In this document: piece by piece, positions 1-64,000 of the stretch | Numbering within the stretch: the stretch's first letter is position 1 | How the letters are laid out: each line of letters opens with the position of its first letter | From: a virus | Length of the DNA stretch: 64,000 nt | Virus record (IMG/VR): IMGVR_UViG_3300027704_000017 | Location: 1 to 64,000 of that record | Reading direction: 5' to 3' (one strand) | Program-made: the position numbers and the translations under genes | Notes under the pieces: model-generated | Told to the model about the DNA's origin: nothing | Seen by the model: only the letters and a program-made list of their open reading frames with translations | Database searches by the model: none

Positions 1-633
1 TCTATGCGTAAATTTCAGGATAACTTCTTTAAGAATGGTGCTGTTCCCGGCCTTGTACTCAAGTCGCCAAACACACTTTCTGACAAAATTAAAGACCGTA
101 TGATCCTAGCTTGGCAACAACGCTATAGACCTGATGCAGGCGGTCGACGTCCTTTAATCTTAGACGGGGGTATTGAAGTAGACTCTATTTCAAACGTAAG
201 TTTTAAAGATTTGGATTTTCAAAGTGCAATCTTAGAAAATGAAAAGGTTATTTTAAAGGCACTCGGAATCCCTCCGATTCTTTTAGATTCTGGTAACAAT
301 GCTAACATTCGCCCAAATTTACGATTATATTATTTGGAGACTATACTTCCTATCGTTCGAAAAATTAATTTTGCAATGACTCGATTTTATGGTTTTGAAT
401 GTGTTGAAGATATTACCGATATTCCGGCTCTCGCGCCAGAGCTACGAGATGCATCAGCATATTATACTTCACTAGTAAATGGTGGAATTATTACTGCTGC
501 TGAAGCTCGTGAGCGTTTAGGCTTTCCGGAGATCGAAGGAACACAAGAAATTAGAGTACCTGCAAATATAGCAGGCTCTGCAGCTAACCCCGACGAGGGT
601 GGCAGACCAGTTGAGGAGACTGAAGATGAGTAA
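1..633 (+). CDS. Phage portal protein, C-terminal part (5' truncated by window)
   Basis: The frame is open from base 1, so the gene starts upstream of the window. The 210 visible residues match the C-terminal half of HK97-type portal proteins, which form the dodecameric DNA gate at the capsid vertex and dock the terminase. Near the visible N-terminus is the typical segment FFKNGAVPG, followed by a helical wing/stem region with the PPILLD motif. The tail is acidic and disordered. Its stop overlaps the next start by 8 bases. The position directly before a protease-capsid fusion fits the standard head-gene order. The Met at base 4 is internal, not the true start. Confidence 0.88.
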   Translation, partial: SMRKFQDNFFKNGAVPGLVLKSPNTLSDKIKDRMILAWQQRYRPDAGGRRPLILDGGIEVDSISNVSFKDLDFQSAILENEKVILKALGIPPILLDSGNNANIRPNLRLYYLETILPIVRKINFAMTRFYGFECVEDITDIPALAPELRDASAYYTSLVNGGIITAAEARERLGFPEIEGTQEIRVPANIAGSAANPDEGGRPVEETEDE

Positions 634-964
634 TAAAATAAAAAGAGTTAAAGCAATCAAGCTGTTAGCAGCTTTTTATGCACAAGAAAAGAAAGTACAT
701 ACAGAAGCGGAGTATATTGCTTTAGGGCACAGACAGCCTGTTACAGGTACTACTATTAAGTACATCTTTGGCGGGTACCCTGGTGTAATGACTATGCTTA
801 AACAAAGCGCCTTTTGGAGCGACCTTGAGCAATATACTAAGGTAGCCCCTACGAAAAAGCCTGAAGCTGAGAAGCCTAAGGTTCAAGCACCAAAGCCAGT
901 ACCTAAGGCAGCGGTCAAGCCTGCACCTAAAGTTGCAGTTAAAGAGGGTAAAGATAATGAATAA
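626..964 (+). CDS. Small basic protein between portal and prohead protease
   Basis: This encodes 112 residues of unknown function. I place the start at ATG 626 because GAGGAG lies 8-10 bases upstream; an in-frame ATG at 599 lies inside the portal gene and lacks a site. The first 70 residues look folded and basic. Roughly the last 40 are a disordered Lys/Pro/Ala-rich tail with repeated KP and APK motifs. It overlaps both neighbours by 8 bases, so it is translated with the head genes. A head-assembly or DNA-contact role is possible, but I do not recognise the family. Confidence 0.75.
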   Translation: MSNKIKRVKAIKLLAAFYAQEKKVHTEAEYIALGHRQPVTGTTIKYIFGGYPGVMTMLKQSAFWSDLEQYTKVAPTKKPEAEKPKVQAPKPVPKAAVKPAPKVAVKEGKDNE

Positions 965-2399
965 AATCTTTAATCTTACATCTACTTTTAAAGCGCATGA
1001 AGGGGATGATGGCAGTGTCATGATCCGTGGAATGGCAAGTACGGCTGACTTCGATCGCGCGGGTGATACTATTTCAGCAGAAGCTTGGCAGAAAGGTGGA
1101 TTACAGAATTTTGAAAAAAATCCAATTATTCTATTCAATCATGACTATGATAGACCAATTGGTAGAGCCACAGGTATGAAAGCAGGACCTAATGGCCTAG
1201 AGTTAGAATGTAAGATCAGTAAAAATGCCCCTGGCAACGTAGCTGAACTTGTTAAAGACGGTGTTCTTGGAGCCTTTTCTGTCGGTTTCAGAGTCAAGGA
1301 TGCTGATTATATTAAAGAAACCGATGGACTAATGATTAAGGACGCTGAGCTATTTGAGGTATCCGTTGTTTCGGTGCCATGCAATCAGGCAGCTACTTTT
1401 TCGCTCGCGAAGTCTTTTGATTCCACTGAGGAATACGAAGATTTCAAAAAAACTTTCACTAATCGTGTAGATCTAGCCGGTCAGTCTCTGGCTAAGGACG
1501 AAGCTACTGCTTCAAATATAGCTAGTGACCACACACCGAAAAGCGCGGAACTTATTTCCGCAGATCAGGAGATCAAAATGGACAATCAAAACATCGACTT
1601 GGAAGCTTTTGCAAAGAAGGTAGCTGAAGATACAGCTGCTAAAATCGCAATGAAGCAAGCCGAGCAAAAAGCAGCTGAGAAAGCCGAAGCTGAGAAGCAA
1701 GCCTCTTTCATCGAAGCCCAAAACATCAAAGTTAAGACTGGTATTCAGTCTGGCGTTGAAGCTCTTATGGCTGACATGGAAAGCAAAATGGCTGCTAAAG
1801 ACGCAGACATCGCTGGTATTCTAGCACAACACAAAGCTGACCTCGACGAGAAATCTGTCGAAATCGAAGCTATGCAAAACAGCAAGAAAAGCTTCCAAAA
1901 CCGTGGTGGCGATCTAACTAAGTTTGGCAAGGAATTTCTCCATGCTTCTGTACTTGGTAAAATCACTGGTAAAGGCTGGAACACTAACTTCGCACAGGAT
2001 CTGGCTCAAAAAGCTGGTGTTCAGTTCGACACTAACGCTGGTACTTTAGATACTATCGTTTCAACTACTTTTGAAGAAGAAGTTCGTCTTAACCAACGTG
2101 TGGCTCAGTTGTTTAAAGAAATGCAAGTTAACTCTGGCGCAACTGTACTTCCTTTGATGGATGACACTAACCTTGCAACCTTCTCTGCTGGTGGCATTGG
2201 CGACGGTATCTTAGAAAACCGTACCCAAGTAGCTGCTAACGAGTTTGAATTGCGTGAAGTAACTGCACTCGCTAAGCGTCTTATCTCTGGTACCTATATC
2301 GGTGCTGATACTGACGAGCAAGTTGTTGTAACTATCTTGCCAATGATCTTGTCTGCTCTAGCTCTGGTTCTTTCTTCGCCGGTGATTCTGCTTCTGTAA
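957..2399 (+). CDS. HK97-type prohead protease fused to major capsid protein (N-terminal part; frame broken near 2340)
   Basis: From ATG 957 (AGAGGG upstream) the first ~170 residues are a peptidase S78 prohead protease: the FNHD motif supplies the catalytic His (about residue 62) and GAFSVGF the catalytic Ser (about 108). Residues ~200-310 are an Ala/Lys/Glu-rich coiled coil, the expected scaffolding delta region. Residues ~320-460 enter the HK97-fold capsid protein. After about residue 461 the frame turns into a short hydrophobic tail and stops, while the capsid sequence resumes in another frame (next entry). The intact protein would self-cleave to release mature capsid subunits. Confidence 0.9.
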   Translation: MNKIFNLTSTFKAHEGDDGSVMIRGMASTADFDRAGDTISAEAWQKGGLQNFEKNPIILFNHDYDRPIGRATGMKAGPNGLELECKISKNAPGNVAELVKDGVLGAFSVGFRVKDADYIKETDGLMIKDAELFEVSVVSVPCNQAATFSLAKSFDSTEEYEDFKKTFTNRVDLAGQSLAKDEATASNIASDHTPKSAELISADQEIKMDNQNIDLEAFAKKVAEDTAAKIAMKQAEQKAAEKAEAEKQASFIEAQNIKVKTGIQSGVEALMADMESKMAAKDADIAGILAQHKADLDEKSVEIEAMQNSKKSFQNRGGDLTKFGKEFLHASVLGKITGKGWNTNFAQDLAQKAGVQFDTNAGTLDTIVSTTFEEEVRLNQRVAQLFKEMQVNSGATVLPLMDDTNLATFSAGGIGDGILENRTQVAANEFELREVTALAKRLISGTYIGADTDEQVVVTILPMILSALALVLSSPVILLL

Positions 2400-2440
2400 C
2401 TGACTTAGCTGTTAACGGTTCTGCGAACCTTACTGCTGCT

Positions 2441-2857
2441 ATGCTTATGTCTGCACGTGGTGAGATGGGTAAGTATGGTATCAATCCTGCTGACGTTGCT
2501 TACATCGTTAACACTGAAGAGTACTACAACCTAGTAAATGATCCTGCTTTCGCTGATGTTAGTGAAGTTGGTTCTGATCTAGCTGCTAAAGTACAAGGTA
2601 CCATGGGTTCTGTTTACGGTTCTCCTGTTGTTATCTCTGATCACTTTGCACGTGCTGCGAACAAGACTGCTGCTATCGCAGTTAACGTTCACAACTACGT
2701 TGTACCACGTCTGAAAGGTGTTGGTATTGAAAGTGAGTATGAGACTGCAAATCAGCGTACTGCTATTGTAGCTGCTCAGTCACTCGGATTCACCGAATTG
2801 TATGCTGGTGCCGTAGGCAACCTTCCTTCAGTTCGTATCGAATACGCTGCATCTTAA
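2441..2857 (+). CDS. Major capsid protein, C-terminal part in shifted frame
   Basis: These residues continue the HK97-fold capsid protein: the A-domain and P-domain segments GKYGINPADVAYIV, GSPVVISDHF and VVPRLKG, then a C-terminal strand. The frame is open upstream from about 2315, and capsid-like sequence (SGSFFAGDSASVTDL) is readable from about 2363. ATG 2441 is therefore only the first in-frame Met, and no ribosome-binding site precedes it. The shift relative to the upstream part is -1 or +2. I infer one gene spanning 957-2857, broken by an indel or missing segment. Programmed frameshifting is less likely because no slippery heptamer is visible. Confidence 0.85.
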   Translation: MLMSARGEMGKYGINPADVAYIVNTEEYYNLVNDPAFADVSEVGSDLAAKVQGTMGSVYGSPVVISDHFARAANKTAAIAVNVHNYVVPRLKGVGIESEYETANQRTAIVAAQSLGFTELYAGAVGNLPSVRIEYAAS

Positions 2858-2873
2858 TTGTAGAAGAGTAATA

Positions 2874-2901
2874 AAACTTGGGGGTTCGCCCCCGAGTTTT
2901 T
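2874..2901 (+). terminator. Rho-independent terminator after the capsid gene
   Basis: A GC-rich stem (AACTTGGGGG pairing with CCCCCGAGTT) closes on a TTCG tetraloop and is followed by a T run. It sits 16 bases after the capsid stop codon, so it should cap or attenuate the highly expressed capsid transcript. Confidence 0.9.
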
Positions 2902-2921
2902 ACTAATGGACTTATAATCTT

Positions 2922-3509
2922 ATGGCAAACTTAATAACACTAGACGAATACAAAGCATCCGAAGGTATCCAAAGTACTAAGGACGATGCTCGTATCAATT
3001 CGTTAATAAGTGCCGTGAGTCAATTAGTAAAAACTTATTGTAACAACACGTTTGTAGACTACTATGCTGCAAACAAAACAGAGTACTTTAATAATAACTA
3101 TAAAACTACTTCTATCCAGCTAACGGAAAGCCCTGTTAATACTGTTGTCTCTGTTAAAGAGCGCATCGGTATTGCCTCAGATTATAAGACCCTTACTGTC
3201 AATAAAGAGTACTACTTAGACTCCGATACCGATAGTATATTTAGATCTAACGGCTCTAACGGATACTTACCTTTCCCAACAGGCCCTGGTGCTGTAGAAG
3301 TTGTTTATAAAGCAGGCTACTTAGTATGTCCTCCAGACTTACAACTAGCTGTAATTGACTTACTTACATACTACATTAAAGATGAGCACAAATCTCGTCA
3401 GACAATGCAAGGAGCAAGCATACAAAATGAGTCTTCTTCCAGCCAGCGTAATAACGTAGCGTTCCCAGACCATATTAAAAGAGTCTTGGATCTGTATAAG
3501 AACTTTTAA
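2922..3509 (+). CDS. Head-tail connector (HK97 gp6-like adaptor)
   Basis: This encodes 195 residues. The N-terminal half is helical with the pattern of DNA-packaging/connector proteins (LITLDEYKASEG, then a helix with a YCNN motif). A beta-hairpin segment follows, and a C-terminal helix ends at the DHIKRVLDLYKNF tail. Connectors of this family form the ring under the portal. Position directly after the capsid gene agrees. Its stop overlaps the next start (TAATG), indicating translational coupling. Confidence 0.75.
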   Translation: MANLITLDEYKASEGIQSTKDDARINSLISAVSQLVKTYCNNTFVDYYAANKTEYFNNNYKTTSIQLTESPVNTVVSVKERIGIASDYKTLTVNKEYYLDSDTDSIFRSNGSNGYLPFPTGPGAVEVVYKAGYLVCPPDLQLAVIDLLTYYIKDEHKSRQTMQGASIQNESSSSQRNNVAFPDHIKRVLDLYKNF

Positions 3510-4810
3510 TGGCTAATAGAGATTTCGACAAAGCGTTTACCAACCCTTTGTTAAAGAAGCTGGACGCAGAAGCGCGTAAGGCTGTATCAAGGCAAAGAGG
3601 ACAGTTATTAATACTTGCAGATACCGAAGAGCTACAAAAAGTTATACAAGTATCCACAGGAAGTGTCCCTAGTAAAGGAGACCTAGCCCTAGCACTTAAA
3701 GAAGCGCAGATCCACGCAAGAAGGCTACAAGAGAGTTTTAAGAGTCGTAATAAGAGAAGGTACAATGCAATTGTTTCTAAACTACCTGAAATACGTCTCC
3801 CTTACACACTGGATAAAGATATGTTCATAGTTAGTAGTTTCTCTAGATCCATAACTACTATTAAAAATACAATGTTAAAAACTTTAGTAAGATCAGGAGC
3901 GATACAAGAAAGCGACAGAGCAGATATATCACAGAACTTGCATAAAGGCCACGGATCGAGAGGTAACGCAGTCTCTCAAGTGCAGATAGCCACTTCCGTA
4001 TCCGCACTAGATGATGCTACAAAAAAGCTACTTGTCCATAACTTGGACGGAGCTTTCAAACGAGGAGAGCTAGGTAAGGATTCTTTTGCGTATCAGCAGA
4101 TAAAAAGACTTGTTACAGAAGGCCGTAATATAGTAACAAAGAAAGGTAAGCTTAATGCAAACTATGTTTCAGTAATTGCTTTCCAAATGGGTTCTGGTAA
4201 TATCGAAGATTCCGCACACGAAAAAGCTGTAAAAGCTGTTTACAGGAAGTTTATAGGTAGCTTAACAGAAGATATGTTAGATATGAAGGGATCTCCTTCA
4301 TTGAAGGATAAAACAGCAGCCTTAGTTACTGATAAGTTTAAAGGAAAAAAGAATGTAAAGGTTAGTGCTAAATCAGTTAAGATGAGCACTAAGACTAAAA
4401 GTAAAGGCAAAGGTTCTAAGACAGGAAGCAAAATAGTACTAAGTGCTATGACCTTGAGAACCCGTAAGGCAAAAAGAAGAGCAACAGACTCTGCAGCAGC
4501 AAGACCTTTACAGATGATGGTAATGATAAATAAAGAGCTGCCTCAGACTGTAAAAGCCAATATGGATATACCCGCCCTAGAAAATAGAACAGGTAGATTC
4601 GCAGAGAGTGTTAGAGTAGTAGATGCTGTATCAACAAGACAAGGATTTCCTAGTTTTGGCTATACTTATCAGAAAAACCCTTATCAAACATTTGAACCAG
4701 GGTTTGCACAAGGAAGTCCTGAACGAGACCCTCGTGCTTTAATCAGCCGCTCTATTAGAGAAATTGCCGCAGAATTAGCTATAGGCAGATTATACACTAG
4801 GAGATTATAA
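3509..4810 (+). CDS. Putative neck/head-closure structural protein
   Basis: This encodes 433 residues, much longer than a typical head-closure protein. The N-terminus is Lys/Arg-rich and helical. A low-complexity Lys/Ser/Thr/Gly stretch (about residues 280-315) separates it from a C-terminal domain with LENRTGRFAESV and a Tyr/Pro-rich segment, typical of proteins between connector and tail terminator in marine siphoviruses. The start overlaps the upstream stop, and its stop overlaps the next start (TAATG). I infer a neck role from position; the exact family is not certain. Confidence 0.65.
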   Translation: MANRDFDKAFTNPLLKKLDAEARKAVSRQRGQLLILADTEELQKVIQVSTGSVPSKGDLALALKEAQIHARRLQESFKSRNKRRYNAIVSKLPEIRLPYTLDKDMFIVSSFSRSITTIKNTMLKTLVRSGAIQESDRADISQNLHKGHGSRGNAVSQVQIATSVSALDDATKKLLVHNLDGAFKRGELGKDSFAYQQIKRLVTEGRNIVTKKGKLNANYVSVIAFQMGSGNIEDSAHEKAVKAVYRKFIGSLTEDMLDMKGSPSLKDKTAALVTDKFKGKKNVKVSAKSVKMSTKTKSKGKGSKTGSKIVLSAMTLRTRKAKRRATDSAAARPLQMMVMINKELPQTVKANMDIPALENRTGRFAESVRVVDAVSTRQGFPSFGYTYQKNPYQTFEPGFAQGSPERDPRALISRSIREIAAELAIGRLYTRRL

Positions 4811-5262
4811 TGGCAACAAGAACATATACAACTAGGCGCTTAGGGATAGTAGAAGCACTAGTAGAAAAACTAAAAGATATTGACGGGACAGGAGGTTTTC
4901 TTTCTAACGTAGACGAAAACGTCTCTCCTCGTTTAAAGTTTTGGGATGAGGTTGAGGAGTTTCCTGCACTTCACCTAAATGCTGGCTCTGAGACACGGGA
5001 GTATCAGGCCGGTGGATATAAAGACAGGTTTTTAAGTCTTACTATAAGATGTTACGTACAAGCAGAAGACGCAGTTCAAGCTCTTGACGAACTAATGGAA
5101 GACGTAGAAACAGTATTAGAAGACAACTCAAGATTAGCGTACACAAACCGCCAAGGTGGTACTGAGTACACACAACAAATCACACTAGTTAGTATTGATA
5201 CTGACGAAGGTGTATTAGAACCAATGGGAGTAGGAGAGATCCTACTTGAGGTTCGATATTAG
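4810..5262 (+). CDS. Tail terminator protein
   Basis: This encodes 150 residues. The fold pattern is that of tail-terminator (lambda gpU-like) proteins: an N-terminal helix, the FPALHLNAGSE strand-turn, a YKDRFLSLTIRCYV strand, a helix carrying the DELMEDVE acidic face, and a final strand LLEVRY. These proteins cap the tail tube and join it to the neck. It lies just before the tail tube gene, as expected, and is coupled to the previous gene by a TAATG overlap. Confidence 0.72.
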   Translation: MATRTYTTRRLGIVEALVEKLKDIDGTGGFLSNVDENVSPRLKFWDEVEEFPALHLNAGSETREYQAGGYKDRFLSLTIRCYVQAEDAVQALDELMEDVETVLEDNSRLAYTNRQGGTEYTQQITLVSIDTDEGVLEPMGVGEILLEVRY

Positions 5263-5325
5263 AAAATGCTGGCAAGAGCAAAAGTTCACGTCCAAGCCTT
5301 TTCAAGATAACATAGGAGATTAACT

Positions 5326-6501
5326 ATGGCTGATACATTATTTTTTAGCAGAGACACCAAAGTCTATGTCGCACCCTTGAATGCAGCGGGTGCAGAAGTA
5401 GCTGGTGCAATTTGGGAGATTCCTGTTTTAGACGGTTTCTCATTCTCACAAGCAACAAACAGTTCAGAGATTACTTTGAACGAAATGGAAGCATCAGGTG
5501 GCGGAAGCCGTCGTGGTCGCAAGATGTTTAACGACTCTTATGCTCCGGCAGAGTGGAGCTTTTCTACTTATGCACGTCCTTTTAAATCTGCATCTTACGC
5601 AGCTGGCGGTGCAGACAACCAAGTAGCGCATCATGCTGTAGAAGAAGCACTATGGGCTATGATGGTCGGCAACGCAGGTGCAGGATATACCGTACCTACT
5701 GCCAGTCAAGTATCTGTATGGGCTCAAGGCCTTACACAAGATGGTACAGATTTAGATATCGATTTTGCTGACTCTAACACTTCTACTTTAGGTACTGCAA
5801 ACATTTACTTTGTACTGGGTAAAACAGGTGAAACCGCAACTACTTACAAGATTGCAAATTGCTGTATGAACGAAGCATCTATCGAGTTTGATATTGATGG
5901 TATTGCTACTATTGCATGGTCTGGTATGGGTACTTTCCTTAGCGAAGCATCTGCTCCAACTGCAACTCGTTATGAAGCAATCGGTTCTACTACTAACTTC
6001 ATTCGCAACCGTCTAACGCAACTTGTTATGACTACTGCTGATGATCACTTGCGTTCTACTGGCGAAAGTGCTGATGGCGATACAGATGCAGAGACTTATG
6101 CTTTGACTTTGACGGGCGGTAGTATCACTATCTCTAACAACATGACGTTCTTAACTCCTGAGACAATCGGTGTAGTTAACCAGCCACTCGGCCATGTAAC
6201 AGGTACTCGTACTATTGGCGGAAGCTTTACTTGTTACCTCAACTCTGCGGCTGACTCTAGTATGGATCTGTTTGAGCGTATCATTGAAGACAGCGACACT
6301 ATTACTAATAAGTTTAATCTTAACTTTAAAGTTGGTGGTGCAAGTGCTGTTCCTCGTATTGAGTTCAATATGGCAGCGTGTCACTTAGAAGTACCAACAC
6401 ACTCGATTGACGATGTAATCTCTTTGGAAGTGAGTTTCCATGCCCTGGGCACGGACATCAGTTCTACTGACGAGATCGCGATCAAGTATATAGGTGCGTA
6501 A
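5326..6501 (+). CDS. Major tail (tube) protein
   Basis: This encodes 391 residues with a good ribosome-binding site (AGGAG, 8 bases before ATG). The sequence is beta-rich, with a tube-protein start (SRDTKVYVAPLN), a long loop region, and Ig-like or extra domains in the middle. The acidic, Ser/Thr-rich composition and position between tail terminator and chaperones identify it as the tube subunit. A perfect promoter and a terminator follow it. Confidence 0.78.
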   Translation: MADTLFFSRDTKVYVAPLNAAGAEVAGAIWEIPVLDGFSFSQATNSSEITLNEMEASGGGSRRGRKMFNDSYAPAEWSFSTYARPFKSASYAAGGADNQVAHHAVEEALWAMMVGNAGAGYTVPTASQVSVWAQGLTQDGTDLDIDFADSNTSTLGTANIYFVLGKTGETATTYKIANCCMNEASIEFDIDGIATIAWSGMGTFLSEASAPTATRYEAIGSTTNFIRNRLTQLVMTTADDHLRSTGESADGDTDAETYALTLTGGSITISNNMTFLTPETIGVVNQPLGHVTGTRTIGGSFTCYLNSAADSSMDLFERIIEDSDTITNKFNLNFKVGGASAVPRIEFNMAACHLEVPTHSIDDVISLEVSFHALGTDISSTDEIAIKYIGA

Positions 6502-6510
6502 AAAAAGTTC

Positions 6511-6539
6511 TTGACATAGGAGGTTATTTGGACTATACT
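6511..6539 (+). promoter_or_regulatory. Sigma70-type promoter TTGACA-17-TATACT
   Basis: The -35 TTGACA (6511-6516) and -10 TATACT (6534-6539) are 17 bases apart, with the upstream AAGTTC typical of this phage's promoters. Transcription would start near 6546, only about 10 bases before a terminator hairpin. Confidence 0.8.
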
Positions 6540-6554
6540 ATGTTAATAGAAAAG

Positions 6555-6581
6555 TAAAGGGGCTCTTTCTGGGCCCCTTTT
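6555..6581 (+). terminator. Rho-independent terminator / attenuator
   Basis: The stem AAGGGGC / GCCCCTT is followed by a T run. It ends the tail-tube transcript, but it also lies within the first 40 bases of any transcript from the promoter at 6511-6539, so it could act as an attenuator for the downstream tail genes. Confidence 0.85.
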
Positions 6582-6596
6582 GCTATCCGGAGAAAA

Positions 6597-7520
6597 ATGG
6601 CTACTTACAATATTCTAAAGGAAGCGGAGGTCTACATTGTTTACTCAGGTTCACGGTATAGATTAGACGTGACGAGTGACATAAGTTTTAGCCAAACTTT
6701 TACGGATAAAACGTACCCCCAAAAGACGTTACATGAGCAACATAAGATGCACGAGGCTTCTAATATAAAGAAGGCAAATCCTGCAAATTTTGAGTTTACT
6801 ATACCTGCCCTTACGCAGAATGCTTTAGATGTTGTCTTTAATTTATTAGTGGATTATAAGACAGGTACAAATACTTTAAACACTTTTGATTTATATATAA
6901 AACTGCCTAACGATGTTTACAAGCTAGAAAAATGTGTTATAACGAATGGGACATTCTTAATTGAGAAATTAGAGAACCTCAAGTTGGCCATTTCTGGTGA
7001 AGCAAGCAAGTTGACAAGAAACGCTACTCTACCTACTGCTAGTACAAATCCTGCAGTTACAGTAGTTGCTCCTGGCACAAGAACGTATCAGCAAGTAAAA
7101 TACTTACAATTAAAGGCTGATACCACAAACCTCACTGAAGGAATTTATAAAGTTTCAGTAGAGCTACAAAATGATATTGAGTGGCTTAAATACGAAACTG
7201 TCAACGATGCATTAGCAGTTACTACCGCAGATAACTCTATGTACCCCTCTGATTTTACTCTAAACAAGAGAATACTCTCCGGTTCTATCGGGCAGTATGT
7301 TCTTAGTACCTTTAATAGCGATGTACAGTCTTGGAAGACTGGCGTAGACATGGTAATTAAAGCGGGAGAGTCTGCAACACAAGGATTTCAATTTGATTTA
7401 GAGAAGTGTACCTTCACAAATAGAAATAGTGTAGCTGACGTATTCACACAGTCCTATGACTGGAAAATGAACGATAACGTTGCCAATCTCGGTGACAAAA
7501 TTAAATTTAACGCAATATAA
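6597..7520 (+). CDS. Second tail-tube-like structural protein
   Basis: This encodes 307 residues with GGAG upstream of the ATG. The N-terminal ~140 residues resemble a tail-tube domain (an opening strand carrying YIVYSGSRYRLD, then FTIPALTQNALD). The remainder looks like an additional beta domain. It lies between the main tube gene and the tail chaperones, so it may be a minor tube subunit, a decorating protein or the proximal/distal ring. The family is inferred from position and secondary-structure pattern only. Confidence 0.6.
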   Translation: MATYNILKEAEVYIVYSGSRYRLDVTSDISFSQTFTDKTYPQKTLHEQHKMHEASNIKKANPANFEFTIPALTQNALDVVFNLLVDYKTGTNTLNTFDLYIKLPNDVYKLEKCVITNGTFLIEKLENLKLAISGEASKLTRNATLPTASTNPAVTVVAPGTRTYQQVKYLQLKADTTNLTEGIYKVSVELQNDIEWLKYETVNDALAVTTADNSMYPSDFTLNKRILSGSIGQYVLSTFNSDVQSWKTGVDMVIKAGESATQGFQFDLEKCTFTNRNSVADVFTQSYDWKMNDNVANLGDKIKFNAI

Positions 7521-7533
7521 ATAAGGAATAATA

Positions 7534-7983
7534 ATGGAACTTAAGAAATTAATGGTCGATACCAAAGCAGTCTGGGTTGACTTTCCGGGCTTACCTGGAT
7601 TTGAAGTAGAGATAGCTAACTTATCTCGCAAAGAGTTGAATGGCCTTCGTAAGAAGTGTACTACAACTAAGTATGACCGTAAAACTCGTCAAGCTGTAGA
7701 TAGCTTAGACGAAGAAAAGTTTGTTACAGAGTTTACCCTTGGTGTAGTTAAGGACTGGAAAGGTCTATCTTTAGAGCACCTCGAAACTTTACTACTAGTA
7801 GACATTGACGGACAAGATCCAAAGAAAGAGTTAGAATATAGCGCAGAAAACGCAGAGACTCTTGTTAGCTCTTCAACTGAATTTGACTCATGGCTCAACG
7901 AGGTAGTCTTTGATTTAGATAACTTTCGCTCAAAGCCAAAAGAACCAGTTATTCCAAAGGCTGGAAAGGTTCTTCAAGAATAG
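7534..7983 (+). CDS. Tail assembly chaperone (gpG-like)
   Basis: This encodes 149 residues. The N-terminal 65 residues form a beta domain (TKAVWVDFPGLPGFEVEI) typical of tail chaperones. A helical region and a Pro/Lys-rich tail follow. Such proteins coat the tape measure before tube polymerisation and are usually expressed with a frameshifted longer form. The next ORF begins 10 bases later without a ribosome-binding site. Its frame is open back to 7919, which supports a +1 or -2 frameshift near the end of this gene. Confidence 0.75.
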   Translation: MELKKLMVDTKAVWVDFPGLPGFEVEIANLSRKELNGLRKKCTTTKYDRKTRQAVDSLDEEKFVTEFTLGVVKDWKGLSLEHLETLLLVDIDGQDPKKELEYSAENAETLVSSSTEFDSWLNEVVFDLDNFRSKPKEPVIPKAGKVLQE

Positions 7984-7993
7984 CGACTCGAAT

Positions 7994-8314
7994 ATGACGC
8001 GAGAGCGTTATCTAAAGATGTGTGATCAACTCGGGCAAGAGCCTGATGAAGACGAGATTCCTCCTGCCTGGGAGGACTTTCCAGAAGTTGTACTAGATGC
8101 CCTAAATACTTTTAATTGTTTAGGGGATAGAATGTACCCTGAAATAGGATACATGGGAAAAGACTTTACTAATCTAGGCTACTATATCTCTATATATGAA
8201 GTTATAGACAAAGAATTATTTTTAGAGATTCTAACTTGGTTAGAGTCAAGGGCTATAGACCAATCTCAGAAAGCACTAAAAAGAGAGAGGGACAAGCTAA
8301 AGAGAAAAGCATAG
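7994..8314 (+). CDS. Tail assembly chaperone, second (T-like) part
   Basis: This encodes 106 residues, helical and acidic at first, ending in a basic coiled-coil tail. No Shine-Dalgarno sequence precedes the ATG at 7994. The frame remains open upstream to 7919, inside the previous gene. By analogy with lambda gpG/gpGT I infer that it is made mainly as a C-terminal extension through ribosomal frameshifting. The stop codon overlaps the GTG start of the tape measure (TAGTG). Confidence 0.68.
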   Translation: MTRERYLKMCDQLGQEPDEDEIPPAWEDFPEVVLDALNTFNCLGDRMYPEIGYMGKDFTNLGYYISIYEVIDKELFLEILTWLESRAIDQSQKALKRERDKLKRKA

Positions 8315-11300
8315 TGGCTGATACGATTACAGTAACGTACAGAGTTAAAGAGGATGGTAGCTTACAAAAAATCAGTCAAGGTGCTGAAAAAGCTGCCCAG
8401 TCTACAACTAAGGCGGGAAAAGCCGGAGACCGGTATAGCAAAACCCAAAAAGGTATTGCACAAACAGGTCTTAGTGCGGGTAAGTCTATGTCTAAAATGG
8501 CCTCTGGAATGGAAGGGGGTCTTGTACCTGCTTACGCCACTTTAGCTGCCCATGTTTTCGCAGTAACTGCTGCTTTTGGAATTCTTTCAAGATCTCAATC
8601 AGTAAAGCAGCTAAATGAAGGATTACTTTTTACAGGTAGAGCTGCGGGTGAAAACCTAACCATCGTAACCAGACATCTTAGAGAGATAACAGATAATGCT
8701 ATATCGAGTGCCGACGCTATGAAAGCGTTGGCCGTAGGCGTGTCTGCAGGCTTTAGTGAAAGTCAGATGGAAGGACTTACAAAAGTAGCCAAAGGTGCCT
8801 CTTTAGCTCTTGGAAGAGATATGACTGATGCTCTCGATAGACTTGTACGAGGTGCAGCTAAACTAGAACCAGAAATACTTGACGAATTAGGTATTATGGT
8901 AAGACTAGATACAGCAACACAAGCGTATGCAGACACCTTAGGAGTAAGTGTAAACAGTTTAAGTCAATTTGAAAGACGAATGGCGTTTACTAATGCTATT
9001 ATTGCTCAGGGGGAGGAAAAGTTTGGAGCCCTTTCATTGGCCGTAGAGTCCAATCCTTTTAATATGTTGGCAGCAACTTTTGATAACCTAGTAAAGTCTG
9101 TTATGAACTTTGTCAATACTGTAGCGGGTCCAATAGCAGGGTTCCTCGCAGGAAATATGACAGCACTAATAGCTACTATAATGGTGCTAGGAACAGGCGT
9201 TGTAAGAATGATGGTTCCTGCCTTAACGGCGGGAGGAGCAGCTGCTGCAGAAATGGCAGAGGGTCTTGCTAAGTCTTCAAAAGCAGCAATTGGTAATACA
9301 AAAACTTTCAAAGGCGCTCCTAGAATCTATGATTCTTTGGTTAAAAAGATACAGAGTGGCACAGCTTCTCAAAAAGACTTTGATCAGGCTACTACAAGTT
9401 TAACAAAGTCTATAAATACCCATGAAAGACAACTTGTAAACTTTGAAAAAACTACAAAAGGTGGTACTAAAGCAGTAGAAGAAAAGAAGAAAAAATTACG
9501 AGAGAGTAAATCTGCTTTATTACAGTTAACCACGGCCCAAGAAATGGAAACACTGGCTACGCGTAAGGCAACACAAGCTGATATACTAAATGCCGCTTCA
9601 GCAGGCGACCTTAAACTAATGATAAAACTCTTAAAAACAGAGATACTAGCAGAAAGGGCCGCAACTGTTTTATCTACTGCAGGTAAAGGTATGATGGCTG
9701 CTGCTTATCTTCAAGTAGCAGCAGCAGCAAGAATAGCGGCTCTTAGTGTTAAAGCATTTGGACTTGCTGCTCTAAATGCTATCCCTATAATTGGCCAAGT
9801 AATAATGATTGCTATGCTACTATGGGAAGGCATTAAATGGCTGTTTGGCTCAGATGCAGAAGAAACTATTAACCCTTTGGCAAAAGTTTTAGAAGAGGGC
9901 AAGGAACGCTTTGCTGAATTTCCAAATATTATAAATCAAATGGCAGACTCTTACGAGGCCGCTGTTACAAATTCTCAAAGATATATTATATCTATTACTG
10001 CCATGAATGGTGTCATAGCTCAGTCAGTTACTCAACTAGCTGCACTACAAAACGCTGAGAAGTCAGCGCAAAGAGCCGCTATTACGTCTGCACAACAAAA
10101 AGTAAAGCTAGCTCAAAAAGCAAAAAAAGATGCTGAGGATAGAATGGCCAACAGCGCCATAGCCGTTAATCCTGTAGAAGACGGAGAAGAGTTTGGTCTA
10201 ATGGCGCAGATGTGGCAAGGCACGAAAGAGCTGGGAGGGCTTTTTACAGGTCAAACAAGTCTTTATGGGCCTTCCGCTACTGCTGACATGTCCACATATA
10301 ATGACGCTCTTGAAGAAGCACAAGCTAATTTAAAAATACTAGGAGGCTTGCCTCCCGTTGGTACAACAAGTGACGCCTTATTACAGGGTACTACTGAGAC
10401 TATGGCAACTCTTGTAACTACTTTGGAGGCACAAAGAGATGCAACAACAAAGGGTTCTGAGGAGTGGGAGTACTTTAATAAAACAGCAGGTGAAGCACAG
10501 ACTTTATTAGATGGACTGACAAAGGAGACACTAAGCACAACTATTGGAGAGATGCAAAGATTGGAGGGGCGAGTTAGGAAAACTACTTTGTCTTTCAAAG
10601 CCTTGAGACAAATAGGTATAGATACTGCTGCTTTCTTCACCAAACAAAATGCAACTTTTGGAGACTTTAAAACTCCCGTAGACTTACTACAAAAAGCAGT
10701 ATTAGCCGTTTCTGACACGAGCAAGTCTCAAGCTCAGATTGATGAAATCATTGCTTCTGTAGGCCAATTTGGAGTTACCGGACGCGAGTCCTTAACTTCG
10801 ATTTCTAACGCCTATACTAAATTAAACAATCAAATAAATGCAAATGCTCTATTAAATGCTATCGAAACAGAAAGAGCTCGTGGAGTCTCCGTATCCGATG
10901 AGGTAGCGGGTAAACAAATTCTCGCAGAGCTAGCAGCAAAGAATACTATACTGGCTTTAGACACCCTTGCCGCCTCTGCAGGAGAGAAAGACATACTAGC
11001 GGCAAAAGTAGCTCTTCTGAAGGCGGTTAATACAGAAAGACTCGCAGAAAATGCACTAATTGATGCCCGTGTAGCTAAAGACACAAGACTTGGAGGAGAC
11101 CAGTTTGGTGCTGGTCAGGCTGTCGGTGGTTATATGGAGAAAAATAAAGTTGAGTTTGCTGCAGCAGATGATTCCGGTAAGTTTAAAATGATGGGAGAAG
11201 CTGTCAACCCTTTAAACGAACAGTTAAAAAAGCTGGGACCAGAGGGAGAGCTTATAGCTTCAGTAGTCGAAGGTGCAATGATAATGGGAGAATCTTTTAG

Positions 11301-12180
11301 TGCCGCTTTTGACACAATGAATGATAAAAGTGCAACTACAGGAGAGAAAATGCAAGCAGGTCTGCAAGCGGCATCGTCTGCTTTGAATGCTATTGGTGGC
11401 ATTATGGCGGCTAACTCCAAAGCCCAAATTAAAGAAGTAGATAATCAGATAGAAGCTGAAAAGAAGCGCGATGGCAAATCCGCAGGAAGTTTAGCAAAAA
11501 TAGCTAAACTCGAAAAGAAAAAAGAAGCCATGGCTAAAAAAGCTTTTGAAGTCAATAAGAAAATGCAAATGGCTCAAGCAGTGGCAAGTACAGCAGCCGC
11601 AGTTATCGGAGCTCTAGGCGCTAAGCCTTGGGGCCCTTGGAACTTTGCACTTGCAGGAATGGTGGGCGCTATGGGCTTAGCTCAATTAGCTGTTATTTCA
11701 GGAACCTCCTTCCAAGGAGCAGGTACGAGTGCAGCTGCTCCCTCAGGCCCTTCCTCCATTTCTACAGGAAGCAGGGGTAATACTGTAGACACTGCCAAAT
11801 CTAAATCAGCATCAGGAGAGCTTGGATATCTACGTGGAGCAGATGGACAAGGTGGAGCCAATAGCTTTAAACCTGCATTCTCTGGATATAAGCACAGAGC
11901 TGGAGGAGGCTACGTAGTTGGGGAGCAAGGACCAGAGGTCTTTATGCCCGAAACTCCAGGAAACATTATCCCGTCTGGCCAAGGCATGGGCGGAACAACA
12001 AACGTTAACTTCTCTATCCAAGCAGTAGATGCAAGCGGTGTAGAAGATTTACTACTTAATCAAAGAGGAAACCTCATAGGCATGATGAGAGAAGCAGCAA
12101 ACTCATACGGTCAAGACTTTATGGAAGGTATAGACACTGCAGTATATACCCCTTCTACAGCAGGAGCTACTAAATACTAA
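8314..12180 (+). CDS. Tape measure protein
   Basis: This encodes 1288 residues. I choose GTG 8314, which overlaps the previous stop, because the sequence from there (ADTITVTYRV) is the normal tape-measure start; the ATG at 8236 lies inside the chaperone gene. It is largely helical and Ala-rich. Hydrophobic segments fall around residues 280-310 and 485-520. Near the C-terminus is a GGGYVVGEQGPEVFMP motif characteristic of tape measures. At about 0.15 nm per residue this implies a tail near 190 nm. A coiled coil lies around residues 1060-1110. Confidence 0.93.
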   Translation: MADTITVTYRVKEDGSLQKISQGAEKAAQSTTKAGKAGDRYSKTQKGIAQTGLSAGKSMSKMASGMEGGLVPAYATLAAHVFAVTAAFGILSRSQSVKQLNEGLLFTGRAAGENLTIVTRHLREITDNAISSADAMKALAVGVSAGFSESQMEGLTKVAKGASLALGRDMTDALDRLVRGAAKLEPEILDELGIMVRLDTATQAYADTLGVSVNSLSQFERRMAFTNAIIAQGEEKFGALSLAVESNPFNMLAATFDNLVKSVMNFVNTVAGPIAGFLAGNMTALIATIMVLGTGVVRMMVPALTAGGAAAAEMAEGLAKSSKAAIGNTKTFKGAPRIYDSLVKKIQSGTASQKDFDQATTSLTKSINTHERQLVNFEKTTKGGTKAVEEKKKKLRESKSALLQLTTAQEMETLATRKATQADILNAASAGDLKLMIKLLKTEILAERAATVLSTAGKGMMAAAYLQVAAAARIAALSVKAFGLAALNAIPIIGQVIMIAMLLWEGIKWLFGSDAEETINPLAKVLEEGKERFAEFPNIINQMADSYEAAVTNSQRYIISITAMNGVIAQSVTQLAALQNAEKSAQRAAITSAQQKVKLAQKAKKDAEDRMANSAIAVNPVEDGEEFGLMAQMWQGTKELGGLFTGQTSLYGPSATADMSTYNDALEEAQANLKILGGLPPVGTTSDALLQGTTETMATLVTTLEAQRDATTKGSEEWEYFNKTAGEAQTLLDGLTKETLSTTIGEMQRLEGRVRKTTLSFKALRQIGIDTAAFFTKQNATFGDFKTPVDLLQKAVLAVSDTSKSQAQIDEIIASVGQFGVTGRESLTSISNAYTKLNNQINANALLNAIETERARGVSVSDEVAGKQILAELAAKNTILALDTLAASAGEKDILAAKVALLKAVNTERLAENALIDARVAKDTRLGGDQFGAGQAVGGYMEKNKVEFAAADDSGKFKMMGEAVNPLNEQLKKLGPEGELIASVVEGAMIMGESFSAAFDTMNDKSATTGEKMQAGLQAASSALNAIGGIMAANSKAQIKEVDNQIEAEKKRDGKSAGSLAKIAKLEKKKEAMAKKAFEVNKKMQMAQAVASTAAAVIGALGAKPWGPWNFALAGMVGAMGLAQLAVISGTSFQGAGTSAAAPSGPSSISTGSRGNTVDTAKSKSASGELGYLRGADGQGGANSFKPAFSGYKHRAGGGYVVGEQGPEVFMPETPGNIIPSGQGMGGTTNVNFSIQAVDASGVEDLLLNQRGNLIGMMREAANSYGQDFMEGIDTAVYTPSTAGATKY

Positions 12181-12905
12181 TGGCATATACAGACGTATTA
12201 CCCGACCCCAATAACTTAATAACAGACTCTGGTAAAGCTAGCGGGACTGGAGGAGAAGGCTTTGCTTCGGTATCGCTTTCTTCTAAGTCTCCTACTATGT
12301 TTACACAAACTAACTCAGGAAGAATTACTTCTCGTCAAAAGGCGCAACAGAGTTGGTCTATTGATATAGGATACAATCCTATGACTCGTGAACAATTTGA
12401 GCCTGTATATAACTTTATACTTCAAAGAGGTAGAATGTCGCCTTTTAAAGTATCTTTACCTCAGAATAGAGTACCTCAAGATGCTACTTTTGCAGCGTAT
12501 GTAGATGGGCCGGTTAATTTGTTTCCTACTACTAATACAGCAGGCGGGGTCACTTCGTTGCTTCTAGCTAATGATAGCGGAGATACTGGTACAGACTACG
12601 TAGTGGCAACTCATAAAACACCAAAACCCGGCGATTTATTCAATATCTCAGACTCGAACCATAACAAAACATACCAAGTTACCAGAGTAGAAACTAATAC
12701 TGACTACACAGGCTCACAGCCTACAACTAACCAAATTCGTATACAGTTTACTCCGGGTCTGTCAAAAGCTGTAACACATGCAGCGTCTGGTGTAATATTT
12801 CATAATCCGCTAATCAGAGTGTTATTAAAATCTGATGTACAACAATATTCTCTTAATGTAGACGGGCTATACTCGTTTTCATTAAAGCTACAGGAAGCAT
12901 TATAA
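12180..12905 (+). CDS. Distal tail / minor tail protein
   Basis: This encodes 241 residues and is coupled to the tape measure by a TAATG overlap. The N-terminal half contains the pattern of distal tail proteins (QQSWSIDIGYNPMTREQFEP, then FKVSLPQNR), and the C-terminal half is a beta domain. It sits between tape measure and tip protein, where Dit-type hub proteins are encoded. It should form the ring joining tube and tip complex. Confidence 0.7.
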   Translation: MAYTDVLPDPNNLITDSGKASGTGGEGFASVSLSSKSPTMFTQTNSGRITSRQKAQQSWSIDIGYNPMTREQFEPVYNFILQRGRMSPFKVSLPQNRVPQDATFAAYVDGPVNLFPTTNTAGGVTSLLLANDSGDTGTDYVVATHKTPKPGDLFNISDSNHNKTYQVTRVETNTDYTGSQPTTNQIRIQFTPGLSKAVTHAASGVIFHNPLIRVLLKSDVQQYSLNVDGLYSFSLKLQEAL

Positions 12906-12906
12906 T

Positions 12907-15900
12907 ATGGCACATAGAACCCTACACGCAGACCTCGAAGCATCTTTACTAGCGAATGATGCTTTTGCATATGCACACCTAGTAAAATTCGAAAAACCTA
13001 TTGATACGGAAACAGGCTATCCCGTTAAAACAGCTAAAGACTACGCCTATATAAGCGATGGCTCTCATGATGTGTCCTTTGATGATGGAAGCAAAGATAT
13101 CAATGGAAACGCTAACGGCTCACAAGTTTATATTGCGAACAGGTTGAAGAAAGTAGGCAGTGTTACAGAAACAATACAAGCTCGCGCAAGTAATATAAAT
13201 TTAGAAATAGATGCCATAGCTCTAAATACTACTTTTACGTCAGTATCTACATTTACTTCCACCACTTTCACTGCGGGGTCTAGTATAGTAGATGAGGGTT
13301 TTGCTGAAGGCGACACAATACTTTTAACTTCATCAAACTCAAACAACACTGCTAAGATACGTATCGACTCTTTTTCTAATGAGAATAAAACTGCCTCGTA
13401 TACTCCTATCAACCGATCAAGTTTATCTACTGGATCTGCTAACTATACGTTTAGTTTTGCGTCCGACGAAGTGCAAGCAATTCTTCAAGACACTGGAGAA
13501 ACCGGCTACGCAGGGTACATAAACCGAGAGGTCTTTATATATAAAGCGCATATTAACCCTGACACAGGTGTTATTATTGGAGCACCTTACTTACTTTTTA
13601 AAGGAATAATAGCTTCCGCAAAATTAAGCGAAAAATTAAGCGAAGATGTTACAAAAGACTCTAAGATTTCTTGGAGTCTTACTAGTCACTGGGGAGACTT
13701 TGTTCGTGTAAACGGTCGTCTTACTTCTGACCCAGAGCACAGAGCTTTAAACGGAGAAGGAGTATCTGACTCTTTAGCACTTATACGTCCGGAATACGGC
13801 AGCGATTTAGGATTTATGCACTCTGAACAAGCACTTAATCTTGTTGCCAATTATAATGTTATGGTAACAAAGACTAAACTTAAAATGAAGAGAAAGTGGT
13901 ATGGAGCTAAAACCTATAAGCAGGTCGAGTATCAGGAAGAGGAAGAGCGCGAAGTAGATTTACGCTTTAATCTGGATGCAAAAAGACTTCCTGTAGTTTA
14001 CGGTGTTCAAAGAATCCAAAGCTTTCCTGTGTTTGTTGATACAAAGAATGATGACTCTAAGCAAGTATATGTAGCTTATGCAATGTGTGAAGGCGAGATC
14101 GGAGGTCTTTACGACATATATATAGATGACCAGTCTTCGATATGTATTGACAAAAACGACTTAACTACACGAAGTGGAGATGCTACTAACTCAGAAGTTA
14201 TATGTACCGGACGTATGGATAGAGGAGACACTTTAACAGCACAAAACGTTTCTTCTGGCACAGCAGTATCTTATAATCCTATGACAGGAACTTTTGGATC
14301 GGGCTGGGAAGGTTACAATGGTACTGATGGCGCTTACGGCATATATCTTCGTAACCTCACACCTATTGCTGATACTTCAGTATCAGGCGGGGCCTCTACT
14401 CAAGGTGCCGGAATATACCATGAAAAAGGAACAAAACTAGACTCTCCTTTGCCTATGAAGCTTACTATGCACACAGGTAAACCTTTTCAAAAATCAGATG
14501 ATACTTTATCTGCTATTGCTGCAGCAGGTAACTTTAAAATACAAACAGACTATTTTACAGGTACTGGAGATTACTGGGGACCTAACCATCAACTATTAGA
14601 TACGGCTTATGTTACCGCACACTACACAATAGGAGAAGGCGATACAACTATTCCCGACTTAGAGTTTGTTGTAAGAGGAAAGGTTATAGATTGTTACGAT
14701 TACGATGATTCTTTTGTACAAGATTCTTTTTATTCTGGCTCTGATGCGGCTATTACCGCTTTTAATATAGGCGATATTGTAACTATAAAAAACACTAGTA
14801 ATGCTACTCTAGGCACTTCTACTATTGCCGATATATCTACTTATAAAGATACAAATAATAACGATGTTCATAGAGTTAGATTCCAAGACTTAGACAGAAC
14901 TGATAGTAGTAATGTTGTGCACACTGCTTTTTATATGTTAAACGGTAGTAATCAAAAGTATAGTTTTGCTACACATGATAATGTTTATGTTGATAGCTCT
15001 GTACCTGCAACTCTTACCGCTGTTACTTCATTCTCCGATAACTCAGGAGGTAGTAGTATAGACGCCACATTTACCTCTCCAAGCACTGCACTTCAAGAAG
15101 CTGTAAGTATATCTGACTTTGTAACAATAGTTGATAATGCTGATTTAGCAGGCTCTGTAGCTGCTATTATTGATACTATGGGAAGTACTTTTGAGTTTAC
15201 TAACTCTTCTGGAGTGCTTAGAGACATAGGCGGTGCTACTGGTGCCTCCTCGCTTGCATCAACTGCTAAAGTAATTATTAAAGATTGTATACAACTCTCA
15301 AGCTCTTCTAGCGATACGGATGATGCTTATAATGGCATGATTGTAGAAGTTACTCGAAATTATAATGATAACTCTACGCACGTTCAAAAACATACAATTG
15401 TTGACTATGATGGAGGTACTCGAGTTGCCAAAGTTGATAAACCTTTTGATAATATCGCAGTCCCTCAAGCAGGCGATACTTTTAGAATTCTAAATAAAGG
15501 AGACAAAAGAGTTTCTTTAAACCCTACTATACAGTTGGTAGATTACTTGACTTCAGAAAGATATGGCAGAGGTCTTAATGTTCTAGAAGACCTGGACCCA
15601 GACTCTTTCAAGCAAGCAGCTCGTGATTGTGATACTCGATCAGACGTAACAATGCTGCTTGCAAATACGTCTGTTGCTTTAAATGCAGTGTACAAATTAT
15701 TAGACACAAACAGCAAGTTAAGGTTCCAAGGAAAAGTAAAAACTATTACGGCTGTAACTGTTGGAGGAACTACCTATGACGAAGTTACCTTTACAGATGT
15801 TATAGGTAAAGTTGCCAAGAAATGGACTGACTATGCTGTGTATGAAGATGCGGAATATGTGTGGCATAACGATAAAATTTACGAAAAGAGTGGAGCTGGG

Positions 15901-18900
15901 TCACTAGGCACAGCACCTTCTGGAAACAGCTCTAGTGTTAATCCGCTCACAAAAATCTCGGGAACGGGGCCTAGTACTATAGCTATAAATGTTTCTTTAA
16001 GTACTTTTGAAGGAAACCCTATAGTTAAAAAATATAACTCTAATACTACAAGCTTTGGAACAGGATACTCTTTGTATGATGCTGATAATGTAAAATATTG
16101 GAGATACTTAGGGTGGGATTCTCCTAGCCAAAGTCAAGTGACTAGGCATCAAACCAATGCTATTGTTAACACAACTAGTTCTGTATTTGAAAATATTAAT
16201 GCTATGCTTGCACATTTTAATGGTATGCTTCGATACGTTAATGGAAAGTACGAAATTGTAGTAAAGACAGCAACTGATACCTTTGGTACTGCTCAAAGTA
16301 TCGGAGACGATGATATAATTGGAGCTATCAATGTTGAGGATGCAGGACAAAAAGGTACTTTTAATAGTGTTTCTGTTTCTATTCCCGACCCTCAAAACAG
16401 ATACAACGGTCGCAGTGTAAACTTTATTAACTCTACCTATATAAAGCAAGATCGAAATGTTCCAAAGAAAGGAAACCTAAAAACTCCTTACATTACTAAC
16501 TACTTTAACGCAAGAATAAATGCAAAACAGTATCTTGAAGAATCCCGCAAGAACTTAAAAATAGCGTTTAAAATGGAGCCTAAAGGTTTATTGCTAACAG
16601 CAGGTAGTTTAATAAAAGTAACAAACACTAGATTTAACTGGTCAGATAAACTCTTTAGACTTAGTAACTTAACTTTTACAGAAGACTGTCTTGTTAATGT
16701 AACTGCCGAAGAACACAGTGAAGAAGCTTTCTTAATCTCTACGATTGACGGAGGGTCTGTAACAGGTTCAGACGGTGGAGCTCCAGCAATTGTAACAATA
16801 GCTCCTCATACCAATCTTTCCATACCTGCTAATAGTTTGAAAGGGGGTGCAAGACTTACGTGGACTAACTCAGCTAAATTTAATTCCGCTACTCATACTA
16901 CGGAGATATGGAGGTCTAGTTCTAATGATGTTTCAACCGCAAGTATTGTAGGTCTAAGCAAATCTGGATTAAAAAGTGCCACAGGAGAATTTACAGATGC
17001 CGTTGTTACAGGAGGGGCCACCTTTTTTTACTGGGTTCGTTACTCGGTTGTTAATTCTGCTACTGTTATTAAAGAATTAAACTCCGTATATGTAGGGTCT
17101 GTTTCAGCTACGACCACGGACATTGTTAACGGGGTGGATGGAGATCAAGGAGTTAATACAGCTGCGGTCTACGCATACAAAAGAGCCAGCAGCGCCTTAG
17201 CGTCTTCCAACAAACCTAGTACTACTCGTACTTGGACTTTTGCTACAGGTACTTTTAACAACACAGATTTAGGAAACGGGTGGACCTCTACAGTGCCTTC
17301 AGGTACTGATGATGTATATGTTTGCGTAGCAGTATCAGCGGCTGAGGCAGATACTGATAGTGTTGCTGCGGCTGATTGGAGCGCACCTCAACTATTTGCA
17401 TCCAATGGTGCTGATGCTGTTAATAGTGCTCCTGTCTTTGCTTATAAGAGATCTGCAAGTGCAGTAAATAATAAACCTAGTACTACTCGTACTTGGACAT
17501 TTTCGACAGCAGTATTTAATAACATAAATTTAGGAAATGGATTTACTTCAACAGTGCCTTCCGGTACTGATGACATTTATATATGTACTGCAGTAGCTTC
17601 TAGTGTTAACTCTACTGATAATGTTGCTGCAGCTGATTGGAGTGCTGCTGAACTTTTTGCCTCTAACGGAGACGATGGAGACGATGGAGATGATGGAGCT
17701 GACGGTGTTGACGGCATTACAGTAGTTCTGTCTAATGAAAGTCACTCTCTTCTTACAGCAGCAAACGGGGATGTTACATATACTGGCTCTGGCACTACTA
17801 TACGACTATACGAAGGTACCACCGAGCTTATATATGACGGAGTAGGTACTGCAAGCTCTAGGTGGAAAGCGACGACAACAGGAGTTTCTGTGACTGCAGG
17901 AAGTGTTGCCGACAGTGGAGACTTTGCAACAGTAGGAAACCACAGCTCTATGACCGCTAACGTAGCTTCTGTTACTTATAACATCACGGGTAAAAGAGCA
18001 AATGGAACTGCGTTTAGCTTTGCAAGAATACAATCTTTAACTAAAACTATAACAGGTACTGACGGAGACCCTGGTGCTGCAGGTATTAATACTGCGGTTG
18101 TATATGCGTATCAAAGAGCTAGTAGTAATCCGGGTAACAAGCCTAGCACTACCCGTACTTGGTCTTTTGGTAGTGGCTCCTTCAATTCTTCTGATCTTGG
18201 TAATAGTTGGACCTCTATTATACCTACAGGCTCTGCGGATTTGTATTTCTGTGCTGCAGTAGCTAATGGAACAGGGTCTACGGATACTGTAGCGGCAGGA
18301 GACTGGACGGCCGCGCAATTATTCTCTTCTAATGGAGATAACGGTGCTGCGGGAGCCAATGGTGCTCCGGTATCTTTATATCGTAAAAGTACAAGTAACT
18401 CTTCTGCACCAGCTTCGTTTAGCGGTACCTTTACATATACTTTTGCTACGGGTGCAGTAACAGGAGGTACTCTTAATAGCTGGACAGCTACAGTTCCAAC
18501 TTTAGCTGCAGGAGAGTATGCATGGGTAAGACAAGCTACTGCCAGCGCCAGCGCAACTACTGATACTATTCCTACTAGCGAGTTCTCAGCTGCTGTAGTT
18601 CATAGTGGAGTAGGAGAAGATGGCGCAAGTGTGACAGGTGCGGCAGGTAACTCTAATGCCTTAGTAGCCTTGTATAGAGTATCCAGTAGTGGTTCTTCCG
18701 CACCGGCTTCCTTTAGTGGTACCCTTACATATACTTTTGCTACGGGTGCGGTAACAGGAGGTACTCTTAATAGCTGGACTCGTACAATACCTACAGTAGC
18801 TCAAGGGTCTTATTTATGGGTAAGACAAGCTACTGCAAGTTCTAATACTAATACTGATACTATTGCTATAGGGGAATGGTCTGCTGCTGTTGTGACAAGT

Positions 18901-19527
18901 GCTTCTGGTGTTAATGGGGACCCAGGCGCTGCAGGTGTCAATACTGCGCCGGTCTTTGCGTATAAACGAGCTAGTAGTACACCTGGAAATAAGCCAGGCA
19001 CTACCCGTACTTATACTTTCTCAACGGGTGTATTTAATAATTCAAGTCTAGGAAATAGCTGGACTTCGACTATACCTAGCGGTACAACCAATCTGTATAT
19101 ATGTACTGCAATCGCATCTTCGACGTCTAGTACGGACAATGTTGTAGCGGGGGATTGGAGTAGTGCCCAACTATTTGCAGCTAGTGGGGTTGACGGAGAT
19201 ACTGGGCCGAGCGGTTTCTTATTCTTTTTATCCGGAGACTCTAGTACTGATAATGCTCATATTAGTGCGAGCAGCCCCGCAACAGGACAGATAGCAATTG
19301 TAGAGAATACAAGCGGCGCGCAGGCAGGTTATAGATATAGCGGCTCGGCATGGGTATCTAAGGACCTAATTAATACAGGTATAATCGTGGCCGATGCTAT
19401 TAAGTCTGAACAACTAGAAATCTCTGCGGATTCTGGCAATGATAGAATCCAGATGGACGGAACAAATAATGTAATTAAAATATACAGTGGAGGCGTTCTT
19501 CGTATTAAAATAGGAAATCTTGCCTAA
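12907..19527 (+). CDS. Giant tail tip / host-specificity protein (gpJ-like) with repeated C-terminal modules
   Basis: This encodes 2206 residues. The N-terminal ~450 residues resemble the central hub region of tip proteins (LVKFEKPI, a segment reading VVYGVQRIQSFPVFVDT). Beta-rich insertions follow, and the region around residues 1080-1260 looks like the conserved gpJ core (MLAHFNGMLRYVNGKYEIVV). From about residue 1420 there are six repeated modules of about 80 residues, of two kinds: one with NKPSTTRTWTF and DNVAAADWS motifs, the other with FSGTFTYTFATGAVTGGTLN. Short Gly-Asp collagen-like linkers separate them. A C-terminal foot follows. The modules probably form a fibre that contacts the receptor. 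Confidence 0.85.
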   Translation: MAHRTLHADLEASLLANDAFAYAHLVKFEKPIDTETGYPVKTAKDYAYISDGSHDVSFDDGSKDINGNANGSQVYIANRLKKVGSVTETIQARASNINLEIDAIALNTTFTSVSTFTSTTFTAGSSIVDEGFAEGDTILLTSSNSNNTAKIRIDSFSNENKTASYTPINRSSLSTGSANYTFSFASDEVQAILQDTGETGYAGYINREVFIYKAHINPDTGVIIGAPYLLFKGIIASAKLSEKLSEDVTKDSKISWSLTSHWGDFVRVNGRLTSDPEHRALNGEGVSDSLALIRPEYGSDLGFMHSEQALNLVANYNVMVTKTKLKMKRKWYGAKTYKQVEYQEEEEREVDLRFNLDAKRLPVVYGVQRIQSFPVFVDTKNDDSKQVYVAYAMCEGEIGGLYDIYIDDQSSICIDKNDLTTRSGDATNSEVICTGRMDRGDTLTAQNVSSGTAVSYNPMTGTFGSGWEGYNGTDGAYGIYLRNLTPIADTSVSGGASTQGAGIYHEKGTKLDSPLPMKLTMHTGKPFQKSDDTLSAIAAAGNFKIQTDYFTGTGDYWGPNHQLLDTAYVTAHYTIGEGDTTIPDLEFVVRGKVIDCYDYDDSFVQDSFYSGSDAAITAFNIGDIVTIKNTSNATLGTSTIADISTYKDTNNNDVHRVRFQDLDRTDSSNVVHTAFYMLNGSNQKYSFATHDNVYVDSSVPATLTAVTSFSDNSGGSSIDATFTSPSTALQEAVSISDFVTIVDNADLAGSVAAIIDTMGSTFEFTNSSGVLRDIGGATGASSLASTAKVIIKDCIQLSSSSSDTDDAYNGMIVEVTRNYNDNSTHVQKHTIVDYDGGTRVAKVDKPFDNIAVPQAGDTFRILNKGDKRVSLNPTIQLVDYLTSERYGRGLNVLEDLDPDSFKQAARDCDTRSDVTMLLANTSVALNAVYKLLDTNSKLRFQGKVKTITAVTVGGTTYDEVTFTDVIGKVAKKWTDYAVYEDAEYVWHNDKIYEKSGAGSLGTAPSGNSSSVNPLTKISGTGPSTIAINVSLSTFEGNPIVKKYNSNTTSFGTGYSLYDADNVKYWRYLGWDSPSQSQVTRHQTNAIVNTTSSVFENINAMLAHFNGMLRYVNGKYEIVVKTATDTFGTAQSIGDDDIIGAINVEDAGQKGTFNSVSVSIPDPQNRYNGRSVNFINSTYIKQDRNVPKKGNLKTPYITNYFNARINAKQYLEESRKNLKIAFKMEPKGLLLTAGSLIKVTNTRFNWSDKLFRLSNLTFTEDCLVNVTAEEHSEEAFLISTIDGGSVTGSDGGAPAIVTIAPHTNLSIPANSLKGGARLTWTNSAKFNSATHTTEIWRSSSNDVSTASIVGLSKSGLKSATGEFTDAVVTGGATFFYWVRYSVVNSATVIKELNSVYVGSVSATTTDIVNGVDGDQGVNTAAVYAYKRASSALASSNKPSTTRTWTFATGTFNNTDLGNGWTSTVPSGTDDVYVCVAVSAAEADTDSVAAADWSAPQLFASNGADAVNSAPVFAYKRSASAVNNKPSTTRTWTFSTAVFNNINLGNGFTSTVPSGTDDIYICTAVASSVNSTDNVAAADWSAAELFASNGDDGDDGDDGADGVDGITVVLSNESHSLLTAANGDVTYTGSGTTIRLYEGTTELIYDGVGTASSRWKATTTGVSVTAGSVADSGDFATVGNHSSMTANVASVTYNITGKRANGTAFSFARIQSLTKTITGTDGDPGAAGINTAVVYAYQRASSNPGNKPSTTRTWSFGSGSFNSSDLGNSWTSIIPTGSADLYFCAAVANGTGSTDTVAAGDWTAAQLFSSNGDNGAAGANGAPVSLYRKSTSNSSAPASFSGTFTYTFATGAVTGGTLNSWTATVPTLAAGEYAWVRQATASASATTDTIPTSEFSAAVVHSGVGEDGASVTGAAGNSNALVALYRVSSSGSSAPASFSGTLTYTFATGAVTGGTLNSWTRTIPTVAQGSYLWVRQATASSNTNTDTIAIGEWSAAVVTSASGVNGDPGAAGVNTAPVFAYKRASSTPGNKPGTTRTYTFSTGVFNNSSLGNSWTSTIPSGTTNLYICTAIASSTSSTDNVVAGDWSSAQLFAASGVDGDTGPSGFLFFLSGDSSTDNAHISASSPATGQIAIVENTSGAQAGYRYSGSAWVSKDLINTGIIVADAIKSEQLEISADSGNDRIQMDGTNNVIKIYSGGVLRIKIGNLA
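17155..19200 (+). repeat. Six tandem ~80-residue modules of two types in the tip protein
   Basis: Within the tip gene, modules begin near 17160, 17430, 18090, 18360, 18660 and 18950. Modules 1, 2, 3 and 6 share TTRT-T-F and a final ADWS-QLFA; modules 4 and 5 share the TYTFATGAVTGG core. A different domain (17710-18060) interrupts after module 2. The pattern suggests past module duplication and exchange. Confidence 0.8.
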
Positions 19528-19546
19528 ACCATGGAAAAAATAAATC

Positions 19547-19575
19547 TTGACATAATAGCCCAAGTTAGCTATAAT
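19547..19575 (+). promoter_or_regulatory. Sigma70-type promoter TTGACA-17-TATAAT
   Basis: The -35 (19547-19552) and -10 (19570-19575) boxes are perfect and 17 bases apart, between the tip gene and the small fibre genes. A 22-codon ORF (19531-19599) that overlaps the next ATG also covers this stretch, but it has no ribosome-binding site, so I favour the promoter. Confidence 0.78.
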
Positions 19576-19595
19576 TCTGTAATGGAGAATATACA

Positions 19596-19934
19596 ATGAG
19601 TGCAGCCCGATACAACCTAGTTATTGACCAAGGTTCCGACTTTGCGATTAGCTTTACAGTTAAAGAAGATGGATCAGTTAAAAACCTGACGGGATACTCT
19701 GCGCGTGCGCAAATGAGAACATCAAGGAATGCTACGTCTATTGCCGCTACCTTTACGTGCACTATTGCTACCCCCACTAATGGAACAGTTGTAATGTCAT
19801 TGGCAAATGGTGCTAGCTCAAGCTTAACAGCAGGAACCTATGTGTATGATTTAGAAGTATTTACTGCTAATAACGCAGCTGTAGTGAGACTTATACAAGG
19901 CTCGGTAGATCTTACTCAAGAGGTTACACGATAA
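19596..19934 (+). CDS. Small tail protein, BppU N-terminal-like Ig fold
   Basis: This encodes 112 residues with GGAG upstream. The sequence begins RYNLVIDQGSDFAISFTV, then LTGYSARAQMR, TLTAG-type turns and YVYDLEVF. This is the pattern of the small Ig-like domain at the N-terminus of baseplate upper proteins and of stand-alone phage fibre connectors. It is the first gene after a promoter and is coupled to the next by TAATG. It probably attaches fibres to the tip complex. Confidence 0.65.
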   Translation: MSAARYNLVIDQGSDFAISFTVKEDGSVKNLTGYSARAQMRTSRNATSIAATFTCTIATPTNGTVVMSLANGASSSLTAGTYVYDLEVFTANNAAVVRLIQGSVDLTQEVTR

Positions 19935-20299
19935 TGGCAATTACTATTACAGCAACACCCATACAGAACGGTATAGCAGTCTCAGGTACTACGACTACTA
20001 TTACCGCATCTGGGATAGCTCTAGGAAATACTGAAGCCTCAGCAATGGGTATTAGTAATATTACAGGACTTTCTGCAACAAACGTACAAACTGCAATCGA
20101 AGAACTAGCAGGTAATAATTTTAGGCAGGATACCACGCCTACAGGTTCACAAGTCTCCGAGGGAGATACATGGTATGACACGGATGATAATCAACTTAAA
20201 GTATATCGCGAAACAAGTAGCGGAGTTTTTCAGTGGGCACCTATAATGGTAGGTGGCGCTGGAGGAGATTCCGATACACTTGATGCAGGATCCTATTAG
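19934..20299 (+). CDS. Small fibre-associated structural protein
   Basis: This encodes 121 residues, Thr/Ser/Gly-rich. It has a short N-terminal beta segment, then a motif GLSATNVQTAIEELAG that is common in phage fibre proteins. Next comes a WYDTDDNQLKVY segment, also typical of fibre heads and attachment domains. It ends in a Gly/Asp-rich tail. It overlaps the previous stop. The fibre role is inferred from motifs and neighbours. Confidence 0.65.
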   Translation: MAITITATPIQNGIAVSGTTTTITASGIALGNTEASAMGISNITGLSATNVQTAIEELAGNNFRQDTTPTGSQVSEGDTWYDTDDNQLKVYRETSSGVFQWAPIMVGGAGGDSDTLDAGSY

Positions 20300-20314
20300 G
20301 ATTTGGAGTAAATA

Positions 20315-21298
20315 ATGGCTCAAACAATTAAAATTAAAAGAAGTACCGGAACGGGTAAACCCTCATCAGTAGATCAAGGCGAGTTATTCTTTGCCTATGG
20401 TACAGGCGGTACTTATGGTAAAAAACTATCTATAGGTAACGTAGCTGGAGGAACAAATACTCCTGAGATTATTGGTGGTTCTTACTACACTGCTATAATT
20501 GATGCTGCAACTAATTCTAATACTGCAAGCAAGCTCGTTCTGCGAGACGGCTCAGGTAACTTTAGTGCAGGAACAATTACTGCAAATTTGACAGGTAACG
20601 TTAGTGGAAGCGCTGGAACTGTTACAAGTATTTCTGCACATGATACTGATGATCTAAGTGAAGGATCTAGTAACGTATACTTTACAGATGCACGAGTATC
20701 GACTAGAGCAGATACGATACTAAACCACTCTAATCATGGTAATATTACTGTATCTAAGGTCGGAGCTGAATTACGCTTTTCAGCGGCTGCACAGTATGCC
20801 GATAGTGATGTACAATCATACTTATCTGGAGGCACAGGAGTAACTCTTAGTGGTTCTGGTGCGTTTAGTATTGGACAGGCTGTTGCAACCAATAGCAACG
20901 TTACTTTTGGTACCATTGGTTGTGGTAATATTACTACTTCAGGGTACATACGTGGACCTTCCACCATGACAATTGATCCTGCAACACACGGTGATGATAC
21001 AGGAACACTAGTCATTGCAGGTAACTTAACAGTTCAAGGCGCTACAACTACCGTAAACTCTAATACAGTCGCTATAGGCGATAGTATTATGACATTAAAC
21101 AGTGATGAGACGGGCACACCCTCTGCAAATGCAGGTCTTGAAGTAGAAAGAGGAAATGCAACAAATGTGTCTTTTCTTTGGAACGAAACAAATGATAACT
21201 GGACAGTAAGCGATGGAAGTGCTACTTCCGTTCTGTTGACCGCAGCTAACTTTGCAGCTACGTATGCAGGTACTATAGACGGCGGCACTTACTCATAA
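20315..21298 (+). CDS. Tail fibre protein
   Basis: This encodes 327 residues. The N-terminus MAQTIKIKRSTGTG, with GELFFAYG, is the fibre-attachment motif seen again in the 83-residue gene two positions on. The body contains the fibre motifs DLSEGSSNVYFTDARV and LTVQGATTTVNSNTV, characteristic of long trimeric beta fibres, and ends in a Gly/Thr/Ser tail. It is most likely a side or tip fibre subunit. Confidence 0.8.
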   Translation: MAQTIKIKRSTGTGKPSSVDQGELFFAYGTGGTYGKKLSIGNVAGGTNTPEIIGGSYYTAIIDAATNSNTASKLVLRDGSGNFSAGTITANLTGNVSGSAGTVTSISAHDTDDLSEGSSNVYFTDARVSTRADTILNHSNHGNITVSKVGAELRFSAAAQYADSDVQSYLSGGTGVTLSGSGAFSIGQAVATNSNVTFGTIGCGNITTSGYIRGPSTMTIDPATHGDDTGTLVIAGNLTVQGATTTVNSNTVAIGDSIMTLNSDETGTPSANAGLEVERGNATNVSFLWNETNDNWTVSDGSATSVLLTAANFAATYAGTIDGGTYS

Positions 21299-21310
21299 TA
21301 TTAATCTCTA

Positions 21311-21322
21311 GCGTATATACGC
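21311..21322. other. 12-bp perfect palindrome between fibre genes
   Basis: GCGTATATACGC lies in the short gap between two fibre genes. It could be a protein-binding site or a chance feature; nothing else in the gap decides it. Confidence 0.4.
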
Positions 21323-21340
21323 AGGTACTAGGAGAGCCAA

Positions 21341-21592
21341 ATGGCACAAACAATAAAATTAAAACGCTCGGCAGCGACGGGTAATGTTCCCACTGCCGCC
21401 CAAATTGACTTGGGAGAGCTTGCTATAAATACCACAGATGGTAGGGTATACATGAAAAAGGGTGATAATAGTATTCTCACCCTTAACCCCCATGCTTTAT
21501 CTGAAATTACAAATGATATGTGGGAAGTCACTAGTACAGTGCCTAGTTCCGGAGGGTCACACCCTGCAGGTTATGTCTGGTACATAGTATAA
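21341..21592 (+). CDS. Small fibre-attachment protein
   Basis: This encodes 83 residues with AGGAGAG upstream. The start MAQTIKLKRS is shared with the fibre protein upstream, followed by IDLGELAINTTDGRVYMKKG, the usual N-terminal domain of tropism-determinant and fibre proteins. It then ends without a fibre shaft. It is directly followed by the threonine-rich protein, so it may be the adaptor that links that protein to the tail. Confidence 0.7.
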   Translation: MAQTIKLKRSAATGNVPTAAQIDLGELAINTTDGRVYMKKGDNSILTLNPHALSEITNDMWEVTSTVPSSGGSHPAGYVWYIV

Positions 21593-21593
21593 C

Positions 21594-23264
21594 ATGACTA
21601 TTAAGGTGCACCACGGTGGGAATCTCGTAGAGCCCACGCAGATTATTGTAAAGGGTGCTTCTGGCACTCTTCGTGCAGTTAACTTCGTCTTAGCAAAAAC
21701 CGCAAACACCTTTCTTACTGCGTGGCAAGGGATCTACTCGACTAATCGAGGGACTACTACTGCCTTTAATACTTCAACCGCTTTTACTACTACGTTCAAT
21801 ACCAGTGCTACTACTAATGTAAACACTACTACTGCGTATGACACTACTTTTGATACCACCATAGCTACTAGCGTAAGCACTACGACTACTTTTGACACAG
21901 TATTTGATACAAGCCTTATCACCGCTAAAAGCACCTCTACCGCTTTCAATACCACCTTTGCTACTAGCTTAGCAACAACAGTTGGCACCTCTACCGTATA
22001 CCTTACTACCTTTGAGACTACTCGGGCAAGTAACACAGTTTACGAAACTACTAGAGGCACTAGTAAGTCTACTACGACTACTTTTGTAACGGCATTCGAC
22101 ACAAGTTTGGGTACTTCTCGTAGCACTACCTCTACTTTTGCAACTAATTTTGCTACTAGTACCTCTGTGACAACAGCTACAGTGTATAATACTACACGCG
22201 CTACCTCTACAAGTCGCACCACAACGTTTGATACAGCGTTTCAAACCTCTAATATTACTACAGTGGCTACGCTTACTTCAAGAGCTACAGGTACGAGTAA
22301 AGCTACTGCAACTGTATATAATACTACACTAGCTACGGCTACGAGTAGTATTACTGCAAGAGGGACAACTACTGTATATAATACTACTCTAAGTACTACT
22401 ACTGCGTATACTACTACTTTCAATACGGCTTCTGTATTCGTAACTCAGCGAGCAACCACTACTACTTATAATACATCTTATAATACTGCTATAGCTACGG
22501 GACGTAGTACAACTACAACTTTTACAACTGCTACTACTCGTGGTACTACTACTGCTTTCAATACTACGACTACCTTTAACACGTCGAAAGCTACAACTAC
22601 TACATATACCTCTTCATTTAACACCGGCAGAGCAACTAGTAAAGCTACGGCAACTTCGAGAAATACAGTATATACGTCTACTTTTGGAACCTCTCGGGGT
22701 ACTGCTACCAGTGTTGCAACTGCTACAGCCTATACTACTGCTACCACTTTTAACACGAGTAGGGCTACTACGAGTGTATTTAATACTGCCCGTAATACTG
22801 CTGAGAGTCGTAATACTACTACTAGTAGAAACACGGGTACAACGTTTGGAACTACTACAGCTTATGTAACTAATAGTGTATTTGGTACAAGTATAAGTAC
22901 TGCTGAGAGTCGTAATACTATCACTAGTAGAGGTACCTCTACAGCGTTTGGAACTACTACAGCTTATACTACCGGTACTACGTTTAATACAAGTATAAGT
23001 ACTGCTGAGAGTCGTAATACTACTACCAGTAGAGGCACCTCTACAGCGTTTGGAACTACTACAGCTTATACTACCGGTACTACGTTTAATACCAGCAGAA
23101 ACACATTGGAAACTCGTAACACCGCTCGTAACACGGCTGAGAGTCGTAACACTGCGACCAGCAGAAACACATTGGAAAGTCGTAACACCGCTCGTAACAC
23201 GGCTGAGAGTCGTAACACTGCGACCAGCAGAAACACATTGGAAAAACACATTGGAAAGTCGTAA
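21594..23264 (+). CDS. Threonine-rich repeat fibre protein, N-terminal part (frame broken at 23244)
   Basis: This encodes 556 residues as read. After a ~45-residue unique N-terminus (IKVHHGGNLVEPTQIIVKG) the protein is almost entirely degenerate short repeats dominated by Thr, in which [NGA]-T pairs recur at 4- and 6-residue spacing and aromatic residues recur in between (units such as FNTS, TTAYTT, AESRNT). The last ~60 residues before the break are exact 22-residue repeats. A 13-bp duplication at 23231-23256 shifts the frame, and the ORF ends a few codons later. Without it the gene would run on to 25974 as one protein of about 1455 residues. I know of no family for it. Confidence 0.8.
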   Translation: MTIKVHHGGNLVEPTQIIVKGASGTLRAVNFVLAKTANTFLTAWQGIYSTNRGTTTAFNTSTAFTTTFNTSATTNVNTTTAYDTTFDTTIATSVSTTTTFDTVFDTSLITAKSTSTAFNTTFATSLATTVGTSTVYLTTFETTRASNTVYETTRGTSKSTTTTFVTAFDTSLGTSRSTTSTFATNFATSTSVTTATVYNTTRATSTSRTTTFDTAFQTSNITTVATLTSRATGTSKATATVYNTTLATATSSITARGTTTVYNTTLSTTTAYTTTFNTASVFVTQRATTTTYNTSYNTAIATGRSTTTTFTTATTRGTTTAFNTTTTFNTSKATTTTYTSSFNTGRATSKATATSRNTVYTSTFGTSRGTATSVATATAYTTATTFNTSRATTSVFNTARNTAESRNTTTSRNTGTTFGTTTAYVTNSVFGTSISTAESRNTITSRGTSTAFGTTTAYTTGTTFNTSISTAESRNTTTSRGTSTAFGTTTAYTTGTTFNTSRNTLETRNTARNTAESRNTATSRNTLESRNTARNTAESRNTATSRNTLEKHIGKS

Positions 23265-23310
23265 CACCGCTCGTAACACGGCTGAGAGTCGTAACACTGC
23301 GACTAGCAGA
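23091..23310 (+). repeat. 66-bp tandem repeats in the fibre gene
   Basis: Near-identical 66-bp units (22 codons) start at 23091, 23157 and 23223. The next begins at 23302, displaced by the extra 13 bases. This is the most recently amplified part of the repeat array. Confidence 0.9.
23231..23256 (+). repeat. 13-bp exact tandem duplication causing a frameshift
   Basis: AAACACATTGGAA occurs twice in succession (23231-23243 and 23244-23256), while the neighbouring 66-bp units have it once. Thirteen bases shift the frame by one and split the fibre gene. Confidence 0.92.
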
Positions 23311-25974
23311 AACACTACTACTAGCTATAATACAGCGAAAAATACAACTACTAGCTATAACACCGCTCGTAACACCGCGGAGAGTCGTACCACTGCGACC
23401 AGTAAAAACACTACTACTAGCTATAATACAGCGAAAAATACAACTACTAGCTATAACACCGCTCGTAACACCGCTGAGACCCGTAGCACTAGTACAGTTA
23501 AAGGTACACTCACTTCGTTTAATACAGCGAAAAATACAACTACTAGCTATAATACAGCGAGAAATACAAGTACTAGCTATAATACAGGTCGTGGCACATA
23601 TAGAGGTACGTCTAGAACAACTACGGCCTCATACAGCGCAGACCAATATAGCAGGTCCTCGCCGGTGACGTCATCATCATACTTCTGGAGACATAACGGA
23701 CTCATTCCCAACCAGGCGTATCTTATATGGGCGGGGGTTGATAAGTCTCCTACTGCAATTCCTTACACGGCTACTAGTTTTGCGAATGCCGATGGGTACA
23801 CGTACTATAAAAGGGCTTTAGTCGAAAATGTCGCTGGTAGTTTTAAAGGTACCGGATTCACGGAGAATTATTATAGAATAAGAAGAAGACTTACTAATGC
23901 CTCTTATACTACAAGCTTTGTAACAAGCTATCTTACTACTTTTGGTACGAGTAAAAACACTTCAACTACTTTTGGTACGAGTAAGAATACTTCAACTACT
24001 TTTGGTACAAGCAGAAATACTACTACGTCCAAGAATACAACTACAGCCTATACTACTGCAACTACTTTTGGTACGAGTAAGAATACTGCAACTACTTTTG
24101 GTACGAGTAAGAGTACTTCAACTACTTTTGGTACAACTACAGCCTATACTACTGGAACTACTTTTGGTACGAGTAAGGCTACTTCAACTACTTTTGGTAC
24201 AAGTAAGGCTACTTCAACTGTTTTTGGTACCTCTACTGCGTATACTACTGCTACTACTTTTGGTACTACTTATACTACTAACACTGTATTTGGTACTGCT
24301 ACTGCGTATACTACTGCTACTACTTTTGGTACTACTTATACTACCAACACTGTATTTGGTACTGCTACTGCGTATACTACTGCTACTACTTTTGGTACTA
24401 CTTATACTACGGGCACTACTTTTAATACTAGTCGTAACACTGCTGAGTCTCGTACTACTGGAACGAGTAGAAACACTAGTACGGCCTTTGCTACTTCTAC
24501 AGCGTATGTAACTAATAGTGTGTTTAATACTAGTCGTAATACTGCTGAGTCTCGTACCACTGGAACGAGCAGAGGTACTACTACGGCCTTTGCTACTTCT
24601 ACAGCATATGTAACTACGAGTGTATTTAATACTGCCCGTAATACTGCTGAGTCTCGTACTACTGGAACGAGTAGAGGTACTACTACGGCCTTTGCTACTT
24701 CTACAGCGTATGTAACTAATAGTGCGTTTAATACAAGTATAAGTACTGCTGAGTCTCGCACGACTTCTACTAGTAGGAACACGGGTACTGCTTTTGCAAC
24801 TTCTACAGCGTACACTACGGCTACTACCTATAATACTAGTCTCGCAACTACTACTACCTATAATACTGCTCTCAATACGGCAGAAAGTAGAAATACTAGT
24901 AGTGTATTTGGTACCTCTACCGCTTTTAACACAGGTATAGTTACAACTAGAGGCACTACTTTTAATACCACTACAGCCTATACTACTACCTTTGGAACAA
25001 GTATTATTACAGACCGTGCTACTACTACAGTCTATGCTACTACACTAGGAACACTAACTTCTAGAAGCACTGTCAGCACCTTTGGTACAAATACTACTCG
25101 TAGCAGTACAACTACATTTACTACTACCTTTGTTACTGCTAATGCTACAACAAGAGCTACAACTTCCGTATTTAACACTAGTATTGCAGTTTCTACAAAC
25201 AGAGGCACAAGCAAAGCTACGACTACTACGTTTAATACGTCTAGAGCTAGTACTACTACGTATACTACTACTTTTAATACTACTACTACGTTTAATACTA
25301 GTAAGAATACTACTACGTTGTTTAATACAACTACTGCGTTTAATACTACGACTACATATACTACTGCGTTTGATACTGCATTAGGTACAGCTAGAACTAC
25401 TACTTTTAATACGACTACTACGTTTAATACAACGCATAATACTACGACTACGTTTAACACAACTACTGTGTTTAATACTACTATTGCTACTACTACAGCT
25501 TTTACCACTACTTTTGGTACTTCCGTAGCCACTACGCTTGCGACAACTACCTCGTATAATACAGTATTCAATACTAGTTTAGCAACTACTACTACTTTTA
25601 ATACATCTTTGAGTACCTCAAAGAGCACTACTAGTGCTTATGACACAACTTTCGATACTAGTGGAGGAACTACAAGAGCTACTACCACTACATATACAAC
25701 GTTGTTTGGAACTTACGCAGCCACAACACTTGCTACAACCACTGCGTTTACTACGGCCTTTGCAACAAGCTTAGGCACAACTAAGACTACGGTCACTCCG
25801 GGCGCTGTAACAGTATATGAGACTTTAGCTACCACTACTCTTGCTACAGCTACATCTGTTTCTACTAATACTGTAATTTATGAAAGAGTTACAGGTACGG
25901 GAGCTACTACCGAAGTTTTATCAGGGTCAGATTATAACACATCATATTGGGATGGATCACAATGGACAGAATAG
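23251..25974 (+). CDS. Threonine-rich repeat fibre protein, C-terminal part
   Basis: This continues the previous gene in the +1 frame. TTG 23251 is the first possible start after the duplication, but no ribosome-binding site precedes it. The frame is also open to an ATG at 23050 that reads a shadow frame. A non-repetitive island (about 23620-23900, with WRHNGLIPNQAYLIWAGVD) interrupts the Thr-rich repeats, which then resume for over 600 residues. The C-terminus is unique (GSDYNTSYWDGSQWTE) and may be a tip or trimerisation segment. The repeats probably form an extended, regular shaft. Confidence 0.75.
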   Translation: MESRNTARNTAESRNTATSRNTTTSYNTAKNTTTSYNTARNTAESRTTATSKNTTTSYNTAKNTTTSYNTARNTAETRSTSTVKGTLTSFNTAKNTTTSYNTARNTSTSYNTGRGTYRGTSRTTTASYSADQYSRSSPVTSSSYFWRHNGLIPNQAYLIWAGVDKSPTAIPYTATSFANADGYTYYKRALVENVAGSFKGTGFTENYYRIRRRLTNASYTTSFVTSYLTTFGTSKNTSTTFGTSKNTSTTFGTSRNTTTSKNTTTAYTTATTFGTSKNTATTFGTSKSTSTTFGTTTAYTTGTTFGTSKATSTTFGTSKATSTVFGTSTAYTTATTFGTTYTTNTVFGTATAYTTATTFGTTYTTNTVFGTATAYTTATTFGTTYTTGTTFNTSRNTAESRTTGTSRNTSTAFATSTAYVTNSVFNTSRNTAESRTTGTSRGTTTAFATSTAYVTTSVFNTARNTAESRTTGTSRGTTTAFATSTAYVTNSAFNTSISTAESRTTSTSRNTGTAFATSTAYTTATTYNTSLATTTTYNTALNTAESRNTSSVFGTSTAFNTGIVTTRGTTFNTTTAYTTTFGTSIITDRATTTVYATTLGTLTSRSTVSTFGTNTTRSSTTTFTTTFVTANATTRATTSVFNTSIAVSTNRGTSKATTTTFNTSRASTTTYTTTFNTTTTFNTSKNTTTLFNTTTAFNTTTTYTTAFDTALGTARTTTFNTTTTFNTTHNTTTTFNTTTVFNTTIATTTAFTTTFGTSVATTLATTTSYNTVFNTSLATTTTFNTSLSTSKSTTSAYDTTFDTSGGTTRATTTTYTTLFGTYAATTLATTTAFTTAFATSLGTTKTTVTPGAVTVYETLATTTLATATSVSTNTVIYERVTGTGATTEVLSGSDYNTSYWDGSQWTE

Positions 25975-26117
25975 AAAAAGAACTAAAAGGTATGTCTCAT
26001 AGACTAGAGACTACTATTGAAATAATCATGGAGCACTTTAGAGAGACAGAAGAGCGTATAGAAGAACTTGAAGACATCATACAGGAGCTAAGAGATGGCC
26101 TTGCAAAAACTGGCTGA
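25962..26117 (+). CDS. Small coiled-coil protein
   Basis: This encodes 51 residues, starting inside the end of the fibre gene and overlapping the next start by 23 bases. It is highly charged, with heptad-like spacing (RIEELEDIIQELRD), so it is probably a coiled coil. It could be a trimerisation factor or chaperone for the fibre, or resemble the small coiled-coil lysis accessory proteins; the sequence does not decide. Confidence 0.65.
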   Translation: MDRIEKELKGMSHRLETTIEIIMEHFRETEERIEELEDIIQELRDGLAKTG

Positions 26118-26970
26118 AAATGATGTACTTGGAAATAGTGCTGCACACTTCTTTAAATCGGGGAACATAGTAAGGGGCTCAGAGATTGATGGTCTTGCAG
26201 AACTGAAGGACCTTCTCCCTACTAAAGGCCCTAATGGAACTAATGTAGAGTATGATATATGGTATGATATGGCAGACCAAGAGAGAATTCATGGTTATAT
26301 GTATACAGATGCAATGGCTAAGTTCTTATATATTAGAGCTGCAGGAGCGTATTGGACACATAAGATTATGCAACAAGCCTCTAAAGAGCCTATCACAGAA
26401 GAAGGAGAAAGAATTTTTCAAGACCTTGCAGAGAATAGTGTAGACAAGTACAAACTTCGTAAAGCTAGATCCCAGCATGATTTTGTTATTTTTCTTCCTG
26501 GTACTAATATAATCAAAGAAGCTTTAGACTGGGATAAGATGGAGAACGCTATAAAACAAGGGGCTAAGTTAAAGTGCCACCCAATTACAGCTCCTGGTCT
26601 AGTTGCCAACCTTAAACACAGGTACGGGGAAGAGAACATACTAGATAAGAAGCTCTCCGGTCACGAACTGATGGCTGGAGCAAGTATTGTAGGATGTTGC
26701 GAGAATTCAGAGATGGGTATTGTATCCCTAGCTCAGGGCAAAAAGACTTACTTGTTTGGCCACGGACATAAACATTTAACATATAGTGCTCTATACAATA
26801 CTATATGGAAAGGGGGCAAGGCTGATGTAAATAAGCTAAAATCTATACTCTCTGCCAAGTATTCGGGAATGATACCAGTAATATCAGAAAGCCCTCAAGA
26901 GTATATTAACTCATACTTTAACCACTACAAGGAGATGCCTCATGTCAAACCTAGAAATAATAATCCTTGA
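26095..26970 (+). CDS. Putative glycosyltransferase-like protein (GT-B pattern, uncertain)
   Basis: This encodes 291 residues with AGGAG upstream. The C-terminal half has the pattern of capsule-type GT-B transferases: a strand ending VIFLPGT, then LKCHP, a helix, YGEENIL, an ASIVGCCENSEMG segment like the usual 'S-S-E-A' region, and KKTYLFG. The N-terminal half is not recognised. It overlaps the next gene by 29 bases. A role in sugar decoration of virion or host surface is an inference, and other functions are possible. Confidence 0.55.
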   Translation: MALQKLAENDVLGNSAAHFFKSGNIVRGSEIDGLAELKDLLPTKGPNGTNVEYDIWYDMADQERIHGYMYTDAMAKFLYIRAAGAYWTHKIMQQASKEPITEEGERIFQDLAENSVDKYKLRKARSQHDFVIFLPGTNIIKEALDWDKMENAIKQGAKLKCHPITAPGLVANLKHRYGEENILDKKLSGHELMAGASIVGCCENSEMGIVSLAQGKKTYLFGHGHKHLTYSALYNTIWKGGKADVNKLKSILSAKYSGMIPVISESPQEYINSYFNHYKEMPHVKPRNNNP

Positions 26971-27658
26971 GTGTAATGACTTAACGGCTTTAACAGTAAA
27001 TTCAATAAAGAAAAATATGCCCAGAGCTAAGTATAAAGTTGTACCAGCGAAAGGAAAGAGTAAGATAGGTACTGCTTTATCTCACGCAAAGGGCATAACC
27101 TTAGTAGTTACGAGCGGCTTAGTTCTTAATATTAAACATGGAGACTTGCCTCCTGAAAGTAAACTAGAGCAATATGCCTTGTCTGTTAGTAGAGAGGGGG
27201 TTTATGTAGACCATCCTAAGCACTCCACTTCTTACAACTTAGTAAATAGCAATATAACTAAGGGCTTTATTGACCTCTGTATCTTCATAATCAATCCTGC
27301 TAAGTGGTTTGAGATACCTACTAAAGACTCAGGAGTTGTAGGAGATAAAAAGACTTTATTTATGCCTAGATATATTAATCACAAGTCAGATCCTATACTG
27401 AAGGACTGTATAGGGGCTTACGAGGCATTTAAATACGGTATGGCAGGAGAGACTGCTGCAGTGTATAATTACTTACCTAATTTAATCTCTGGTAAAGCAA
27501 CACCGATAGAGACATTTGCATATTGTTTTGATAAGCTGGAAGAGTATTCGGAAGGATTACCGGAATATAAAAGAAAACAAGTACTTAATCTTGCACAAAA
27601 AACTAAAACAAGAGTAGGTAAGCTAAGGCCTCAGCTATTGGCCACTAAAGGAGAATAA
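26942..27658 (+). CDS. Hypothetical protein paired with the GT-B-like gene
   Basis: This encodes 238 residues. The first 65 residues alternate strand and helix (EIIILECND, ITLVVTSGLVLNI) like the nucleotide-binding half of a GT-A transferase, but no clear DxD is seen. The rest is unrecognised, with a basic helical C-terminus. The overlap with its neighbour suggests the two products act together. Confidence 0.6.
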   Translation: MSNLEIIILECNDLTALTVNSIKKNMPRAKYKVVPAKGKSKIGTALSHAKGITLVVTSGLVLNIKHGDLPPESKLEQYALSVSREGVYVDHPKHSTSYNLVNSNITKGFIDLCIFIINPAKWFEIPTKDSGVVGDKKTLFMPRYINHKSDPILKDCIGAYEAFKYGMAGETAAVYNYLPNLISGKATPIETFAYCFDKLEEYSEGLPEYKRKQVLNLAQKTKTRVGKLRPQLLATKGE

Positions 27659-27659
27659 A

Positions 27660-27740
27660 ATGGAACCAGATGAATTAACATATGAGGGAGACGAGGCTAC
27701 AGGAGTACCCCCTACCACGTTACCCACGGTAGAGCTATAA
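27660..27740 (+). CDS. 26-residue acidic peptide
   Basis: A short ORF with an excellent ribosome-binding site (AAAGGAG) one base after the previous stop; its own stop overlaps the next ATG (TAATG). The peptide is acidic and Pro/Thr-rich. The tight coupling on both sides supports expression, perhaps mainly to couple translation. No function is recognised. Confidence 0.55.
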   Translation: MEPDELTYEGDEATGVPPTTLPTVEL

Positions 27741-28426
27741 TGACTATTTCAACTACTTTTAGATTCGATACTCCAGATACCGAGGGAGACTTGGTTGTTG
27801 GAAAATCTAATAATGTCGTGTCGGGAAGGTACATTAAAAGAGATACGCTTACTGACGCTATACACCATAATAACACTATAGTGTACCACCCAGACTATTC
27901 TTTTCTTATGGAGCTGAGGAGTCTGAATTCGGCTATATCAGGCTCTTGGGAGATTGAGTGGGAGTGGGAACCAGGTCAGTATACGGAAGCACAGATAGAT
28001 ACGTTTATCAGTGTCTCACATAATGATAACTATACAACACTAAAAGATTTTGCCAACCATAAAGTTACTAAAACTCTTGCTAATGCGGATGTTGCTTTAA
28101 CTTCCTGGGGTACTGCGTTACGGCAGACCTATGGTCTAGACTCAGCAAGCTGCACTTTTAGAGCAACTTCGGAAGGTGTCTTCACTTGTCTAAGTATATA
28201 CAATAATAACTATAGTTTATATACTGTAGAGTCTGTAACAATAGAGGCAGGGGCATCACTAACCATTGATAAGCAAGGCACTACGTGTCACTTATACACT
28301 ATGGGAGAGTTACATAGTGGGGATACTGCGTTACCCGGCTTTCGTATATACAACTTAACTTCTAGCAGCACAACTTTAACTAACAATAACAGTACTCGGG
28401 TTAGGATAACTCGGGTGTATAAATAG
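27740..28426 (+). CDS. Putative virion structural protein
   Basis: This encodes 228 residues, Thr/Ser/Asn-rich and beta-predicted (WEIEWEWEPGQY, VESVTIEAGASLTI, an RVRITRVYK end). The composition and closing motif fit fibre heads or receptor-binding/decorating proteins. It follows the acidic peptide with coupled translation. No enzyme motif is visible. Confidence 0.6.
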   Translation: MTISTTFRFDTPDTEGDLVVGKSNNVVSGRYIKRDTLTDAIHHNNTIVYHPDYSFLMELRSLNSAISGSWEIEWEWEPGQYTEAQIDTFISVSHNDNYTTLKDFANHKVTKTLANADVALTSWGTALRQTYGLDSASCTFRATSEGVFTCLSIYNNNYSLYTVESVTIEAGASLTIDKQGTTCHLYTMGELHSGDTALPGFRIYNLTSSSTTLTNNNSTRVRITRVYK

Positions 28427-28435
28427 GGGAATACT

Positions 28436-29230
28436 ATGTGGAATCCAATAAAAATATTTAAATTAACGAAAATACTGTGGAGAAGAGGGGAAGGATACGA
28501 GGGCGTAGACGAGTTAGATGCAGCAAGTGTAGCCGTTCAACTAAACGGGCAAATGGAGTTTCCTTCTAACCTTAAAGTAGTACTATTTCTTAGACGTTCA
28601 GATAAAGGGCGAGATATTCTTTGGGGGCGTAAGAACTACTCTAAAGAATATCAGCAGGACACTATCATCCCCCATATTACAGATCAAAAAATTATGGAAG
28701 GGTATACACCTAATACTGTAGGGGGCCATTATCAAAACTTGATAAAGACGTGGTCTTTTAAAGAACTCTGGGATAAAAGGTTTGAGTTAAAAACTGATCA
28801 CTGGAGGCACGAGGTCCGATCTAACGTCTCTAGACACGTATTTTTATGTCATGACTTTCAGCATGTTCTGTTCAGGTATGATACGTCTCAGATGGGTGAA
28901 GCGTGTATCCAAGCCGTAACGGCTACGATGATAAAACACTCTGGACCTAAGTACGCCTCCTACGTTATAGCTCTTAGACTATGTCACCAGTATAAAAGCT
29001 GGCAGCCAATGAGAATATTAAAAGAAGCATATACACTAGCAAAGGTTGTTGATCCCGCTTTCTGGCTGCTCAACCCGCTAGAGATTATTGGCATGGATAT
29101 TCAGGAGGCTAGAGATAAGTATAATATAGGCACTCCGGATGAGTACATAAAGTTTTCTAATAAGCATAAGGAAAACTTTAGGTTTGACCAAATACATCCA
29201 GAGTACGAGGATAAAAGAGTATGTTTATAA
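28436..29230 (+). CDS. COQ4-family protein (ubiquinone-biosynthesis type)
   Basis: This encodes 264 residues. It carries the COQ4 metal motif HDxxH-x11-E: His139-Asp140, His143 and Glu155 in CHDFQHVLFRYDTSQMGE. Upstream is a COQ4-like TPNTVGGHYQ segment. The C-terminus (NPLEIIGMDIQEARDKYNI) matches the usual end of the family. COQ4 proteins act in coenzyme Q synthesis, where they are linked to removal of the ring C1 carboxyl and to organising the complex. In a phage it would be an auxiliary metabolic gene acting on host respiration, or a repurposed metal-binding protein. It lies at the end of the virion operon, which is an odd place for a metabolic enzyme. Confidence 0.72.
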   Translation: MWNPIKIFKLTKILWRRGEGYEGVDELDAASVAVQLNGQMEFPSNLKVVLFLRRSDKGRDILWGRKNYSKEYQQDTIIPHITDQKIMEGYTPNTVGGHYQNLIKTWSFKELWDKRFELKTDHWRHEVRSNVSRHVFLCHDFQHVLFRYDTSQMGEACIQAVTATMIKHSGPKYASYVIALRLCHQYKSWQPMRILKEAYTLAKVVDPAFWLLNPLEIIGMDIQEARDKYNIGTPDEYIKFSNKHKENFRFDQIHPEYEDKRVCL

Positions 29231-29430
29231 AAGATAAGAAGTGGGACTGGCCAATACTTAAAGTGTTAAAAGGAGAGCGCAAACTTAGTATTAAATTCAT
29301 AAGAGACCTTTTAATTTTTGTCTTTCTCTTTAAGATTATTATCATAAATGGATCAATAGTAATTTCGAATACTTTATTTGGAACAGACTTTGCTTACGGC
29401 CCAATACTAAGAGCTTTCGGCCTCTTATAA
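29221..29430 (+). CDS. Small membrane protein
   Basis: This encodes 69 residues, overlapping the COQ4-like gene by 10 bases. A basic N-terminal third is followed by one hydrophobic span (LLIFVFLFKIIIINGSIVI). It could be a membrane anchor for the neighbour or a holin-like protein, but a clear holin is encoded elsewhere. A terminator follows directly. Confidence 0.6.
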   Translation: MFIKDKKWDWPILKVLKGERKLSIKFIRDLLIFVFLFKIIIINGSIVISNTLFGTDFAYGPILRAFGLL

Positions 29431-29439
29431 CAACCTATA

Positions 29440-29464
29440 AAAAAGCCCCAATTAAGGGGCTTTT
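29440..29464. terminator. Bidirectional rho-independent terminator
   Basis: AAAAGCCCC and GGGGCTTTT form a perfect stem with an AATTAA loop, flanked by A and T runs. It works for both strands and separates the converging virion (plus) and replication (minus) blocks. Confidence 0.93.
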
Positions 29465-29466
29465 CG

Positions 29467-29697
29467 TTATGCTTCGTGTTTAAACTCTTCCATACCTTCT
29501 CGTAATAGACTAACATAACCCGATTGCATCATATTATATCTCTGCGTCTCCAGCTCTAACTCTTCTATTTTGGCTCTAGTATGTCCAATTTGTACTAATG
29601 AGTGCCTTACCTGCTCTGGTAAGTCTTCAAAGTAGTACACTTCATCATCAATAGTTACTTCTTCTTTCTTATACTCTGCTGCTTTTATATCTGTCAT
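29467..29697 (-). CDS. Small acidic conserved-type phage protein
   Basis: This encodes 76 residues and is the last gene of the minus-strand nucleotide operon. It has the layout of small phage proteins with a short beta segment (VTIDDEVYYFEDLP) followed by a helical coiled-coil region ending KIEELELETQRY. I recall similar small proteins beside phage ribonucleotide reductase genes but cannot name a function. Confidence 0.7.
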   Translation of the reverse strand: MTDIKAAEYKKEEVTIDDEVYYFEDLPEQVRHSLVQIGHTRAKIEELELETQRYNMMQSGYVSLLREGMEEFKHEA

Positions 29698-29706
29698 TTT
29701 AATTCC

Positions 29707-30669
29707 TTATTTAAAAATATCTTGCCAATTGCCAGTGGTGCTCGCTTTAGAGTACTCAGTAGCGCGGTTTTCAAAGAAGTTGGCGTGCTCAACTCCATTA
29801 AGCATATAGTCTAGCCAGTCCAAAGGATTCTTCTCACTTCCAAAAATCTTCTTCAAGCCTAGTCCTAGTAGTCTTCGATCTGCAATATACCGAATGTATA
29901 ATTTTACGTCTTCAGGCGTTAGATCGGGTACATCTGCGCCTTCAAAACATAGGTCAATAAAGGCATCTTCAAGTTCTACAGAACGTTCTGCTGCACAATA
30001 GATTTCATACTTCAAATCATCGTTCCATAGCTCTGGATTTTCTTGAATAAAGACACGGAATAACTGAGACATACCTTCAACGTGCAAACTCTCATCTCGT
30101 ACAGACCAAGTAACGATCTGACCCATACCCTTCATAAGATTATGACGAGGGAAGTTCAATAGAATTGCAAAGCTACTAAACAACTGCACACCTTCTGTGA
30201 AGCCGGAGTAGATAGCCATAGTCTTAGCAATATCCATCTTAGTATCCATCCCGAAATTACTAAGGTGTTCATGCTTATCCATCATGGCTTTATGCTTCAT
30301 GAACTCCTGGTACTCATCATCTCCGTACCCAAGAGTCTCTAGTAGTAGTGAGTATGCCTCCTGGTGTACCGCTTCCATCGCAGCAAAAGCTACTAGCATC
30401 ATTCTCACTTCAGGCTGTTGAAAGGTAGGTAAGTAATGCTTAGCGTAGCCACAGCATACGTCAACGTCAGCTTGTGTAAAGAAGCGAAAGATGTTGGACA
30501 ACAATAACTTGTTGCCCTCACTTAGGTTTTCACGAAAATCTTTCAAGTCATCCGCAAGGTTTACTTCGTCTGGCAACCAGTGCATATGTTGCTGAGATTT
30601 GTAGTGTTCAAATGCCCACGGGTAATTAAACGGCTTATAAAATTCTCTTTCTTCTAGTAAATTACTCAT
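29707..30669 (-). CDS. nrdB: Ribonucleotide reductase small subunit (R2)
   Basis: This encodes 320 residues from the ATG at 30669, which overlaps the redoxin stop (ATGA) and has GGAGAG upstream; an in-frame GTG at 30678 is less likely. R2 features are present: FTQAD (first metal Asp, about residue 68), E99-x2-H102 with the radical Tyr106 in MEAVHQEAY, and the later metal-ligand helices around SVRDESLHVEG. It generates the tyrosyl radical used by NrdA to make dNTPs for phage DNA. It is the partner of the redoxin and NrdA genes directly upstream. Confidence 0.95.
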   Translation of the reverse strand: MSNLLEEREFYKPFNYPWAFEHYKSQQHMHWLPDEVNLADDLKDFRENLSEGNKLLLSNIFRFFTQADVDVCCGYAKHYLPTFQQPEVRMMLVAFAAMEAVHQEAYSLLLETLGYGDDEYQEFMKHKAMMDKHEHLSNFGMDTKMDIAKTMAIYSGFTEGVQLFSSFAILLNFPRHNLMKGMGQIVTWSVRDESLHVEGMSQLFRVFIQENPELWNDDLKYEIYCAAERSVELEDAFIDLCFEGADVPDLTPEDVKLYIRYIADRRLLGLGLKKIFGSEKNPLDWLDYMLNGVEHANFFENRATEYSKASTTGNWQDIFK

Positions 30670-30908
30670 GCTAACCACTCTCCTATTTTCACAGCGGACT
30701 GTAGACCTACTACTCTGCGAACTTCTTTTCCTTTATCATCTACAAGTACCATTGTAGGTACTCCTCTTATTCCATAATCTCCTGCTTTCTGAGGCTTTTG
30801 ATCTATGTCGATCTCTTCTAACTCATAAGGCAGTTCCATTGTATCAAGTGTTTTTCCTAACATCTTACATGGCTGGCACCAACTTGCGCCAAACTTTATT
30901 ATCTTCAT
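30666..30908 (-). CDS. Thioredoxin/glutaredoxin-like protein
   Basis: This encodes 80 residues from ATG 30908 (GAGGG upstream), one base after the NrdA stop. The active site is WCQPC (residues ~10-14), with the cis-Pro motif GVPTMV. It is shorter than thioredoxin (about 108) and closer in size to NrdH/glutaredoxin proteins. Its position between nrdA and nrdB indicates it reduces the C-terminal Cys pair of NrdA. Confidence 0.9.
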   Translation of the reverse strand: MKIIKFGASWCQPCKMLGKTLDTMELPYELEEIDIDQKPQKAGDYGIRGVPTMVLVDDKGKEVRRVVGLQSAVKIGEWLA

Positions 30909-30909
30909 T

Positions 30910-32679
30910 CTAACCCTCACACGCTAAACAAGCGTTCTCGTCGATACTATCGAACATATATGCTCTTAATGCCTCATCTGATACAGTTTCGGCCCGCTTC
31001 ATTGCTTCACTTCTCAAGTAGTACAGAGTTTTTACACCCTGCTTCCAGGCCATCATGTGGATAGCGTGTAACTCTTGCTTAGCTACATCAGCAGGGAAGA
31101 ATATATTCAGAGACTGACTCTGGCAAATGTGCTTCTGTCTATCTCCTGCTAACTCAATAATCCACCTCTGATCTATTTCAACTGCTGTTTTAAATACCTC
31201 TTTAGTGTAATCATCCAAGAAGTCAAGATGCTGACAGCTACCTCCATTAGTGATAATACTCTTCCAAACTTCGTCCGTATTTTGATCAATCTCATCGAGA
31301 GCGTGTTCCAGATACTCATTTTTAAGAAGGCTTGAACCACTTTTTGTCTTTTGAGTGAACGCATTAGCTCGGTAAGGCTCAATACTAGGGCTTGTATTCC
31401 CACAAATAATACTACTAGAAGCATTAGGGGCAACAGCAAGAAGGTGAGCGTTCCGAACACCTGAACCAACACCATCAGGGCACTCCCCTCGCTCGACTGC
31501 GAGTTCCTTTGTTGCACGTACTGCCTCCGCTTTAATTCGTGTAAACATTCTATTGTTTGCACCCTTTGCCAACACACTCTCAAATGGAATATTATGGCGT
31601 TGAAGATAAGCATGGAATCCCATAGCCCCTAAACCGATACTTCTTTCTCTTTCGGCACTCAACTTAGCTCTGTATAGCTCATCGGGGGCGTTTTCAATAA
31701 AGTAATCTAACACATTGTCTAACATTCTTACTAGGTCAGGAATAAATTGATCATTGTCTTTCCACTCATCGTACTCTTCTAGGTTTACACTAGATAGACA
31801 GCATACTGCTGTACGCTCTGAGGTAGTCGCAAGAGTAATTTCAGAACATAAGTTAGAGTGATGTACTTGTAAACCTAGGTCTTTCTGAAATTGGGGTAAA
31901 GCTGCCTGAACTGTGTCTTTAAACATGACATATGGCTCACCTGTTTCAACACGGTTCTGAACTAGCTTTACCCAAAGAGTCTTAGCTGATACAGTTTTTA
32001 TTACTTTCTTACTATTTGGATCAATTAGATCCCATGAGTCATCAAAACCCTCTTCTCTCGTAGCGCCTTCGATTAGCTCCATGAACTCATCAGGTATAAT
32101 AATAGCATGGTGGAGATTAGTAGATTTTCGGTTAACATCACCCCCAGTTGGCTTGCGAATATCCAAGAACTCTTCGACTTCTGGGTGAGATATATCCAAA
32201 TATGCTGCATAACTTCCTCTTCGTGTTACGCCTTGCGAGAATGCTAACATCTCCGCATCGACTACTTTTAAAAACGGAATTACTCCAGTACTCTCTGACC
32301 CCGCAGAGGTTTTACTACCTACTGATCTAACATCATTCCAACAACCGCCAATACCACCACCTACGCTAGAGAGAAACGCGTTCTCCGTATAGTGACCTGT
32401 AATACCTTGACGACTATCTTCTGCATAGTTCAGAAAACAACTAATAGGCATACCGCGAGAGGTACCTCCATTAGTTAGGATAGGCGTAGAGAACATAAAC
32501 CATAGCTTACTAGCATAGTCATACAATCTCTGTGCGTGTGCTTCGTCATCCGCGAAAGTACGGGCTGCTCTTGCGAACGCATCCTGGGGAGATGTTTCCC
32601 CTTCTACTAGGTAACGATCTTCTAAAGTTTTAATACTAAACTCTGATAGATACCTATCTCTTTTATAATTAAGCTGCAT
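30910..32679 (-). CDS. nrdA: Ribonucleotide reductase large subunit (R1)
   Basis: This encodes 589 residues. Active-site features are visible: Cys81 in PISCF, N276-x-C278-x-E280 in NLCSEI (thiyl Cys and its Glu), Cys293 in VCCLSS, and a C-terminal CLACEG redox pair. It is much shorter than E. coli NrdA (761) and lacks the N-terminal ATP-cone, so it probably escapes dATP inhibition. It overlaps the upstream nuclease gene by 11 bases and belongs to the operon read from about 37.8 kb. Confidence 0.95.
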   Translation of the reverse strand: MQLNYKRDRYLSEFSIKTLEDRYLVEGETSPQDAFARAARTFADDEAHAQRLYDYASKLWFMFSTPILTNGGTSRGMPISCFLNYAEDSRQGITGHYTENAFLSSVGGGIGGCWNDVRSVGSKTSAGSESTGVIPFLKVVDAEMLAFSQGVTRRGSYAAYLDISHPEVEEFLDIRKPTGGDVNRKSTNLHHAIIIPDEFMELIEGATREEGFDDSWDLIDPNSKKVIKTVSAKTLWVKLVQNRVETGEPYVMFKDTVQAALPQFQKDLGLQVHHSNLCSEITLATTSERTAVCCLSSVNLEEYDEWKDNDQFIPDLVRMLDNVLDYFIENAPDELYRAKLSAERERSIGLGAMGFHAYLQRHNIPFESVLAKGANNRMFTRIKAEAVRATKELAVERGECPDGVGSGVRNAHLLAVAPNASSSIICGNTSPSIEPYRANAFTQKTKSGSSLLKNEYLEHALDEIDQNTDEVWKSIITNGGSCQHLDFLDDYTKEVFKTAVEIDQRWIIELAGDRQKHICQSQSLNIFFPADVAKQELHAIHMMAWKQGVKTLYYLRSEAMKRAETVSDEALRAYMFDSIDENACLACEG

Positions 32680-33508
32680 TCATCATTCTCCGTTCTATCT
32701 CGAACAAATTGTCCGAACCGATTGCATCATCGCAATATGTTACCAAGTCCATTAGCTCGTAGTTCATAAGTAGCACTTCTGCATTCTCATTAAGCTCTTG
32801 GATATACTTATAATGTCCTGCTAGTGGTACACTGTCATAGATTGACATTGCATCCCCGTATTGTTCAATTAGCTGTGTCGCCCTCTTGGGGCCTATGCCA
32901 TTAATACCGGGGACGTTATCGCCCTTATCTCCAGTTAAGCATTTAAAGGATATATAATCCTCAGGGGCTACATCGTAGTGCTCTCCCCAATTACTTATTG
33001 TAACCTCTTTACGAGTTACATAAGAAAATCTATTTACACCGTCTTGAATAAGTAAGTCCCAATCTCGGTCACTTGATACCATCCAAATCTCATCTAAACC
33101 GTACTTAGTCTTTTGCTTAACGAGGTGGGCAGCAAGATCATCTGCCTCTACACCTTCGAATCTAAAGATTTTATACTCATCAGATAGCAACTCCAGTGTC
33201 TCTTCATACTCTTCAAAGAAGTCTTTAAATGCCTGCTTCTCTTCATCTGTTTGCGTAGCATACTTATCTTTTCGATTTTGCTTATACTCTGGTAATATAC
33301 CTTTTCGATATGTCGAAGAGCCCCAATCTGCTGTAATAATAATATTACTGCACTTGTAAGACTGTGCTAAGGATTTTACTGTCTGTACATAATCGTTTCT
33401 AAAATCGTTTCTACCTGCGTGCTTCCATCTAAATGCTAGATTTAACGCATCTACTATAAGTGTTCTACCGGCTACACCGGCCATACCTTCATTAAAACTA
33501 AAAGCCAC
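32669..33508 (-). CDS. 5'-3' exonuclease / flap endonuclease (T5 D15-like)
   Basis: This encodes 279 residues. FEN motifs: TLIVDALNLAFRW, the acidic EADDLAA and SSDRDWDLL metal-binding clusters, and the helix-hairpin-helix GDNVPGINGIGPKRA. It removes RNA primers and flaps during replication. This replaces the 5' nuclease domain missing from the phage DNA polymerase. Confidence 0.93.
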   Translation of the reverse strand: MAFSFNEGMAGVAGRTLIVDALNLAFRWKHAGRNDFRNDYVQTVKSLAQSYKCSNIIITADWGSSTYRKGILPEYKQNRKDKYATQTDEEKQAFKDFFEEYEETLELLSDEYKIFRFEGVEADDLAAHLVKQKTKYGLDEIWMVSSDRDWDLLIQDGVNRFSYVTRKEVTISNWGEHYDVAPEDYISFKCLTGDKGDNVPGINGIGPKRATQLIEQYGDAMSIYDSVPLAGHYKYIQELNENAEVLLMNYELMDLVTYCDDAIGSDNLFEIERRMMNAA

Positions 33509-33944
33509 CTATCCACTCCATCTCTTCTACCTGCAACCACTCTTCCGCTACTAGCACATAACAATTTAGAAACTTAATATACAGATAGTCTTCTGTATGT
33601 TCAGGCTTATTCTCTGTTACTACAAATACCTTTGATCGGTCATATTTAAAAAATAGCATAGGCTTTTGATCGCCTCCTGCTGCTTGTATTACTACTTTCT
33701 TCCACCACCGTATCAGATTGTTAGTCTTAGGCTGTGTAAAAAGCTTATCTGATAAGGGGGAATCCTTATAGTTCTTTACTTCGATGCAATAATGGTTTCT
33801 CTGATTAGGGACATATAAGTCCCCTTTCAGATATTCTAGTGCACCGGATGCTGGTACTCGTTCAAACTTTAGCCCTGTAGCATCCCGTAACATATCTCGA
33901 ACTAAGTATTCACCTCTAGCGCCTTTCGCCCTTGAGTCTACCAT
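33498..33944 (-). CDS. Hjc-like endonuclease (putative Holliday junction resolvase)
   Basis: This encodes 148 residues of the PD-(D/E)xK type with the Hjc layout: an N-terminal SRAKGARGEYLVRDML helix, ERVPASGA, GDLY with the metal Asp, then IEVKNYKD with the E-x-K pair. Hjc-like enzymes resolve branched DNA. It overlaps the FEN gene and follows the SbcC/D genes, which fits a recombination-dependent replication cluster. GAGGA precedes the ATG. Confidence 0.85.
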   Translation of the reverse strand: MVDSRAKGARGEYLVRDMLRDATGLKFERVPASGALEYLKGDLYVPNQRNHYCIEVKNYKDSPLSDKLFTQPKTNNLIRWWKKVVIQAAGGDQKPMLFFKYDRSKVFVVTENKPEHTEDYLYIKFLNCYVLVAEEWLQVEEMEWIGGF

Positions 33945-34062
33945 CCTCGTCCTCTTCTTCGTCTTCTTCTGTGTCTTGATTGACTACTTCTTCTTTAACT
34001 TCTTCCATATCATTTCTGGCTTTTAAATGTCTCCACCACAGCCTACGTCTTCCTGCACTCAT
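33916..34062 (-). CDS. 48-residue protein, basic N-terminus and acidic C-terminus
   Basis: A short ORF coupled to the SbcC-like gene by TAATG, with TGGAG upstream; it overlaps the next start by 29 bases. The first 18 residues are basic with a WW pair, the next 24 are almost all Glu/Asp, and the last few are basic again. It may bind DNA or a protein partner; no family is recognised. Confidence 0.7.
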   Translation of the reverse strand: MSAGRRRLWWRHLKARNDMEEVKEEVVNQDTEEDEEEDEDGRLKGERR

Positions 34063-35858
34063 TAACGCTCCAATTTACTGATGTTGCCATCCTTAACTAC
34101 CTCGACTTTCTCTAGGAGAGGGTGAGACCAACCATGAGATACAATATATGTATTCAAGTCTTCTCGTAGCAACACTTCTACTAGCTTCTCTCTGCCTGCA
34201 TCGTCAAGTACGTTCGTAACTTCGTCTAGAAATAGTACATTGATTCGAGACTTGGATATACTGGTCATTAGCTTTCTGATTGCAATGAGAGTGGCTGTGT
34301 TCACTCTTGCAAGTTCTCCAGAAGATAACGCTAGAATATCTACTACATTTCCATTGTCTGTAATCTGTACATTAAGTTTATCATTTGACACTACGAACTC
34401 TAGTGTGAAACGACCATCTGAAAGGTCTGCGAGATATTCATTTGCAAGCTCTTCCAATTCTCCTACAAGATTCTCGATCTTGTATGCAAGCAGTCCATTA
34501 GTACTAAAAGACTTTTTAAGAACGTCCAAATTAGATTCTAGCTTAGTACACTCTGCAAGCTCTGCTTTTCCGCTTTCTAATTGAGCTTTAAACTCATCAG
34601 TTTGCTCTTGTATTACTTGGATTCGTGTATTTCTTTTTGTACGTCTTTCGTTCTCTGTTGTAGCGGTGTCCATCGCGCTCTTTGCTTCTGATAATCTTTT
34701 CTGAAGTTCTTCAGACTTCTCAGTAAGCGCATCTTGGTCAACAAGGCTCGAAGGCAGAGTTGCGTCCACAGATCGGAACAAGTCTTCCCAGTCTTTTTTA
34801 GCTTTTTGGTTAGCTCTAAATTCATCATTACGCGCCTTAATCCCAGTAATCTCGGGCTTGATCTTGAAAGCCTCTGCCATTGCATTGCTTTGCTTTGCCT
34901 TGGCATCTTCCAACATCTTTTCTTCTGCTGAAATATCAATAGATTGCTTACAAGTAGGGCACTCTGCTTTAATTGATTCTAATTTACGAAGAGTTCGCCC
35001 TGCACCCGCAGCGATTGCTTGCCAAGAGCCTAGCTGTTCTTGTAAGTGGTCATAAGACTCTAGTTCGGTCATCTTAAAGTCATTCAAAGCACCTATATCT
35101 ATACTATTGAGCATTGACTTATATTGATTATTTGTTGTAATTTTTTTATTTTTATCAGAGATATTTGCAATCTCTATCATTACAGAACGGAGAGCTTGTT
35201 CATCTTCAGATGTATCAAAATCTAAATCCAACATGGGTAGTATGTTGGTATCACTCAACTTATTATCATTTAACCACTTCTCAACTGTCGCAACTTTAGA
35301 ACTAATTGCTGTAGACCTAGTTGATACGTCTTTAGATGCTGCTTTAAATACTTCGAATAACTCAACGTACTTTTCAAGGTGCAGCAAATCAATAAGAAAC
35401 TTCTTACGGTTAGCGTCTGTAGCAGTTAAAAACTGCAAACTAGCATTAGTATTCTGATATACTAGCTGCGAGAAGGTTTTAAAGTCAATACCTACAATGT
35501 CTTGAATAGTCTTATAGGTATTTGTTGCGGTATGACTCGATATATCTGCGCCATCTTTCTCTAATTTTACTTTGATAGAGGACTTACGATTAATATCAAT
35601 AAGATACCTACTATCATCTTTAGTGAACTCTAGCTGTATACTATAGCCGTCATTCACATACCTGTTAGGTATGTCTGCCTTCTTGATGCCTTTTGAGTTC
35701 TTGTTGTACAATGCTTCTTCAATGATTAACGGTATGGAAGACTTGCCCATACCGTTAGTACCGAGGATCTGCGTTACGGTTGTATCATCGAGGCTCAATT
35801 CATTATCAGCACCATAGCTAAAACAGTTACTCCATCTCAACGTTCGCAGTGTAATCAT
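34062..35858 (-). CDS. SbcC/Rad50-like recombination ATPase (T4 gp46-like)
   Basis: This encodes 598 residues. Walker A GTNGMGKSS lies at residues 33-41. A coiled coil is split by a zinc hook CPTC around residue 300. The ABC signature LSSGELARV and Walker B VLFLDEVTN lie near the C-terminus. The short coiled coils are typical of phage versions. With the Mre11-like neighbour it processes DNA ends for recombination-dependent replication. It overlaps that gene by 32 bases. Confidence 0.94.
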   Translation of the reverse strand: MITLRTLRWSNCFSYGADNELSLDDTTVTQILGTNGMGKSSIPLIIEEALYNKNSKGIKKADIPNRYVNDGYSIQLEFTKDDSRYLIDINRKSSIKVKLEKDGADISSHTATNTYKTIQDIVGIDFKTFSQLVYQNTNASLQFLTATDANRKKFLIDLLHLEKYVELFEVFKAASKDVSTRSTAISSKVATVEKWLNDNKLSDTNILPMLDLDFDTSEDEQALRSVMIEIANISDKNKKITTNNQYKSMLNSIDIGALNDFKMTELESYDHLQEQLGSWQAIAAGAGRTLRKLESIKAECPTCKQSIDISAEEKMLEDAKAKQSNAMAEAFKIKPEITGIKARNDEFRANQKAKKDWEDLFRSVDATLPSSLVDQDALTEKSEELQKRLSEAKSAMDTATTENERRTKRNTRIQVIQEQTDEFKAQLESGKAELAECTKLESNLDVLKKSFSTNGLLAYKIENLVGELEELANEYLADLSDGRFTLEFVVSNDKLNVQITDNGNVVDILALSSGELARVNTATLIAIRKLMTSISKSRINVLFLDEVTNVLDDAGREKLVEVLLREDLNTYIVSHGWSHPLLEKVEVVKDGNISKLER

Positions 35859-36786
35859 TATAAGTGCCTATTATGTCTGGGATCTTTTCGGGTTTAATTT
35901 CAAGAATGTAAGTTAGATACTCTACTAGCTCGTCTGGTATAGACATTTCTTTATCTATAATCAATGTCGCTTCTGACTTTCTAACTACTACTTTCTTATC
36001 TAACAGTTCTGAGTTTTTTACTGAAGCAAGGTCTTGTATGTCTCCCTCTACTTCATAGATTGTGTGATCGAAATCAGTAGCAATCATATCTGCTTCATTA
36101 GTAACAGTCTTTCGGATAAGCTGGGGAAGTATAAACTCTTCCCACATCCAGCTCCAGTCTCCTTCGTTAATAAGTAGATACCCTGTCTTTACTTTATTTC
36201 TATGAAAAGAAGTAGTCATTGGACTACCTGGGTATACTATATTACGTTGGGTATTACTATGAGCGTGTAAGTCGCCTGCAAATACAACAGGAAAGTCGGA
36301 TAGCAGGTCAAGGTCTATCTCTGGTTTAACGTGGGGCGGTATCTCGCCACGCACATGGGTGAATAAGGGCATTCTCTTATCAAAATGATCTATACTACCT
36401 TTTCTATGAAGATCAGCGTAAGGCAATATGCCATAGCCTAAGTCTTCATCTATATATGATATATCTACTATGTTTATCAAAGGGTTGATATCGCGAGACA
36501 CTTGCTTTAACTGCGTAAAGAATGTCTTATGCTTTTTAGTAGCTTCATGGTTGCCATCATAAATAATAGTTGGAATCTTTACTCCACGAATAAACGTGAA
36601 GTAAAGTTCTAACTCTTCCATATTCGGAAGACGATCAAAGAGATCGCCTCCGATAATATGCATATTACACTGGCTCTCTAACTCATATATCTGCTTAAAG
36701 AACATTTGATAACGGTTTAGTGCCCACTTAACTGGGACATTCTTCTGTCCCAGCTTTATGTGCCAGTCTGCCGTATATAATATCAC
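35827..36786 (-). CDS. SbcD/Mre11-like nuclease (T4 gp47-like)
   Basis: This encodes 319 residues. Calcineurin-like phosphoesterase motifs appear in order: TADWHIK, GGDLFD, DGNHE, then AGDLHAHSN. It forms the nuclease half of the complex with the SbcC-like ATPase. The start overlaps the ssDNA-binding gene's stop (ATGA). Confidence 0.94.
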   Translation of the reverse strand: MILYTADWHIKLGQKNVPVKWALNRYQMFFKQIYELESQCNMHIIGGDLFDRLPNMEELELYFTFIRGVKIPTIIYDGNHEATKKHKTFFTQLKQVSRDINPLINIVDISYIDEDLGYGILPYADLHRKGSIDHFDKRMPLFTHVRGEIPPHVKPEIDLDLLSDFPVVFAGDLHAHSNTQRNIVYPGSPMTTSFHRNKVKTGYLLINEGDWSWMWEEFILPQLIRKTVTNEADMIATDFDHTIYEVEGDIQDLASVKNSELLDKKVVVRKSEATLIIDKEMSIPDELVEYLTYILEIKPEKIPDIIGTYNDYTANVEME

Positions 36787-37415
36787 CCTACGTTAAACTC
36801 AGCTTCTAACATTTCGTCATCGTTATCCTTGCCCGCGTTACGAACACGATCCAACAACTCTTTCTGTGCATCAGCAGTAGGACGTGTCATAACTTCATCC
36901 ATAGACTTTAGGTCTGTAATGAGGCCTAGTTCGTCTTCGGTGAGAGCACGAGGCTTGCACTTCAATGCTTGGAGTTGGTACTCTACATTGTAAGGCAGTG
37001 GGCCGGTCTTTACTCGCTTGAAACAAATGTCCCAGCCAGTTGCAGGGTCAGTAGGATCTCCAAGGTCTTCTGCGGCAGTAATAATTTGCTCCCACAGCTT
37101 CTTCTTTAGATTTGCTACTTTAACCTTACCGTCAGTAGGGTCAATAACTTGACAAGCATAGCTCCAGCCACACTTTAGGTCTGGGTAGTACTCGCGAACC
37201 CAGTCTTGTTCTTTATTGGTAAATCGCTCAGAATTTCTATCGAAAGATAGGCATTCTAAAGGAATGTTTTTACCGTTCTCTCCTTCAATCCAATAGACAT
37301 AACGTGCAAGAATGTCGCCAACTACGCGCATCTTGTTGTCTCCGTCTTTGTAAGTGAAAGTACTGATTGATGATTTCTGGGCTCCGCCCGTTTGCTTATT
37401 AAATGATAATGCCAT
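36783..37415 (-). CDS. Single-stranded DNA-binding protein (gp32-like)
   Basis: This encodes 210 residues. The core matches phage gp32-type proteins: MRVVGDILARYVYWIEGE, LECLSFDR, then WVREYYPDLKCGWSYACQV. The C-terminal tail is acidic (DNDDEMLEAEF), the usual partner-docking tail of SSBs. It is encoded with SbcC/D and the nuclease genes, as in T4-like recombination modules. Confidence 0.8.
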   Translation of the reverse strand: MALSFNKQTGGAQKSSISTFTYKDGDNKMRVVGDILARYVYWIEGENGKNIPLECLSFDRNSERFTNKEQDWVREYYPDLKCGWSYACQVIDPTDGKVKVANLKKKLWEQIITAAEDLGDPTDPATGWDICFKRVKTGPLPYNVEYQLQALKCKPRALTEDELGLITDLKSMDEVMTRPTADAQKELLDRVRNAGKDNDDEMLEAEFNVG

Positions 37416-37816
37416 TAGTGTATATTCTCCGGTGTGACTTCTTCGTACTTAAAGTGGATGTTTCCATCTAAGATTCCGAGTAGCCTATTTTCTGTTAAGG
37501 TATCTAGACATACAGGACTATGTAGTGTGTCTAGTGTGGTTTTTTGTGACACTATATACTCTGGCAAACTGCGTAGTGCAGCAAGCGCATAGTATACTGT
37601 AATGTCACGAGTTGAGTACTTATAAGAGTTGTATAGAAGGACGTCTGGATGCAACAGAAAGCTGCCTCCGAAGAAGTCCATCTCAGAATATTTATAGATA
37701 GGGTCGTACTTATTCTTAGGAACACGCTTAGTTATAAGCATCTCCATAATCATAGCACAACGGGAAATGTTTCCCTCTGCCGTATCGTAAACCTTCTGCC
37801 AGTCAAATAAGAACAT
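37415..37816 (-). CDS. Conserved-type hypothetical protein at the operon head
   Basis: This encodes 133 residues if ATG 37816 is used. The protein starts FLFDWQKVYD and is Leu/Tyr-rich and helical. The ATG lies only one base after the -10 box of the promoter at 37818-37846, so a transcript from that promoter would start inside the ORF. Either translation uses upstream read-through mRNA or it starts at a later Met (about residue 22-26). No function is recognised; I recall similar proteins beside phage replication genes. Confidence 0.7.
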   Translation of the reverse strand: MFLFDWQKVYDTAEGNISRCAMIMEMLITKRVPKNKYDPIYKYSEMDFFGGSFLLHPDVLLYNSYKYSTRDITVYYALAALRSLPEYIVSQKTTLDTLHSPVCLDTLTENRLLGILDGNIHFKYEEVTPENIH

Positions 37817-37817
37817 T

Positions 37818-37846
37818 ATTATACATCAAAATTGGGTTAAAGTCAA
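37818..37846 (-). promoter_or_regulatory. Sigma70-type promoter TTGACT-17-TATAAT (minus)
   Basis: The -35 is at 37841-37846 and the -10 at 37818-37823, with 17 bases between and AATTC upstream. It overlaps the end of the cupin gene and should drive the recombination and ribonucleotide reductase operon down to the terminator at 29440. Confidence 0.85.
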
Positions 37847-38634
37847 GAATTATTTTTTTCAAAGTCATAATAGTCTCGGTCTATTGGTCGCTTTCCTGCA
37901 TTTTCCATTAGAGGCACTGAGATTGAAACTCGGGCCGAGGCAGGGGTTGCTTTGTGAAACATTCCAGAGGGAATATATAATAAATCCCCTGGCTCTAGTA
38001 TTGTATCAATTACGGGAGTGTACTTACTTGCCTCTTTATCAGTCATTGTAAGTCGAGTAGTAAACTTCTTTCTGCCAGCTACGATCTCACTCCTGGCGAA
38101 TACATTATATACTTTCCAGTGTACCCTGCCTATGGCGTGTACTAGGAAGTTATCGTCTTGATCAGCATGAGTCTCGAAAGAAACCGCATTCTTCTTTCCA
38201 GAGCAGTAGAAGTGTGCGTCTGCTGCACTATTCTTGAATCTTGCTTCCAGAGCATTACCTACAGCGGACATATTGGGACTCATCATAGATGCTTTGGTAA
38301 GTATTATACTACCTCCTTCTCCCCACATTTTGCCTACTAGTTGTTTATCATACCAATCATTTTTAGTCCATGCAGGTTGAGGTCGATTATGACAATTTCC
38401 CTTTTCCATACATAGTTTGTCTCCCTTAGGGGTAATTACCTGCAACCCCGCAGAGGCTCTATCATTAGCTACGTACTGGGAGATCTGCTCCCAGCTAGTA
38501 ATATTACTAAAGAAGTTTTTCTTAAAGTTGTCTCCTCTAATAACCAAAGCCTTCTTGCCTTTCACAGTAGACATAAAGGCTTCGTCTGTCATGGGGGCTA
38601 TTAAGTCTTCCCATGTAAATTCAGGTCTTATCAT
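37843..38634 (-). CDS. JmjC-type cupin (cupin_4 / ribosomal-oxygenase-like) 2-oxoglutarate oxygenase
   Basis: This encodes 263 residues from ATG 38634, which overlaps the helicase stop (ATGA). The cupin_4 pattern is visible: KALVIRG near the N-terminus, then an HxD metal pair (His156, Asp158) in THADQDDNF, HAIGRVHWKVYN, EPGDLLYIP, and a distal His227 in GMFHKA. This family includes bacterial protein hydroxylases that act on ribosomal protein Arg/His residues; the phage substrate is unknown. It sits at the end of an operon that also holds two radical SAM enzymes and a dehydrogenase. Confidence 0.8.
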   Translation of the reverse strand: MIRPEFTWEDLIAPMTDEAFMSTVKGKKALVIRGDNFKKNFFSNITSWEQISQYVANDRASAGLQVITPKGDKLCMEKGNCHNRPQPAWTKNDWYDKQLVGKMWGEGGSIILTKASMMSPNMSAVGNALEARFKNSAADAHFYCSGKKNAVSFETHADQDDNFLVHAIGRVHWKVYNVFARSEIVAGRKKFTTRLTMTDKEASKYTPVIDTILEPGDLLYIPSGMFHKATPASARVSISVPLMENAGKRPIDRDYYDFEKNNS

Positions 38635-39914
38635 AAGTATTTTATCTCCCAACCCTGTTTCATGTAGAACCCCATACGGTTAGAGGCCTGCTTTCTAGCG
38701 GTATTACCTCTTAAGTGTATGTCTACAACTACAGGGTCTATCTTTCCTTCTCTTAATCTTATCACTCGTCCTACAAGCTGGGTGAGTAAGGGTTCGTTGT
38801 TAACAGGTGTTCCTAGTATCAAACAGCTAAGAGAGTCTACTGATATACCTTCTGAAAATATAGACTGTGTACCATATAGTACGTTCTTATTTCCAGACAA
38901 TACTTCTTCTACTAAGGCTTCACGTTCTTCGTGAGAAACGTCTCCAGTCACACATACTGCTCTGTCCCCCGTTAACTCAGAACACGCTTTGAGAAAACTA
39001 ACTCTGTCACTTACTACTAGAACTTTGTGTCCTCGTGCCGCATACGCTGCTGCTAACATTGATACAGTATGTCGGTACTCTTCATCGTTTGATAATTTTG
39101 TAACTCTATTTGCCCAAGGAGTTTTAGCTCCATCCATAAAGCGGATCTCCGAATGAACAGTATGCACAGTAGGCGTCATATAGTTCTCTTTAGGGGGCTG
39201 AAATAGAGTGTTACCAAAGTAATCTCTGAATACTACGTGCTTACCATCCTTACGTTCTATGGTTCCTGATAACCCTATCTTATAGCGACAATGGTTTGTA
39301 TCAAGAACTTTGGAAAAGGTCGGACTACTTACGTGATGCATTTCATCCAAGATGATAGTGCCAAACTCTTTACGAATCTTGTCTAGGTTTCGGTAAAGTG
39401 TTTGGGTATTCCCAATAACGATAGGAGCATCAAGTTCAAATCTACCACTGCCTATGATGCCAGGTTCAAAACCATAGACTTTCTTTACTTCTTTCGCCCA
39501 TTGATTACGTAGAGCTACAGTGTGGGTAACAACAAGTGTTTTCTGACCTAACTTACCCGCGATTGCTAAACCTGTAAAAGTCTTTCCCCAGCTAACCCAT
39601 GCGTTGATTATAGCGTTGTCTTCGATCTTGTCATAAACCTCTTTCTGGCTTGGTCGTAACTCGAACCTAAACTCAGGAAAGTCTACTGGTATGTTTACGC
39701 GCTTATCTACTATATCGTAATTGGACGGTATCAAATCAATACGACCTGCGGGTATAGAGACGAGTCCATTGCGTATAATACCCATATTCTTAATCATTAG
39801 AGGGGGGTCTAACGGGTTATGTGTCGGTATTGCATAAGTAAGTTCTTTATCTATTTTATCTTGCAATTCGGCACTACAATCCATGTATATTCTGTTACTA
39901 ATTACTGCTTTCAT
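38631..39914 (-). CDS. SF2 DNA helicase, UvsW/XPB-like
   Basis: This encodes 427 residues. Helicase motifs: SWGKTFTG (Walker A variant), LVVTHTVALRNQW (Ia), LDEMHH (II), GLSGT (III), LLTQLVGRVIR (VI). T4 UvsW unwinds branched intermediates and helps switch from origin to recombination-driven replication. It overlaps the dehydrogenase gene by 17 bases. Confidence 0.9.
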   Translation of the reverse strand: MKAVISNRIYMDCSAELQDKIDKELTYAIPTHNPLDPPLMIKNMGIIRNGLVSIPAGRIDLIPSNYDIVDKRVNIPVDFPEFRFELRPSQKEVYDKIEDNAIINAWVSWGKTFTGLAIAGKLGQKTLVVTHTVALRNQWAKEVKKVYGFEPGIIGSGRFELDAPIVIGNTQTLYRNLDKIRKEFGTIILDEMHHVSSPTFSKVLDTNHCRYKIGLSGTIERKDGKHVVFRDYFGNTLFQPPKENYMTPTVHTVHSEIRFMDGAKTPWANRVTKLSNDEEYRHTVSMLAAAYAARGHKVLVVSDRVSFLKACSELTGDRAVCVTGDVSHEEREALVEEVLSGNKNVLYGTQSIFSEGISVDSLSCLILGTPVNNEPLLTQLVGRVIRLREGKIDPVVVDIHLRGNTARKQASNRMGFYMKQGWEIKYL

Positions 39915-40440
39915 TTTGTAGACTCCAAAGGTAGATGCCCTTATCGTGCTGTAACATCTTGTAGTTGTACCTGTCTTGCATAGTTAAGTCTGGTATATCT
40001 ACATCTGTGCTCATAATAGTTTTGATCATCTCGTACACATGACCCCACGCAAGGCTGGGGAGCTTGCTGTCCATAAGACCTAGATTTAATGTAGTAATTC
40101 TACACTGTTTGCTTAGGCAGTTGTAAGTTAGATTATCTGCATAGTGATTCAATGCCGCTTTCTGAGCTGCATACATATATCCACTAGAGATATTTGGTTG
40201 AGCAGCCCTAGAGGATATATTTATTATGAGCTTACTTGTATCATTTTGCCACTCATTGAACACATACTCTAATAGCTCTACTTGTTTGAAGCCTACGTGA
40301 GCATAGTTGATAAAGACATCGTATTCATCGAGTACAACCTCGCCCCTTAGTATCTCTTCGATTCTGCAGCTAGTAGTAGAAAGAAGTCTCTCATGAAGCA
40401 AACTTGCAAGGCTACTTCTACCTGTTATTAGAATTTTCAT
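39898..40440 (-). CDS. Short-chain dehydrogenase/reductase-like protein
   Basis: This encodes 180 residues, shorter than the usual 240-250. The N-terminal TGRSSLAS is a variant Rossmann TGxxxGxG. The NYAHVG segment stands for NNAG, IINISS carries the Ser, and YAAQK matches the catalytic YxxxK. It should bind NAD(P) and oxidise or reduce a small molecule. It overlaps the radical SAM gene upstream by 23 bases, so the two are probably made together. The substrate is unknown. Confidence 0.78.
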   Translation of the reverse strand: MKILITGRSSLASLLHERLLSTTSCRIEEILRGEVVLDEYDVFINYAHVGFKQVELLEYVFNEWQNDTSKLIINISSRAAQPNISSGYMYAAQKAALNHYADNLTYNCLSKQCRITTLNLGLMDSKLPSLAWGHVYEMIKTIMSTDVDIPDLTMQDRYNYKMLQHDKGIYLWSLQNESSN

Positions 40441-41332
40441 AGTGCTCCTTTAGTAAATCAAACGAGGGCTTTCCAAAGAGAGACCCGTCTACACTACACT
40501 TATTACAAGGAGAGTTGCTTCTATCTCCTTTCATTAACTTCTTCCGTATCTTAGTCATGGGCTTGCCCAGCCAAACGCTCGAGAGATCCTGCATTAGTAG
40601 GTTACCTACTACGTGCTCGCGTCCCCAGTCATTGCTACAGAACAGCACATCACCATTCCAATCTACAAACATTTTATAGAAGGGGTAGTGACAAGGCTTA
40701 CCTTGTAAAGCAGTAACACTACTTTCTTCTACTCCTACCCAATCCATAACACCGCTTCTATTGTTCAAAATTAAACCATGCTTTTCAAAATCTCCCCAGT
40801 GCATACGGTACTTAAACTTACTTGTAGGGACATCTCGCATAACTTTATCGAAATGCTCCATCTGCTCTATACCATCATACAGATTAATATAGAGTAAGTC
40901 CAGGCCGCATACATCAAACAAATCTCTAGCGAGTTCGTAGGTCAGCTTATCCCCGTTGGTATTACACTCTACTGTAGCGTCGGGCAGGCTATGTTTAAAT
41001 ATCTGCACTATCTGAGGAAAGTCAGGGTTAAGTAGGTTCTCTCCGAACCCGCTGAGAGATATCTTGCCTCTAAAATCATTAGCAGCAAGCTCTGTAGCTA
41101 TTATCAGTGCCCCTTTAGGACTCATATGAAGGTTCCTGTTGGGGAATACTTCAGGATTGTGCCTAGGGCAAAATACACAGGTTCTATTACACAACTCGGT
41201 AGTATTTACTTCTACCGTAAGTATGGAACGCAGAAGGGAATCTGTTGGATTGTTAGTCCAGTGCAGGGTTTCCTGATCTCGTCTATGTTTTAAAAAGTCA
41301 TGCTGATCAACAGCTACTGTTGGGATAATCAT
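40418..41332 (-). CDS. Radical SAM protein with SPASM-like C-terminal cluster (paralogue A)
   Basis: This encodes 304 residues. The radical SAM CxxxCxxC is C48-C52-C55 in ELCNRTCVFCPR. LSGFGENLLNP matches the GGE region, and VECNTNGD the usual strand. Cysteines in KPCHYP, LFCSNDWG and SPCNKCS form an auxiliary SPASM/twitch cluster. SPASM enzymes usually modify peptides or proteins, though some act on small molecules. A paralogue lies two genes away. The start overlaps the PhoH stop (ATGA). Confidence 0.85.
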   Translation of the reverse strand: MIIPTVAVDQHDFLKHRRDQETLHWTNNPTDSLLRSILTVEVNTTELCNRTCVFCPRHNPEVFPNRNLHMSPKGALIIATELAANDFRGKISLSGFGENLLNPDFPQIVQIFKHSLPDATVECNTNGDKLTYELARDLFDVCGLDLLYINLYDGIEQMEHFDKVMRDVPTSKFKYRMHWGDFEKHGLILNNRSGVMDWVGVEESSVTALQGKPCHYPFYKMFVDWNGDVLFCSNDWGREHVVGNLLMQDLSSVWLGKPMTKIRKKLMKGDRSNSPCNKCSVDGSLFGKPSFDLLKEHYENSNNR

Positions 41333-41988
41333 AAGTTTAATTCATTCTTAGCTATAATGTAGTCTTTAACAAACTCAGACCTAACAATGTCTTCTACTTG
41401 GAAGTCAATGAAGGTAAAGCGTTCCATTCGTTTTAGTACACGAATAAAATCTTGTAGGCCGTTAGCCTTTAAGTCTGCCTGTCTAAAGTCTCCGCAGAAC
41501 ATGATTCTACAGTTCTCACCCATACGAGTGATGATAGAATCTAATTCATGAAAACTCATGTTTTGGCACTCATCAATAAGGATGACTGCATCTCTTAGTG
41601 TTATACCTCTAATAAAAGAAGTAGTCATAAAGTGTACTAAACTCTTGTTCTTCAGGATCTCATACGCATCCCCTCTTCCAAACAAGTCTATAGCAATATC
41701 TTTATAAGGCTCCTCATATACTGAACCTTTTTCTTTCTCAGTTCCCGGTAGAAATCCTATGTCTCGGGTTGGTACTGCGCTACGAATAATTACTAAGTTC
41801 TGATACTTACCCTTCGCCATATCATCGTATGCTAGATAGGAGGAGATAAATGTTTTACCTGTACCTGCCAATCCGTGCAATACTAAGTTTTTCTCTGACT
41901 CAAATGCTGTCAGCTGATTTCTGGTTAATGGTTCGATCTCCCTTAGCTCCAAGCTCGCGCCAGCGAGTGTCTTCCGTTTTTTAGCCAT
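41329..41988 (-). CDS. phoH: PhoH-like ATPase
   Basis: This encodes 219 residues from ATG 41988, one base after the previous stop, giving the usual phage PhoH start MAKKRKTL; a longer upstream start is possible. Walker A GLAGTGKT and Walker B ILIDECQNM are clear. PhoH proteins are common in marine phages; the role is unsettled (an RNA helicase or RNase-linked ATPase has been proposed). It lies between the two radical SAM genes. Confidence 0.92.
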   Translation of the reverse strand: MAKKRKTLAGASLELREIEPLTRNQLTAFESEKNLVLHGLAGTGKTFISSYLAYDDMAKGKYQNLVIIRSAVPTRDIGFLPGTEKEKGSVYEEPYKDIAIDLFGRGDAYEILKNKSLVHFMTTSFIRGITLRDAVILIDECQNMSFHELDSIITRMGENCRIMFCGDFRQADLKANGLQDFIRVLKRMERFTFIDFQVEDIVRSEFVKDYIIAKNELNL

Positions 41989-41989
41989 A

Positions 41990-42481
41990 TTATACTTTTC
42001 TTCTAGTGTCTTTGAGTTTCGTTGCCGAATACTCATAAAGCATCCACGGTAGCTTATGCAGATGCAAAACCCCTGCCCATACCATTTCTGGGTCGGGAGG
42101 GCGTGGGATTGTAAAAGGAACAGTACTTCCTTTTACAAAAACGAGAGAGCCAGTACCTTTTTTCTCTACTCGTTTTATTTTTAGATATTTTAGTGGCAAG
42201 AACCTAGTTTTTATATAGGTAAAGGGCACGCCCTTGTTATCTATAAAGTAGCTAGTGCTTTGCTTTAAAACACCATTAGGCGTACTTATCATCTTCCTGA
42301 GAGGCACTAAATCATTGAAAGGAGATTGCAATCTTCGTGCGCCTAGTGTTGCGCCAGATTGATTCCTATCATCAAGGACTTGCCCGTCTAAGAATAGTAT
42401 GCCGTCTGCCAGCTCCCAGTTTCCAGAATCTAATAGAAATATAGGGAACTCTAAATTGTGTATTGTATTATACGTTATCAT
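41990..42481 (-). CDS. Hypothetical protein between PhoH and radical SAM paralogue B
   Basis: This encodes 163 residues, beta-rich at first (FPIFLLDSGNWELADGILFLDG), then basic, with a Pro-rich IPRPPDPEMVW segment and a conserved-looking VLHLHKLPWMLYEY end. Coupled by ATGA to the radical SAM gene. It could be a partner or substrate of the radical SAM enzymes, but this rests on position only. Confidence 0.7.
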   Translation of the reverse strand: MITYNTIHNLEFPIFLLDSGNWELADGILFLDGQVLDDRNQSGATLGARRLQSPFNDLVPLRKMISTPNGVLKQSTSYFIDNKGVPFTYIKTRFLPLKYLKIKRVEKKGTGSLVFVKGSTVPFTIPRPPDPEMVWAGVLHLHKLPWMLYEYSATKLKDTRRKV

Positions 42482-43419
42482 TCTTCTACAAAAATTGGTC
42501 GCATCTCTACGCCCTTTAGCTCATCATCAAAGCGAGCACCCTTCCTAGAGGAGGGACAAATTATAAACTTATAGGGGTCTTGGTTTTTTACTTTCTTAAT
42601 CACCCGTAGAGACTGAGGTCTGCCTCCCTGCTTATCATCACAAACAGAGCAAGGAAGTATTGCGTTCCTATCTCCGTTTAAAAGCCTCCATCTTATCCTG
42701 TTTAATTTATCATCGTTCTCATACATATCCATTAAGCTACGCTCATGAACATTGCCAATTATTATCTGGTACTTCCAGTCATTACAGCACATCTGATAGT
42801 TGCCATGATAGTCTATAAAAATTTGTCTCATGGGGTGGAAGCAAGGCTCCTTAACACTCTCTTCACTAAACACGCCTGCTCTGTTATTGAATAGGTAGGT
42901 AAAGTAGAGACCGTCTTCCTTGGTAGTGTCTTGTTGTGGACCTAGCTTATTCATCTCTTCTACACTGAGCGTGTCTGGCTTAAAGTAATGTTCTATACGC
43001 TTACCGTTAGGCAGCTTAACATACTTTTTTCGCATGAAGTCAGAATCTTCTTGGTTAGTATAAGTATTAAGTATTAGCTCGTCTATCTTGGCGTATACGC
43101 CCCACAACTTATCTATTCTATAGCCATTTGTGGTTACTCTTACTTCCCACTTGCGTGGTTGTGCAGTAACTAAGTCTACTACTTTATCAAACTTATTATG
43201 CAGAGTAGGCTCACCCCTTCCCGCTAGTTCTATAACTCCTTTGAAATCGATAGCTCGTAGCTCTGCCAGTACTATCTCTATAGTCTCTAAGCTCATATGC
43301 TCGTTTACGTTAGGGTAGGACTTAAACGTGCGAGGACAAAAGTAACAAGTACGATTGCACAAGCCCGTCAAGTCTAGGTCTACCCTGTAGAGGTAGTGGG
43401 ATACGTCTTTAGGCCCCAT
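42478..43419 (-). CDS. Radical SAM protein with SPASM-like C-terminal cluster (paralogue B)
   Basis: This encodes 313 residues from ATG 43419, which overlaps the polymerase stop by 11 bases; the longer frame to 43530 lies inside the polymerase gene. C21-C25-C28 in LCNRTCYFCPR bind the radical SAM cluster. ELAGRGEPTLH is the GGE motif. EPCFHP, QMCCNDW and LPCSVC give the auxiliary cluster. It shares CNDW and LLNGDR-PC-C signatures with paralogue A, so the two arose by duplication or are related enzymes for related substrates. Confidence 0.85.
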   Translation of the reverse strand: MGPKDVSHYLYRVDLDLTGLCNRTCYFCPRTFKSYPNVNEHMSLETIEIVLAELRAIDFKGVIELAGRGEPTLHNKFDKVVDLVTAQPRKWEVRVTTNGYRIDKLWGVYAKIDELILNTYTNQEDSDFMRKKYVKLPNGKRIEHYFKPDTLSVEEMNKLGPQQDTTKEDGLYFTYLFNNRAGVFSEESVKEPCFHPMRQIFIDYHGNYQMCCNDWKYQIIIGNVHERSLMDMYENDDKLNRIRWRLLNGDRNAILPCSVCDDKQGGRPQSLRVIKKVKNQDPYKFIICPSSRKGARFDDELKGVEMRPIFVEE

Positions 43420-45679
43420 ACATTTTCTCGAATTTACCACCGGAGTAGTCTTGGTGTATGATCTCAAAGTCACATCCGACCGGAACACCTGGGATGGAGA
43501 TGCCTCTATCCATCTGAACGAAAGAAGCAAGTTTTAACATATACTCGTCTACTTCTGCATTTGGTACTTCTGCTAGGATTGAATCGTGTACAAGAGCAAA
43601 GATACGTGCACCCTTGTTGTTAGACTTAATCCAAGCATTCATATCTATTGCACCTAGTAAGTTAATATCAGAAGCAGCAGACTGCACCAGAAAATTAAGA
43701 CCAGACCTAATACTATGACTTTGGATGCCCGAGTCTGTCGATGCGACATTTGGTAATCTCCTTTTCCTGCCGAAGTAACTATATATAAAGCCATTTTGTT
43801 TAATAAACTTTTTGTTATCTTCGATCCATTCTTTTAGTTTATGGAACTCTGCAAAGTAATCATCAATTACTTCTTGAGCTTCATTCTTGGTAAAAGGCTT
43901 ACCACTATCTTTAGTAACCTGCTCACTAATCTTGTTTGCACCGGCACCATACATAATACCAAAGGTTACAGCTTTAGCAGCCTGTCTTTGCATACCGTAT
44001 AATTTGGCTACTTCACTAGGCTCGCAAGGTAGTTTAAACACTTTATGAGCAATAGCTGAGTGGAAGTTACCTCCCGCCTTGAACACTTCAATGAGTGCTT
44101 TATCTTTTGCTAGGATAGCTGCAACATATACTTCTGCTGTTGTTAAATCCATTGCGACAATAGTATTGCCAGGGGCTGCTTTAATACAGCCTTTTACAAT
44201 AGGATTGTCACGAGGGAGCTGTTGCATATTAAGCTTCCCACTAGAGCTAAGCCTCCCACTAGTTGTACTATGTAGATTAAAACCTGTACGTAACCTGCTA
44301 TCTCTATCCAGCTGAGGTATGATTTTGTCCAAATAAGTATTTTTAATTTTTGATTTCTGTCTAATAGCAAGGATAAGTCCGGGGATGTCGGACTGCTGAG
44401 CCAGCTCCTCAAGAACTTCTGCATCTGTGCTATTTGCTCCCGTGCCAGTTTTCTTTCCAGTTGGAGAGAGCCCCAAGAAATCAAACAAAAGACTACGAAG
44501 CTGCACAGTGCTATTAGGATTAAAGTGTTTTCCATTAATTGTCTCGAATTTAGCAATACCTTCGTTTTCATAAAGTTTTGCTATGGCCTCATCAATCTCT
44601 TTTTGCATTAGAGTCTGAGACTTAGTTAATCGGCCTACATCAAAAGGTACGCCATTGTCTTGAACATCTGTCAAGAATCTACAGCCTGGTATAAGTATAT
44701 TCTCGTACACACTACACAAGCGTTTGTTTTGTTTAATTTTTACAAACTTCTCATAGAGCAAGAAAGTACACGCAGCATCCATACCTGCGTATAGCTTCAT
44801 AATATCAAAAGGAATATCGCCCCAGTTAAAGTCAGCCTTGAGGATGCCATGTTCCTTACGATACTTATCAATCCAATCATACATAGGCTTCTCATAGTCG
44901 CCATAGATTGTATACTTCATGGATAGCTGTTTCAGGCCATGTGTGCCTGGATTCTCGTCAATAAGATAGTGAAGTAGCATAGTATCTTCGAAGCGAGGAA
45001 AGTTAAAGTTGAAGTGGTACTCAAAGAACGCCAAGTCAAACTTAGCATTATGAAATACTACTATCTTCTTATCGAATAGCTCTTGTAGTAACCGCTCTGA
45101 TTCTTCGTCTAAGCACTCTGTATCTATGTAAGCACCACGATCTGCTTCGTAAGACAAGCTCAGCCCTAATACGTGACCATTTCTAGGCCATAAGGCTGTT
45201 GTCTCGGAGTCGAGTGCAACATAAGGGAGGGGTGCGTCAATAGCTGCTTGAAAGAAAGCATTGGCTTCTGCCGTATCTTGAATACCCCAAGCGTTATATG
45301 TAGTAATTACCGTGTCTTGTTTATCACCGGTGATATACTCTATAATACTCTGCTTAGAGTCGTCCCAGGTACGTTGAGCTTCTGGCTTAAATGCAAGCAT
45401 TGCAGGGTTGATAACAGGTAAGTACTTCTCTTCTACTTTCTTGCCAGAGTACTCTGTTACGGAGTTAGTCTTGGTAAAGTACTTGAGTGCGTCACTACCT
45501 ACTAGGATAATCCAGTCGTATGCGTCAACATCAATTTCGATGTCACAGTCTCGTTTTAGTACTTTCTTTAGGTTGGGGTCAGAGCAAAGCTGATACTGGT
45601 CAAACTCAAATGACTCATCAAACTCTGACTTAAAATTGGTTCTACTCGGTTTGGTTTCTATTAGGGCAACCTTAGCCAT
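43409..45679 (-). CDS. DNA polymerase I (family A) with 3'-5' exonuclease
   Basis: This encodes 756 residues. The proofreading domain starts at ALDSETTALW (DxE). The polymerase domain has motif A AMDLTTAEVY, motif B RQAAKAVTFGIMYG and motif C LVHDS. The residue equivalent to E. coli 762 is Phe. The usual DYSQIELR motif A is replaced by the DLTTAEVY variant. There is no 5' nuclease domain; the separate FEN gene supplies it. This is the replicative polymerase of the phage. Confidence 0.95.
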   Translation of the reverse strand: MAKVALIETKPSRTNFKSEFDESFEFDQYQLCSDPNLKKVLKRDCDIEIDVDAYDWIILVGSDALKYFTKTNSVTEYSGKKVEEKYLPVINPAMLAFKPEAQRTWDDSKQSIIEYITGDKQDTVITTYNAWGIQDTAEANAFFQAAIDAPLPYVALDSETTALWPRNGHVLGLSLSYEADRGAYIDTECLDEESERLLQELFDKKIVVFHNAKFDLAFFEYHFNFNFPRFEDTMLLHYLIDENPGTHGLKQLSMKYTIYGDYEKPMYDWIDKYRKEHGILKADFNWGDIPFDIMKLYAGMDAACTFLLYEKFVKIKQNKRLCSVYENILIPGCRFLTDVQDNGVPFDVGRLTKSQTLMQKEIDEAIAKLYENEGIAKFETINGKHFNPNSTVQLRSLLFDFLGLSPTGKKTGTGANSTDAEVLEELAQQSDIPGLILAIRQKSKIKNTYLDKIIPQLDRDSRLRTGFNLHSTTSGRLSSSGKLNMQQLPRDNPIVKGCIKAAPGNTIVAMDLTTAEVYVAAILAKDKALIEVFKAGGNFHSAIAHKVFKLPCEPSEVAKLYGMQRQAAKAVTFGIMYGAGANKISEQVTKDSGKPFTKNEAQEVIDDYFAEFHKLKEWIEDNKKFIKQNGFIYSYFGRKRRLPNVASTDSGIQSHSIRSGLNFLVQSAASDINLLGAIDMNAWIKSNNKGARIFALVHDSILAEVPNAEVDEYMLKLASFVQMDRGISIPGVPVGCDFEIIHQDYSGGKFEKMYGA

Positions 45680-46499
45680 ATAATTTTCTCTTTAAAGTGT
45701 TAACTGCTTTTTGATTTAAGGCTCCAGGATCTGTATCCTTGAGGCATATGTTTCGATGTGCTAAGCCTACTTGCTCACACATCTCCTTTACACGCTCTGC
45801 TGCGTGTTGTCCTGCATCATCTCCGTCAAAGAAAACATCTATACTATCTACTCCTTGAATGGAGAGCATCCGTAGTTTATCTTCATTGATATTCTTAGTA
45901 CCAAAGGTACAAACTGCATTAGTTAGCCCTTTGTCTTGTAAATTTACCATATCGTATATACCTTCTACTAGGATGACTTTACCTTGTATTGGTACTACTA
46001 TAGGGAACAAAGGCATCTTAGCACCCGCAGGCGAGATCATATACTTAGGCGTACCACCTGTAGTGTGACGACCATTAAAGGCTACTATTCTACCTGATAT
46101 ATCCCTGATAGGGAAGTTTATTCTACCTATGAAGTTTGCATCGTGCTGTTGAAATGCCTCGAACCTCTTATAAGTAGCTGGCTTAATATCACGCCAGTCT
46201 CCAACGTAGGGTACTGCACCCTTGGGAAAAGACAAACCAACCGACTCTGACCTCTTATCTTTAATTTTTTTCTTTAAAAGTTCTCGTCTGAGTTGTAGTT
46301 GATTTGCCTTTTCCCCAAAGTGCGAAAAGACGTTGCCTTTGTACTCACAGGAAAAACACTGGTATATGCCTGTGATGTTGTCAATCCTCATACTAGGATT
46401 TCTATCTGCGTGCTCAGGATTAAAGCAGCTTACTAGGTAATCTGCTCCTTTCGGTATGAAATAAATGTCACGTTGTTTTAGTAGTTCTTCTACTGTCAC
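45672..46499 (-). CDS. DNA primase (DnaG-like, zinc finger plus Toprim)
   Basis: This encodes 275 residues with a GTG start overlapping the previous stop (GTGA). The CHC2-type zinc finger uses SCFNPEH and QCFSC. The Toprim domain has ILVEGIYD and FFDGDDAG. It lacks a helicase domain; the DnaB-like helicase is separate. It makes RNA primers for lagging-strand synthesis and is coupled to the polymerase gene by an 8-base overlap. Confidence 0.93.
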   Translation of the reverse strand: MTVEELLKQRDIYFIPKGADYLVSCFNPEHADRNPSMRIDNITGIYQCFSCEYKGNVFSHFGEKANQLQLRRELLKKKIKDKRSESVGLSFPKGAVPYVGDWRDIKPATYKRFEAFQQHDANFIGRINFPIRDISGRIVAFNGRHTTGGTPKYMISPAGAKMPLFPIVVPIQGKVILVEGIYDMVNLQDKGLTNAVCTFGTKNINEDKLRMLSIQGVDSIDVFFDGDDAGQHAAERVKEMCEQVGLAHRNICLKDTDPGALNQKAVNTLKRKLYG

Positions 46500-46777
46500 C
46501 GACCGATATCCTTTATGTTATCTGCACTAATTACTTGGTATGCGCCCTTGTTATAAGCAGGGGCTATTGTGAATTTGGAACCTTCTGTATATGAACGGTC
46601 TGGGGCTTCGCAATCCCCGCCTATAGCACTAGCAGACTTATACTCTACTGTATCTCTACGATAGGTATCTGAGTCTTCCAATGCTTGAAACTTAGGGGTA
46701 TACTTACGAGGCTTAGGCAAGGCTTTCCGCCTACGACCTGAGGTTGTGAATCTTAAACTGCCAAACGTGTGTGCCAT
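46496..46777 (-). CDS. Small hypothetical protein before primase
   Basis: This encodes 93 residues with a basic N-terminus (SGRRRKALPKPRKY) and a C-terminal NKGAYQVI segment. It is the first gene after the promoter at 46804-46832, with AGAGGAG upstream, and is coupled to primase. It may be a small DNA-binding or primase accessory protein; the family is unknown. Confidence 0.7.
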   Translation of the reverse strand: MAHTFGSLRFTTSGRRRKALPKPRKYTPKFQALEDSDTYRRDTVEYKSASAIGGDCEAPDRSYTEGSKFTIAPAYNKGAYQVISADNIKDIGR

Positions 46778-46803
46778 ATGCGCTCCTCTGTTTACGAAGA
46801 ACT

Positions 46804-46832
46804 ATTATACTGAACTTTGGCTTACTTGTCAA
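46804..46832 (-). promoter_or_regulatory. Sigma70-type promoter TTGACA-17-TATAAT (minus)
   Basis: The -35 (46827-46832) and -10 (46804-46809) are perfect and 17 bases apart, with ATAGTTC upstream. It drives the primase-polymerase-radical SAM-helicase-cupin operon. Confidence 0.92.
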
Positions 46833-46840
46833 GAACTATT

Positions 46841-48187
46841 TTAAAGATCGTGGACGTCTTCGCCCGTTTTATGGGATGAATCGTCTTTCTCTTGAGGCGT
46901 CAAGGCGGACTCGGGACCGATTTTTAGAGTATCCCAGTCCACAGTTGAGGTGAACGAATCCATGCCTCCTCTACGCATCTTCACACAGTTCAGAGTGATA
47001 CAAGCATCCTCATGATCCCATGTTTCTAACGTATAGGCCGCATCAGCAGCATCTAGGATGCCTTTTGCGAAACGTGCTTCTCCACTTGCGTCTGTTTGAT
47101 ATGGTGTCATAACAGTACAGTTGTACTCTTGTGCCATTTCTTTGAGGGCTTTACTAACTTCTATCTGCTCAGTCCAGTCATACTGACCACCTCTATTGGG
47201 AAGACTCGACCGCTTTACTTGGTTTATATAGTCAACAATAATGATACCTACGTTCAACGGACGAACTTTTTTATCAAGCTCGGCACGAATCTTAGCAAGG
47301 GTCAAAGAAGGTTCATAGATAACGTCAAGTTGCTGAGTCGGGAGGAGCTCACCTTCTTTAAGTCTAGTATGAAACTTACTAAAATCACGATGTTGTTTAT
47401 ATTCTTTCAAACGGTCTTGCCCCAACACGAAGCGTTCAGACCACCAGGTAGCTACCTTATCCCATTCAACAATACTAAGATTCTTAGTACGCAGACGAGA
47501 GAAGGGAACACCAGTGGCGATTGAACAGCACCGCTGTATGATATCTCTGCTATCCATCTCAATAGTGAAATACATAGCAGATTTACCAGAAGCGATAACA
47601 CTGTTAGCAATGTTTGCACATATAACTGACTTACCAGCTCCACGCTTACCACCAACCATTACAAGATCCTTGGGAGAAAATTGTACTGAGTGGTCGTACT
47701 CGGCATTAAGTCCGAGAGGTATGTACTTAGCTATATCTTCTTCTGGTTCAAACAAGTCAATACGTTGCATACTTTCTTGTGGATCTTCCAAATCAACTCT
47801 ACCTTCTATGTCTAAGACAATTTGATGTAGGTGATCGACAGACTCTTGTGCATCCTCAAACGCAACAGAGTTATCAATGAAATCTTCCAATGAATCCAGA
47901 ATTTGTTTTTGAGTATACTCGTTCTTCAGATATTCGAGAAGCATATATGGTTCTGAATCGACCTGAACGGCCTCAACAGCATATAATTTATCTCTAGTAT
48001 CTGAATCACGGATCTCAAGTTTCAGGTCTTCAATCGAGGGCATCTTATGAAATGTCTCGCAATGCTTTTCAATAACCCCGTAGAGGCTATGGTACTCTGC
48101 TGGCATATAATGCTTGTGAGTAACAGACCAAGTCTCAAAGTCTTGGACGGTCAGCACTTGCTTTATAAGCGCACTTGCAATATTCAA
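46841..48187 (-). CDS. Replicative DNA helicase, DnaB/gp41-like
   Basis: This encodes 448 residues. I read a TTG start at 48187 with GGGAGA eight bases upstream. Walker A is GGKRGAGKS; Walker B IIIVDYINQVK; a later QTDASG motif matches the DnaB family. The first ~150 residues form the usual N-terminal helical domain. It unwinds the fork and works with the primase downstream. Confidence 0.93.
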   Translation of the reverse strand: MNIASALIKQVLTVQDFETWSVTHKHYMPAEYHSLYGVIEKHCETFHKMPSIEDLKLEIRDSDTRDKLYAVEAVQVDSEPYMLLEYLKNEYTQKQILDSLEDFIDNSVAFEDAQESVDHLHQIVLDIEGRVDLEDPQESMQRIDLFEPEEDIAKYIPLGLNAEYDHSVQFSPKDLVMVGGKRGAGKSVICANIANSVIASGKSAMYFTIEMDSRDIIQRCCSIATGVPFSRLRTKNLSIVEWDKVATWWSERFVLGQDRLKEYKQHRDFSKFHTRLKEGELLPTQQLDVIYEPSLTLAKIRAELDKKVRPLNVGIIIVDYINQVKRSSLPNRGGQYDWTEQIEVSKALKEMAQEYNCTVMTPYQTDASGEARFAKGILDAADAAYTLETWDHEDACITLNCVKMRRGGMDSFTSTVDWDTLKIGPESALTPQEKDDSSHKTGEDVHDL

Positions 48188-48212
48188 TGAGATTCTCCCG
48201 AAATCATTACCT

Positions 48213-48244
48213 GAAAAAGTGAGCAGACCCCGAAGAGCCTGCTC
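48213..48244 (-). terminator. Rho-independent terminator (minus)
   Basis: On the minus strand an 8-bp stem (GAGCAGGC with GTCTGCTC, one G-T pair) is followed by a T-rich run. It ends the SANT-repeat/ligase transcript before the helicase gene. Confidence 0.78.
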
Positions 48245-48267
48245 GTTGAAACTATACTAGATAGTTA

Positions 48268-48993
48268 TTAGCCAGCTGCTTTAGCAGACTTGGCCGCGCC
48301 ATCATAGTCGGCGGCACTAATGCCTCGACGAGTTAGCATAGTCTTAACGCCACGAGCAGTTTTACCAATTGACTCAGCAATTGCTTCAACAGTCATGCCA
48401 CCGATATCAGAAAGTGAGGCCAATGGATCTTCTTTAGAAGCGCCTTTGGTAGTTTCCTGACGGGGGATAGCGTCAATGTCACCAGAGCGAAGCAAGCTAA
48501 GAGCTTTACCACGTACTGAGTTGACAGAACGATCAAGAGCATCAGCAATAGCTTCAACAAATGCACCGTCTTGAACCATACCAACAAAAGTTACTTCTTC
48601 TTCTGGGCTATACGTGCGTACAGCTTCGACTTTAGGAGCAGGCTTTACATGGCCGGTTAGTTCCATAGACAAAATCTTGCCTTGGATTGACTTAGCAGAA
48701 AAGTGACCATCTTCAAAATGACCAGCGATCTCAGCATAAGTATATTCACCACTGTTGTCTGCAACGAATGCAGCTAGAGTAGCTTCTTGAGCATCAGTAA
48801 AGGCACGGGTAGCACCGGCTGAAGCTAATTCTACATCAAAGCCCATCTTTCGCAGTTTGCTAGAGATAGAACGAGTAGAGGTTTCAAGCTGGTCAGCTGC
48901 TTCTGCAACAGTAGCTTGTGTAATTGGGCTTTCGCCACCGACAAAATCGGTTAGTTGAGCTGTACGCTCATCAGTCCACTTAGGTAAGGACAT
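48268..48993 (-). CDS. SANT/Myb-like repeat DNA-binding protein
   Basis: This encodes 241 residues from ATG 48993 (GGAG upstream). It contains four related helical units of about 45-55 residues, starting KWTDER, RAFTDAQE, RTYSPEEE and a shorter final one. Each ends with an S-x-x-S-[IV]-x-x-K-L-x-x-x-G type recognition helix. This is the pattern of SANT/Myb or GcrA-like DNA-binding domains. It probably binds DNA as a regulator or nucleoid protein. Two other proteins in the window (51503-51940 and 57531-57701) carry a single copy of such a unit. Confidence 0.75.
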   Translation of the reverse strand: MSLPKWTDERTAQLTDFVGGESPITQATVAEAADQLETSTRSISSKLRKMGFDVELASAGATRAFTDAQEATLAAFVADNSGEYTYAEIAGHFEDGHFSAKSIQGKILSMELTGHVKPAPKVEAVRTYSPEEEVTFVGMVQDGAFVEAIADALDRSVNSVRGKALSLLRSGDIDAIPRQETTKGASKEDPLASLSDIGGMTVEAIAESIGKTARGVKTMLTRRGISAADYDGAAKSAKAAG

Positions 48994-48997
48994 ATTT

Positions 48998-49747
48998 TTA
49001 TTCTCCAATGAATTCTAAAAGGTTAGTTACAATTTGAACGCCAGCATCTCTGGCCTTCTTGGTTTTTGCGGACTCTATTCCGCTTTCGTTTACTAGGATT
49101 GTTACATCCTTTGTTAAGCTAGATTTGTGACCATACCCAACTTCTTCAAGTGCCGCGTGAGCCAAAGCCTTAGTTTTATAACTAACCAGCTTACCTGTGA
49201 TACATACTGTACCCAGAGCTGTAGGCTTGCTACTAGGAGCGTCAAACTTGAAACTAAATGGTAGATTACCTAGCAGGTAGAACTCTTCGTCTAGCCATGC
49301 TAATAGGTTGGCTGTAGACTTCTCACCTAGGCCAGCCTCTTTACAAGTATCGTAGTCTATTTCATCAATATCTGTACAAACTTTTGATAATTTTGCTGAT
49401 GCTGTTTTGCCTATTAGTGGAATACTAAAAGCCGGTAATAGCACATTTAGAGGTGCACCAGTGGAACGCTGAATCTCAGCATACAACTTCTCGCCTAGCT
49501 TCAAGGAGCCAAGACCTTCAGAGCAGTCATCTAAATCTAAACGGTACAGCTCATCAAGAGACTGAATATCTAGTTTTTGTACTGCTACTGGGCCAAGACC
49601 TTTGATCTTGAGGGTACTAGCGAAATGCTCCATGAGCTTCGATATCTTTGTTCCACAGGATGCGTTTCTACAATATAAGAGTTGATTGACTACTTCTAAC
49701 ACCGAACTACACGAGGGGCAGTTTGTTGGGGCTTCGATTGTGGTCAT
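48998..49747 (-). CDS. ligB: NAD-dependent DNA ligase, C-terminal subunit (zinc finger, HhH, BRCT)
   Basis: This encodes 249 residues corresponding to the C-terminal part of LigA: a four-Cys zinc finger (CPSC and CRNASC), helix-hairpin-helix repeats starting IKGLGPVAVQKL, and a BRCT domain starting GTVCITGKL. It lacks the adenylation domain, which is encoded by the next gene upstream with its own promoter. Phage T5 has a similarly split ligase. The symbol follows T5 usage. Confidence 0.87.
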   Translation of the reverse strand: MTTIEAPTNCPSCSSVLEVVNQLLYCRNASCGTKISKLMEHFASTLKIKGLGPVAVQKLDIQSLDELYRLDLDDCSEGLGSLKLGEKLYAEIQRSTGAPLNVLLPAFSIPLIGKTASAKLSKVCTDIDEIDYDTCKEAGLGEKSTANLLAWLDEEFYLLGNLPFSFKFDAPSSKPTALGTVCITGKLVSYKTKALAHAALEEVGYGHKSSLTKDVTILVNESGIESAKTKKARDAGVQIVTNLLEFIGE

Positions 49748-49773
49748 TTAGTTTCCTCTCAAATTGAATATGT

Positions 49774-49802
49774 ATTATACGGAACTTTGGGTTTGTAGTC
49801 AA
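49774..49802 (-). promoter_or_regulatory. Sigma70-type promoter TTGACT-17-TATAAT (minus)
   Basis: The -35 is at 49797-49802 and the -10 at 49774-49779, with ATAGTTC upstream. The leader ATTCAATTTGAGAGG, with its ribosome-binding site, resembles the leaders at 51967 and 54423. It drives the ligase C-terminal subunit. Confidence 0.9.
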
Positions 49803-49826
49803 GAACTATTTTTGCGAAGGTAGCAA

Positions 49827-50756
49827 TCAATCTATGCGTCTTACGACACGAGGTATGATCTCTCCTGAGCGTATTACTTCTACACTACAACCTATCTCAA
49901 GGTTGAGGTCGCGTATATACTCAATGTTGTGTAGTGTAGCCCTAGCAACAACCGCATCACCAATCGTAATCGGGGACAGGATTGCTACAGGACTTACAAC
50001 CCCACTCTTGCCTATCTGCCATACGACATCTAGGAGAGTAGTCTCCACGCCAGTGGCTTGTTCTTTAAGAGCAAACGCACCGCGAGGATGTTTAGCAGTG
50101 TGACCCAAGTCTCTAAACTTGTTGCCATCCCATAACTTGTATACTGTACCATCCGTAGGATAGCGAGTACAATCGAACAAGGTTACAACATTAAAGCCAC
50201 AACCATGACGAAGCCAGTTCATCTCCTCAGAGTAGTTATCATAAAGATTACTACTATCATAGGCTACAAAGACCAAGGGCCTTTGCATGAACTCTTCAAG
50301 ACCCTTGAGTCCTTTAAGTCCGAGAGATCCCGAAGCAAAGTTACGAGAATTTGTAACACTACTTGGAGCAACAACTTCACCTGTAATCTGAACAACACCT
50401 GAGTACTTAATAATATTAGGTACTAAATGCTTCATCTTATCAGTGATGTCTCTACCATGTATGCCGTCACCGCGTGTTAACGCTAACGCTAACTCACCGT
50501 TGACATATAGAATAGATACTGCTGCTCCATCTAGTTTAGGGGATACTATGCATTCAAGAATGTTAATCGGAGCTTTAGTAATGTCAAAACACTTCTGCAA
50601 CGAATACATTTGGTATGTATGTGGCACTGCATCAGTAACCTCATACCCAACTGTCGTGTAGTTATGTTTAGTTGCTAGGAAGTCAAACTCCGCATCTGAA
50701 AGAAGAGGAGTACCTTCGTAGTATAACTTACTTGCCCGATCTAAAAACTCTCGCAT
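49827..50756 (-). CDS. ligA: NAD-dependent DNA ligase, N-terminal subunit (adenylation and OB domains)
   Basis: This encodes 309 residues corresponding to the NAD-binding Ia, adenylation and OB domains: YYEGTPLLSDAEFD, then the active-site Lys in SPKLDGAA (KxDG), TRGDGIHGRDIT, GEVVAP, and near the end SGEIIPRV of the OB fold. The rest is on the next gene. The two products must assemble to seal nicks in phage DNA. Confidence 0.92.
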   Translation of the reverse strand: MREFLDRASKLYYEGTPLLSDAEFDFLATKHNYTTVGYEVTDAVPHTYQMYSLQKCFDITKAPINILECIVSPKLDGAAVSILYVNGELALALTRGDGIHGRDITDKMKHLVPNIIKYSGVVQITGEVVAPSSVTNSRNFASGSLGLKGLKGLEEFMQRPLVFVAYDSSNLYDNYSEEMNWLRHGCGFNVVTLFDCTRYPTDGTVYKLWDGNKFRDLGHTAKHPRGAFALKEQATGVETTLLDVVWQIGKSGVVSPVAILSPITIGDAVVARATLHNIEYIRDLNLEIGCSVEVIRSGEIIPRVVRRID

Positions 50757-50781
50757 ATTATTTCCCTAAATAAGAAAGTTT

Positions 50782-50810
50782 ATTATACGCAGTTTTAAGA
50801 TAAGAGTCAA
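50782..50810 (-). promoter_or_regulatory. Sigma70-type promoter TTGACT-17-TATAAT (minus)
   Basis: The -35 is at 50805-50810 and the -10 at 50782-50787, with AAATAGTTC upstream. It drives the ligase N-terminal subunit. Confidence 0.9.
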
Positions 50811-50813
50811 GAA

Positions 50814-51113
50814 CTATTTATACAGATCCTTAATTAAATCTAAAAAATGTTCCTCAACCATTTCTTTTGACTCTGCTAGTGATAGTATCTCTACCAACCC
50901 CATAAACATCTCGCGTGAGTTACTAAGATCAAGTGGCATTGCTACACCTTCAGGCGTAGGTTTCCATTCTTCATCGAAGTCCATGTAGTATTTACGCAAA
51001 TGCAAATACTCTATGCCACGAAAGGTATTGATGGTTAGTCTAACCTGAACTTCCTTGAGAGAGTCATAATGTATTACACGGGAGTAGGCTTCAGGAGCCT
51101 CGTGTAAGTCCAT
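50814..51113 (-). CDS. Small hypothetical protein
   Basis: This encodes 99 residues of mixed alpha/beta (YDSLKEVQVRLTINTFRGIEY; C-terminal helix KEMVEEHFLDLIKDLY). It overlaps its upstream neighbour by one base and lies just before the ligase promoter. The function is not recognised; the pattern recalls small PC4/YdbC-like transcription cofactors, which is only a guess. Confidence 0.65.
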   Translation of the reverse strand: MDLHEAPEAYSRVIHYDSLKEVQVRLTINTFRGIEYLHLRKYYMDFDEEWKPTPEGVAMPLDLSNSREMFMGLVEILSLAESKEMVEEHFLDLIKDLYK

Positions 51114-51385
51114 TACGGTCTCCTATCGTTTTTCAAGATAGATGAGAGAGGTACTACACTAGATACACTTCCGGGCTTTAATAAACGGTACGAATCAGTA
51201 TCCCAGCAAAAGAACAGAAGAGTATCATCTGTTTCTGAAGCGCGATTCTTTTTCTTCTGTATATAGGGCGTAGAGAAGTCGAGAGTACAAACATTGTATT
51301 TTAACTTTCTGGAGTGCTCACTACGATAGGTAATGATAGCGTCTCCATAATCATGCACTAACTGTGCCAGTTCTTGCTTTTTCAC
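51113..51385 (-). CDS. Small hypothetical protein
   Basis: This encodes 90 residues if GTG 51385 is used; it has AGAAGGAAA upstream, while the longer frame would need a TTG at 51415. Mixed alpha/beta with KYNVCTLDFSTPYI and FFCWDTDSYRLL segments. No recognised domain. It lies after the terminator at 51461-51496 with no consensus promoter visible, so it may depend on read-through. Confidence 0.6.
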   Translation of the reverse strand: MKKQELAQLVHDYGDAIITYRSEHSRKLKYNVCTLDFSTPYIQKKKNRASETDDTLLFFCWDTDSYRLLKPGSVSSVVPLSSILKNDRRP

Positions 51386-51460
51386 TATAGTTTCCTTCTG
51401 GTAGTAGTTTAGCAATCATTATTACTATGTACTTACTCAGAGGTGATTTATAGTAGATGC

Positions 51461-51496
51461 AAAAAAGCCCCACTAGGCGAACCTAGTGAGGTTTTT
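51461..51496. terminator. Rho-independent terminator with TTCG loop
   Basis: On the minus strand CCTCACTAGG and CCTAGTGGGG form a 10-bp stem on a TTCG loop, followed by six T. It ends the 51503-51940 transcript; the A/T runs on both sides could make it bidirectional. Confidence 0.92.
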
Positions 51497-51502
51497 GTTT
51501 TA

Positions 51503-51940
51503 TTACTCTTCGTTTGAAAGAAGAGTAGTAAAGTACTGTGCCGCTTTGCCTGTCAACTTAGAGATAATCTCTTCGTCAACTGCTTTGCCTGCATCAGTGA
51601 TCGCGGCAGTAAGAGCTTCTTGAGCTGCTACTTTAGAAACACGAGTGCCTCCAGTAGAGCCTGTTGATGCTGCTTTTGCTGCGGGGGTCTTTTTAACGTA
51701 GACGCCAGCCTTTGTTAAAATCATACGAACACCATTTGGTGATTCGTCTAGTTCTTCTGCAATGTCTTTTACGATCTCCATAGATGTTTCTGGAGTAGGT
51801 GATGCTGCTTCGTATAGAGTTACTGCTTCTGCTTTTTTATCGTCATCCCAAGCCACTTTTCGTGTCCTCTTGTTAGGGTTTTTATTACCTGGACAATTGC
51901 CCAGAGTTTTAAGTTGCTGATTGTAAAATCGGTCGCCCAT
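51503..51940 (-). CDS. SANT/Myb-like DNA-binding protein
   Basis: This encodes 145 residues. Residues ~28-80 form one helical unit (VAWDDDKKAEAVTLYE, then DIAEELDESPNGVRMILTKAG) like those in the four-repeat protein at 48268-48993. A Thr/Ala/Gly linker and a second helical region follow. It has its own promoter and terminator, so it is a single-gene unit with high potential expression, as expected for a regulator or DNA-organising protein. Confidence 0.75.
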   Translation of the reverse strand: MGDRFYNQQLKTLGNCPGNKNPNKRTRKVAWDDDKKAEAVTLYEAASPTPETSMEIVKDIAEELDESPNGVRMILTKAGVYVKKTPAAKAASTGSTGGTRVSKVAAQEALTAAITDAGKAVDEEIISKLTGKAAQYFTTLLSNEE

Positions 51941-51966
51941 GGCTTCCTCTCTAAATTTGAAAGACT

Positions 51967-51995
51967 ATTATATGGGATTTTAAGCTCCACGTCAA
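51967..51995 (-). promoter_or_regulatory. Sigma70-type promoter TTGACG-17-TATAAT (minus)
   Basis: The -35 is at 51990-51995 and the -10 at 51967-51972. The leader TTCAAATTTAGAGAGGAAG matches the leader downstream of the promoter at 49774. It drives the monocistronic SANT-like gene. Confidence 0.85.
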
Positions 51996-52005
51996 GAAAT
52001 ATTTT

Positions 52006-52755
52006 TCATAACCTCTGCAAGTTTACACCATACTTTTCTAAATGTAGTAGCTTGCCTAGCTCATACGCGGGAGCATACGCACTAAAACCGCCTGCTTGTA
52101 CGCTAGAAAAGAAGGTGTCCTCACTATCTACATCTTGTACTATATAAATTGCGTAACATGGACAGCCATACTTAGACTCATAGTCTACCACGGTCATGCC
52201 CTTCTTACTTTCAAGGAACTCTGGAGTCAGTCGTTCTTTAACTATTACTGTACTATGATACGTTGATGACCACGCTACTTCCCCGTAAGCGAAATCGTCT
52301 GACACACACTCATCAGGAAAATAATGAGGCGTTAGTCTTTCTTCTTTGTTTGCGGGTCGTGCCGGGACTCCAACTCTTTCAAGAATTGTTCGTACAAACC
52401 CTGCTGAACGAAAGAGTCGTTTTGAAATATCTGTAAGAGTATGTCCTCCGAGGAAATCTGTGCACGCTTCAGAGATTTCTGCATCACTCGCTGGACGACC
52501 CCGCAAAGCTGACTTACGTTTTTTAGTATATGCTTTTTGATCATTATGATCTTCTATAATCTTACTTAGCCTAGTAGTGTTGTAGGCAATGTTAAGGATG
52601 TCACACGCTTCTTTCTTACTTATTGGTTTTACCGTAGCTTGGTCCGAAGTAGGCTGGCCCGTTGAGCCAACTTTCGGAGGGTTCAGGAGTCCTATTACTT
52701 TGTCTATGTTCTGCTTCGTCAGGTTCTCGTAGCTTTTCTTCTTTACCCTTCCCAT
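52006..52755 (-). CDS. Putative helix-turn-helix DNA-binding protein
   Basis: This encodes 249 residues. The N-terminal half is basic with HTH-like stretches (KKEACDILNIAYNTTRLSKII; LTDISKRLFRSAGFVRTILERVG) around an RGRPAS hook. The C-terminal half is a separate alpha/beta domain. Its first 140 bases overlap the end of the dNTP hydrolase gene in another frame, which is large for this genome; a shorter real start is possible but no later Met lies near. It is probably the last gene of the ThyX operon. Confidence 0.7.
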   Translation of the reverse strand: MGRVKKKSYENLTKQNIDKVIGLLNPPKVGSTGQPTSDQATVKPISKKEACDILNIAYNTTRLSKIIEDHNDQKAYTKKRKSALRGRPASDAEISEACTDFLGGHTLTDISKRLFRSAGFVRTILERVGVPARPANKEERLTPHYFPDECVSDDFAYGEVAWSSTYHSTVIVKERLTPEFLESKKGMTVVDYESKYGCPCYAIYIVQDVDSEDTFFSSVQAGGFSAYAPAYELGKLLHLEKYGVNLQRL

Positions 52756-53098
52756 CTTCTAACTCCAATTCTAATTTAAACATTAAACAGCAAATAGCGT
52801 GTGCTAGATGCGATAAGTTTGTTTCTGGATCTTCTAGCTCTCCATCCAGATGGGAGAATATGTGCCGAAGTGCACCGCCACTGTATCTATTCTGGGCATC
52901 TTCTAGCTTACGCCAGTTATCTTCATCATACTTAGCCGCACCAAAGGTCAATACTTTAGCTACTTCGACTGTAGCTTTTGGAGGTAGAAGATACATCTTA
53001 GGTTTCTCACTATCAAACTTCTTGCCTGGAGCCTCCCACTTCGGAAGCTCTCCGCTAGCAGCTACATTGATAAAGCCTTTTAAGTCTTTAATCTCCAT
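52616..53098 (-). CDS. dATP/dGTP diphosphohydrolase-like protein (DUF5664 type)
   Basis: This encodes 160 residues. The core matches the phage dNTP pyrophosphohydrolase family: GKKFDSEKPKMYLLPP, FGAAKYDEDNW, RHIFSHLDGELEDPET and LSHLAHAICCLMF, in which the acidic and His residues would bind metal. Such enzymes adjust dNTP pools. It overlaps ThyX by 11 bases. The C-terminal ~45 residues are disordered and share DNA with the next gene. Confidence 0.72.
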   Translation of the reverse strand: MEIKDLKGFINVAASGELPKWEAPGKKFDSEKPKMYLLPPKATVEVAKVLTFGAAKYDEDNWRKLEDAQNRYSGGALRHIFSHLDGELEDPETNLSHLAHAICCLMFKLELELEDGKGKEEKLREPDEAEHRQSNRTPEPSESWLNGPAYFGPSYGKTNK

Positions 53099-53828
53099 GT
53101 ACGAAGTCCTTAATCATAGGAAAGAACTTATTAATTTCATATGCACACTCTCGTGCAATATTCATATGCTCTTTCTGAGTACCTGGTGTAGTGCGTACAT
53201 CTACAAAGTGAATCCACGATCTTACAGTTCCTGACATATAAAGACGAGTCTTTGTTAAGCCTTCTGGAAGTACGGCTCTGGCCTGCTCTTTAGCGATACC
53301 ATTAGCTAAAGCCCAGTTATATGCACTAGAGGCGGCATCAATTACGCCCTTCTGTTGTGCTATCCAATGCTTATGTAAGAGATCGTCATCCGTTTCAACA
53401 CTGTTCTGTCTGTTCTTAGCGTCTTGTAAGCGACACTCTCGTAGCTCAAAAGGATAGCCCATCTCTTTTGGGTCTGCATATCTCTGGCTAAACTCCTGAA
53501 AAGCAAAACTACGGTGACGCACGATCTGGTGAGCAATATCCCTAGTAGTGTTAATCTCTATAGTAATACTAGCCATCTCAAAAGGTGACCAGTGGTTATG
53601 TTTAATTAGATACCGTACTAACTTCTCTGAAGTTTCAGTATTATACTGGTTACTAGGGTTTGATACTTGTTTAATTAGATACCGTACTAACTTCTCTGAA
53701 GTTTCAGTATTATACTGGTTACTAGGGTTTGATACTCTAGCCATCATTGCGATATCTTCTAATATGTTCTCTGCTGATGCTGATATTAATCTTACTGTCA
53801 TTTTATTGTCCTGAAATTCTGTTGTCAT
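53088..53828 (-). CDS. thyX: Flavin-dependent thymidylate synthase
   Basis: This encodes 246 residues. The ThyX signature RHRSFAFQEFSQRY is present, with HNHWSPFEMAS (FAD/dUMP region) and a C-terminal ARAVLPEGLTKT motif. It makes dTMP from dUMP using FAD, NADPH and methylene-tetrahydrofolate, complementing the ribonucleotide reductase. A 69-bp exact tandem duplication repeats 23 residues (VSNPSNQYNTETSEK and following) near residue 30-75, in frame. It overlaps the upstream gene by 26 bases. Confidence 0.94.
   Translation of the reverse strand: MTTEFQDNKMTVRLISASAENILEDIAMMARVSNPSNQYNTETSEKLVRYLIKQVSNPSNQYNTETSEKLVRYLIKHNHWSPFEMASITIEINTTRDIAHQIVRHRSFAFQEFSQRYADPKEMGYPFELRECRLQDAKNRQNSVETDDDLLHKHWIAQQKGVIDAASSAYNWALANGIAKEQARAVLPEGLTKTRLYMSGTVRSWIHFVDVRTTPGTQKEHMNIARECAYEINKFFPMIKDFVHGD
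53599..53736 (-). repeat. 69-bp exact tandem duplication inside thyX
   Basis: 53599-53667 and 53668-53736 are identical. The insertion is in frame (23 codons) and lies just before the HNHWSPFE motif. ThyX proteins normally carry this segment once. Confidence 0.95.
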
Positions 53829-54396
53829 AGTCGGCTAGTTCTTCGTCCCACCAGTGTGGTTTGTCTCTATGTTTCCACGCAGCGAACGTAGCTTTGTCGA
53901 GCATATAGAAATTGCGATAAGACTGTATAGGATTATCATAGTCCTTTAACTCCTCTGTCATTGCCAGGGCGAACTTGGTGAAGCCGTGGTCTTCCATGTG
54001 TTTAGGTTCTGGCAAGGCTCTAAGCATTGCTAGACTTTTATGATCACTACCATAACGATAGTGTGCTTCGCTACCGAGAGCAAAGGCGTAACAGTTTGTC
54101 CAGAAGTAATTTTCTAACGAAGAACGCACCCATACACAACTAGGATGGTTCTGCATAGTAGGCAGATACGGAAAGATGCGGTCTTCCATAGGAAGCTCTT
54201 TCTGTTGCTTACGAGTAGTCTGGAGAATAGCATTCTCTTCTTTAGTGATAGCACGAGGAACAAAACCGAATAGATGATCTATCCAGAGATTTGTATTGAT
54301 AAGCTGTGCGGCTTCTAGTATCATTTTGTTGACGTGTTTATCAACATGAAACTCTGCACATTTGTCAAGGTCTTCGTCTAAGTAGAATAAATTCAT
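53803..54396 (-). CDS. Conserved-type phage protein, possible DNA-repair function
   Basis: This encodes 197 residues. The start NLFYLDEDLDKCAEFHVDKHVNKMILE resembles a widespread phage family sometimes annotated as pyrimidine-dimer glycosylase-like, with conserved His/Asp/Lys at the N-terminus and a HPSCVWVRSS motif. I am not sure of the enzymatic label. It is the first gene of the ThyX operon, 27 bases after its promoter. Confidence 0.68.
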   Translation of the reverse strand: MNLFYLDEDLDKCAEFHVDKHVNKMILEAAQLINTNLWIDHLFGFVPRAITKEENAILQTTRKQQKELPMEDRIFPYLPTMQNHPSCVWVRSSLENYFWTNCYAFALGSEAHYRYGSDHKSLAMLRALPEPKHMEDHGFTKFALAMTEELKDYDNPIQSYRNFYMLDKATFAAWKHRDKPHWWDEELADYDNRISGQ

Positions 54397-54422
54397 GTGG
54401 TACTCTCTGAAATTGAATATGT

Positions 54423-54451
54423 ATTATACGCAATTTCAGAATGCTTGTCAA
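54423..54451 (-). promoter_or_regulatory. Sigma70-type promoter TTGACA-17-TATAAT (minus)
   Basis: The -35 is at 54446-54451 and the -10 at 54423-54428, with ATAGTTC upstream and an ATTCAATTT leader. It drives the operon from 54396 to 52006. Confidence 0.92.
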
Positions 54452-54454
54452 GAA

Positions 54455-55183
54455 CTATTCTTTCGTTGCTTCGGATCTTCCGTGTGTCCATACGACCCTA
54501 GGGGTAGGAATGAATTTGCTTTTATCTTCAAAGGTTCCTTTCCAATAAGTGTTGGGAAAGGTTAAAAGGTCTTTGTATATACGCTGTTCTACTTCAGGAT
54601 CGTGAGCAGGATGTTGATCGCCTTCAGAAGGTCTCCACCCTACATAGTCTTGTCTTAGCAAGGGTATGTGCCAACTGGTTGCAATTGAGTCTTTCCCTGC
54701 ACCGTCATCGTGGTACACAAACCAGTTACGAAAACAATCGAAGTTAACCCATGTAAGACTTTTCCAACCAGAAACTCGGTTAGCCAACCAATGACTTGTA
54801 ACACACCCTGCACTTAGTCGACGCCCTTCTTGTATACCATAATCTTCTGCTAGTGCACAAATCTCTTCTTCCGTATACATCTGTAGATGATCTTCTTTTA
54901 ATCTACCAAACTTCTTAGAGTACAGAGAATTGTTGAAGAGTATCTTTGTGTCCTTTGGGATATTAGTAACACTAGCCTGTCTTAACTGTCCTGTGACCCA
55001 AATATCTGTATAGTCACCTATATACCTGCCAGTCTTGTCGTTCGGGATACCTTTACCAAAGCGCAGAACTACGTCATGCTCGTTGATATAGTTACCATTT
55101 TCTACAGTCAGGGCGTTAAGATCGTTCCCTACTAGGATTATATCCTTGCCTCTGACGTACTCATTAAAATCTTCTAAAGTCAT
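54455..55183 (-). CDS. Sialyltransferase-like glycosyltransferase (GT29 pattern)
   Basis: This encodes 242 residues from ATG 55183 (AGAGGAC upstream, overlapping the previous gene). The N-terminal IILVGNDLNAL, followed by HDVVLRFGKG, matches the large sialyl motif pattern, with DIWVTGQLR next and a SAGCVTSHW region resembling the small motif. GT29-like proteins occur in marine phages, where the acceptor is unknown. It is read with a second glycosyltransferase and the lysis genes. Surface-sugar modification of virion or host is inferred. Confidence 0.65.
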   Translation of the reverse strand: MTLEDFNEYVRGKDIILVGNDLNALTVENGNYINEHDVVLRFGKGIPNDKTGRYIGDYTDIWVTGQLRQASVTNIPKDTKILFNNSLYSKKFGRLKEDHLQMYTEEEICALAEDYGIQEGRRLSAGCVTSHWLANRVSGWKSLTWVNFDCFRNWFVYHDDGAGKDSIATSWHIPLLRQDYVGWRPSEGDQHPAHDPEVEQRIYKDLLTFPNTYWKGTFEDKSKFIPTPRVVWTHGRSEATKE

Positions 55184-55805
55184 TATAGTCCTCTGCGAAT
55201 TCTTCTGTGGCATAGTCCCCGTAGAGAGGTGTACCATCTGTAAAGTGTACTGCTACTGGGTCTTTTAGAAAGGAATAATAACCTACTAGATAATTAAATG
55301 TCTCTGGTAGGCTTCCTATTTCTCCTGTCCAAGTCATACGATGAAGCCAGGAAGCTTCTGCTTCGTTTATACACTCTACTGTTAGTTGTTTGAGGTGGGG
55401 GTGCGAGCAGTCGAAGTACATTAGAGAAGACCACCATTTTCTAGGGTACCACTCGTTCTTGTGTTTCGAGAACTTCATATCCTCACGTACTTGCTTTACT
55501 AGATGTTTTACGCAGTTTACTGCTACATCTGGTTTTATGTGTAGTAGTATCTTAGCAGGGTCTTTTCTCCAGATGAAATCTCCATCACAGAAAAGGGCAC
55601 CGCCTTGATAGTTACATAGATAAGGAACTAAAAAGCGAGTATAAGTAAACTCAGTGGAACCGTCTTCGTCCCTTGAGTACCCATGCTCGCTTTGAAGTTG
55701 TGCGCGATCCAGAAGTATAACTTCGTGACCGAATTGTTTAATAGACTCCACACAAGCCTGTGTGTTCTCAGGCTGTCTGGAGTCGTGTCCTACAAATATC
55801 CTCAC
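55164..55805 (-). CDS. Glycosyltransferase (GT-A fold, DxD motif)
   Basis: This encodes 213 residues with a GTG start that overlaps the holin stop (GTGA). It begins with IFVGHDSRQP, carries FTYTRFLVPYL and the metal motif FCDGDF (DxD), then a HFTDGTPLYG segment near the end. This is the layout of GT8-like or capsule-type transferases that use nucleotide sugars and Mn2+. It is coupled to the GT29-like gene, so the two may act in sequence. Confidence 0.8.
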   Translation of the reverse strand: MRIFVGHDSRQPENTQACVESIKQFGHEVILLDRAQLQSEHGYSRDEDGSTEFTYTRFLVPYLCNYQGGALFCDGDFIWRKDPAKILLHIKPDVAVNCVKHLVKQVREDMKFSKHKNEWYPRKWWSSLMYFDCSHPHLKQLTVECINEAEASWLHRMTWTGEIGSLPETFNYLVGYYSFLKDPVAVHFTDGTPLYGDYATEEFAEDYNDFRRF

Positions 55806-56209
55806 TTTTCTCTGGATACTTTTTGTACTTTCTCTACTGTTCTCATTGCGCCTAATCCTAGCATACCCATCAATACGGGCATCATCTGAGTTGTATCAAT
55901 CATTGGAATAGTAATAGCAGCTTCTGCTATTGCCAACCCAAAGTTTGCCATAGGTATTAAAATAAAATTAGACAAGAATCCTATACCACAAACCCACCCA
56001 ATAAAGGGTCGCCATCCAGCTACAAACAAGGACTTGTGTGCTGCCTCTGTTTTATTAACTTCTAACTGGCCTTTAGCAAGCTCTTGTGCGTGCTTTTCTG
56101 CCATGGTACTGATGTCATGTGCTAACTGATTCTTTACATCTTTGTCTTCGATGAACTTATCGAGTAGACCTGTTACTGGCCCTGCTAATGCGCTAAGTAC
56201 TTGTAACAT
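55802..56209 (-). CDS. Holin (GTA-type, three-TM family)
   Basis: This encodes 135 residues. The conserved KTEAAHKSLFVAGWRPFIGW motif marks the GTA/three-TM holin family, after an amphipathic Gln/Glu-rich helix. Two or three membrane spans follow (CGIGFLSNFILIPMANF; MMPVLMGMLGLGAM), and it ends RTVEKVQK. It permeabilises the inner membrane for the endolysin encoded next to it, overlapping that gene by 17 bases. Confidence 0.87.
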   Translation of the reverse strand: MLQVLSALAGPVTGLLDKFIEDKDVKNQLAHDISTMAEKHAQELAKGQLEVNKTEAAHKSLFVAGWRPFIGWVCGIGFLSNFILIPMANFGLAIAEAAITIPMIDTTQMMPVLMGMLGLGAMRTVEKVQKVSREK

Positions 56210-56648
56210 TCTCTAGTTTCTCCATCAACCGTTCTGCACGGTTACCTACCTGGCGATACCAAAGAGAGTCTCTCCCTTCAACAGCGGCAAGCGCCCAATC
56301 ACGAGAGTCTACTGCCTTTCTCATGTTTTTAAACTTACTAAGTCTAGGACGTCCGAGGTTGAACATCATATTGACAAGTATTCCCTGCACTTCGTCCGGT
56401 AGTCCGTCAAAAGCCCCTGTTCCGTATAGAGTGTTACACTCTGAGATGGCTGTGTTGAGGTCTTTATCAAAGCACTCTGCCACTCTTTCTTCGGTGATAG
56501 GGGTTCCAGTTGGCTGGTTATACTCGGGGTCACTTTCAAGTACGAGGTGGCCAACTCCAAATGTCGGATACCCAAGATGGTCGTTATAGATTTCATACTT
56601 TACTCCCTCGTCAATCTTTAGTTGTTCAAATACTTCTGTCCTATTCAA
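56193..56648 (-). CDS. Endolysin, T4-lysozyme-like (GH24)
   Basis: This encodes 151 residues from a TTG start at 56648, which has AAGGAGA upstream; the ATG at 56744 lies in a region better read as another small gene. The GH24 catalytic triad is Glu14, Asp23 and Thr29 (spacing identical to T4 E11, D20, T26) in DEGVKYEIYND and GYPTFGVGH. The C-terminus shows the usual NRAERLME helix. It degrades host peptidoglycan at lysis. Confidence 0.92.
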   Translation of the reverse strand: MNRTEVFEQLKIDEGVKYEIYNDHLGYPTFGVGHLVLESDPEYNQPTGTPITEERVAECFDKDLNTAISECNTLYGTGAFDGLPDEVQGILVNMMFNLGRPRLSKFKNMRKAVDSRDWALAAVEGRDSLWYRQVGNRAERLMEKLENVTST

Positions 56649-56659
56649 TTTGCTTCTCC

Positions 56660-56767
56660 TTATGCTGCTAGTACGCTGGCGTATATTGTCAAAAACGGCA
56701 AGGCTAAACAGCATACTGCTGTAACCGTGTTGCAGAATATGCACGCGGCCTCATTACTATGTGTCAC
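56660..56767 (-). CDS. Small membrane protein next to the endolysin
   Basis: This encodes 35 residues from a GTG at 56767 with AAAGGAG upstream. One hydrophobic span covers most of it (TVTAVCCLALPFLTIYASVL), with Cys residues. It ends two bases before the endolysin's ribosome-binding site. It could be an antiholin or pinholin-like lysis component; this is inferred from size and place only. Confidence 0.55.
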   Translation of the reverse strand: MTHSNEAACIFCNTVTAVCCLALPFLTIYASVLAA

Positions 56768-56837
56768 TACTATGTCTCCTTTGGAAACTTGGGCTGACTG
56801 CCCTACTTTAGTCTACTAAAAGGCGAGACTACTTTGC

Positions 56838-57026
56838 CTAGACTGCGTTACGCTTTACTAACTCGTTACGAATCTTTTGTTTGCGAGGCCCACGAGTACT
56901 GCTTGAGTTGAAGGCTTCTAATAATTGGTCTGTAGTCGTAGCGTGCATATAAAAGTTCTGAGTTCTATACTTCTTCGCTTGACGATCTACTAAGATTTTG
57001 GTTGTTTCTTTAAATTTAACTGGCAT
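56838..57026 (-). CDS. Small basic conserved-type phage protein
   Basis: This encodes 62 residues, starting PVKFKETTKILVDR and ending in a basic helix (RKQKIRNELVKR). Similar short proteins occur in many marine phages without known function. It overlaps the next upstream gene by 11 bases and is part of the early minus-strand operon. Confidence 0.72.
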   Translation of the reverse strand: MPVKFKETTKILVDRQAKKYRTQNFYMHATTTDQLLEAFNSSSTRGPRKQKIRNELVKRNAV

Positions 57027-57186
57027 TTTGTAGCTCCCGTTGGTATTCTAGTTTAAGGTTTCTTACTAACTCTTCTGCTACGGCTAGGTTGCCTGTTAGC
57101 ATATACACTTGGTGTGCATCTTCCACGATATAGCGAATAGTGTGATCGTCTAGTACCTCTTCGCGTAGTATTAATCTATTCTTCAT
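57016..57186 (-). CDS. Small hypothetical protein
   Basis: This encodes 56 residues, charged and helical (REEVLDDHTIRYIVEDAHQ). The ATG lies within the end of the upstream ORF, and there is no strong ribosome-binding site, so translation is probably coupled. The function is unknown. Confidence 0.62.
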   Translation of the reverse strand: MKNRLILREEVLDDHTIRYIVEDAHQVYMLTGNLAVAEELVRNLKLEYQRELQNAS

Positions 57187-57313
57187 CTATTTCTAGCATC
57201 CCGTTATCGACTAAGTGTTCAATAGCCGCTGCGATACCTTCTTGCTTTCCTACAGCGTGGCAGCTTACACCGCACCCTATAAGGCAAAACACAAATATCG
57301 CTAGTTCTATCAT
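57176..57313 (-). CDS. Small N-terminally anchored membrane protein
   Basis: This encodes 45 residues with ACGGAG upstream. An N-terminal hydrophobic span (IELAIFVFCLIGCGVSC) precedes a short acidic tail ending HLVDNGMLEIDEE. Small proteins with this layout are common in phage early regions; the Cys residues do not form a clear lipobox. It is the first gene after the promoter at 57359. Confidence 0.62.
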   Translation of the reverse strand: MIELAIFVFCLIGCGVSCHAVGKQEGIAAAIEHLVDNGMLEIDEE

Positions 57314-57358
57314 AAGTATCTCCGTTTCTTTAATGGGTAACTCCATTTCAGAATAACT

Positions 57359-57387
57359 ATTATACGCAGTTTAAGGTAATGTGTCAA
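57359..57387 (-). promoter_or_regulatory. Sigma70-type promoter TTGACA-17-TATAAT (minus)
   Basis: The -35 is at 57382-57387 and the -10 at 57359-57364, with GATAGTTC upstream. It drives the small-gene, lysis and glycosyltransferase operon down to about 54455. Confidence 0.92.
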
Positions 57388-57434
57388 GAACTATCTTATA
57401 ATTACCCAGTTCTTTTCTTAACTTCTTAATGAGC

Positions 57435-57463
57435 ATTATACCTGAAAAAGAGGATAATGTCAA
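57435..57463 (-). promoter_or_regulatory. Second sigma70-type promoter TTGACA-17-TATAAT (minus)
   Basis: The -35 is at 57458-57463 and the -10 at 57435-57440. It lies about 75 bases upstream of the promoter at 57359 and reads in the same direction, giving a tandem pair. Confidence 0.88.
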
Positions 57464-57495
57464 GGAGAATTTTTGACCATGCCCTAAAAAATATC

Positions 57496-57524
57496 TTGAC
57501 ATAGCTGTCCGTTGGCAGTATAAT
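57496..57524 (+). promoter_or_regulatory. Sigma70-type promoter TTGACA-17-TATAAT (plus), divergent
   Basis: The -35 is at 57496-57501 and the -10 at 57519-57524. It faces away from the two minus-strand promoters. The expected start of transcription (about 57531) coincides with the next ATG, so the mRNA should be leaderless. Confidence 0.92.
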
Positions 57525-57530
57525 ACTCCC

Positions 57531-57701
57531 ATGAAAAAATATAAAAACAAGCCGTGGACAGAAAGAGAGCGTAAGCATCTTACTCAATATTACCATCATG
57601 CGTCTATAGACGAGATGTGCGATATGCTACCAGACAGAACAGAGCAGAGTGTTCGTAATCAAGTAAACTACTTAAAGAAAAGAGGTGTCAGATTTAAATG
57701 A
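57531..57701 (+). CDS. Small SANT/Myb-like DNA-binding protein (leaderless)
   Basis: This encodes 56 residues forming one SANT-like unit: KPWTERERKHLTQYY, then a helix, and a recognition helix TEQSVRNQVNYLKKRG. It resembles the units in the 48268 and 51503 proteins. The ATG lies 7 bases after the -10 box with no ribosome-binding site, so it is probably translated from a leaderless mRNA. As the first gene of the rightward early operon it may be a regulator. Confidence 0.75.
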   Translation: MKKYKNKPWTERERKHLTQYYHHASIDEMCDMLPDRTEQSVRNQVNYLKKRGVRFK

Positions 57702-57781
57702 CACCTTTAGAAATAGCCCTCGTATTCGCAGCACTATTCCTGTGGATATTTACTAGGGACAGGGACGATTGGGATGAATAA
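57698..57781 (+). CDS. 27-residue membrane peptide
   Basis: A short ORF coupled to the previous gene (ATGA) and to bS21 (the stop ends one base before the next ATG). It has one hydrophobic span (IALVFAALFLWIF) and an acidic tail. The precise coupling argues that it is translated; the function is unknown. Confidence 0.6.
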   Translation: MTPLEIALVFAALFLWIFTRDRDDWDE

Positions 57782-57985
57782 ATGCAAGTAAAAGTCAGAA
57801 ACAACAACGTAGAGCAAGCTCTGCGTATTTTTCGTAGAAAAGTGACAGAGAGTAACTTACTCTATCAGTACAAAGAGAAACAACAATACGAGAAGCCCAC
57901 TACTAAAAAGCAGAGAAAGAAGGCAGCGGCCAAGCAGAGGGAACGTAAAAGGCAAGGGTCAACTAATCCTCCTAAATTATTTTAA
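57782..57985 (+). CDS. rpsU: Ribosomal protein bS21 homologue
   Basis: This encodes 67 residues matching bS21: VKVRNNNVEQALRIFRR, then QYEKPTTKKQRKKAA and a basic Lys/Arg-rich end, the same length class as bacterial bS21 (about 70). bS21 sits on the 30S platform near the anti-Shine-Dalgarno region and helps initiation. Phage copies are known in marine phages and can replace the host protein. Here it is the third gene of an operon whose first mRNA is apparently leaderless. Confidence 0.87.
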   Translation: MQVKVRNNNVEQALRIFRRKVTESNLLYQYKEKQQYEKPTTKKQRKKAAAKQRERKRQGSTNPPKLF

Positions 57986-57988
57986 GAC

Positions 57989-58017
57989 TTGACTTTCTCC
58001 TTAAAAGCCCGTATAAT
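57989..58017 (+). promoter_or_regulatory. Sigma70-type promoter TTGACT-17-TATAAT (plus)
   Basis: The -35 is at 57989-57994 and the -10 at 58012-58017, directly after the bS21 stop. It drives the zincin-like gene and those after it. Confidence 0.9.
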
Positions 58018-58040
58018 AGCTTTATAAACTGGAGAAACAA

Positions 58041-58481
58041 ATGATTAACGTACAAATTGAAGGCATACTCGACACTAAATACAATCAGTTCATTGATGAC
58101 TGTGTTACTACTCTATTCCCTACGGATGCTGTTTACGACATCACAATAGTTGTTGGCAAATTCATTGGTGAACCTAATGAGCACCATGCCGGGCTTTGTA
58201 CAGGCGATGACGTAGAGTCTGTTATCGACATAGCTACACACTGGATCTGTGAAGGCGAAGAGATAGAGTTCTTTCCTCACGAGATAGCGGAAGCAATTGC
58301 TCACGAGCTTACACACGCCAAGCAATTCTGTAGAAAGCAGATCAACATGGACAACGATGTATGGACTAACTCTACCACTGTAATCGACTGCTCTTTACTA
58401 GAGTACGCTGAGACCCCGTGGGAAGTTGAAGCCTACGGCTTTGAAGACATACTAACCGACCTATACTGGAATGAACAATGA
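58041..58481 (+). CDS. Zincin-like putative metallopeptidase
   Basis: This encodes 146 residues with GGAG upstream. The HExxH zinc motif is HELTH in AIAHELTHAKQF, and an acidic motif PWEVEAYGFED lies about 40 residues later, matching the third ligand and 'E-x-x-A' pattern of small zincins. It has no signal peptide, so a cytoplasmic target (host or phage protein) is likely. The rest of the protein is acidic. Confidence 0.72.
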   Translation: MINVQIEGILDTKYNQFIDDCVTTLFPTDAVYDITIVVGKFIGEPNEHHAGLCTGDDVESVIDIATHWICEGEEIEFFPHEIAEAIAHELTHAKQFCRKQINMDNDVWTNSTTVIDCSLLEYAETPWEVEAYGFEDILTDLYWNEQ

Positions 58482-58606
58482 CAGGACATGAGATTATATC
58501 AACTATAATAGGCTCTACTGCTGCTGTTATGTTTTTCATAGGAGCATACGGAGCCGCTAAACAATACCAGAACAAAGGAGAAGGGAATGAGCAAGATAAC
58601 GACTAA
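58478..58606 (+). CDS. Small membrane protein
   Basis: This encodes 42 residues, with its ATG overlapping the previous stop. One membrane span (IIGSTAAVMFFIGAYGA) is followed by a Gln/Asn/Asp-rich tail. It overlaps the next gene by 20 bases. The function is unknown. Confidence 0.62.
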   Translation: MTGHEIISTIIGSTAAVMFFIGAYGAAKQYQNKGEGNEQDND

Positions 58607-58757
58607 AGAATGTCCTAATTGCGGTAATACCCATCTTATACTACTGTCTACCCTTAATCTAAAGCTATGCTGTGATTGTCAAACTGAGATACCTTGGTAT
58701 TTAGATGAGGGACAAAAACCCTTACTTGGCACAGGAGGCTGTAATGACCCCGAATGA
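58587..58757 (+). CDS. Zinc-ribbon protein
   Basis: This encodes 56 residues with AAAGGAGAAGG upstream. Two Cys pairs (ECPNCG and LCCDC) form a zinc ribbon, followed by EIPWYL and a Gly-rich end. Small zinc ribbons often bind nucleic acid or partner proteins; the specific role is unknown. Confidence 0.7.
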   Translation: MSKITTKECPNCGNTHLILLSTLNLKLCCDCQTEIPWYLDEGQKPLLGTGGCNDPE

Positions 58758-58974
58758 TATATGTGATTTTAAACGAAAATGGCTGATGGCTAGTTACTAC
58801 CAGGTCTTCATTCATACCGATATGCGAAACCGTACTAAAGACTGGCTTAAACTTAATGTTCCTAAGCACCTGCATGATGTTAAAACTTTTACAAATGTGG
58901 ACGAGGATTGTGTTAGATTTGAGAACGGCAAACATTTTGACCAGTTTGCAACTTGGTACAAAGAAAGTAGATAA
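58744..58974 (+). CDS. Small hypothetical protein
   Basis: This encodes 76 residues. The start at ATG 58744 has a perfect AGGAGG upstream; an in-frame ATG at 58705 does not. Helical and basic/aromatic (FKRKWLMASYYQVFIH; NGKHFDQFATWYKE). It overlaps the zinc-ribbon gene by 14 bases. No recognised family. Confidence 0.68.
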   Translation: MTPNDICDFKRKWLMASYYQVFIHTDMRNRTKDWLKLNVPKHLHDVKTFTNVDEDCVRFENGKHFDQFATWYKESR

Positions 58975-58981
58975 CAACTCT

Positions 58982-59000
58982 GCCCTAACTACCTTAGGGC
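58982..59000 (+). other. Perfect stem-loop after the operon, without T run
   Basis: GCCCTAA and TTAGGGC pair perfectly around a CTACC loop, eight bases after the previous stop. There is no T run, so it is more likely a stabilising or processing element than an intrinsic terminator. Confidence 0.6.
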
Positions 59001-59046
59001 CGACCCGAGTATGTCACGAAACTGCTCACCTCCTCTTAAATATTTC

Positions 59047-59075
59047 TTGACAATCCCCTCTTAAACGCGTATAAT
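59047..59075 (+). promoter_or_regulatory. Sigma70-type promoter TTGACA-17-TATAAT (plus)
   Basis: The -35 is at 59047-59052 and the -10 at 59070-59075, with AAATATTTC upstream. It drives the genes from 59108 on. Confidence 0.92.
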
Positions 59076-59107
59076 ACCTTCATAAACTTGAAAAAGGAAG
59101 GTAAATT

Positions 59108-59641
59108 ATGAACAATGATATGACTTGGTGCCTTGCACCTCACGGTAAATCCTACGAAGTAGCTTCTTGGGTCGTGCAAAACTACAAACGAGATACTTAC
59201 CCTACTAAAATGCAAGCCATGTGGGTTGATGCTTCTCAGCAAATTCTTGACAAGCTTGCCTCTCGTAATCTAATCTATAACGCTATTCAGACTCCTGACG
59301 GAACTATACTCGAGTCAAAGCATAGACATGATTACCGATCTCATAATGATGCAAACGGCAAAACTTATGTTATTGATGGTGGACTAGACTATGTGAGAAC
59401 TACTATACACGCGGATCAGACATCTTTAGCACTCTATGATGACGAAGTACACGCAGTACAAGCACATTATCTTACTTGGGGTACCTTCGGTATACGAGGC
59501 GACCAACCCCGTAGCGATATTCGTATCGCTGACATGGAGACTGCACACCTTGAGGCTGTACTGAGAGAGTGCCACCCTACTCCGGTTCTCAAGAAATGTA
59601 TGACAAAAGAATTGGAACAAAAGAAGGTGATTACTTTATGA
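59108..59641 (+). CDS. Hypothetical protein
   Basis: This encodes 177 residues with AAGGAAGG upstream. The first half is helical (YEVASWVVQNYKRD; IDQ-type repeats absent) with QQILDKLASRN. The second half contains a conserved-looking GTFGIRGDQPRSDIRIADME segment. No known domain is recognised. It is first in a promoter-linked operon with several small genes. Confidence 0.68.
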   Translation: MNNDMTWCLAPHGKSYEVASWVVQNYKRDTYPTKMQAMWVDASQQILDKLASRNLIYNAIQTPDGTILESKHRHDYRSHNDANGKTYVIDGGLDYVRTTIHADQTSLALYDDEVHAVQAHYLTWGTFGIRGDQPRSDIRIADMETAHLEAVLRECHPTPVLKKCMTKELEQKKVITL

Positions 59642-59865
59642 ATAAGTGGTGGAGAATCTGGGCTAAATCATTAGGAGAGAAAGTAGGTGAAACTGATAGA
59701 CAAGCAAACACTATTGCCGGTATTAGGAGCGTGTGGTGGTTTACACATATGCTTACTTGTTTGGCAATCATACTTAACGCTATAGCCAATCATGGCTGGG
59801 GACTAATTGGAGCAATCATACTTAACGCTATAGCCAATCATGGCTGGGGACTAATTGGATTCTGA
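59638..59865 (+). CDS. Small membrane protein with duplicated span
   Basis: This encodes 75 residues, with its ATG overlapping the previous stop. A basic N-terminus with KWWRIWAKSLG is followed by a hydrophobic span, then an exact 48-bp tandem duplication that repeats the 16-residue AIILNAIANHGWGLIG. Without it the protein would have 59 residues, close to its neighbour (56). The duplicate adds a second hydrophobic stretch and could change topology. Confidence 0.7.
   Translation: MNKWWRIWAKSLGEKVGETDRQANTIAGIRSVWWFTHMLTCLAIILNAIANHGWGLIGAIILNAIANHGWGLIGF
59764..59859 (+). repeat. 48-bp exact tandem duplication in a membrane-protein gene
   Basis: 59764-59811 and 59812-59859 are identical and keep the frame (16 codons). 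Confidence 0.95.
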
Positions 59866-60035
59866 TGAAAAGATTGTGGACAATATGGAAACACGCACTA
59901 GGCTCCTTTGACGAAGAGGATGGCTATGATGTACAGAATGAAGATAGAATCTCGTATATCCGCACGTTTGTTGTATTGTCTAATCTTTTATGTGTATATT
60001 TAATTATGATTAACATTGTTATAGGGTGGCTATGA
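59865..60035 (+). CDS. Small membrane protein, possible paralogue of the previous gene
   Basis: This encodes 56 residues, starting within the previous stop (TGATG). The N-terminus KRLWTIWKHALG resembles KWWRIWAKSLG of the neighbour; a C-terminal membrane span (LSNLLCVYLIMINIVIGW) follows an acidic middle. The two may form a pair in the membrane. The function is unknown. Confidence 0.65.
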   Translation: MKRLWTIWKHALGSFDEEDGYDVQNEDRISYIRTFVVLSNLLCVYLIMINIVIGWL

Positions 60036-60169
60036 AACTTAAGAAAGAGTGGGGTGAATGGTTTTGGGTAAGCATAACAGAAGCTGTTATTAGCCCTCGC
60101 TTTACAACTAAGTCGGAAGCCTGCTACTGGCTAATACAATTTGAACTAGGGGAAGAAGATGAGCATTGA
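60032..60169 (+). CDS. Small hypothetical protein
   Basis: This encodes 45 residues, Trp-rich (EWGEWFWVSITEA), coupled to the previous gene (ATGA) and overlapping the next by 11 bases. No recognised family. Confidence 0.62.
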   Translation: MKLKKEWGEWFWVSITEAVISPRFTTKSEACYWLIQFELGEEDEH

Positions 60170-60482
60170 AAGACCAGACAACTGGGTAGTACTAAAAATA
60201 GCTAATAAAGACAATGACGAGATCACCTATAAGGTACTTGCAGGTTGGAGTGGAGGCTACCTAGGAAGCGATAGTTGGAGGCTCAATAGCGGTATTACAG
60301 AGGTTGAGATATATGGAGAGCACTATATCTTCCGTGGCTACTCAGGTTCTGAATACTGGTGTCATATGGAGACATATGGCCTCAAAATGAACAATGCTGG
60401 CGTCTGGAAGGATATTTCAGAGGCGTTCCCTGACACAGTGTCCTTGATGGATGAGAAAACTAATTGGAGTAAGCTAGTATGA
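60159..60482 (+). CDS. Conserved-type hypothetical protein
   Basis: This encodes 107 residues of beta character: GWSGGYLGSDSWRLNSGI, then YIFRGYSGSEYWCH. I recall this GWSGGY/SGSxYxC pattern from hypothetical proteins of marine and cyanophages, without known function. GGGGAAGAAG precedes the ATG. It is coupled to the next gene by ATGA. Confidence 0.7.
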   Translation: MSIERPDNWVVLKIANKDNDEITYKVLAGWSGGYLGSDSWRLNSGITEVEIYGEHYIFRGYSGSEYWCHMETYGLKMNNAGVWKDISEAFPDTVSLMDEKTNWSKLV

Positions 60483-60952
60483 AAGTATGGATGACGAAAA
60501 CTAAAAACTTTGTAAAAATTGATAAGTGGGATACTTGGTCTATGGATCATACCCTAGCACATATTGTTGTGCCTATGTTGATTCAACTTAAAGCAGACAC
60601 TCATGGTGCTCCTCTCGTTGCCTTTGAAGATCGTCCTGATGAGCTGATTGGCACTATTCCTCGAAAAGACAAGTGGGAAACCGATGAGTTTCACTTTGAG
60701 GCATGGGATTGGGCACTAGACGAGATGATTTTTGCCTTTAGCTCGAAATTTGAGGACGACGACTGGCAGCAGCAGTTTTATAGTGGCAAGACAGACTTCG
60801 AGTGGATACCCTTACCGAGTGGGGCAGCGGAGCTAAAGAAAGGAAAAAGAGATACGTTCAAAGTCGATAAAGAAGGTATGAAAGTTTATCAGGATAGAAT
60901 TAGTAACGGCTTCCGTTTGTTCGGGAAATACTATGAAAACCTTTGGGATTAA
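60479..60952 (+). CDS. Conserved-type hypothetical protein
   Basis: This encodes 157 residues with the pattern WDTWSMDHTLAHIVVPML, an acidic DRPDELIG segment and EAWDWALDEMIFAF. This layout is common among phages of many hosts, always as an uncharacterised protein. A Lys-rich C-terminal part ends FRLFGKYYENLW. The function is unknown. Confidence 0.72.
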   Translation: MKVWMTKTKNFVKIDKWDTWSMDHTLAHIVVPMLIQLKADTHGAPLVAFEDRPDELIGTIPRKDKWETDEFHFEAWDWALDEMIFAFSSKFEDDDWQQQFYSGKTDFEWIPLPSGAAELKKGKRDTFKVDKEGMKVYQDRISNGFRLFGKYYENLWD

Positions 60953-60964
60953 CATAGAAAGTTC

Positions 60965-60993
60965 TTGACAATATAACTGAACAGAGGTATAAT
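60965..60993 (+). promoter_or_regulatory. Sigma70-type promoter TTGACA-17-TATAAT (plus)
   Basis: The -35 is at 60965-60970 and the -10 at 60988-60993, with AAAGTTC upstream. It drives the last block of small genes, through MazG and IscU. Confidence 0.92.
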
Positions 60994-61021
60994 AGTTACA
61001 TAATTTAAAGGAGATACCATT

Positions 61022-61387
61022 TTGAACAAAGCATACGAATTTATTGCACATCCATACGAGTGCGAGTTTGGGTCTAGTCCCAACACTACAATTAACTATA
61101 CCATTAACACTAAGGACATGACCAAAGACGACTTACTTGAGTCTTTTACATACTTTATGAGAGCCTGTGGCTACTCTATTGGGACTGAAGAAGTCCTTGA
61201 GTTTGTTGACTACTCCGAGCCAGAGCCTTTGCCTGCTACGCCTTATGGTCTTGACCAAGAGTTTGCAGACATTACGAGAGTAGAGCTGATTGATGGTGAA
61301 GGACGGCGATACACCAACCATGACGTTGCGTATCTCGGAATAAGCCTGCAAGATGATAACCGTACCATGAAGGTGTTTGTACAATGA
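61022..61387 (+). CDS. Hypothetical protein (TTG start)
   Basis: This encodes 121 residues from TTG 61022, which has AAGGAGA upstream. The middle (DMTKDDLLESFTYFMRACGY) looks like a helical unit often seen in phage early proteins; the C-terminal part is acidic. Function unknown. The stop overlaps the next start (ATGA). Confidence 0.68.
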   Translation: MNKAYEFIAHPYECEFGSSPNTTINYTINTKDMTKDDLLESFTYFMRACGYSIGTEEVLEFVDYSEPEPLPATPYGLDQEFADITRVELIDGEGRRYTNHDVAYLGISLQDDNRTMKVFVQ

Positions 61388-61632
61388 GTGGACAGACACA
61401 CGGGGGCAAGGGCGACCGCCCCAGAGTTATAGAAGATCGTAGCCAATATGAGAGCAATTGGGATAAGATTTTTGGAAATAAGGAAGACTACTTGCATCAC
61501 GACTACGAGGATACATCAACCCCACGAGAGGTTTTTGCTACCACAGTATACATTACCGAATATGGTTCACCTAAAGATATGTCTCTGTGTCTCAGGAAGA
61601 GATTGATCGTAGGCTTAAAGAGTGGAACATGA
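61384..61632 (+). CDS. Small hypothetical protein
   Basis: This encodes 82 residues. The N-terminal SGQTHGGKGDRPRVIEDR motif, with Gly/Lys/Arg clustering, resembles small phage proteins of unknown function. The last ~20 residues (after 61575) lie in a region where another frame reads a more natural helix, so a frameshift or a short real C-terminus is possible. Confidence 0.62.
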   Translation: MSGQTHGGKGDRPRVIEDRSQYESNWDKIFGNKEDYLHHDYEDTSTPREVFATTVYITEYGSPKDMSLCLRKRLIVGLKSGT

Positions 61633-61715
61633 TGTATGACTGCTTGCAGAATATACACTTATATGAGTACCCAATAGAAGAAGTCAAAGAACTACTAAAG
61701 AGGATTAAAGTATGA
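61587..61715 (+). CDS. Small helical protein
   Basis: This encodes 42 residues from a GTG at 61587. It is amphipathic and charged (EEIDRRLKEWNMMYD; IEEVKELLKRIKV). Its stop overlaps the MazG start (ATGA), as real genes do here, but there is no clear ribosome-binding site. It may instead be the continuation of the previous ORF after a -1 shift. Confidence 0.5.
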   Translation: MSQEEIDRRLKEWNMMYDCLQNIHLYEYPIEEVKELLKRIKV

Positions 61716-62092
61716 TACAAGCAACAAATTTTGAGAAAGCCGGTGATTTTATGGAGGCTTTCGGACAAGAAGTTCGCTATATCCCTATCATCCCCGCAGT
61801 GAGTGAGATGGCATTACGACTAGACCTTATCGAAGAAGAAGTACAAGAGCTTCGTGATGGTATGGGCAAAGCCTCCTTACTAGAGATAGCTGATGCACTT
61901 ACTGACATTTTATATGTAGTGTATGGAGCAGGGCATACCTTTGGTATTGATCTGGACGAATGTTATAACGAAGTACACCGTAGTAACATGACTAAGCTCG
62001 GAGAAGACGGCAGACCTATGTACCGCCCTGATGGTAAGGTAATGAAAGGCCCGAACTACGAAGAACCCAACTTAATCCCATTTGTGAACTAG
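61712..62092 (+). CDS. mazG: MazG-like nucleotide pyrophosphohydrolase
   Basis: This encodes 126 residues. The MazG/PRA-PH metal motif EEEVQELRDG and the later EIADALTDILYVVYG give the E-x-x-E and E-x-x-D ligands. The C-terminus (YRPDGKVMKGPNYEEPNL) is typical of the marine phage versions. It hydrolyses (d)NTPs; marine phage MazG acts mainly on dGTP and dCTP. It fits the nucleotide-pool theme of ThyX, Nrd and the diphosphohydrolase. Confidence 0.88.
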   Translation: MIQATNFEKAGDFMEAFGQEVRYIPIIPAVSEMALRLDLIEEEVQELRDGMGKASLLEIADALTDILYVVYGAGHTFGIDLDECYNEVHRSNMTKLGEDGRPMYRPDGKVMKGPNYEEPNLIPFVN

Positions 62093-62101
62093 GAGAATAC
62101 T

Positions 62102-62299
62102 ATGTTTGATACCTTTGGTACCTTTGGTATGTTTAAAGAAATTGATGAGCAAGCGCAGTTTGAGCTAGTAGAGAATGGCTTTGTCCTTAGACTCTCTGGC
62201 CGTGATGCAAAAGACGACTACGTTAATAAGTCTTTTATCTACGCTACTAAAGAAGACTTCTTTGAAGCACTGAGTGACTTAGTGGAGGAGAGAAAATGA
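62102..62299 (+). CDS. Small acidic hypothetical protein
   Basis: This encodes 65 residues, with AGGAG upstream. A beta segment FVLRLSGRDAKDDYVNKSFIY precedes a helix ending LSDLVEERK. It is coupled to the next gene by ATGA. No recognised family. Confidence 0.68.
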   Translation: MFDTFGTFGMFKEIDEQAQFELVENGFVLRLSGRDAKDDYVNKSFIYATKEDFFEALSDLVEERK

Positions 62300-62565
62300 A
62301 AAAAGTATTAGTAGAGACAATCTATACTTTTAAGCACAGCTACCTCTGTGACATTCCTGATGAGTCTCCCAAAGAGTGGGCAATGGATATTGTTACTATG
62401 GAGGAAGCAGAGGAGTTTACACAGGAGGGCATGGGTGAGATGATCATTGGTTGTCGTGTTGTGAGCACTGAAGAAGCTGTTGAATACTACAACGAAGTCA
62501 ACCCGAACTTTCCAGTTACTAAGATTGATAGATTCGTAACCCCGTGGAGCCAGGATGATGAGTGA
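62296..62565 (+). CDS. Small acidic hypothetical protein
   Basis: This encodes 89 residues, with GGAGGAG upstream. An N-terminal beta strand (KKVLVETIYTFKHSYLCDI) is followed by two acidic helices. It shares the tightly packed organisation of this block. Function unknown. Confidence 0.68.
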   Translation: MKKVLVETIYTFKHSYLCDIPDESPKEWAMDIVTMEEAEEFTQEGMGEMIIGCRVVSTEEAVEYYNEVNPNFPVTKIDRFVTPWSQDDE

Positions 62566-62779
62566 TATGCTCAAGAAGTATAACCACTTCGTACACGAGA
62601 TGTGGAACGCTAACACAGAGGAGCGGCAAGCCTATGGTGAGCCTATCCTCAGTAAGGAAGAATACATACTAGAGAATAATACCTTTCTCGAAGATACTTT
62701 TTGGATAAATCAGTATGGAGATAAGGTTTGGGACGGTGAGAAATACACCGAGCGGAGAAACATAGATGGCGTACAGTAA
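62555..62779 (+). CDS. Small acidic hypothetical protein
   Basis: This encodes 74 residues from ATG 62555 (or the next ATG, 62558). Helical and acidic with many aromatic residues (YNHFVHEMWNANTEERQAYG). It overlaps IscU by 14 bases. No recognised function. Confidence 0.65.
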   Translation: MMSDMLKKYNHFVHEMWNANTEERQAYGEPILSKEEYILENNTFLEDTFWINQYGDKVWDGEKYTERRNIDGVQ

Positions 62780-63206
62780 ACAACTATTAGACCACTACGA
62801 GAACCCACGCAATGTGGGTACAATGGATGAAGATGCTAGTAATGTAGGTACTGGTATGGTTGGAGCACCAGCCTGTGGAGATGTTATGCGTGATGAAGAT
62901 GCTAGTAATGTAGGTACTGGTATGGTTGGAGCACCAGCCTGTGGAGATGTTATGCGTCTTCAGATTAAAGTAGAGAATGATATAATTGTAGATGCTAAGT
63001 TTAAGACTTACGGTTGCGGTAGTGCAATAGCATCTTCAAGTCTTCTTACTGACTGGGTGAAAGGAATGCACCTAGATGATGCTAATCAAGTTAAGAACAC
63101 ACAACTAGCGCAAGAACTAGCATTACCACCTGTGAAGATACATTGTTCCGTACTCGCAGAGGATGCGATAAAGTCAGCCATTCAAAACTACAGAAGTAAG
63201 GGCTAG
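62766..63206 (+). CDS. iscU: Fe-S cluster scaffold protein IscU
   Basis: This encodes 146 residues, very close to gammaproteobacterial IscU from MAYSKQLLDHYENPRNVG to the end. The three cluster Cys lie in GAPACGDVM, TYGCGSAIASSS and PPVKIHCSVLAEDAI, and the Asp and His partners are present. An exact 66-bp duplication (62826-62957) repeats 22 residues including the first Cys motif; without it the length is 124, near the normal 128. The closeness to enterobacterial-type IscU suggests recent transfer from a gammaproteobacterial host. It would supply Fe-S clusters, for which two phage radical SAM enzymes are obvious clients. Confidence 0.92.
   Translation: MAYSKQLLDHYENPRNVGTMDEDASNVGTGMVGAPACGDVMRDEDASNVGTGMVGAPACGDVMRLQIKVENDIIVDAKFKTYGCGSAIASSSLLTDWVKGMHLDDANQVKNTQLAQELALPPVKIHCSVLAEDAIKSAIQNYRSKG
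62826..62957 (+). repeat. 66-bp exact tandem duplication inside iscU
   Basis: 62826-62891 and 62892-62957 are identical, in frame (22 codons), and duplicate the first cluster-binding Cys. Confidence 0.95.
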
Positions 63207-63288
63207 GAAAAATAAATTGTGTAAGTCAGCTTCATATTCCTACTTTTTCATTCAGTCTAAAACAATATACCTACCCAAAAATTAGACC

Positions 63289-63317
63289 TTTACAGATTTG
63301 AAAATGTGTGATATAAT
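63289..63317 (+). promoter_or_regulatory. Sigma70-type promoter TTTACA-17-TATAAT (plus)
   Basis: The -35 TTTACA (63289-63294) and -10 TATAAT (63312-63317) are 17 bases apart. Transcription would start near 63324 and run into the hairpin-rich, gene-free stretch. Confidence 0.78.
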
Positions 63318-63377
63318 AAATCATAATTTGATACTAGAGACCAACAACAAGGTCACTCAATACTTCTTCTCAACTAG

Positions 63378-63474
63378 ATAATAATTGTTTTAATAGAGGT
63401 GATGTTGCAAGACACCCTGGAACCTAAGTGTAAGGGTGTTGTCTTGTGTTACCTCTGATTAAACTGATTATTAT
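63378..63474 (+). ncRNA. Long imperfect hairpin, candidate structured RNA
   Basis: The two arms pair over about 33 bp: ATAATAAT, TTTAAT, AGAGGT, CAAGAC and ACCCT on the left each find their complement in order on the right, with small bulges and two G-T pairs. The apical loop is about 12-14 bases. It begins about 55 bases after the expected transcription start. It is seen directly in sequence; an RNA role is inference, and a DNA role at an origin is the alternative. Confidence 0.6.
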
Positions 63475-63549
63475 AAATCAACACATATACTGTGTATCAA
63501 CTAAGAGTTACCTATGACCAATTGTTGATGACTAAGAACAATCAAACAG

Positions 63550-63580
63550 GACTGCGATAAACCCTTATCAACAAGCAGTC
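63550..63580 (+). other. Nested hairpin
   Basis: GACTGC pairs with GCAGTC, enclosing GATAA paired with TTATC and a 5-base bulge. It lies downstream of the long hairpin in the same possible transcript. Confidence 0.6.
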
Positions 63581-63747
63581 TTAATCTATTTAACTAAAAC
63601 TCCCTTTTTACTACAACTATGTCTAAGAGCGAAATTGTACCCGATTCGCGATTGGTCATTAAAACTCGTATTCCTTTACCATAATTGTTTACAATTCTTT
63701 ATGCTTGCACTAGTAGCAGGGTAATCTTTCCTTACTTTTCTAGATAA

Positions 63748-63780
63748 TAAAAAGCTCCAGCCTATTTCTAGACCAGAGCT
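63748..63780 (-). terminator. Rho-independent terminator (minus)
   Basis: On the minus strand AGCTCTGG pairs with CTGGAGCT (two G-T pairs) around a 12-base loop and is followed by TTTTTATT. It ends the minus-strand gene that enters the window at its right edge. Confidence 0.85.
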
Positions 63781-63823
63781 ACTACGCATAATCCCCGTGG
63801 ACGGGGTTAAGGCTTGTTACTTG

Positions 63824-64000
63824 TTATGTCCCCGTAGCGAGTTCCAACGCTTTGAGAGCTGCCTTCGGACTTTTATCGAGACCCACCAGATCCTCAATCT
63901 CAATGTCCAGATTCTCAGCGATATTAGACACCAGCTCCATTTTCGTAACAGGTAACAGGTGTTTCACCGGTCTTGCTTGTATAGATAGCACGTTGATATA
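63824..64000 (-). CDS. C-terminal end of a minus-strand gene (truncated by window)
   Basis: The last 58 codons of a gene starting beyond the window, ending at TAA 63824-63826. The visible end is helical and acidic (KMELVSNIAENLDIEIEDLVGLD). It resembles a small SAP/HeH-like C-terminal domain, but too little is seen to name it. The terminator about 45 bases on supports it as a real gene. Confidence 0.7.
   Translation of the reverse strand, partial: YINVLSIQARPVKHLLPVTKMELVSNIAENLDIEIEDLVGLDKSPKAALKALELATGT

Follow-up and report, generated by a model that had tools for sequence, protein, structure and literature searches.

What are two radical SAM enzymes, a dehydrogenase and an oxygenase doing among the replication genes of a marine phage? 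The question is raised by a 64,000-nucleotide stretch of DNA (the window) that belongs to a 69,033-base IMG/VR record, whose polymerase is ~44% identical to the polymerase of T5-like phages. Seven minus-strand ORFs were verified at positions 37843-43419. All of them begin with ATG (the nearest ATG was used), none contains an internal stop, and the junctions between neighbours, computed from the coordinates, are overlaps of 4-23 bases or, for h163/PhoH, a 1-base gap. The first-pass annotation of this DNA, which placed these overlapping genes between the polymerase and the recombination operon, was correct on each of these points. As the gene order is retained in both near-identical and diverged relatives, the arrangement is not an accident of assembly. 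The seven ORFs are:

37843..38634, minus strand: JmjC-fold oxygenase, the partner of RSB (PF08007 JmjC_2, 1e-16; HxD...H motif in the alignment)
38631..39914, minus strand: superfamily 2 helicase (Pfam ResIII/Helicase_C), a core operon gene outside both modules
39898..40440, minus strand: SDR, a short NAD(P)-type dehydrogenase of 180 aa, the partner of RSA (Pfam adh_short, 7e-7; conserved YxxxK)
40418..41332, minus strand: RSA, a BtrN-type (Twitch) radical SAM enzyme (Pfam Radical_SAM and SPASM; CX3CX2C and one four-cysteine auxiliary cluster)
41329..41988, minus strand: PhoH (Pfam PhoH), a core operon gene outside both modules
41990..42481, minus strand: h163 (phrog_4386), 163 residues, a core operon gene outside both modules
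42478..43419, minus strand: RSB, a second BtrN-type radical SAM enzyme (Pfam Radical_SAM and SPASM), whose homologues adjoin oxygenases in other phages

The polymerase, h163, PhoH, the helicase and SSB are core genes, among which two separable enzyme pairs are embedded. The genes had been annotated as a single coupled unit; however, RSA-SDR and RSB-JmjC are each found without the other in close relatives, while PhoH, the helicase and h163 stay regardless. Independent occurrence in related phages is the outcome that the annotation itself had named as speaking against one system, and a four-enzyme cassette was ruled out. RSB and JmjC occupy separate positions in the operon, yet their presence and absence are identical in the T5-like relatives, a co-variation that amounts to three changes on the tree (scored with the SDR and JmjC labels and a best-hit table, since the RSA and RSB labels counted cross-hits). 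The h163 protein, which had no match in a Pfam scan of the operon proteins, occurs in relatives that lack RSB/JmjC or RSA/SDR; as a core gene, it was ruled out as a substrate or chaperone of the enzymes.

Judged by sequence, RSA and RSB are BtrN-type ‘Twitch’ proteins, and for RSA the predicted fold agrees. The two are paralogues with 31% identity, and profile searches matched BtrN at 1.3e-23 (RSA) and 6e-16 (RSB). A fold search with the RSA model, whose mean pLDDT is only 65, placed BtrN at ranks 1-2 (1.4e-11) and SpeY at ranks 3-6. The cysteines of the SAM cluster are C48, C52 and C55 in RSA, where they are invariant and the CX3CX2C motif is present in every aligned sequence, and C21, C25 and C28 in RSB, with the same motif. 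Auxiliary cysteines C214, C232, C276 and C279 of RSA align with BtrN cysteines at the same spacing, as does its NNRSG motif with BtrN. RSA thus shares with BtrN and SpeY, which are Twitch enzymes of aminoglycoside biosynthesis, the domain plan, CX3CX2C, the single four-cysteine auxiliary cluster and its spacing, NxRxG and the predicted fold, whereas it differs from them in being phage-encoded, in carrying an N-terminal extension, in having the SDR gene next to it, and in its linkage to glycosyltransferases and a fibre rather than to an antibiotic cluster. Of 80 viral loci with RSA, 79 have the SDR gene immediately 3' of it, and the remaining one is at a contig edge. A comparable arrangement is provided by AprD4-AprD3, in which a radical SAM diol dehydratase and an NAD(P)H short-chain reductase work on a sugar; both systems have a dedicated reductase beside the radical SAM enzyme, although AprD4 has a CX3CX3C motif that differs from the CX3CX2C of RSA.

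The partner of RSB differs between phages. Elsewhere the oxygenase paired with RSB is of the 2OG-Fe(II) type and unrelated to JmjC, and in 6 of the 26 T4-like RSB loci no oxygenase adjoins it. Profile matches of the JmjC protein are to the NO66, MINA and YcfD-type ribosomal oxygenases. Those with solved structures have 373-489 aa, whereas this protein has 263 aa and ends ~20 residues past the cupin match, so that it probably lacks their C-terminal dimerisation and winged-helix domains. In the alignment, the HxD motif is missing from the JmjC protein of L134.

The bacterial homologues of RSA are set in ulosonic-acid and surface-sugar clusters. They adjoin GFO_IDH_MocA reductases in seven loci, and their clusters include a NeuB, UDP-GlcNAc 2-epimerase, CMP-sugar synthetase, DegT aminotransferase or GT29 gene. 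BtrN-like homologues are rare in bacteria, as a class-wide survey found them in only two of 289 Alphaproteobacteria. The window itself also encodes three transferase-like proteins, a threonine-rich fibre and an unknown protein:

21594..25974, plus strand: Thr/Ser-rich repeat fibre, about 36% threonine, in two ORFs
26095..26970, plus strand: transferase folding like Kdo transferases, with a KxHP motif (AlphaFold pLDDT 90)
26942..27658, plus strand: unknown protein; in other phages the Kdo-transferase-like gene is followed by genes for proteins of similar appearance
54455..55237, minus strand: putative GT29-like (sialyltransferase motif) glycosyltransferase, paired with the GT8-like gene
55164..55805, minus strand: GT8-like GT-A glycosyltransferase with a CDxDF motif (phrog_28018)

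The GT8-like/GT29-like pair at 54.5-55.8 kb matches the glycosyltransferase pair that flanks RSA-SDR in other phages. Its GT8-like member is 44% identical to a GT8-like gene beside RSA in L025, and 37% identical over 150 aa to a gene of an RSA-containing bacterial cluster. The GT29-like protein had no Pfam match by itself; it is 35% identical to an L025 gene that matches Pfam GT29 at 5.5e-7, and its family profile matches ST3Gal I at 7e-6 over ~50 residues. RSA-SDR lies between GT8 and GT29 in up to 11 of 80 GT29 loci (the GT8 end is missing in two), and where it does not, the two genes usually adjoin.

The locus of RSA-SDR and glycosyltransferases in other phages often runs on into a Kdo-transferase-like gene beside a threonine-rich fibre, and in G017 and L386 the GT29 locus converges on these two genes. 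The window holds both of them at 21.6-27.0 kb, where the fibre, split here, is a single 1469-aa ORF in a near-identical contig. The six best PDB matches in a fold search with the 26095 protein are Kdo transferases (KpsC, WbbB and KrKA; 8e-6 to 9e-4, TM ~0.36-0.45). It shares this fold with them, whereas a 27-row profile gave no PDB sequence match at E<=1, its L025 homologue has no Pfam match, and its gene, unlike theirs, comes after a threonine-rich fibre. This position is conserved, as the homologues directly follow a threonine-rich protein (24-44% threonine in the adjoining fibres) in 68 of 80 loci against a background of 6 of 962 genes. G044, a T4-like record with RSB, encodes a GT8-GT29 pair and two threonine-rich proteins, one of which adjoins the Kdo-transferase-like gene. 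Stenotrophomonas phage DLP6 carries the Kdo-transferase-like gene and the GT8-GT29 pair, with no threonine-rich ORF adjoining the former even when TAG is read through.

From the linkage, families, folds and co-distribution of these genes, which are observed directly, we infer a chemistry, substrate, reaction order, acceptor and benefit. With a probability of about 0.6, the core replication operon contains two optional, independently inherited sugar-tailoring modules that serve ulosonic-acid-type glycosylation of the threonine-rich fibre. A SAM-derived radical on RSA would abstract hydrogen from a sugar carbon; as in BtrN, a second electron could then pass to the auxiliary [4Fe-4S] cluster to yield a ketone, or, as in AprD4, the diol could be dehydrated. 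Reduction of the product by SDR with NAD(P)H would make RSA-SDR an epimerising or deoxygenating pair. RSB may perform related chemistry with its Fe(II) oxygenase partner, JmjC here and a 2OG-type enzyme in other phages; we infer the tie of this pair to the glycan from co-occurrence in a few lineages. The sugar would most likely be an ulosonic acid, either Kdo-type or nonulosonic, or else a glycan bearing one, and the donor probably a CMP-ulosonic acid, with the pathway phage-encoded. The GT8-like, GT29-like and Kdo-transferase-like proteins would move the sugar onto the phage's threonine-rich tail fibre, where it might benefit the phage through adsorption specificity, by evading binding defences or by stiffening the fibre. 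Several observations count against this reading: the 14-30 kb between the modules and the transferase and fibre genes of the window, the T4-like RSB loci with no adjoining oxygenase, the L134 JmjC protein without HxD, and the low pLDDT of the RSA model.

Instead of the virion, the modules might modify a polysaccharide on the surface of the infected host, namely the LPS core or O-antigen, one conceivable purpose being to block superinfection. This reading agrees with the surface-sugar setting of the bacterial homologues and with phages that have RSA and no such fibre: in G026 and G031 (146 and 153 kb) the threonine-rich fibre is missing together with the GT29 and Kdo-transferase-like genes, and in the fragments G021 (86 kb) and G041 (51 kb) GT8 is missing as well, so that RSA-SDR may also act outside the fibre pathway. 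It is also how GT8 and other glycosyltransferase genes by the tail fibres in the pelagimyophage hypervariable region, which has radical SAM cassettes too, were interpreted, with a change of host O-antigen proposed (PMC7029224); the available part of that paper does not mention an RSA-SDR pair or a threonine-rich fibre partner. We nevertheless consider host-surface modification unlikely, as it fails to explain a Kdo-transferase-like gene right after a threonine-rich protein in most loci.

The first-pass annotation had left open whether a protein, nucleotide or sugar is modified; its redox genes are real and linked in pairs, and a sugar is the most likely target. Radical SAM and oxygenase enzymes participate in some phage DNA hypermodification pathways, and the location among replication genes would suit modification of a nucleobase, DNA or tRNA. 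We judge this very improbable, since the nearest relatives by fold and sequence are sugar dehydrogenases and the same pairs elsewhere sit with glycosyltransferases or near the capsid gene; neither a base-hydroxymethylase nor a DNA glucosyltransferase was recognised among the scanned proteins, and with these supporting genes unrecognised, nucleobase modification was set aside. Least probable is that the enzymes act on a peptide, in the manner of RiPP maturases, or on a ribosomal protein. SPASM domains are frequent in peptide maturases and the JmjC matches are to ribosomal oxygenases, but there are just four conserved auxiliary cysteines (at BtrN spacing in RSA) with no second auxiliary cluster, the Pfam scan found no precursor-binding or recognition domain, h163 is independent of the modules, and JmjC is probably too short to contain the C-terminal domains. 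On these grounds RiPP maturation and ribosomal-protein hydroxylation were both rejected.

Phage glycosylation is known mainly for DNA and for a few mycobacteriophage virion proteins. In mycobacteriophages, phage glycosyltransferases modify structural proteins at the capsid and tail-tube C-termini (Freeman 2023, cited in PMC12619734), whereas the genes here point to a threonine-rich fibre, a Kdo-transferase-like fold and radical SAM tailoring; our search found no literature directly joining radical SAM enzymes, phages and fibre glycosylation. We tentatively suggest, at somewhat less than even odds, that these genes represent a widespread, undescribed system in which Kdo- and sialyltransferase-like enzymes place host CMP-ulosonic acids on mucin-like threonine-rich fibres, while swappable radical SAM modules with a reductase or oxygenase vary the sugar and diversify host recognition or escape. 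If true, the pairing of a dedicated transferase with mucin-like fibres, which spans dozens of phages from the sea and from fresh water, would, together with exchangeable radical SAM modules, add a new layer to phage surface biology; many ocean phages may coat their host-binding fibres with unusual sugars, and some of the radical SAM, 2OG-oxygenase and IscU genes that are so far unexplained in marine phages would be accounted for. Cultured phages carry the core pair of threonine-rich protein and Kdo-transferase-like gene, which makes the central claim directly testable. Examples are Caulobacter phage Lullwater, with threonine-rich gp41 and Kdo-transferase-like gp42, and KVP40, with KVP40.0254 and KVP40.0256.

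The window also encodes a possible supplier of iron-sulfur clusters:

62766..63206, plus strand: IscU/NifU-like Fe-S scaffold (phrog_8429)

The operon and this gene had been proposed to form a self-contained system, which does not hold, as the three transferase-like genes and the threonine-rich fibre sit elsewhere in the genome, 14-30 kb away from the modules. Among 51 records, IscU is limited to those with RSA, and Fe-S scaffold genes alongside radical SAM genes were reported earlier in marine phages (PMC5332604).

The seven ORFs of the replication operon were all confirmed on the minus strand of the window, where small overlaps or a one-base gap join them. The window belongs to a T5-like phage whose IMG/VR record is 69,033 bases long. 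Pfam assigns six of the encoded proteins to families, and one has no Pfam match:

37843-38634, minus strand, JmjC_2 oxygenase (PF08007; JmjC)
38631-39914, minus strand, ResIII helicase
39898-40440, minus strand, 180-aa short-chain dehydrogenase (SDR)
40418-41332, minus strand, Radical_SAM/SPASM protein A (RSA)
41329-41988, minus strand, PhoH
41990-42481, minus strand, 163-residue protein without a Pfam match (h163)
42478-43419, minus strand, Radical_SAM/SPASM protein B (RSB; 31% identity to RSA)

The proposal that these genes form a single cassette was not borne out, as RSA-SDR and RSB/JmjC each occur without the other among T5-like relatives. Gene content near RSA/RSB in IMG/VR relatives defines a conserved core of polymerase, h163, PhoH, helicase, a 133-aa protein and SSB. 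RSA-SDR is present without RSB and JmjC in ten T5-like contigs spanning both sites (e.g. L006 and L014), RSB and JmjC are present without RSA-SDR in contigs L090-L096, L100, L123, L126 and L130, and both pairs are found together in the window, L019 and L084. RSB and JmjC occupy separate operon positions and have an identical presence/absence pattern in all contigs spanning both sites; on a tree built from the concatenated core proteins, where the RSA/RSB labels are cross-hits and best hits were used for assignment instead, the JmjC pattern requires three changes and that of SDR one.

At 79 of the 80 viral loci RSA has SDR immediately after it, and the remaining locus lies at a contig edge. Contigs are often incomplete and related, so this and the other counts given here are not independent. 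In freshwater T4-like phages, RSB is followed at 20 of 26 assessable loci by a ~200-aa protein that shows an HxD...H...R pattern and weakly matches 2OG-FeII_Oxy_3 (it does not adjoin RSB in the other six). A homologue of this protein also occurs one gene from RSB in phages of a third kind (L300, L301). The RSB partners are thus iron-oxygenase-type proteins of two different families, JmjC in T5-like phages and the 2OG-type protein elsewhere. At L163 (1891-3242), a contig binned with Verrucomicrobiales that is probably phage, a P-loop kinase-like gene rather than SDR follows the RSA homologue, and in the T4-like contig L082 (8767-9900) a DruA-like (PF14236) gene lies directly upstream of RSA.

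The top PDB match of both radical SAM profiles is BtrN (1.3e-23 for RSA, 6e-16 for RSB and 2.7e-37 for a joint profile). Four auxiliary-cluster cysteines occur at BtrN spacing, and SNRGG of BtrN has an aligned counterpart in an NNR(S/A)G motif. For the RSA structure, predicted at a mean pLDDT of 65, BtrN is the first fold match and SpeY the next. BtrN and SpeY oxidize alcohols in aminoglycoside precursors.

Genes elsewhere in the window suggest a link between these enzymes and glycosylation:

21594-25974, plus strand, tail-region repeat protein, ~36% threonine (Thr-rich fibre)
26095-26970, plus strand, Kdo-transferase-like protein (predicted structure pLDDT 90), next after the fibre
54455-55237, GT29-like, homologous to that of the L025 group
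55164-55805, GT8-like, homologous to that of the L025 group

In the L025 group of loci the gene order is GT8-like, RSA, SDR, GT29-like, and in the window the two transferase genes adjoin each other 14 kb from RSA-SDR. A scan of 80 GT29-like loci found GT8 adjacent in 59 and at most four genes away in 15 more; RSA-SDR occurs in 11, adjoining GT29 or one gene off, with GT8 on the opposite side in nine of these, and three loci have the order JmjC, GT8, RSA, SDR, GT29. The GT29-like profile matches a mammalian sialyltransferase at 7e-6. The GT8-GT29 pairing also occurs in RSB-only phages, both T5-like (G012, G013) and T4-like (G044, G050).

The best PDB fold matches of the 26095-26970 protein are the Kdo transferases KpsC, WbbB and KrKA. 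A protein with at least 22% threonine lies directly upstream of the Kdo-transferase-like gene in 68 of 80 homologous loci, against a background of 6 of 962 genes in 12 comparison records. Record G017 unites both blocks: NrdA, NrdB, GT8, RSA, SDR and GT29 face a convergent second block containing, after GT29, first a 316-aa gene, then the Kdo-transferase-like gene and last the Thr-rich fibre. The unrelated T4-like G044, which also carries GT8-GT29 and RSB, encodes a Thr-rich protein of 2035 aa and another of 1319 aa, and the Kdo-transferase-like gene follows the latter. In the cultured phages KVP40 (Vibrio; L401 4998-6660) and Lullwater (Caulobacter; L402 5330-6852) the Kdo-transferase-like homologue comes just after a Thr-rich protein; these phages are good laboratory test cases for this pair. 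In the window the fibre is broken into two overlapping ORFs (23050-23264), probably by an assembly error in the repeats, since the near-identical contig L237 has a single intact 1469-aa ORF.

Families, folds, linkage and co-distribution were observed, and the substrate, acceptor, step order and benefit of the pathway proposed here are inferred. In it, the three transferases would assemble an ulosonic-acid-containing glycan on the Thr-rich fibre, with RSA-SDR and RSB-oxygenase tailoring the ulosonic acid. Oxidation of the BtrN type and then reduction by SDR would epimerize this sugar; deoxygenation, through a diol-dehydratase variant, would be an alternative outcome. The main rival is a host-surface reading (PMC7029224). 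The fibre was not found in the RSA-positive records G026 and G031 (146 and 153 kb), so RSA-SDR is not tied to it everywhere. A genome scan also located RSA homologues in bacteria, or in contigs binned with them, where their contexts are surface-sugar, largely ulosonic-acid ones: a GFO_IDH_MocA oxidoreductase gene is adjacent at seven loci, and other neighbours are NeuB and UDP-GlcNAc 2-epimerase (L167), a CMP-sugar synthetase and a DAHP-synthase-like gene (L176), a DegT aminotransferase (L171), a SIS-CBS protein and PfkB kinase (L168) and a GT29 gene (L173). The family is rare in bacteria (2 of 289 Alphaproteobacteria). IscU, which may supply clusters, is present in 7 of 51 records, all seven RSA-positive, a co-occurrence that is suggestive only because many records are fragments.

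Several other clusters were encountered. In a Pelagibacteraceae single cell (L176 6000-11660), shikimate-dehydrogenase-like, DAHP synthase, BtrN-like, GFO_IDH_MocA, enolase-family and CMP-sugar synthetase genes are grouped, possibly for an unusual CMP-activated cyclitol or ulosonate. In Campylobacter phage CP20 (L157 1462-8243), a BtrN-like gene is clustered with an aminotransferase-like gene, one that is annotated as glycine amidinotransferase and three further radical SAM genes; they seem to form a distinct pathway for a small molecule or a sugar. Synechococcus phage S-CREM1 (L159 2310-7800) has eight consecutive 2OG-Fe(II) oxygenase genes around a JmjC gene, with a tryptophan halogenase gene nearby. 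Lastly, the window contains three exact two-copy tandem duplications that look like assembly artefacts, of 69 bases inside a thyX-like gene (53599-53736), 48 bases inside a small ORF (59764-59859) and 66 bases inside iscU (62826-62957).
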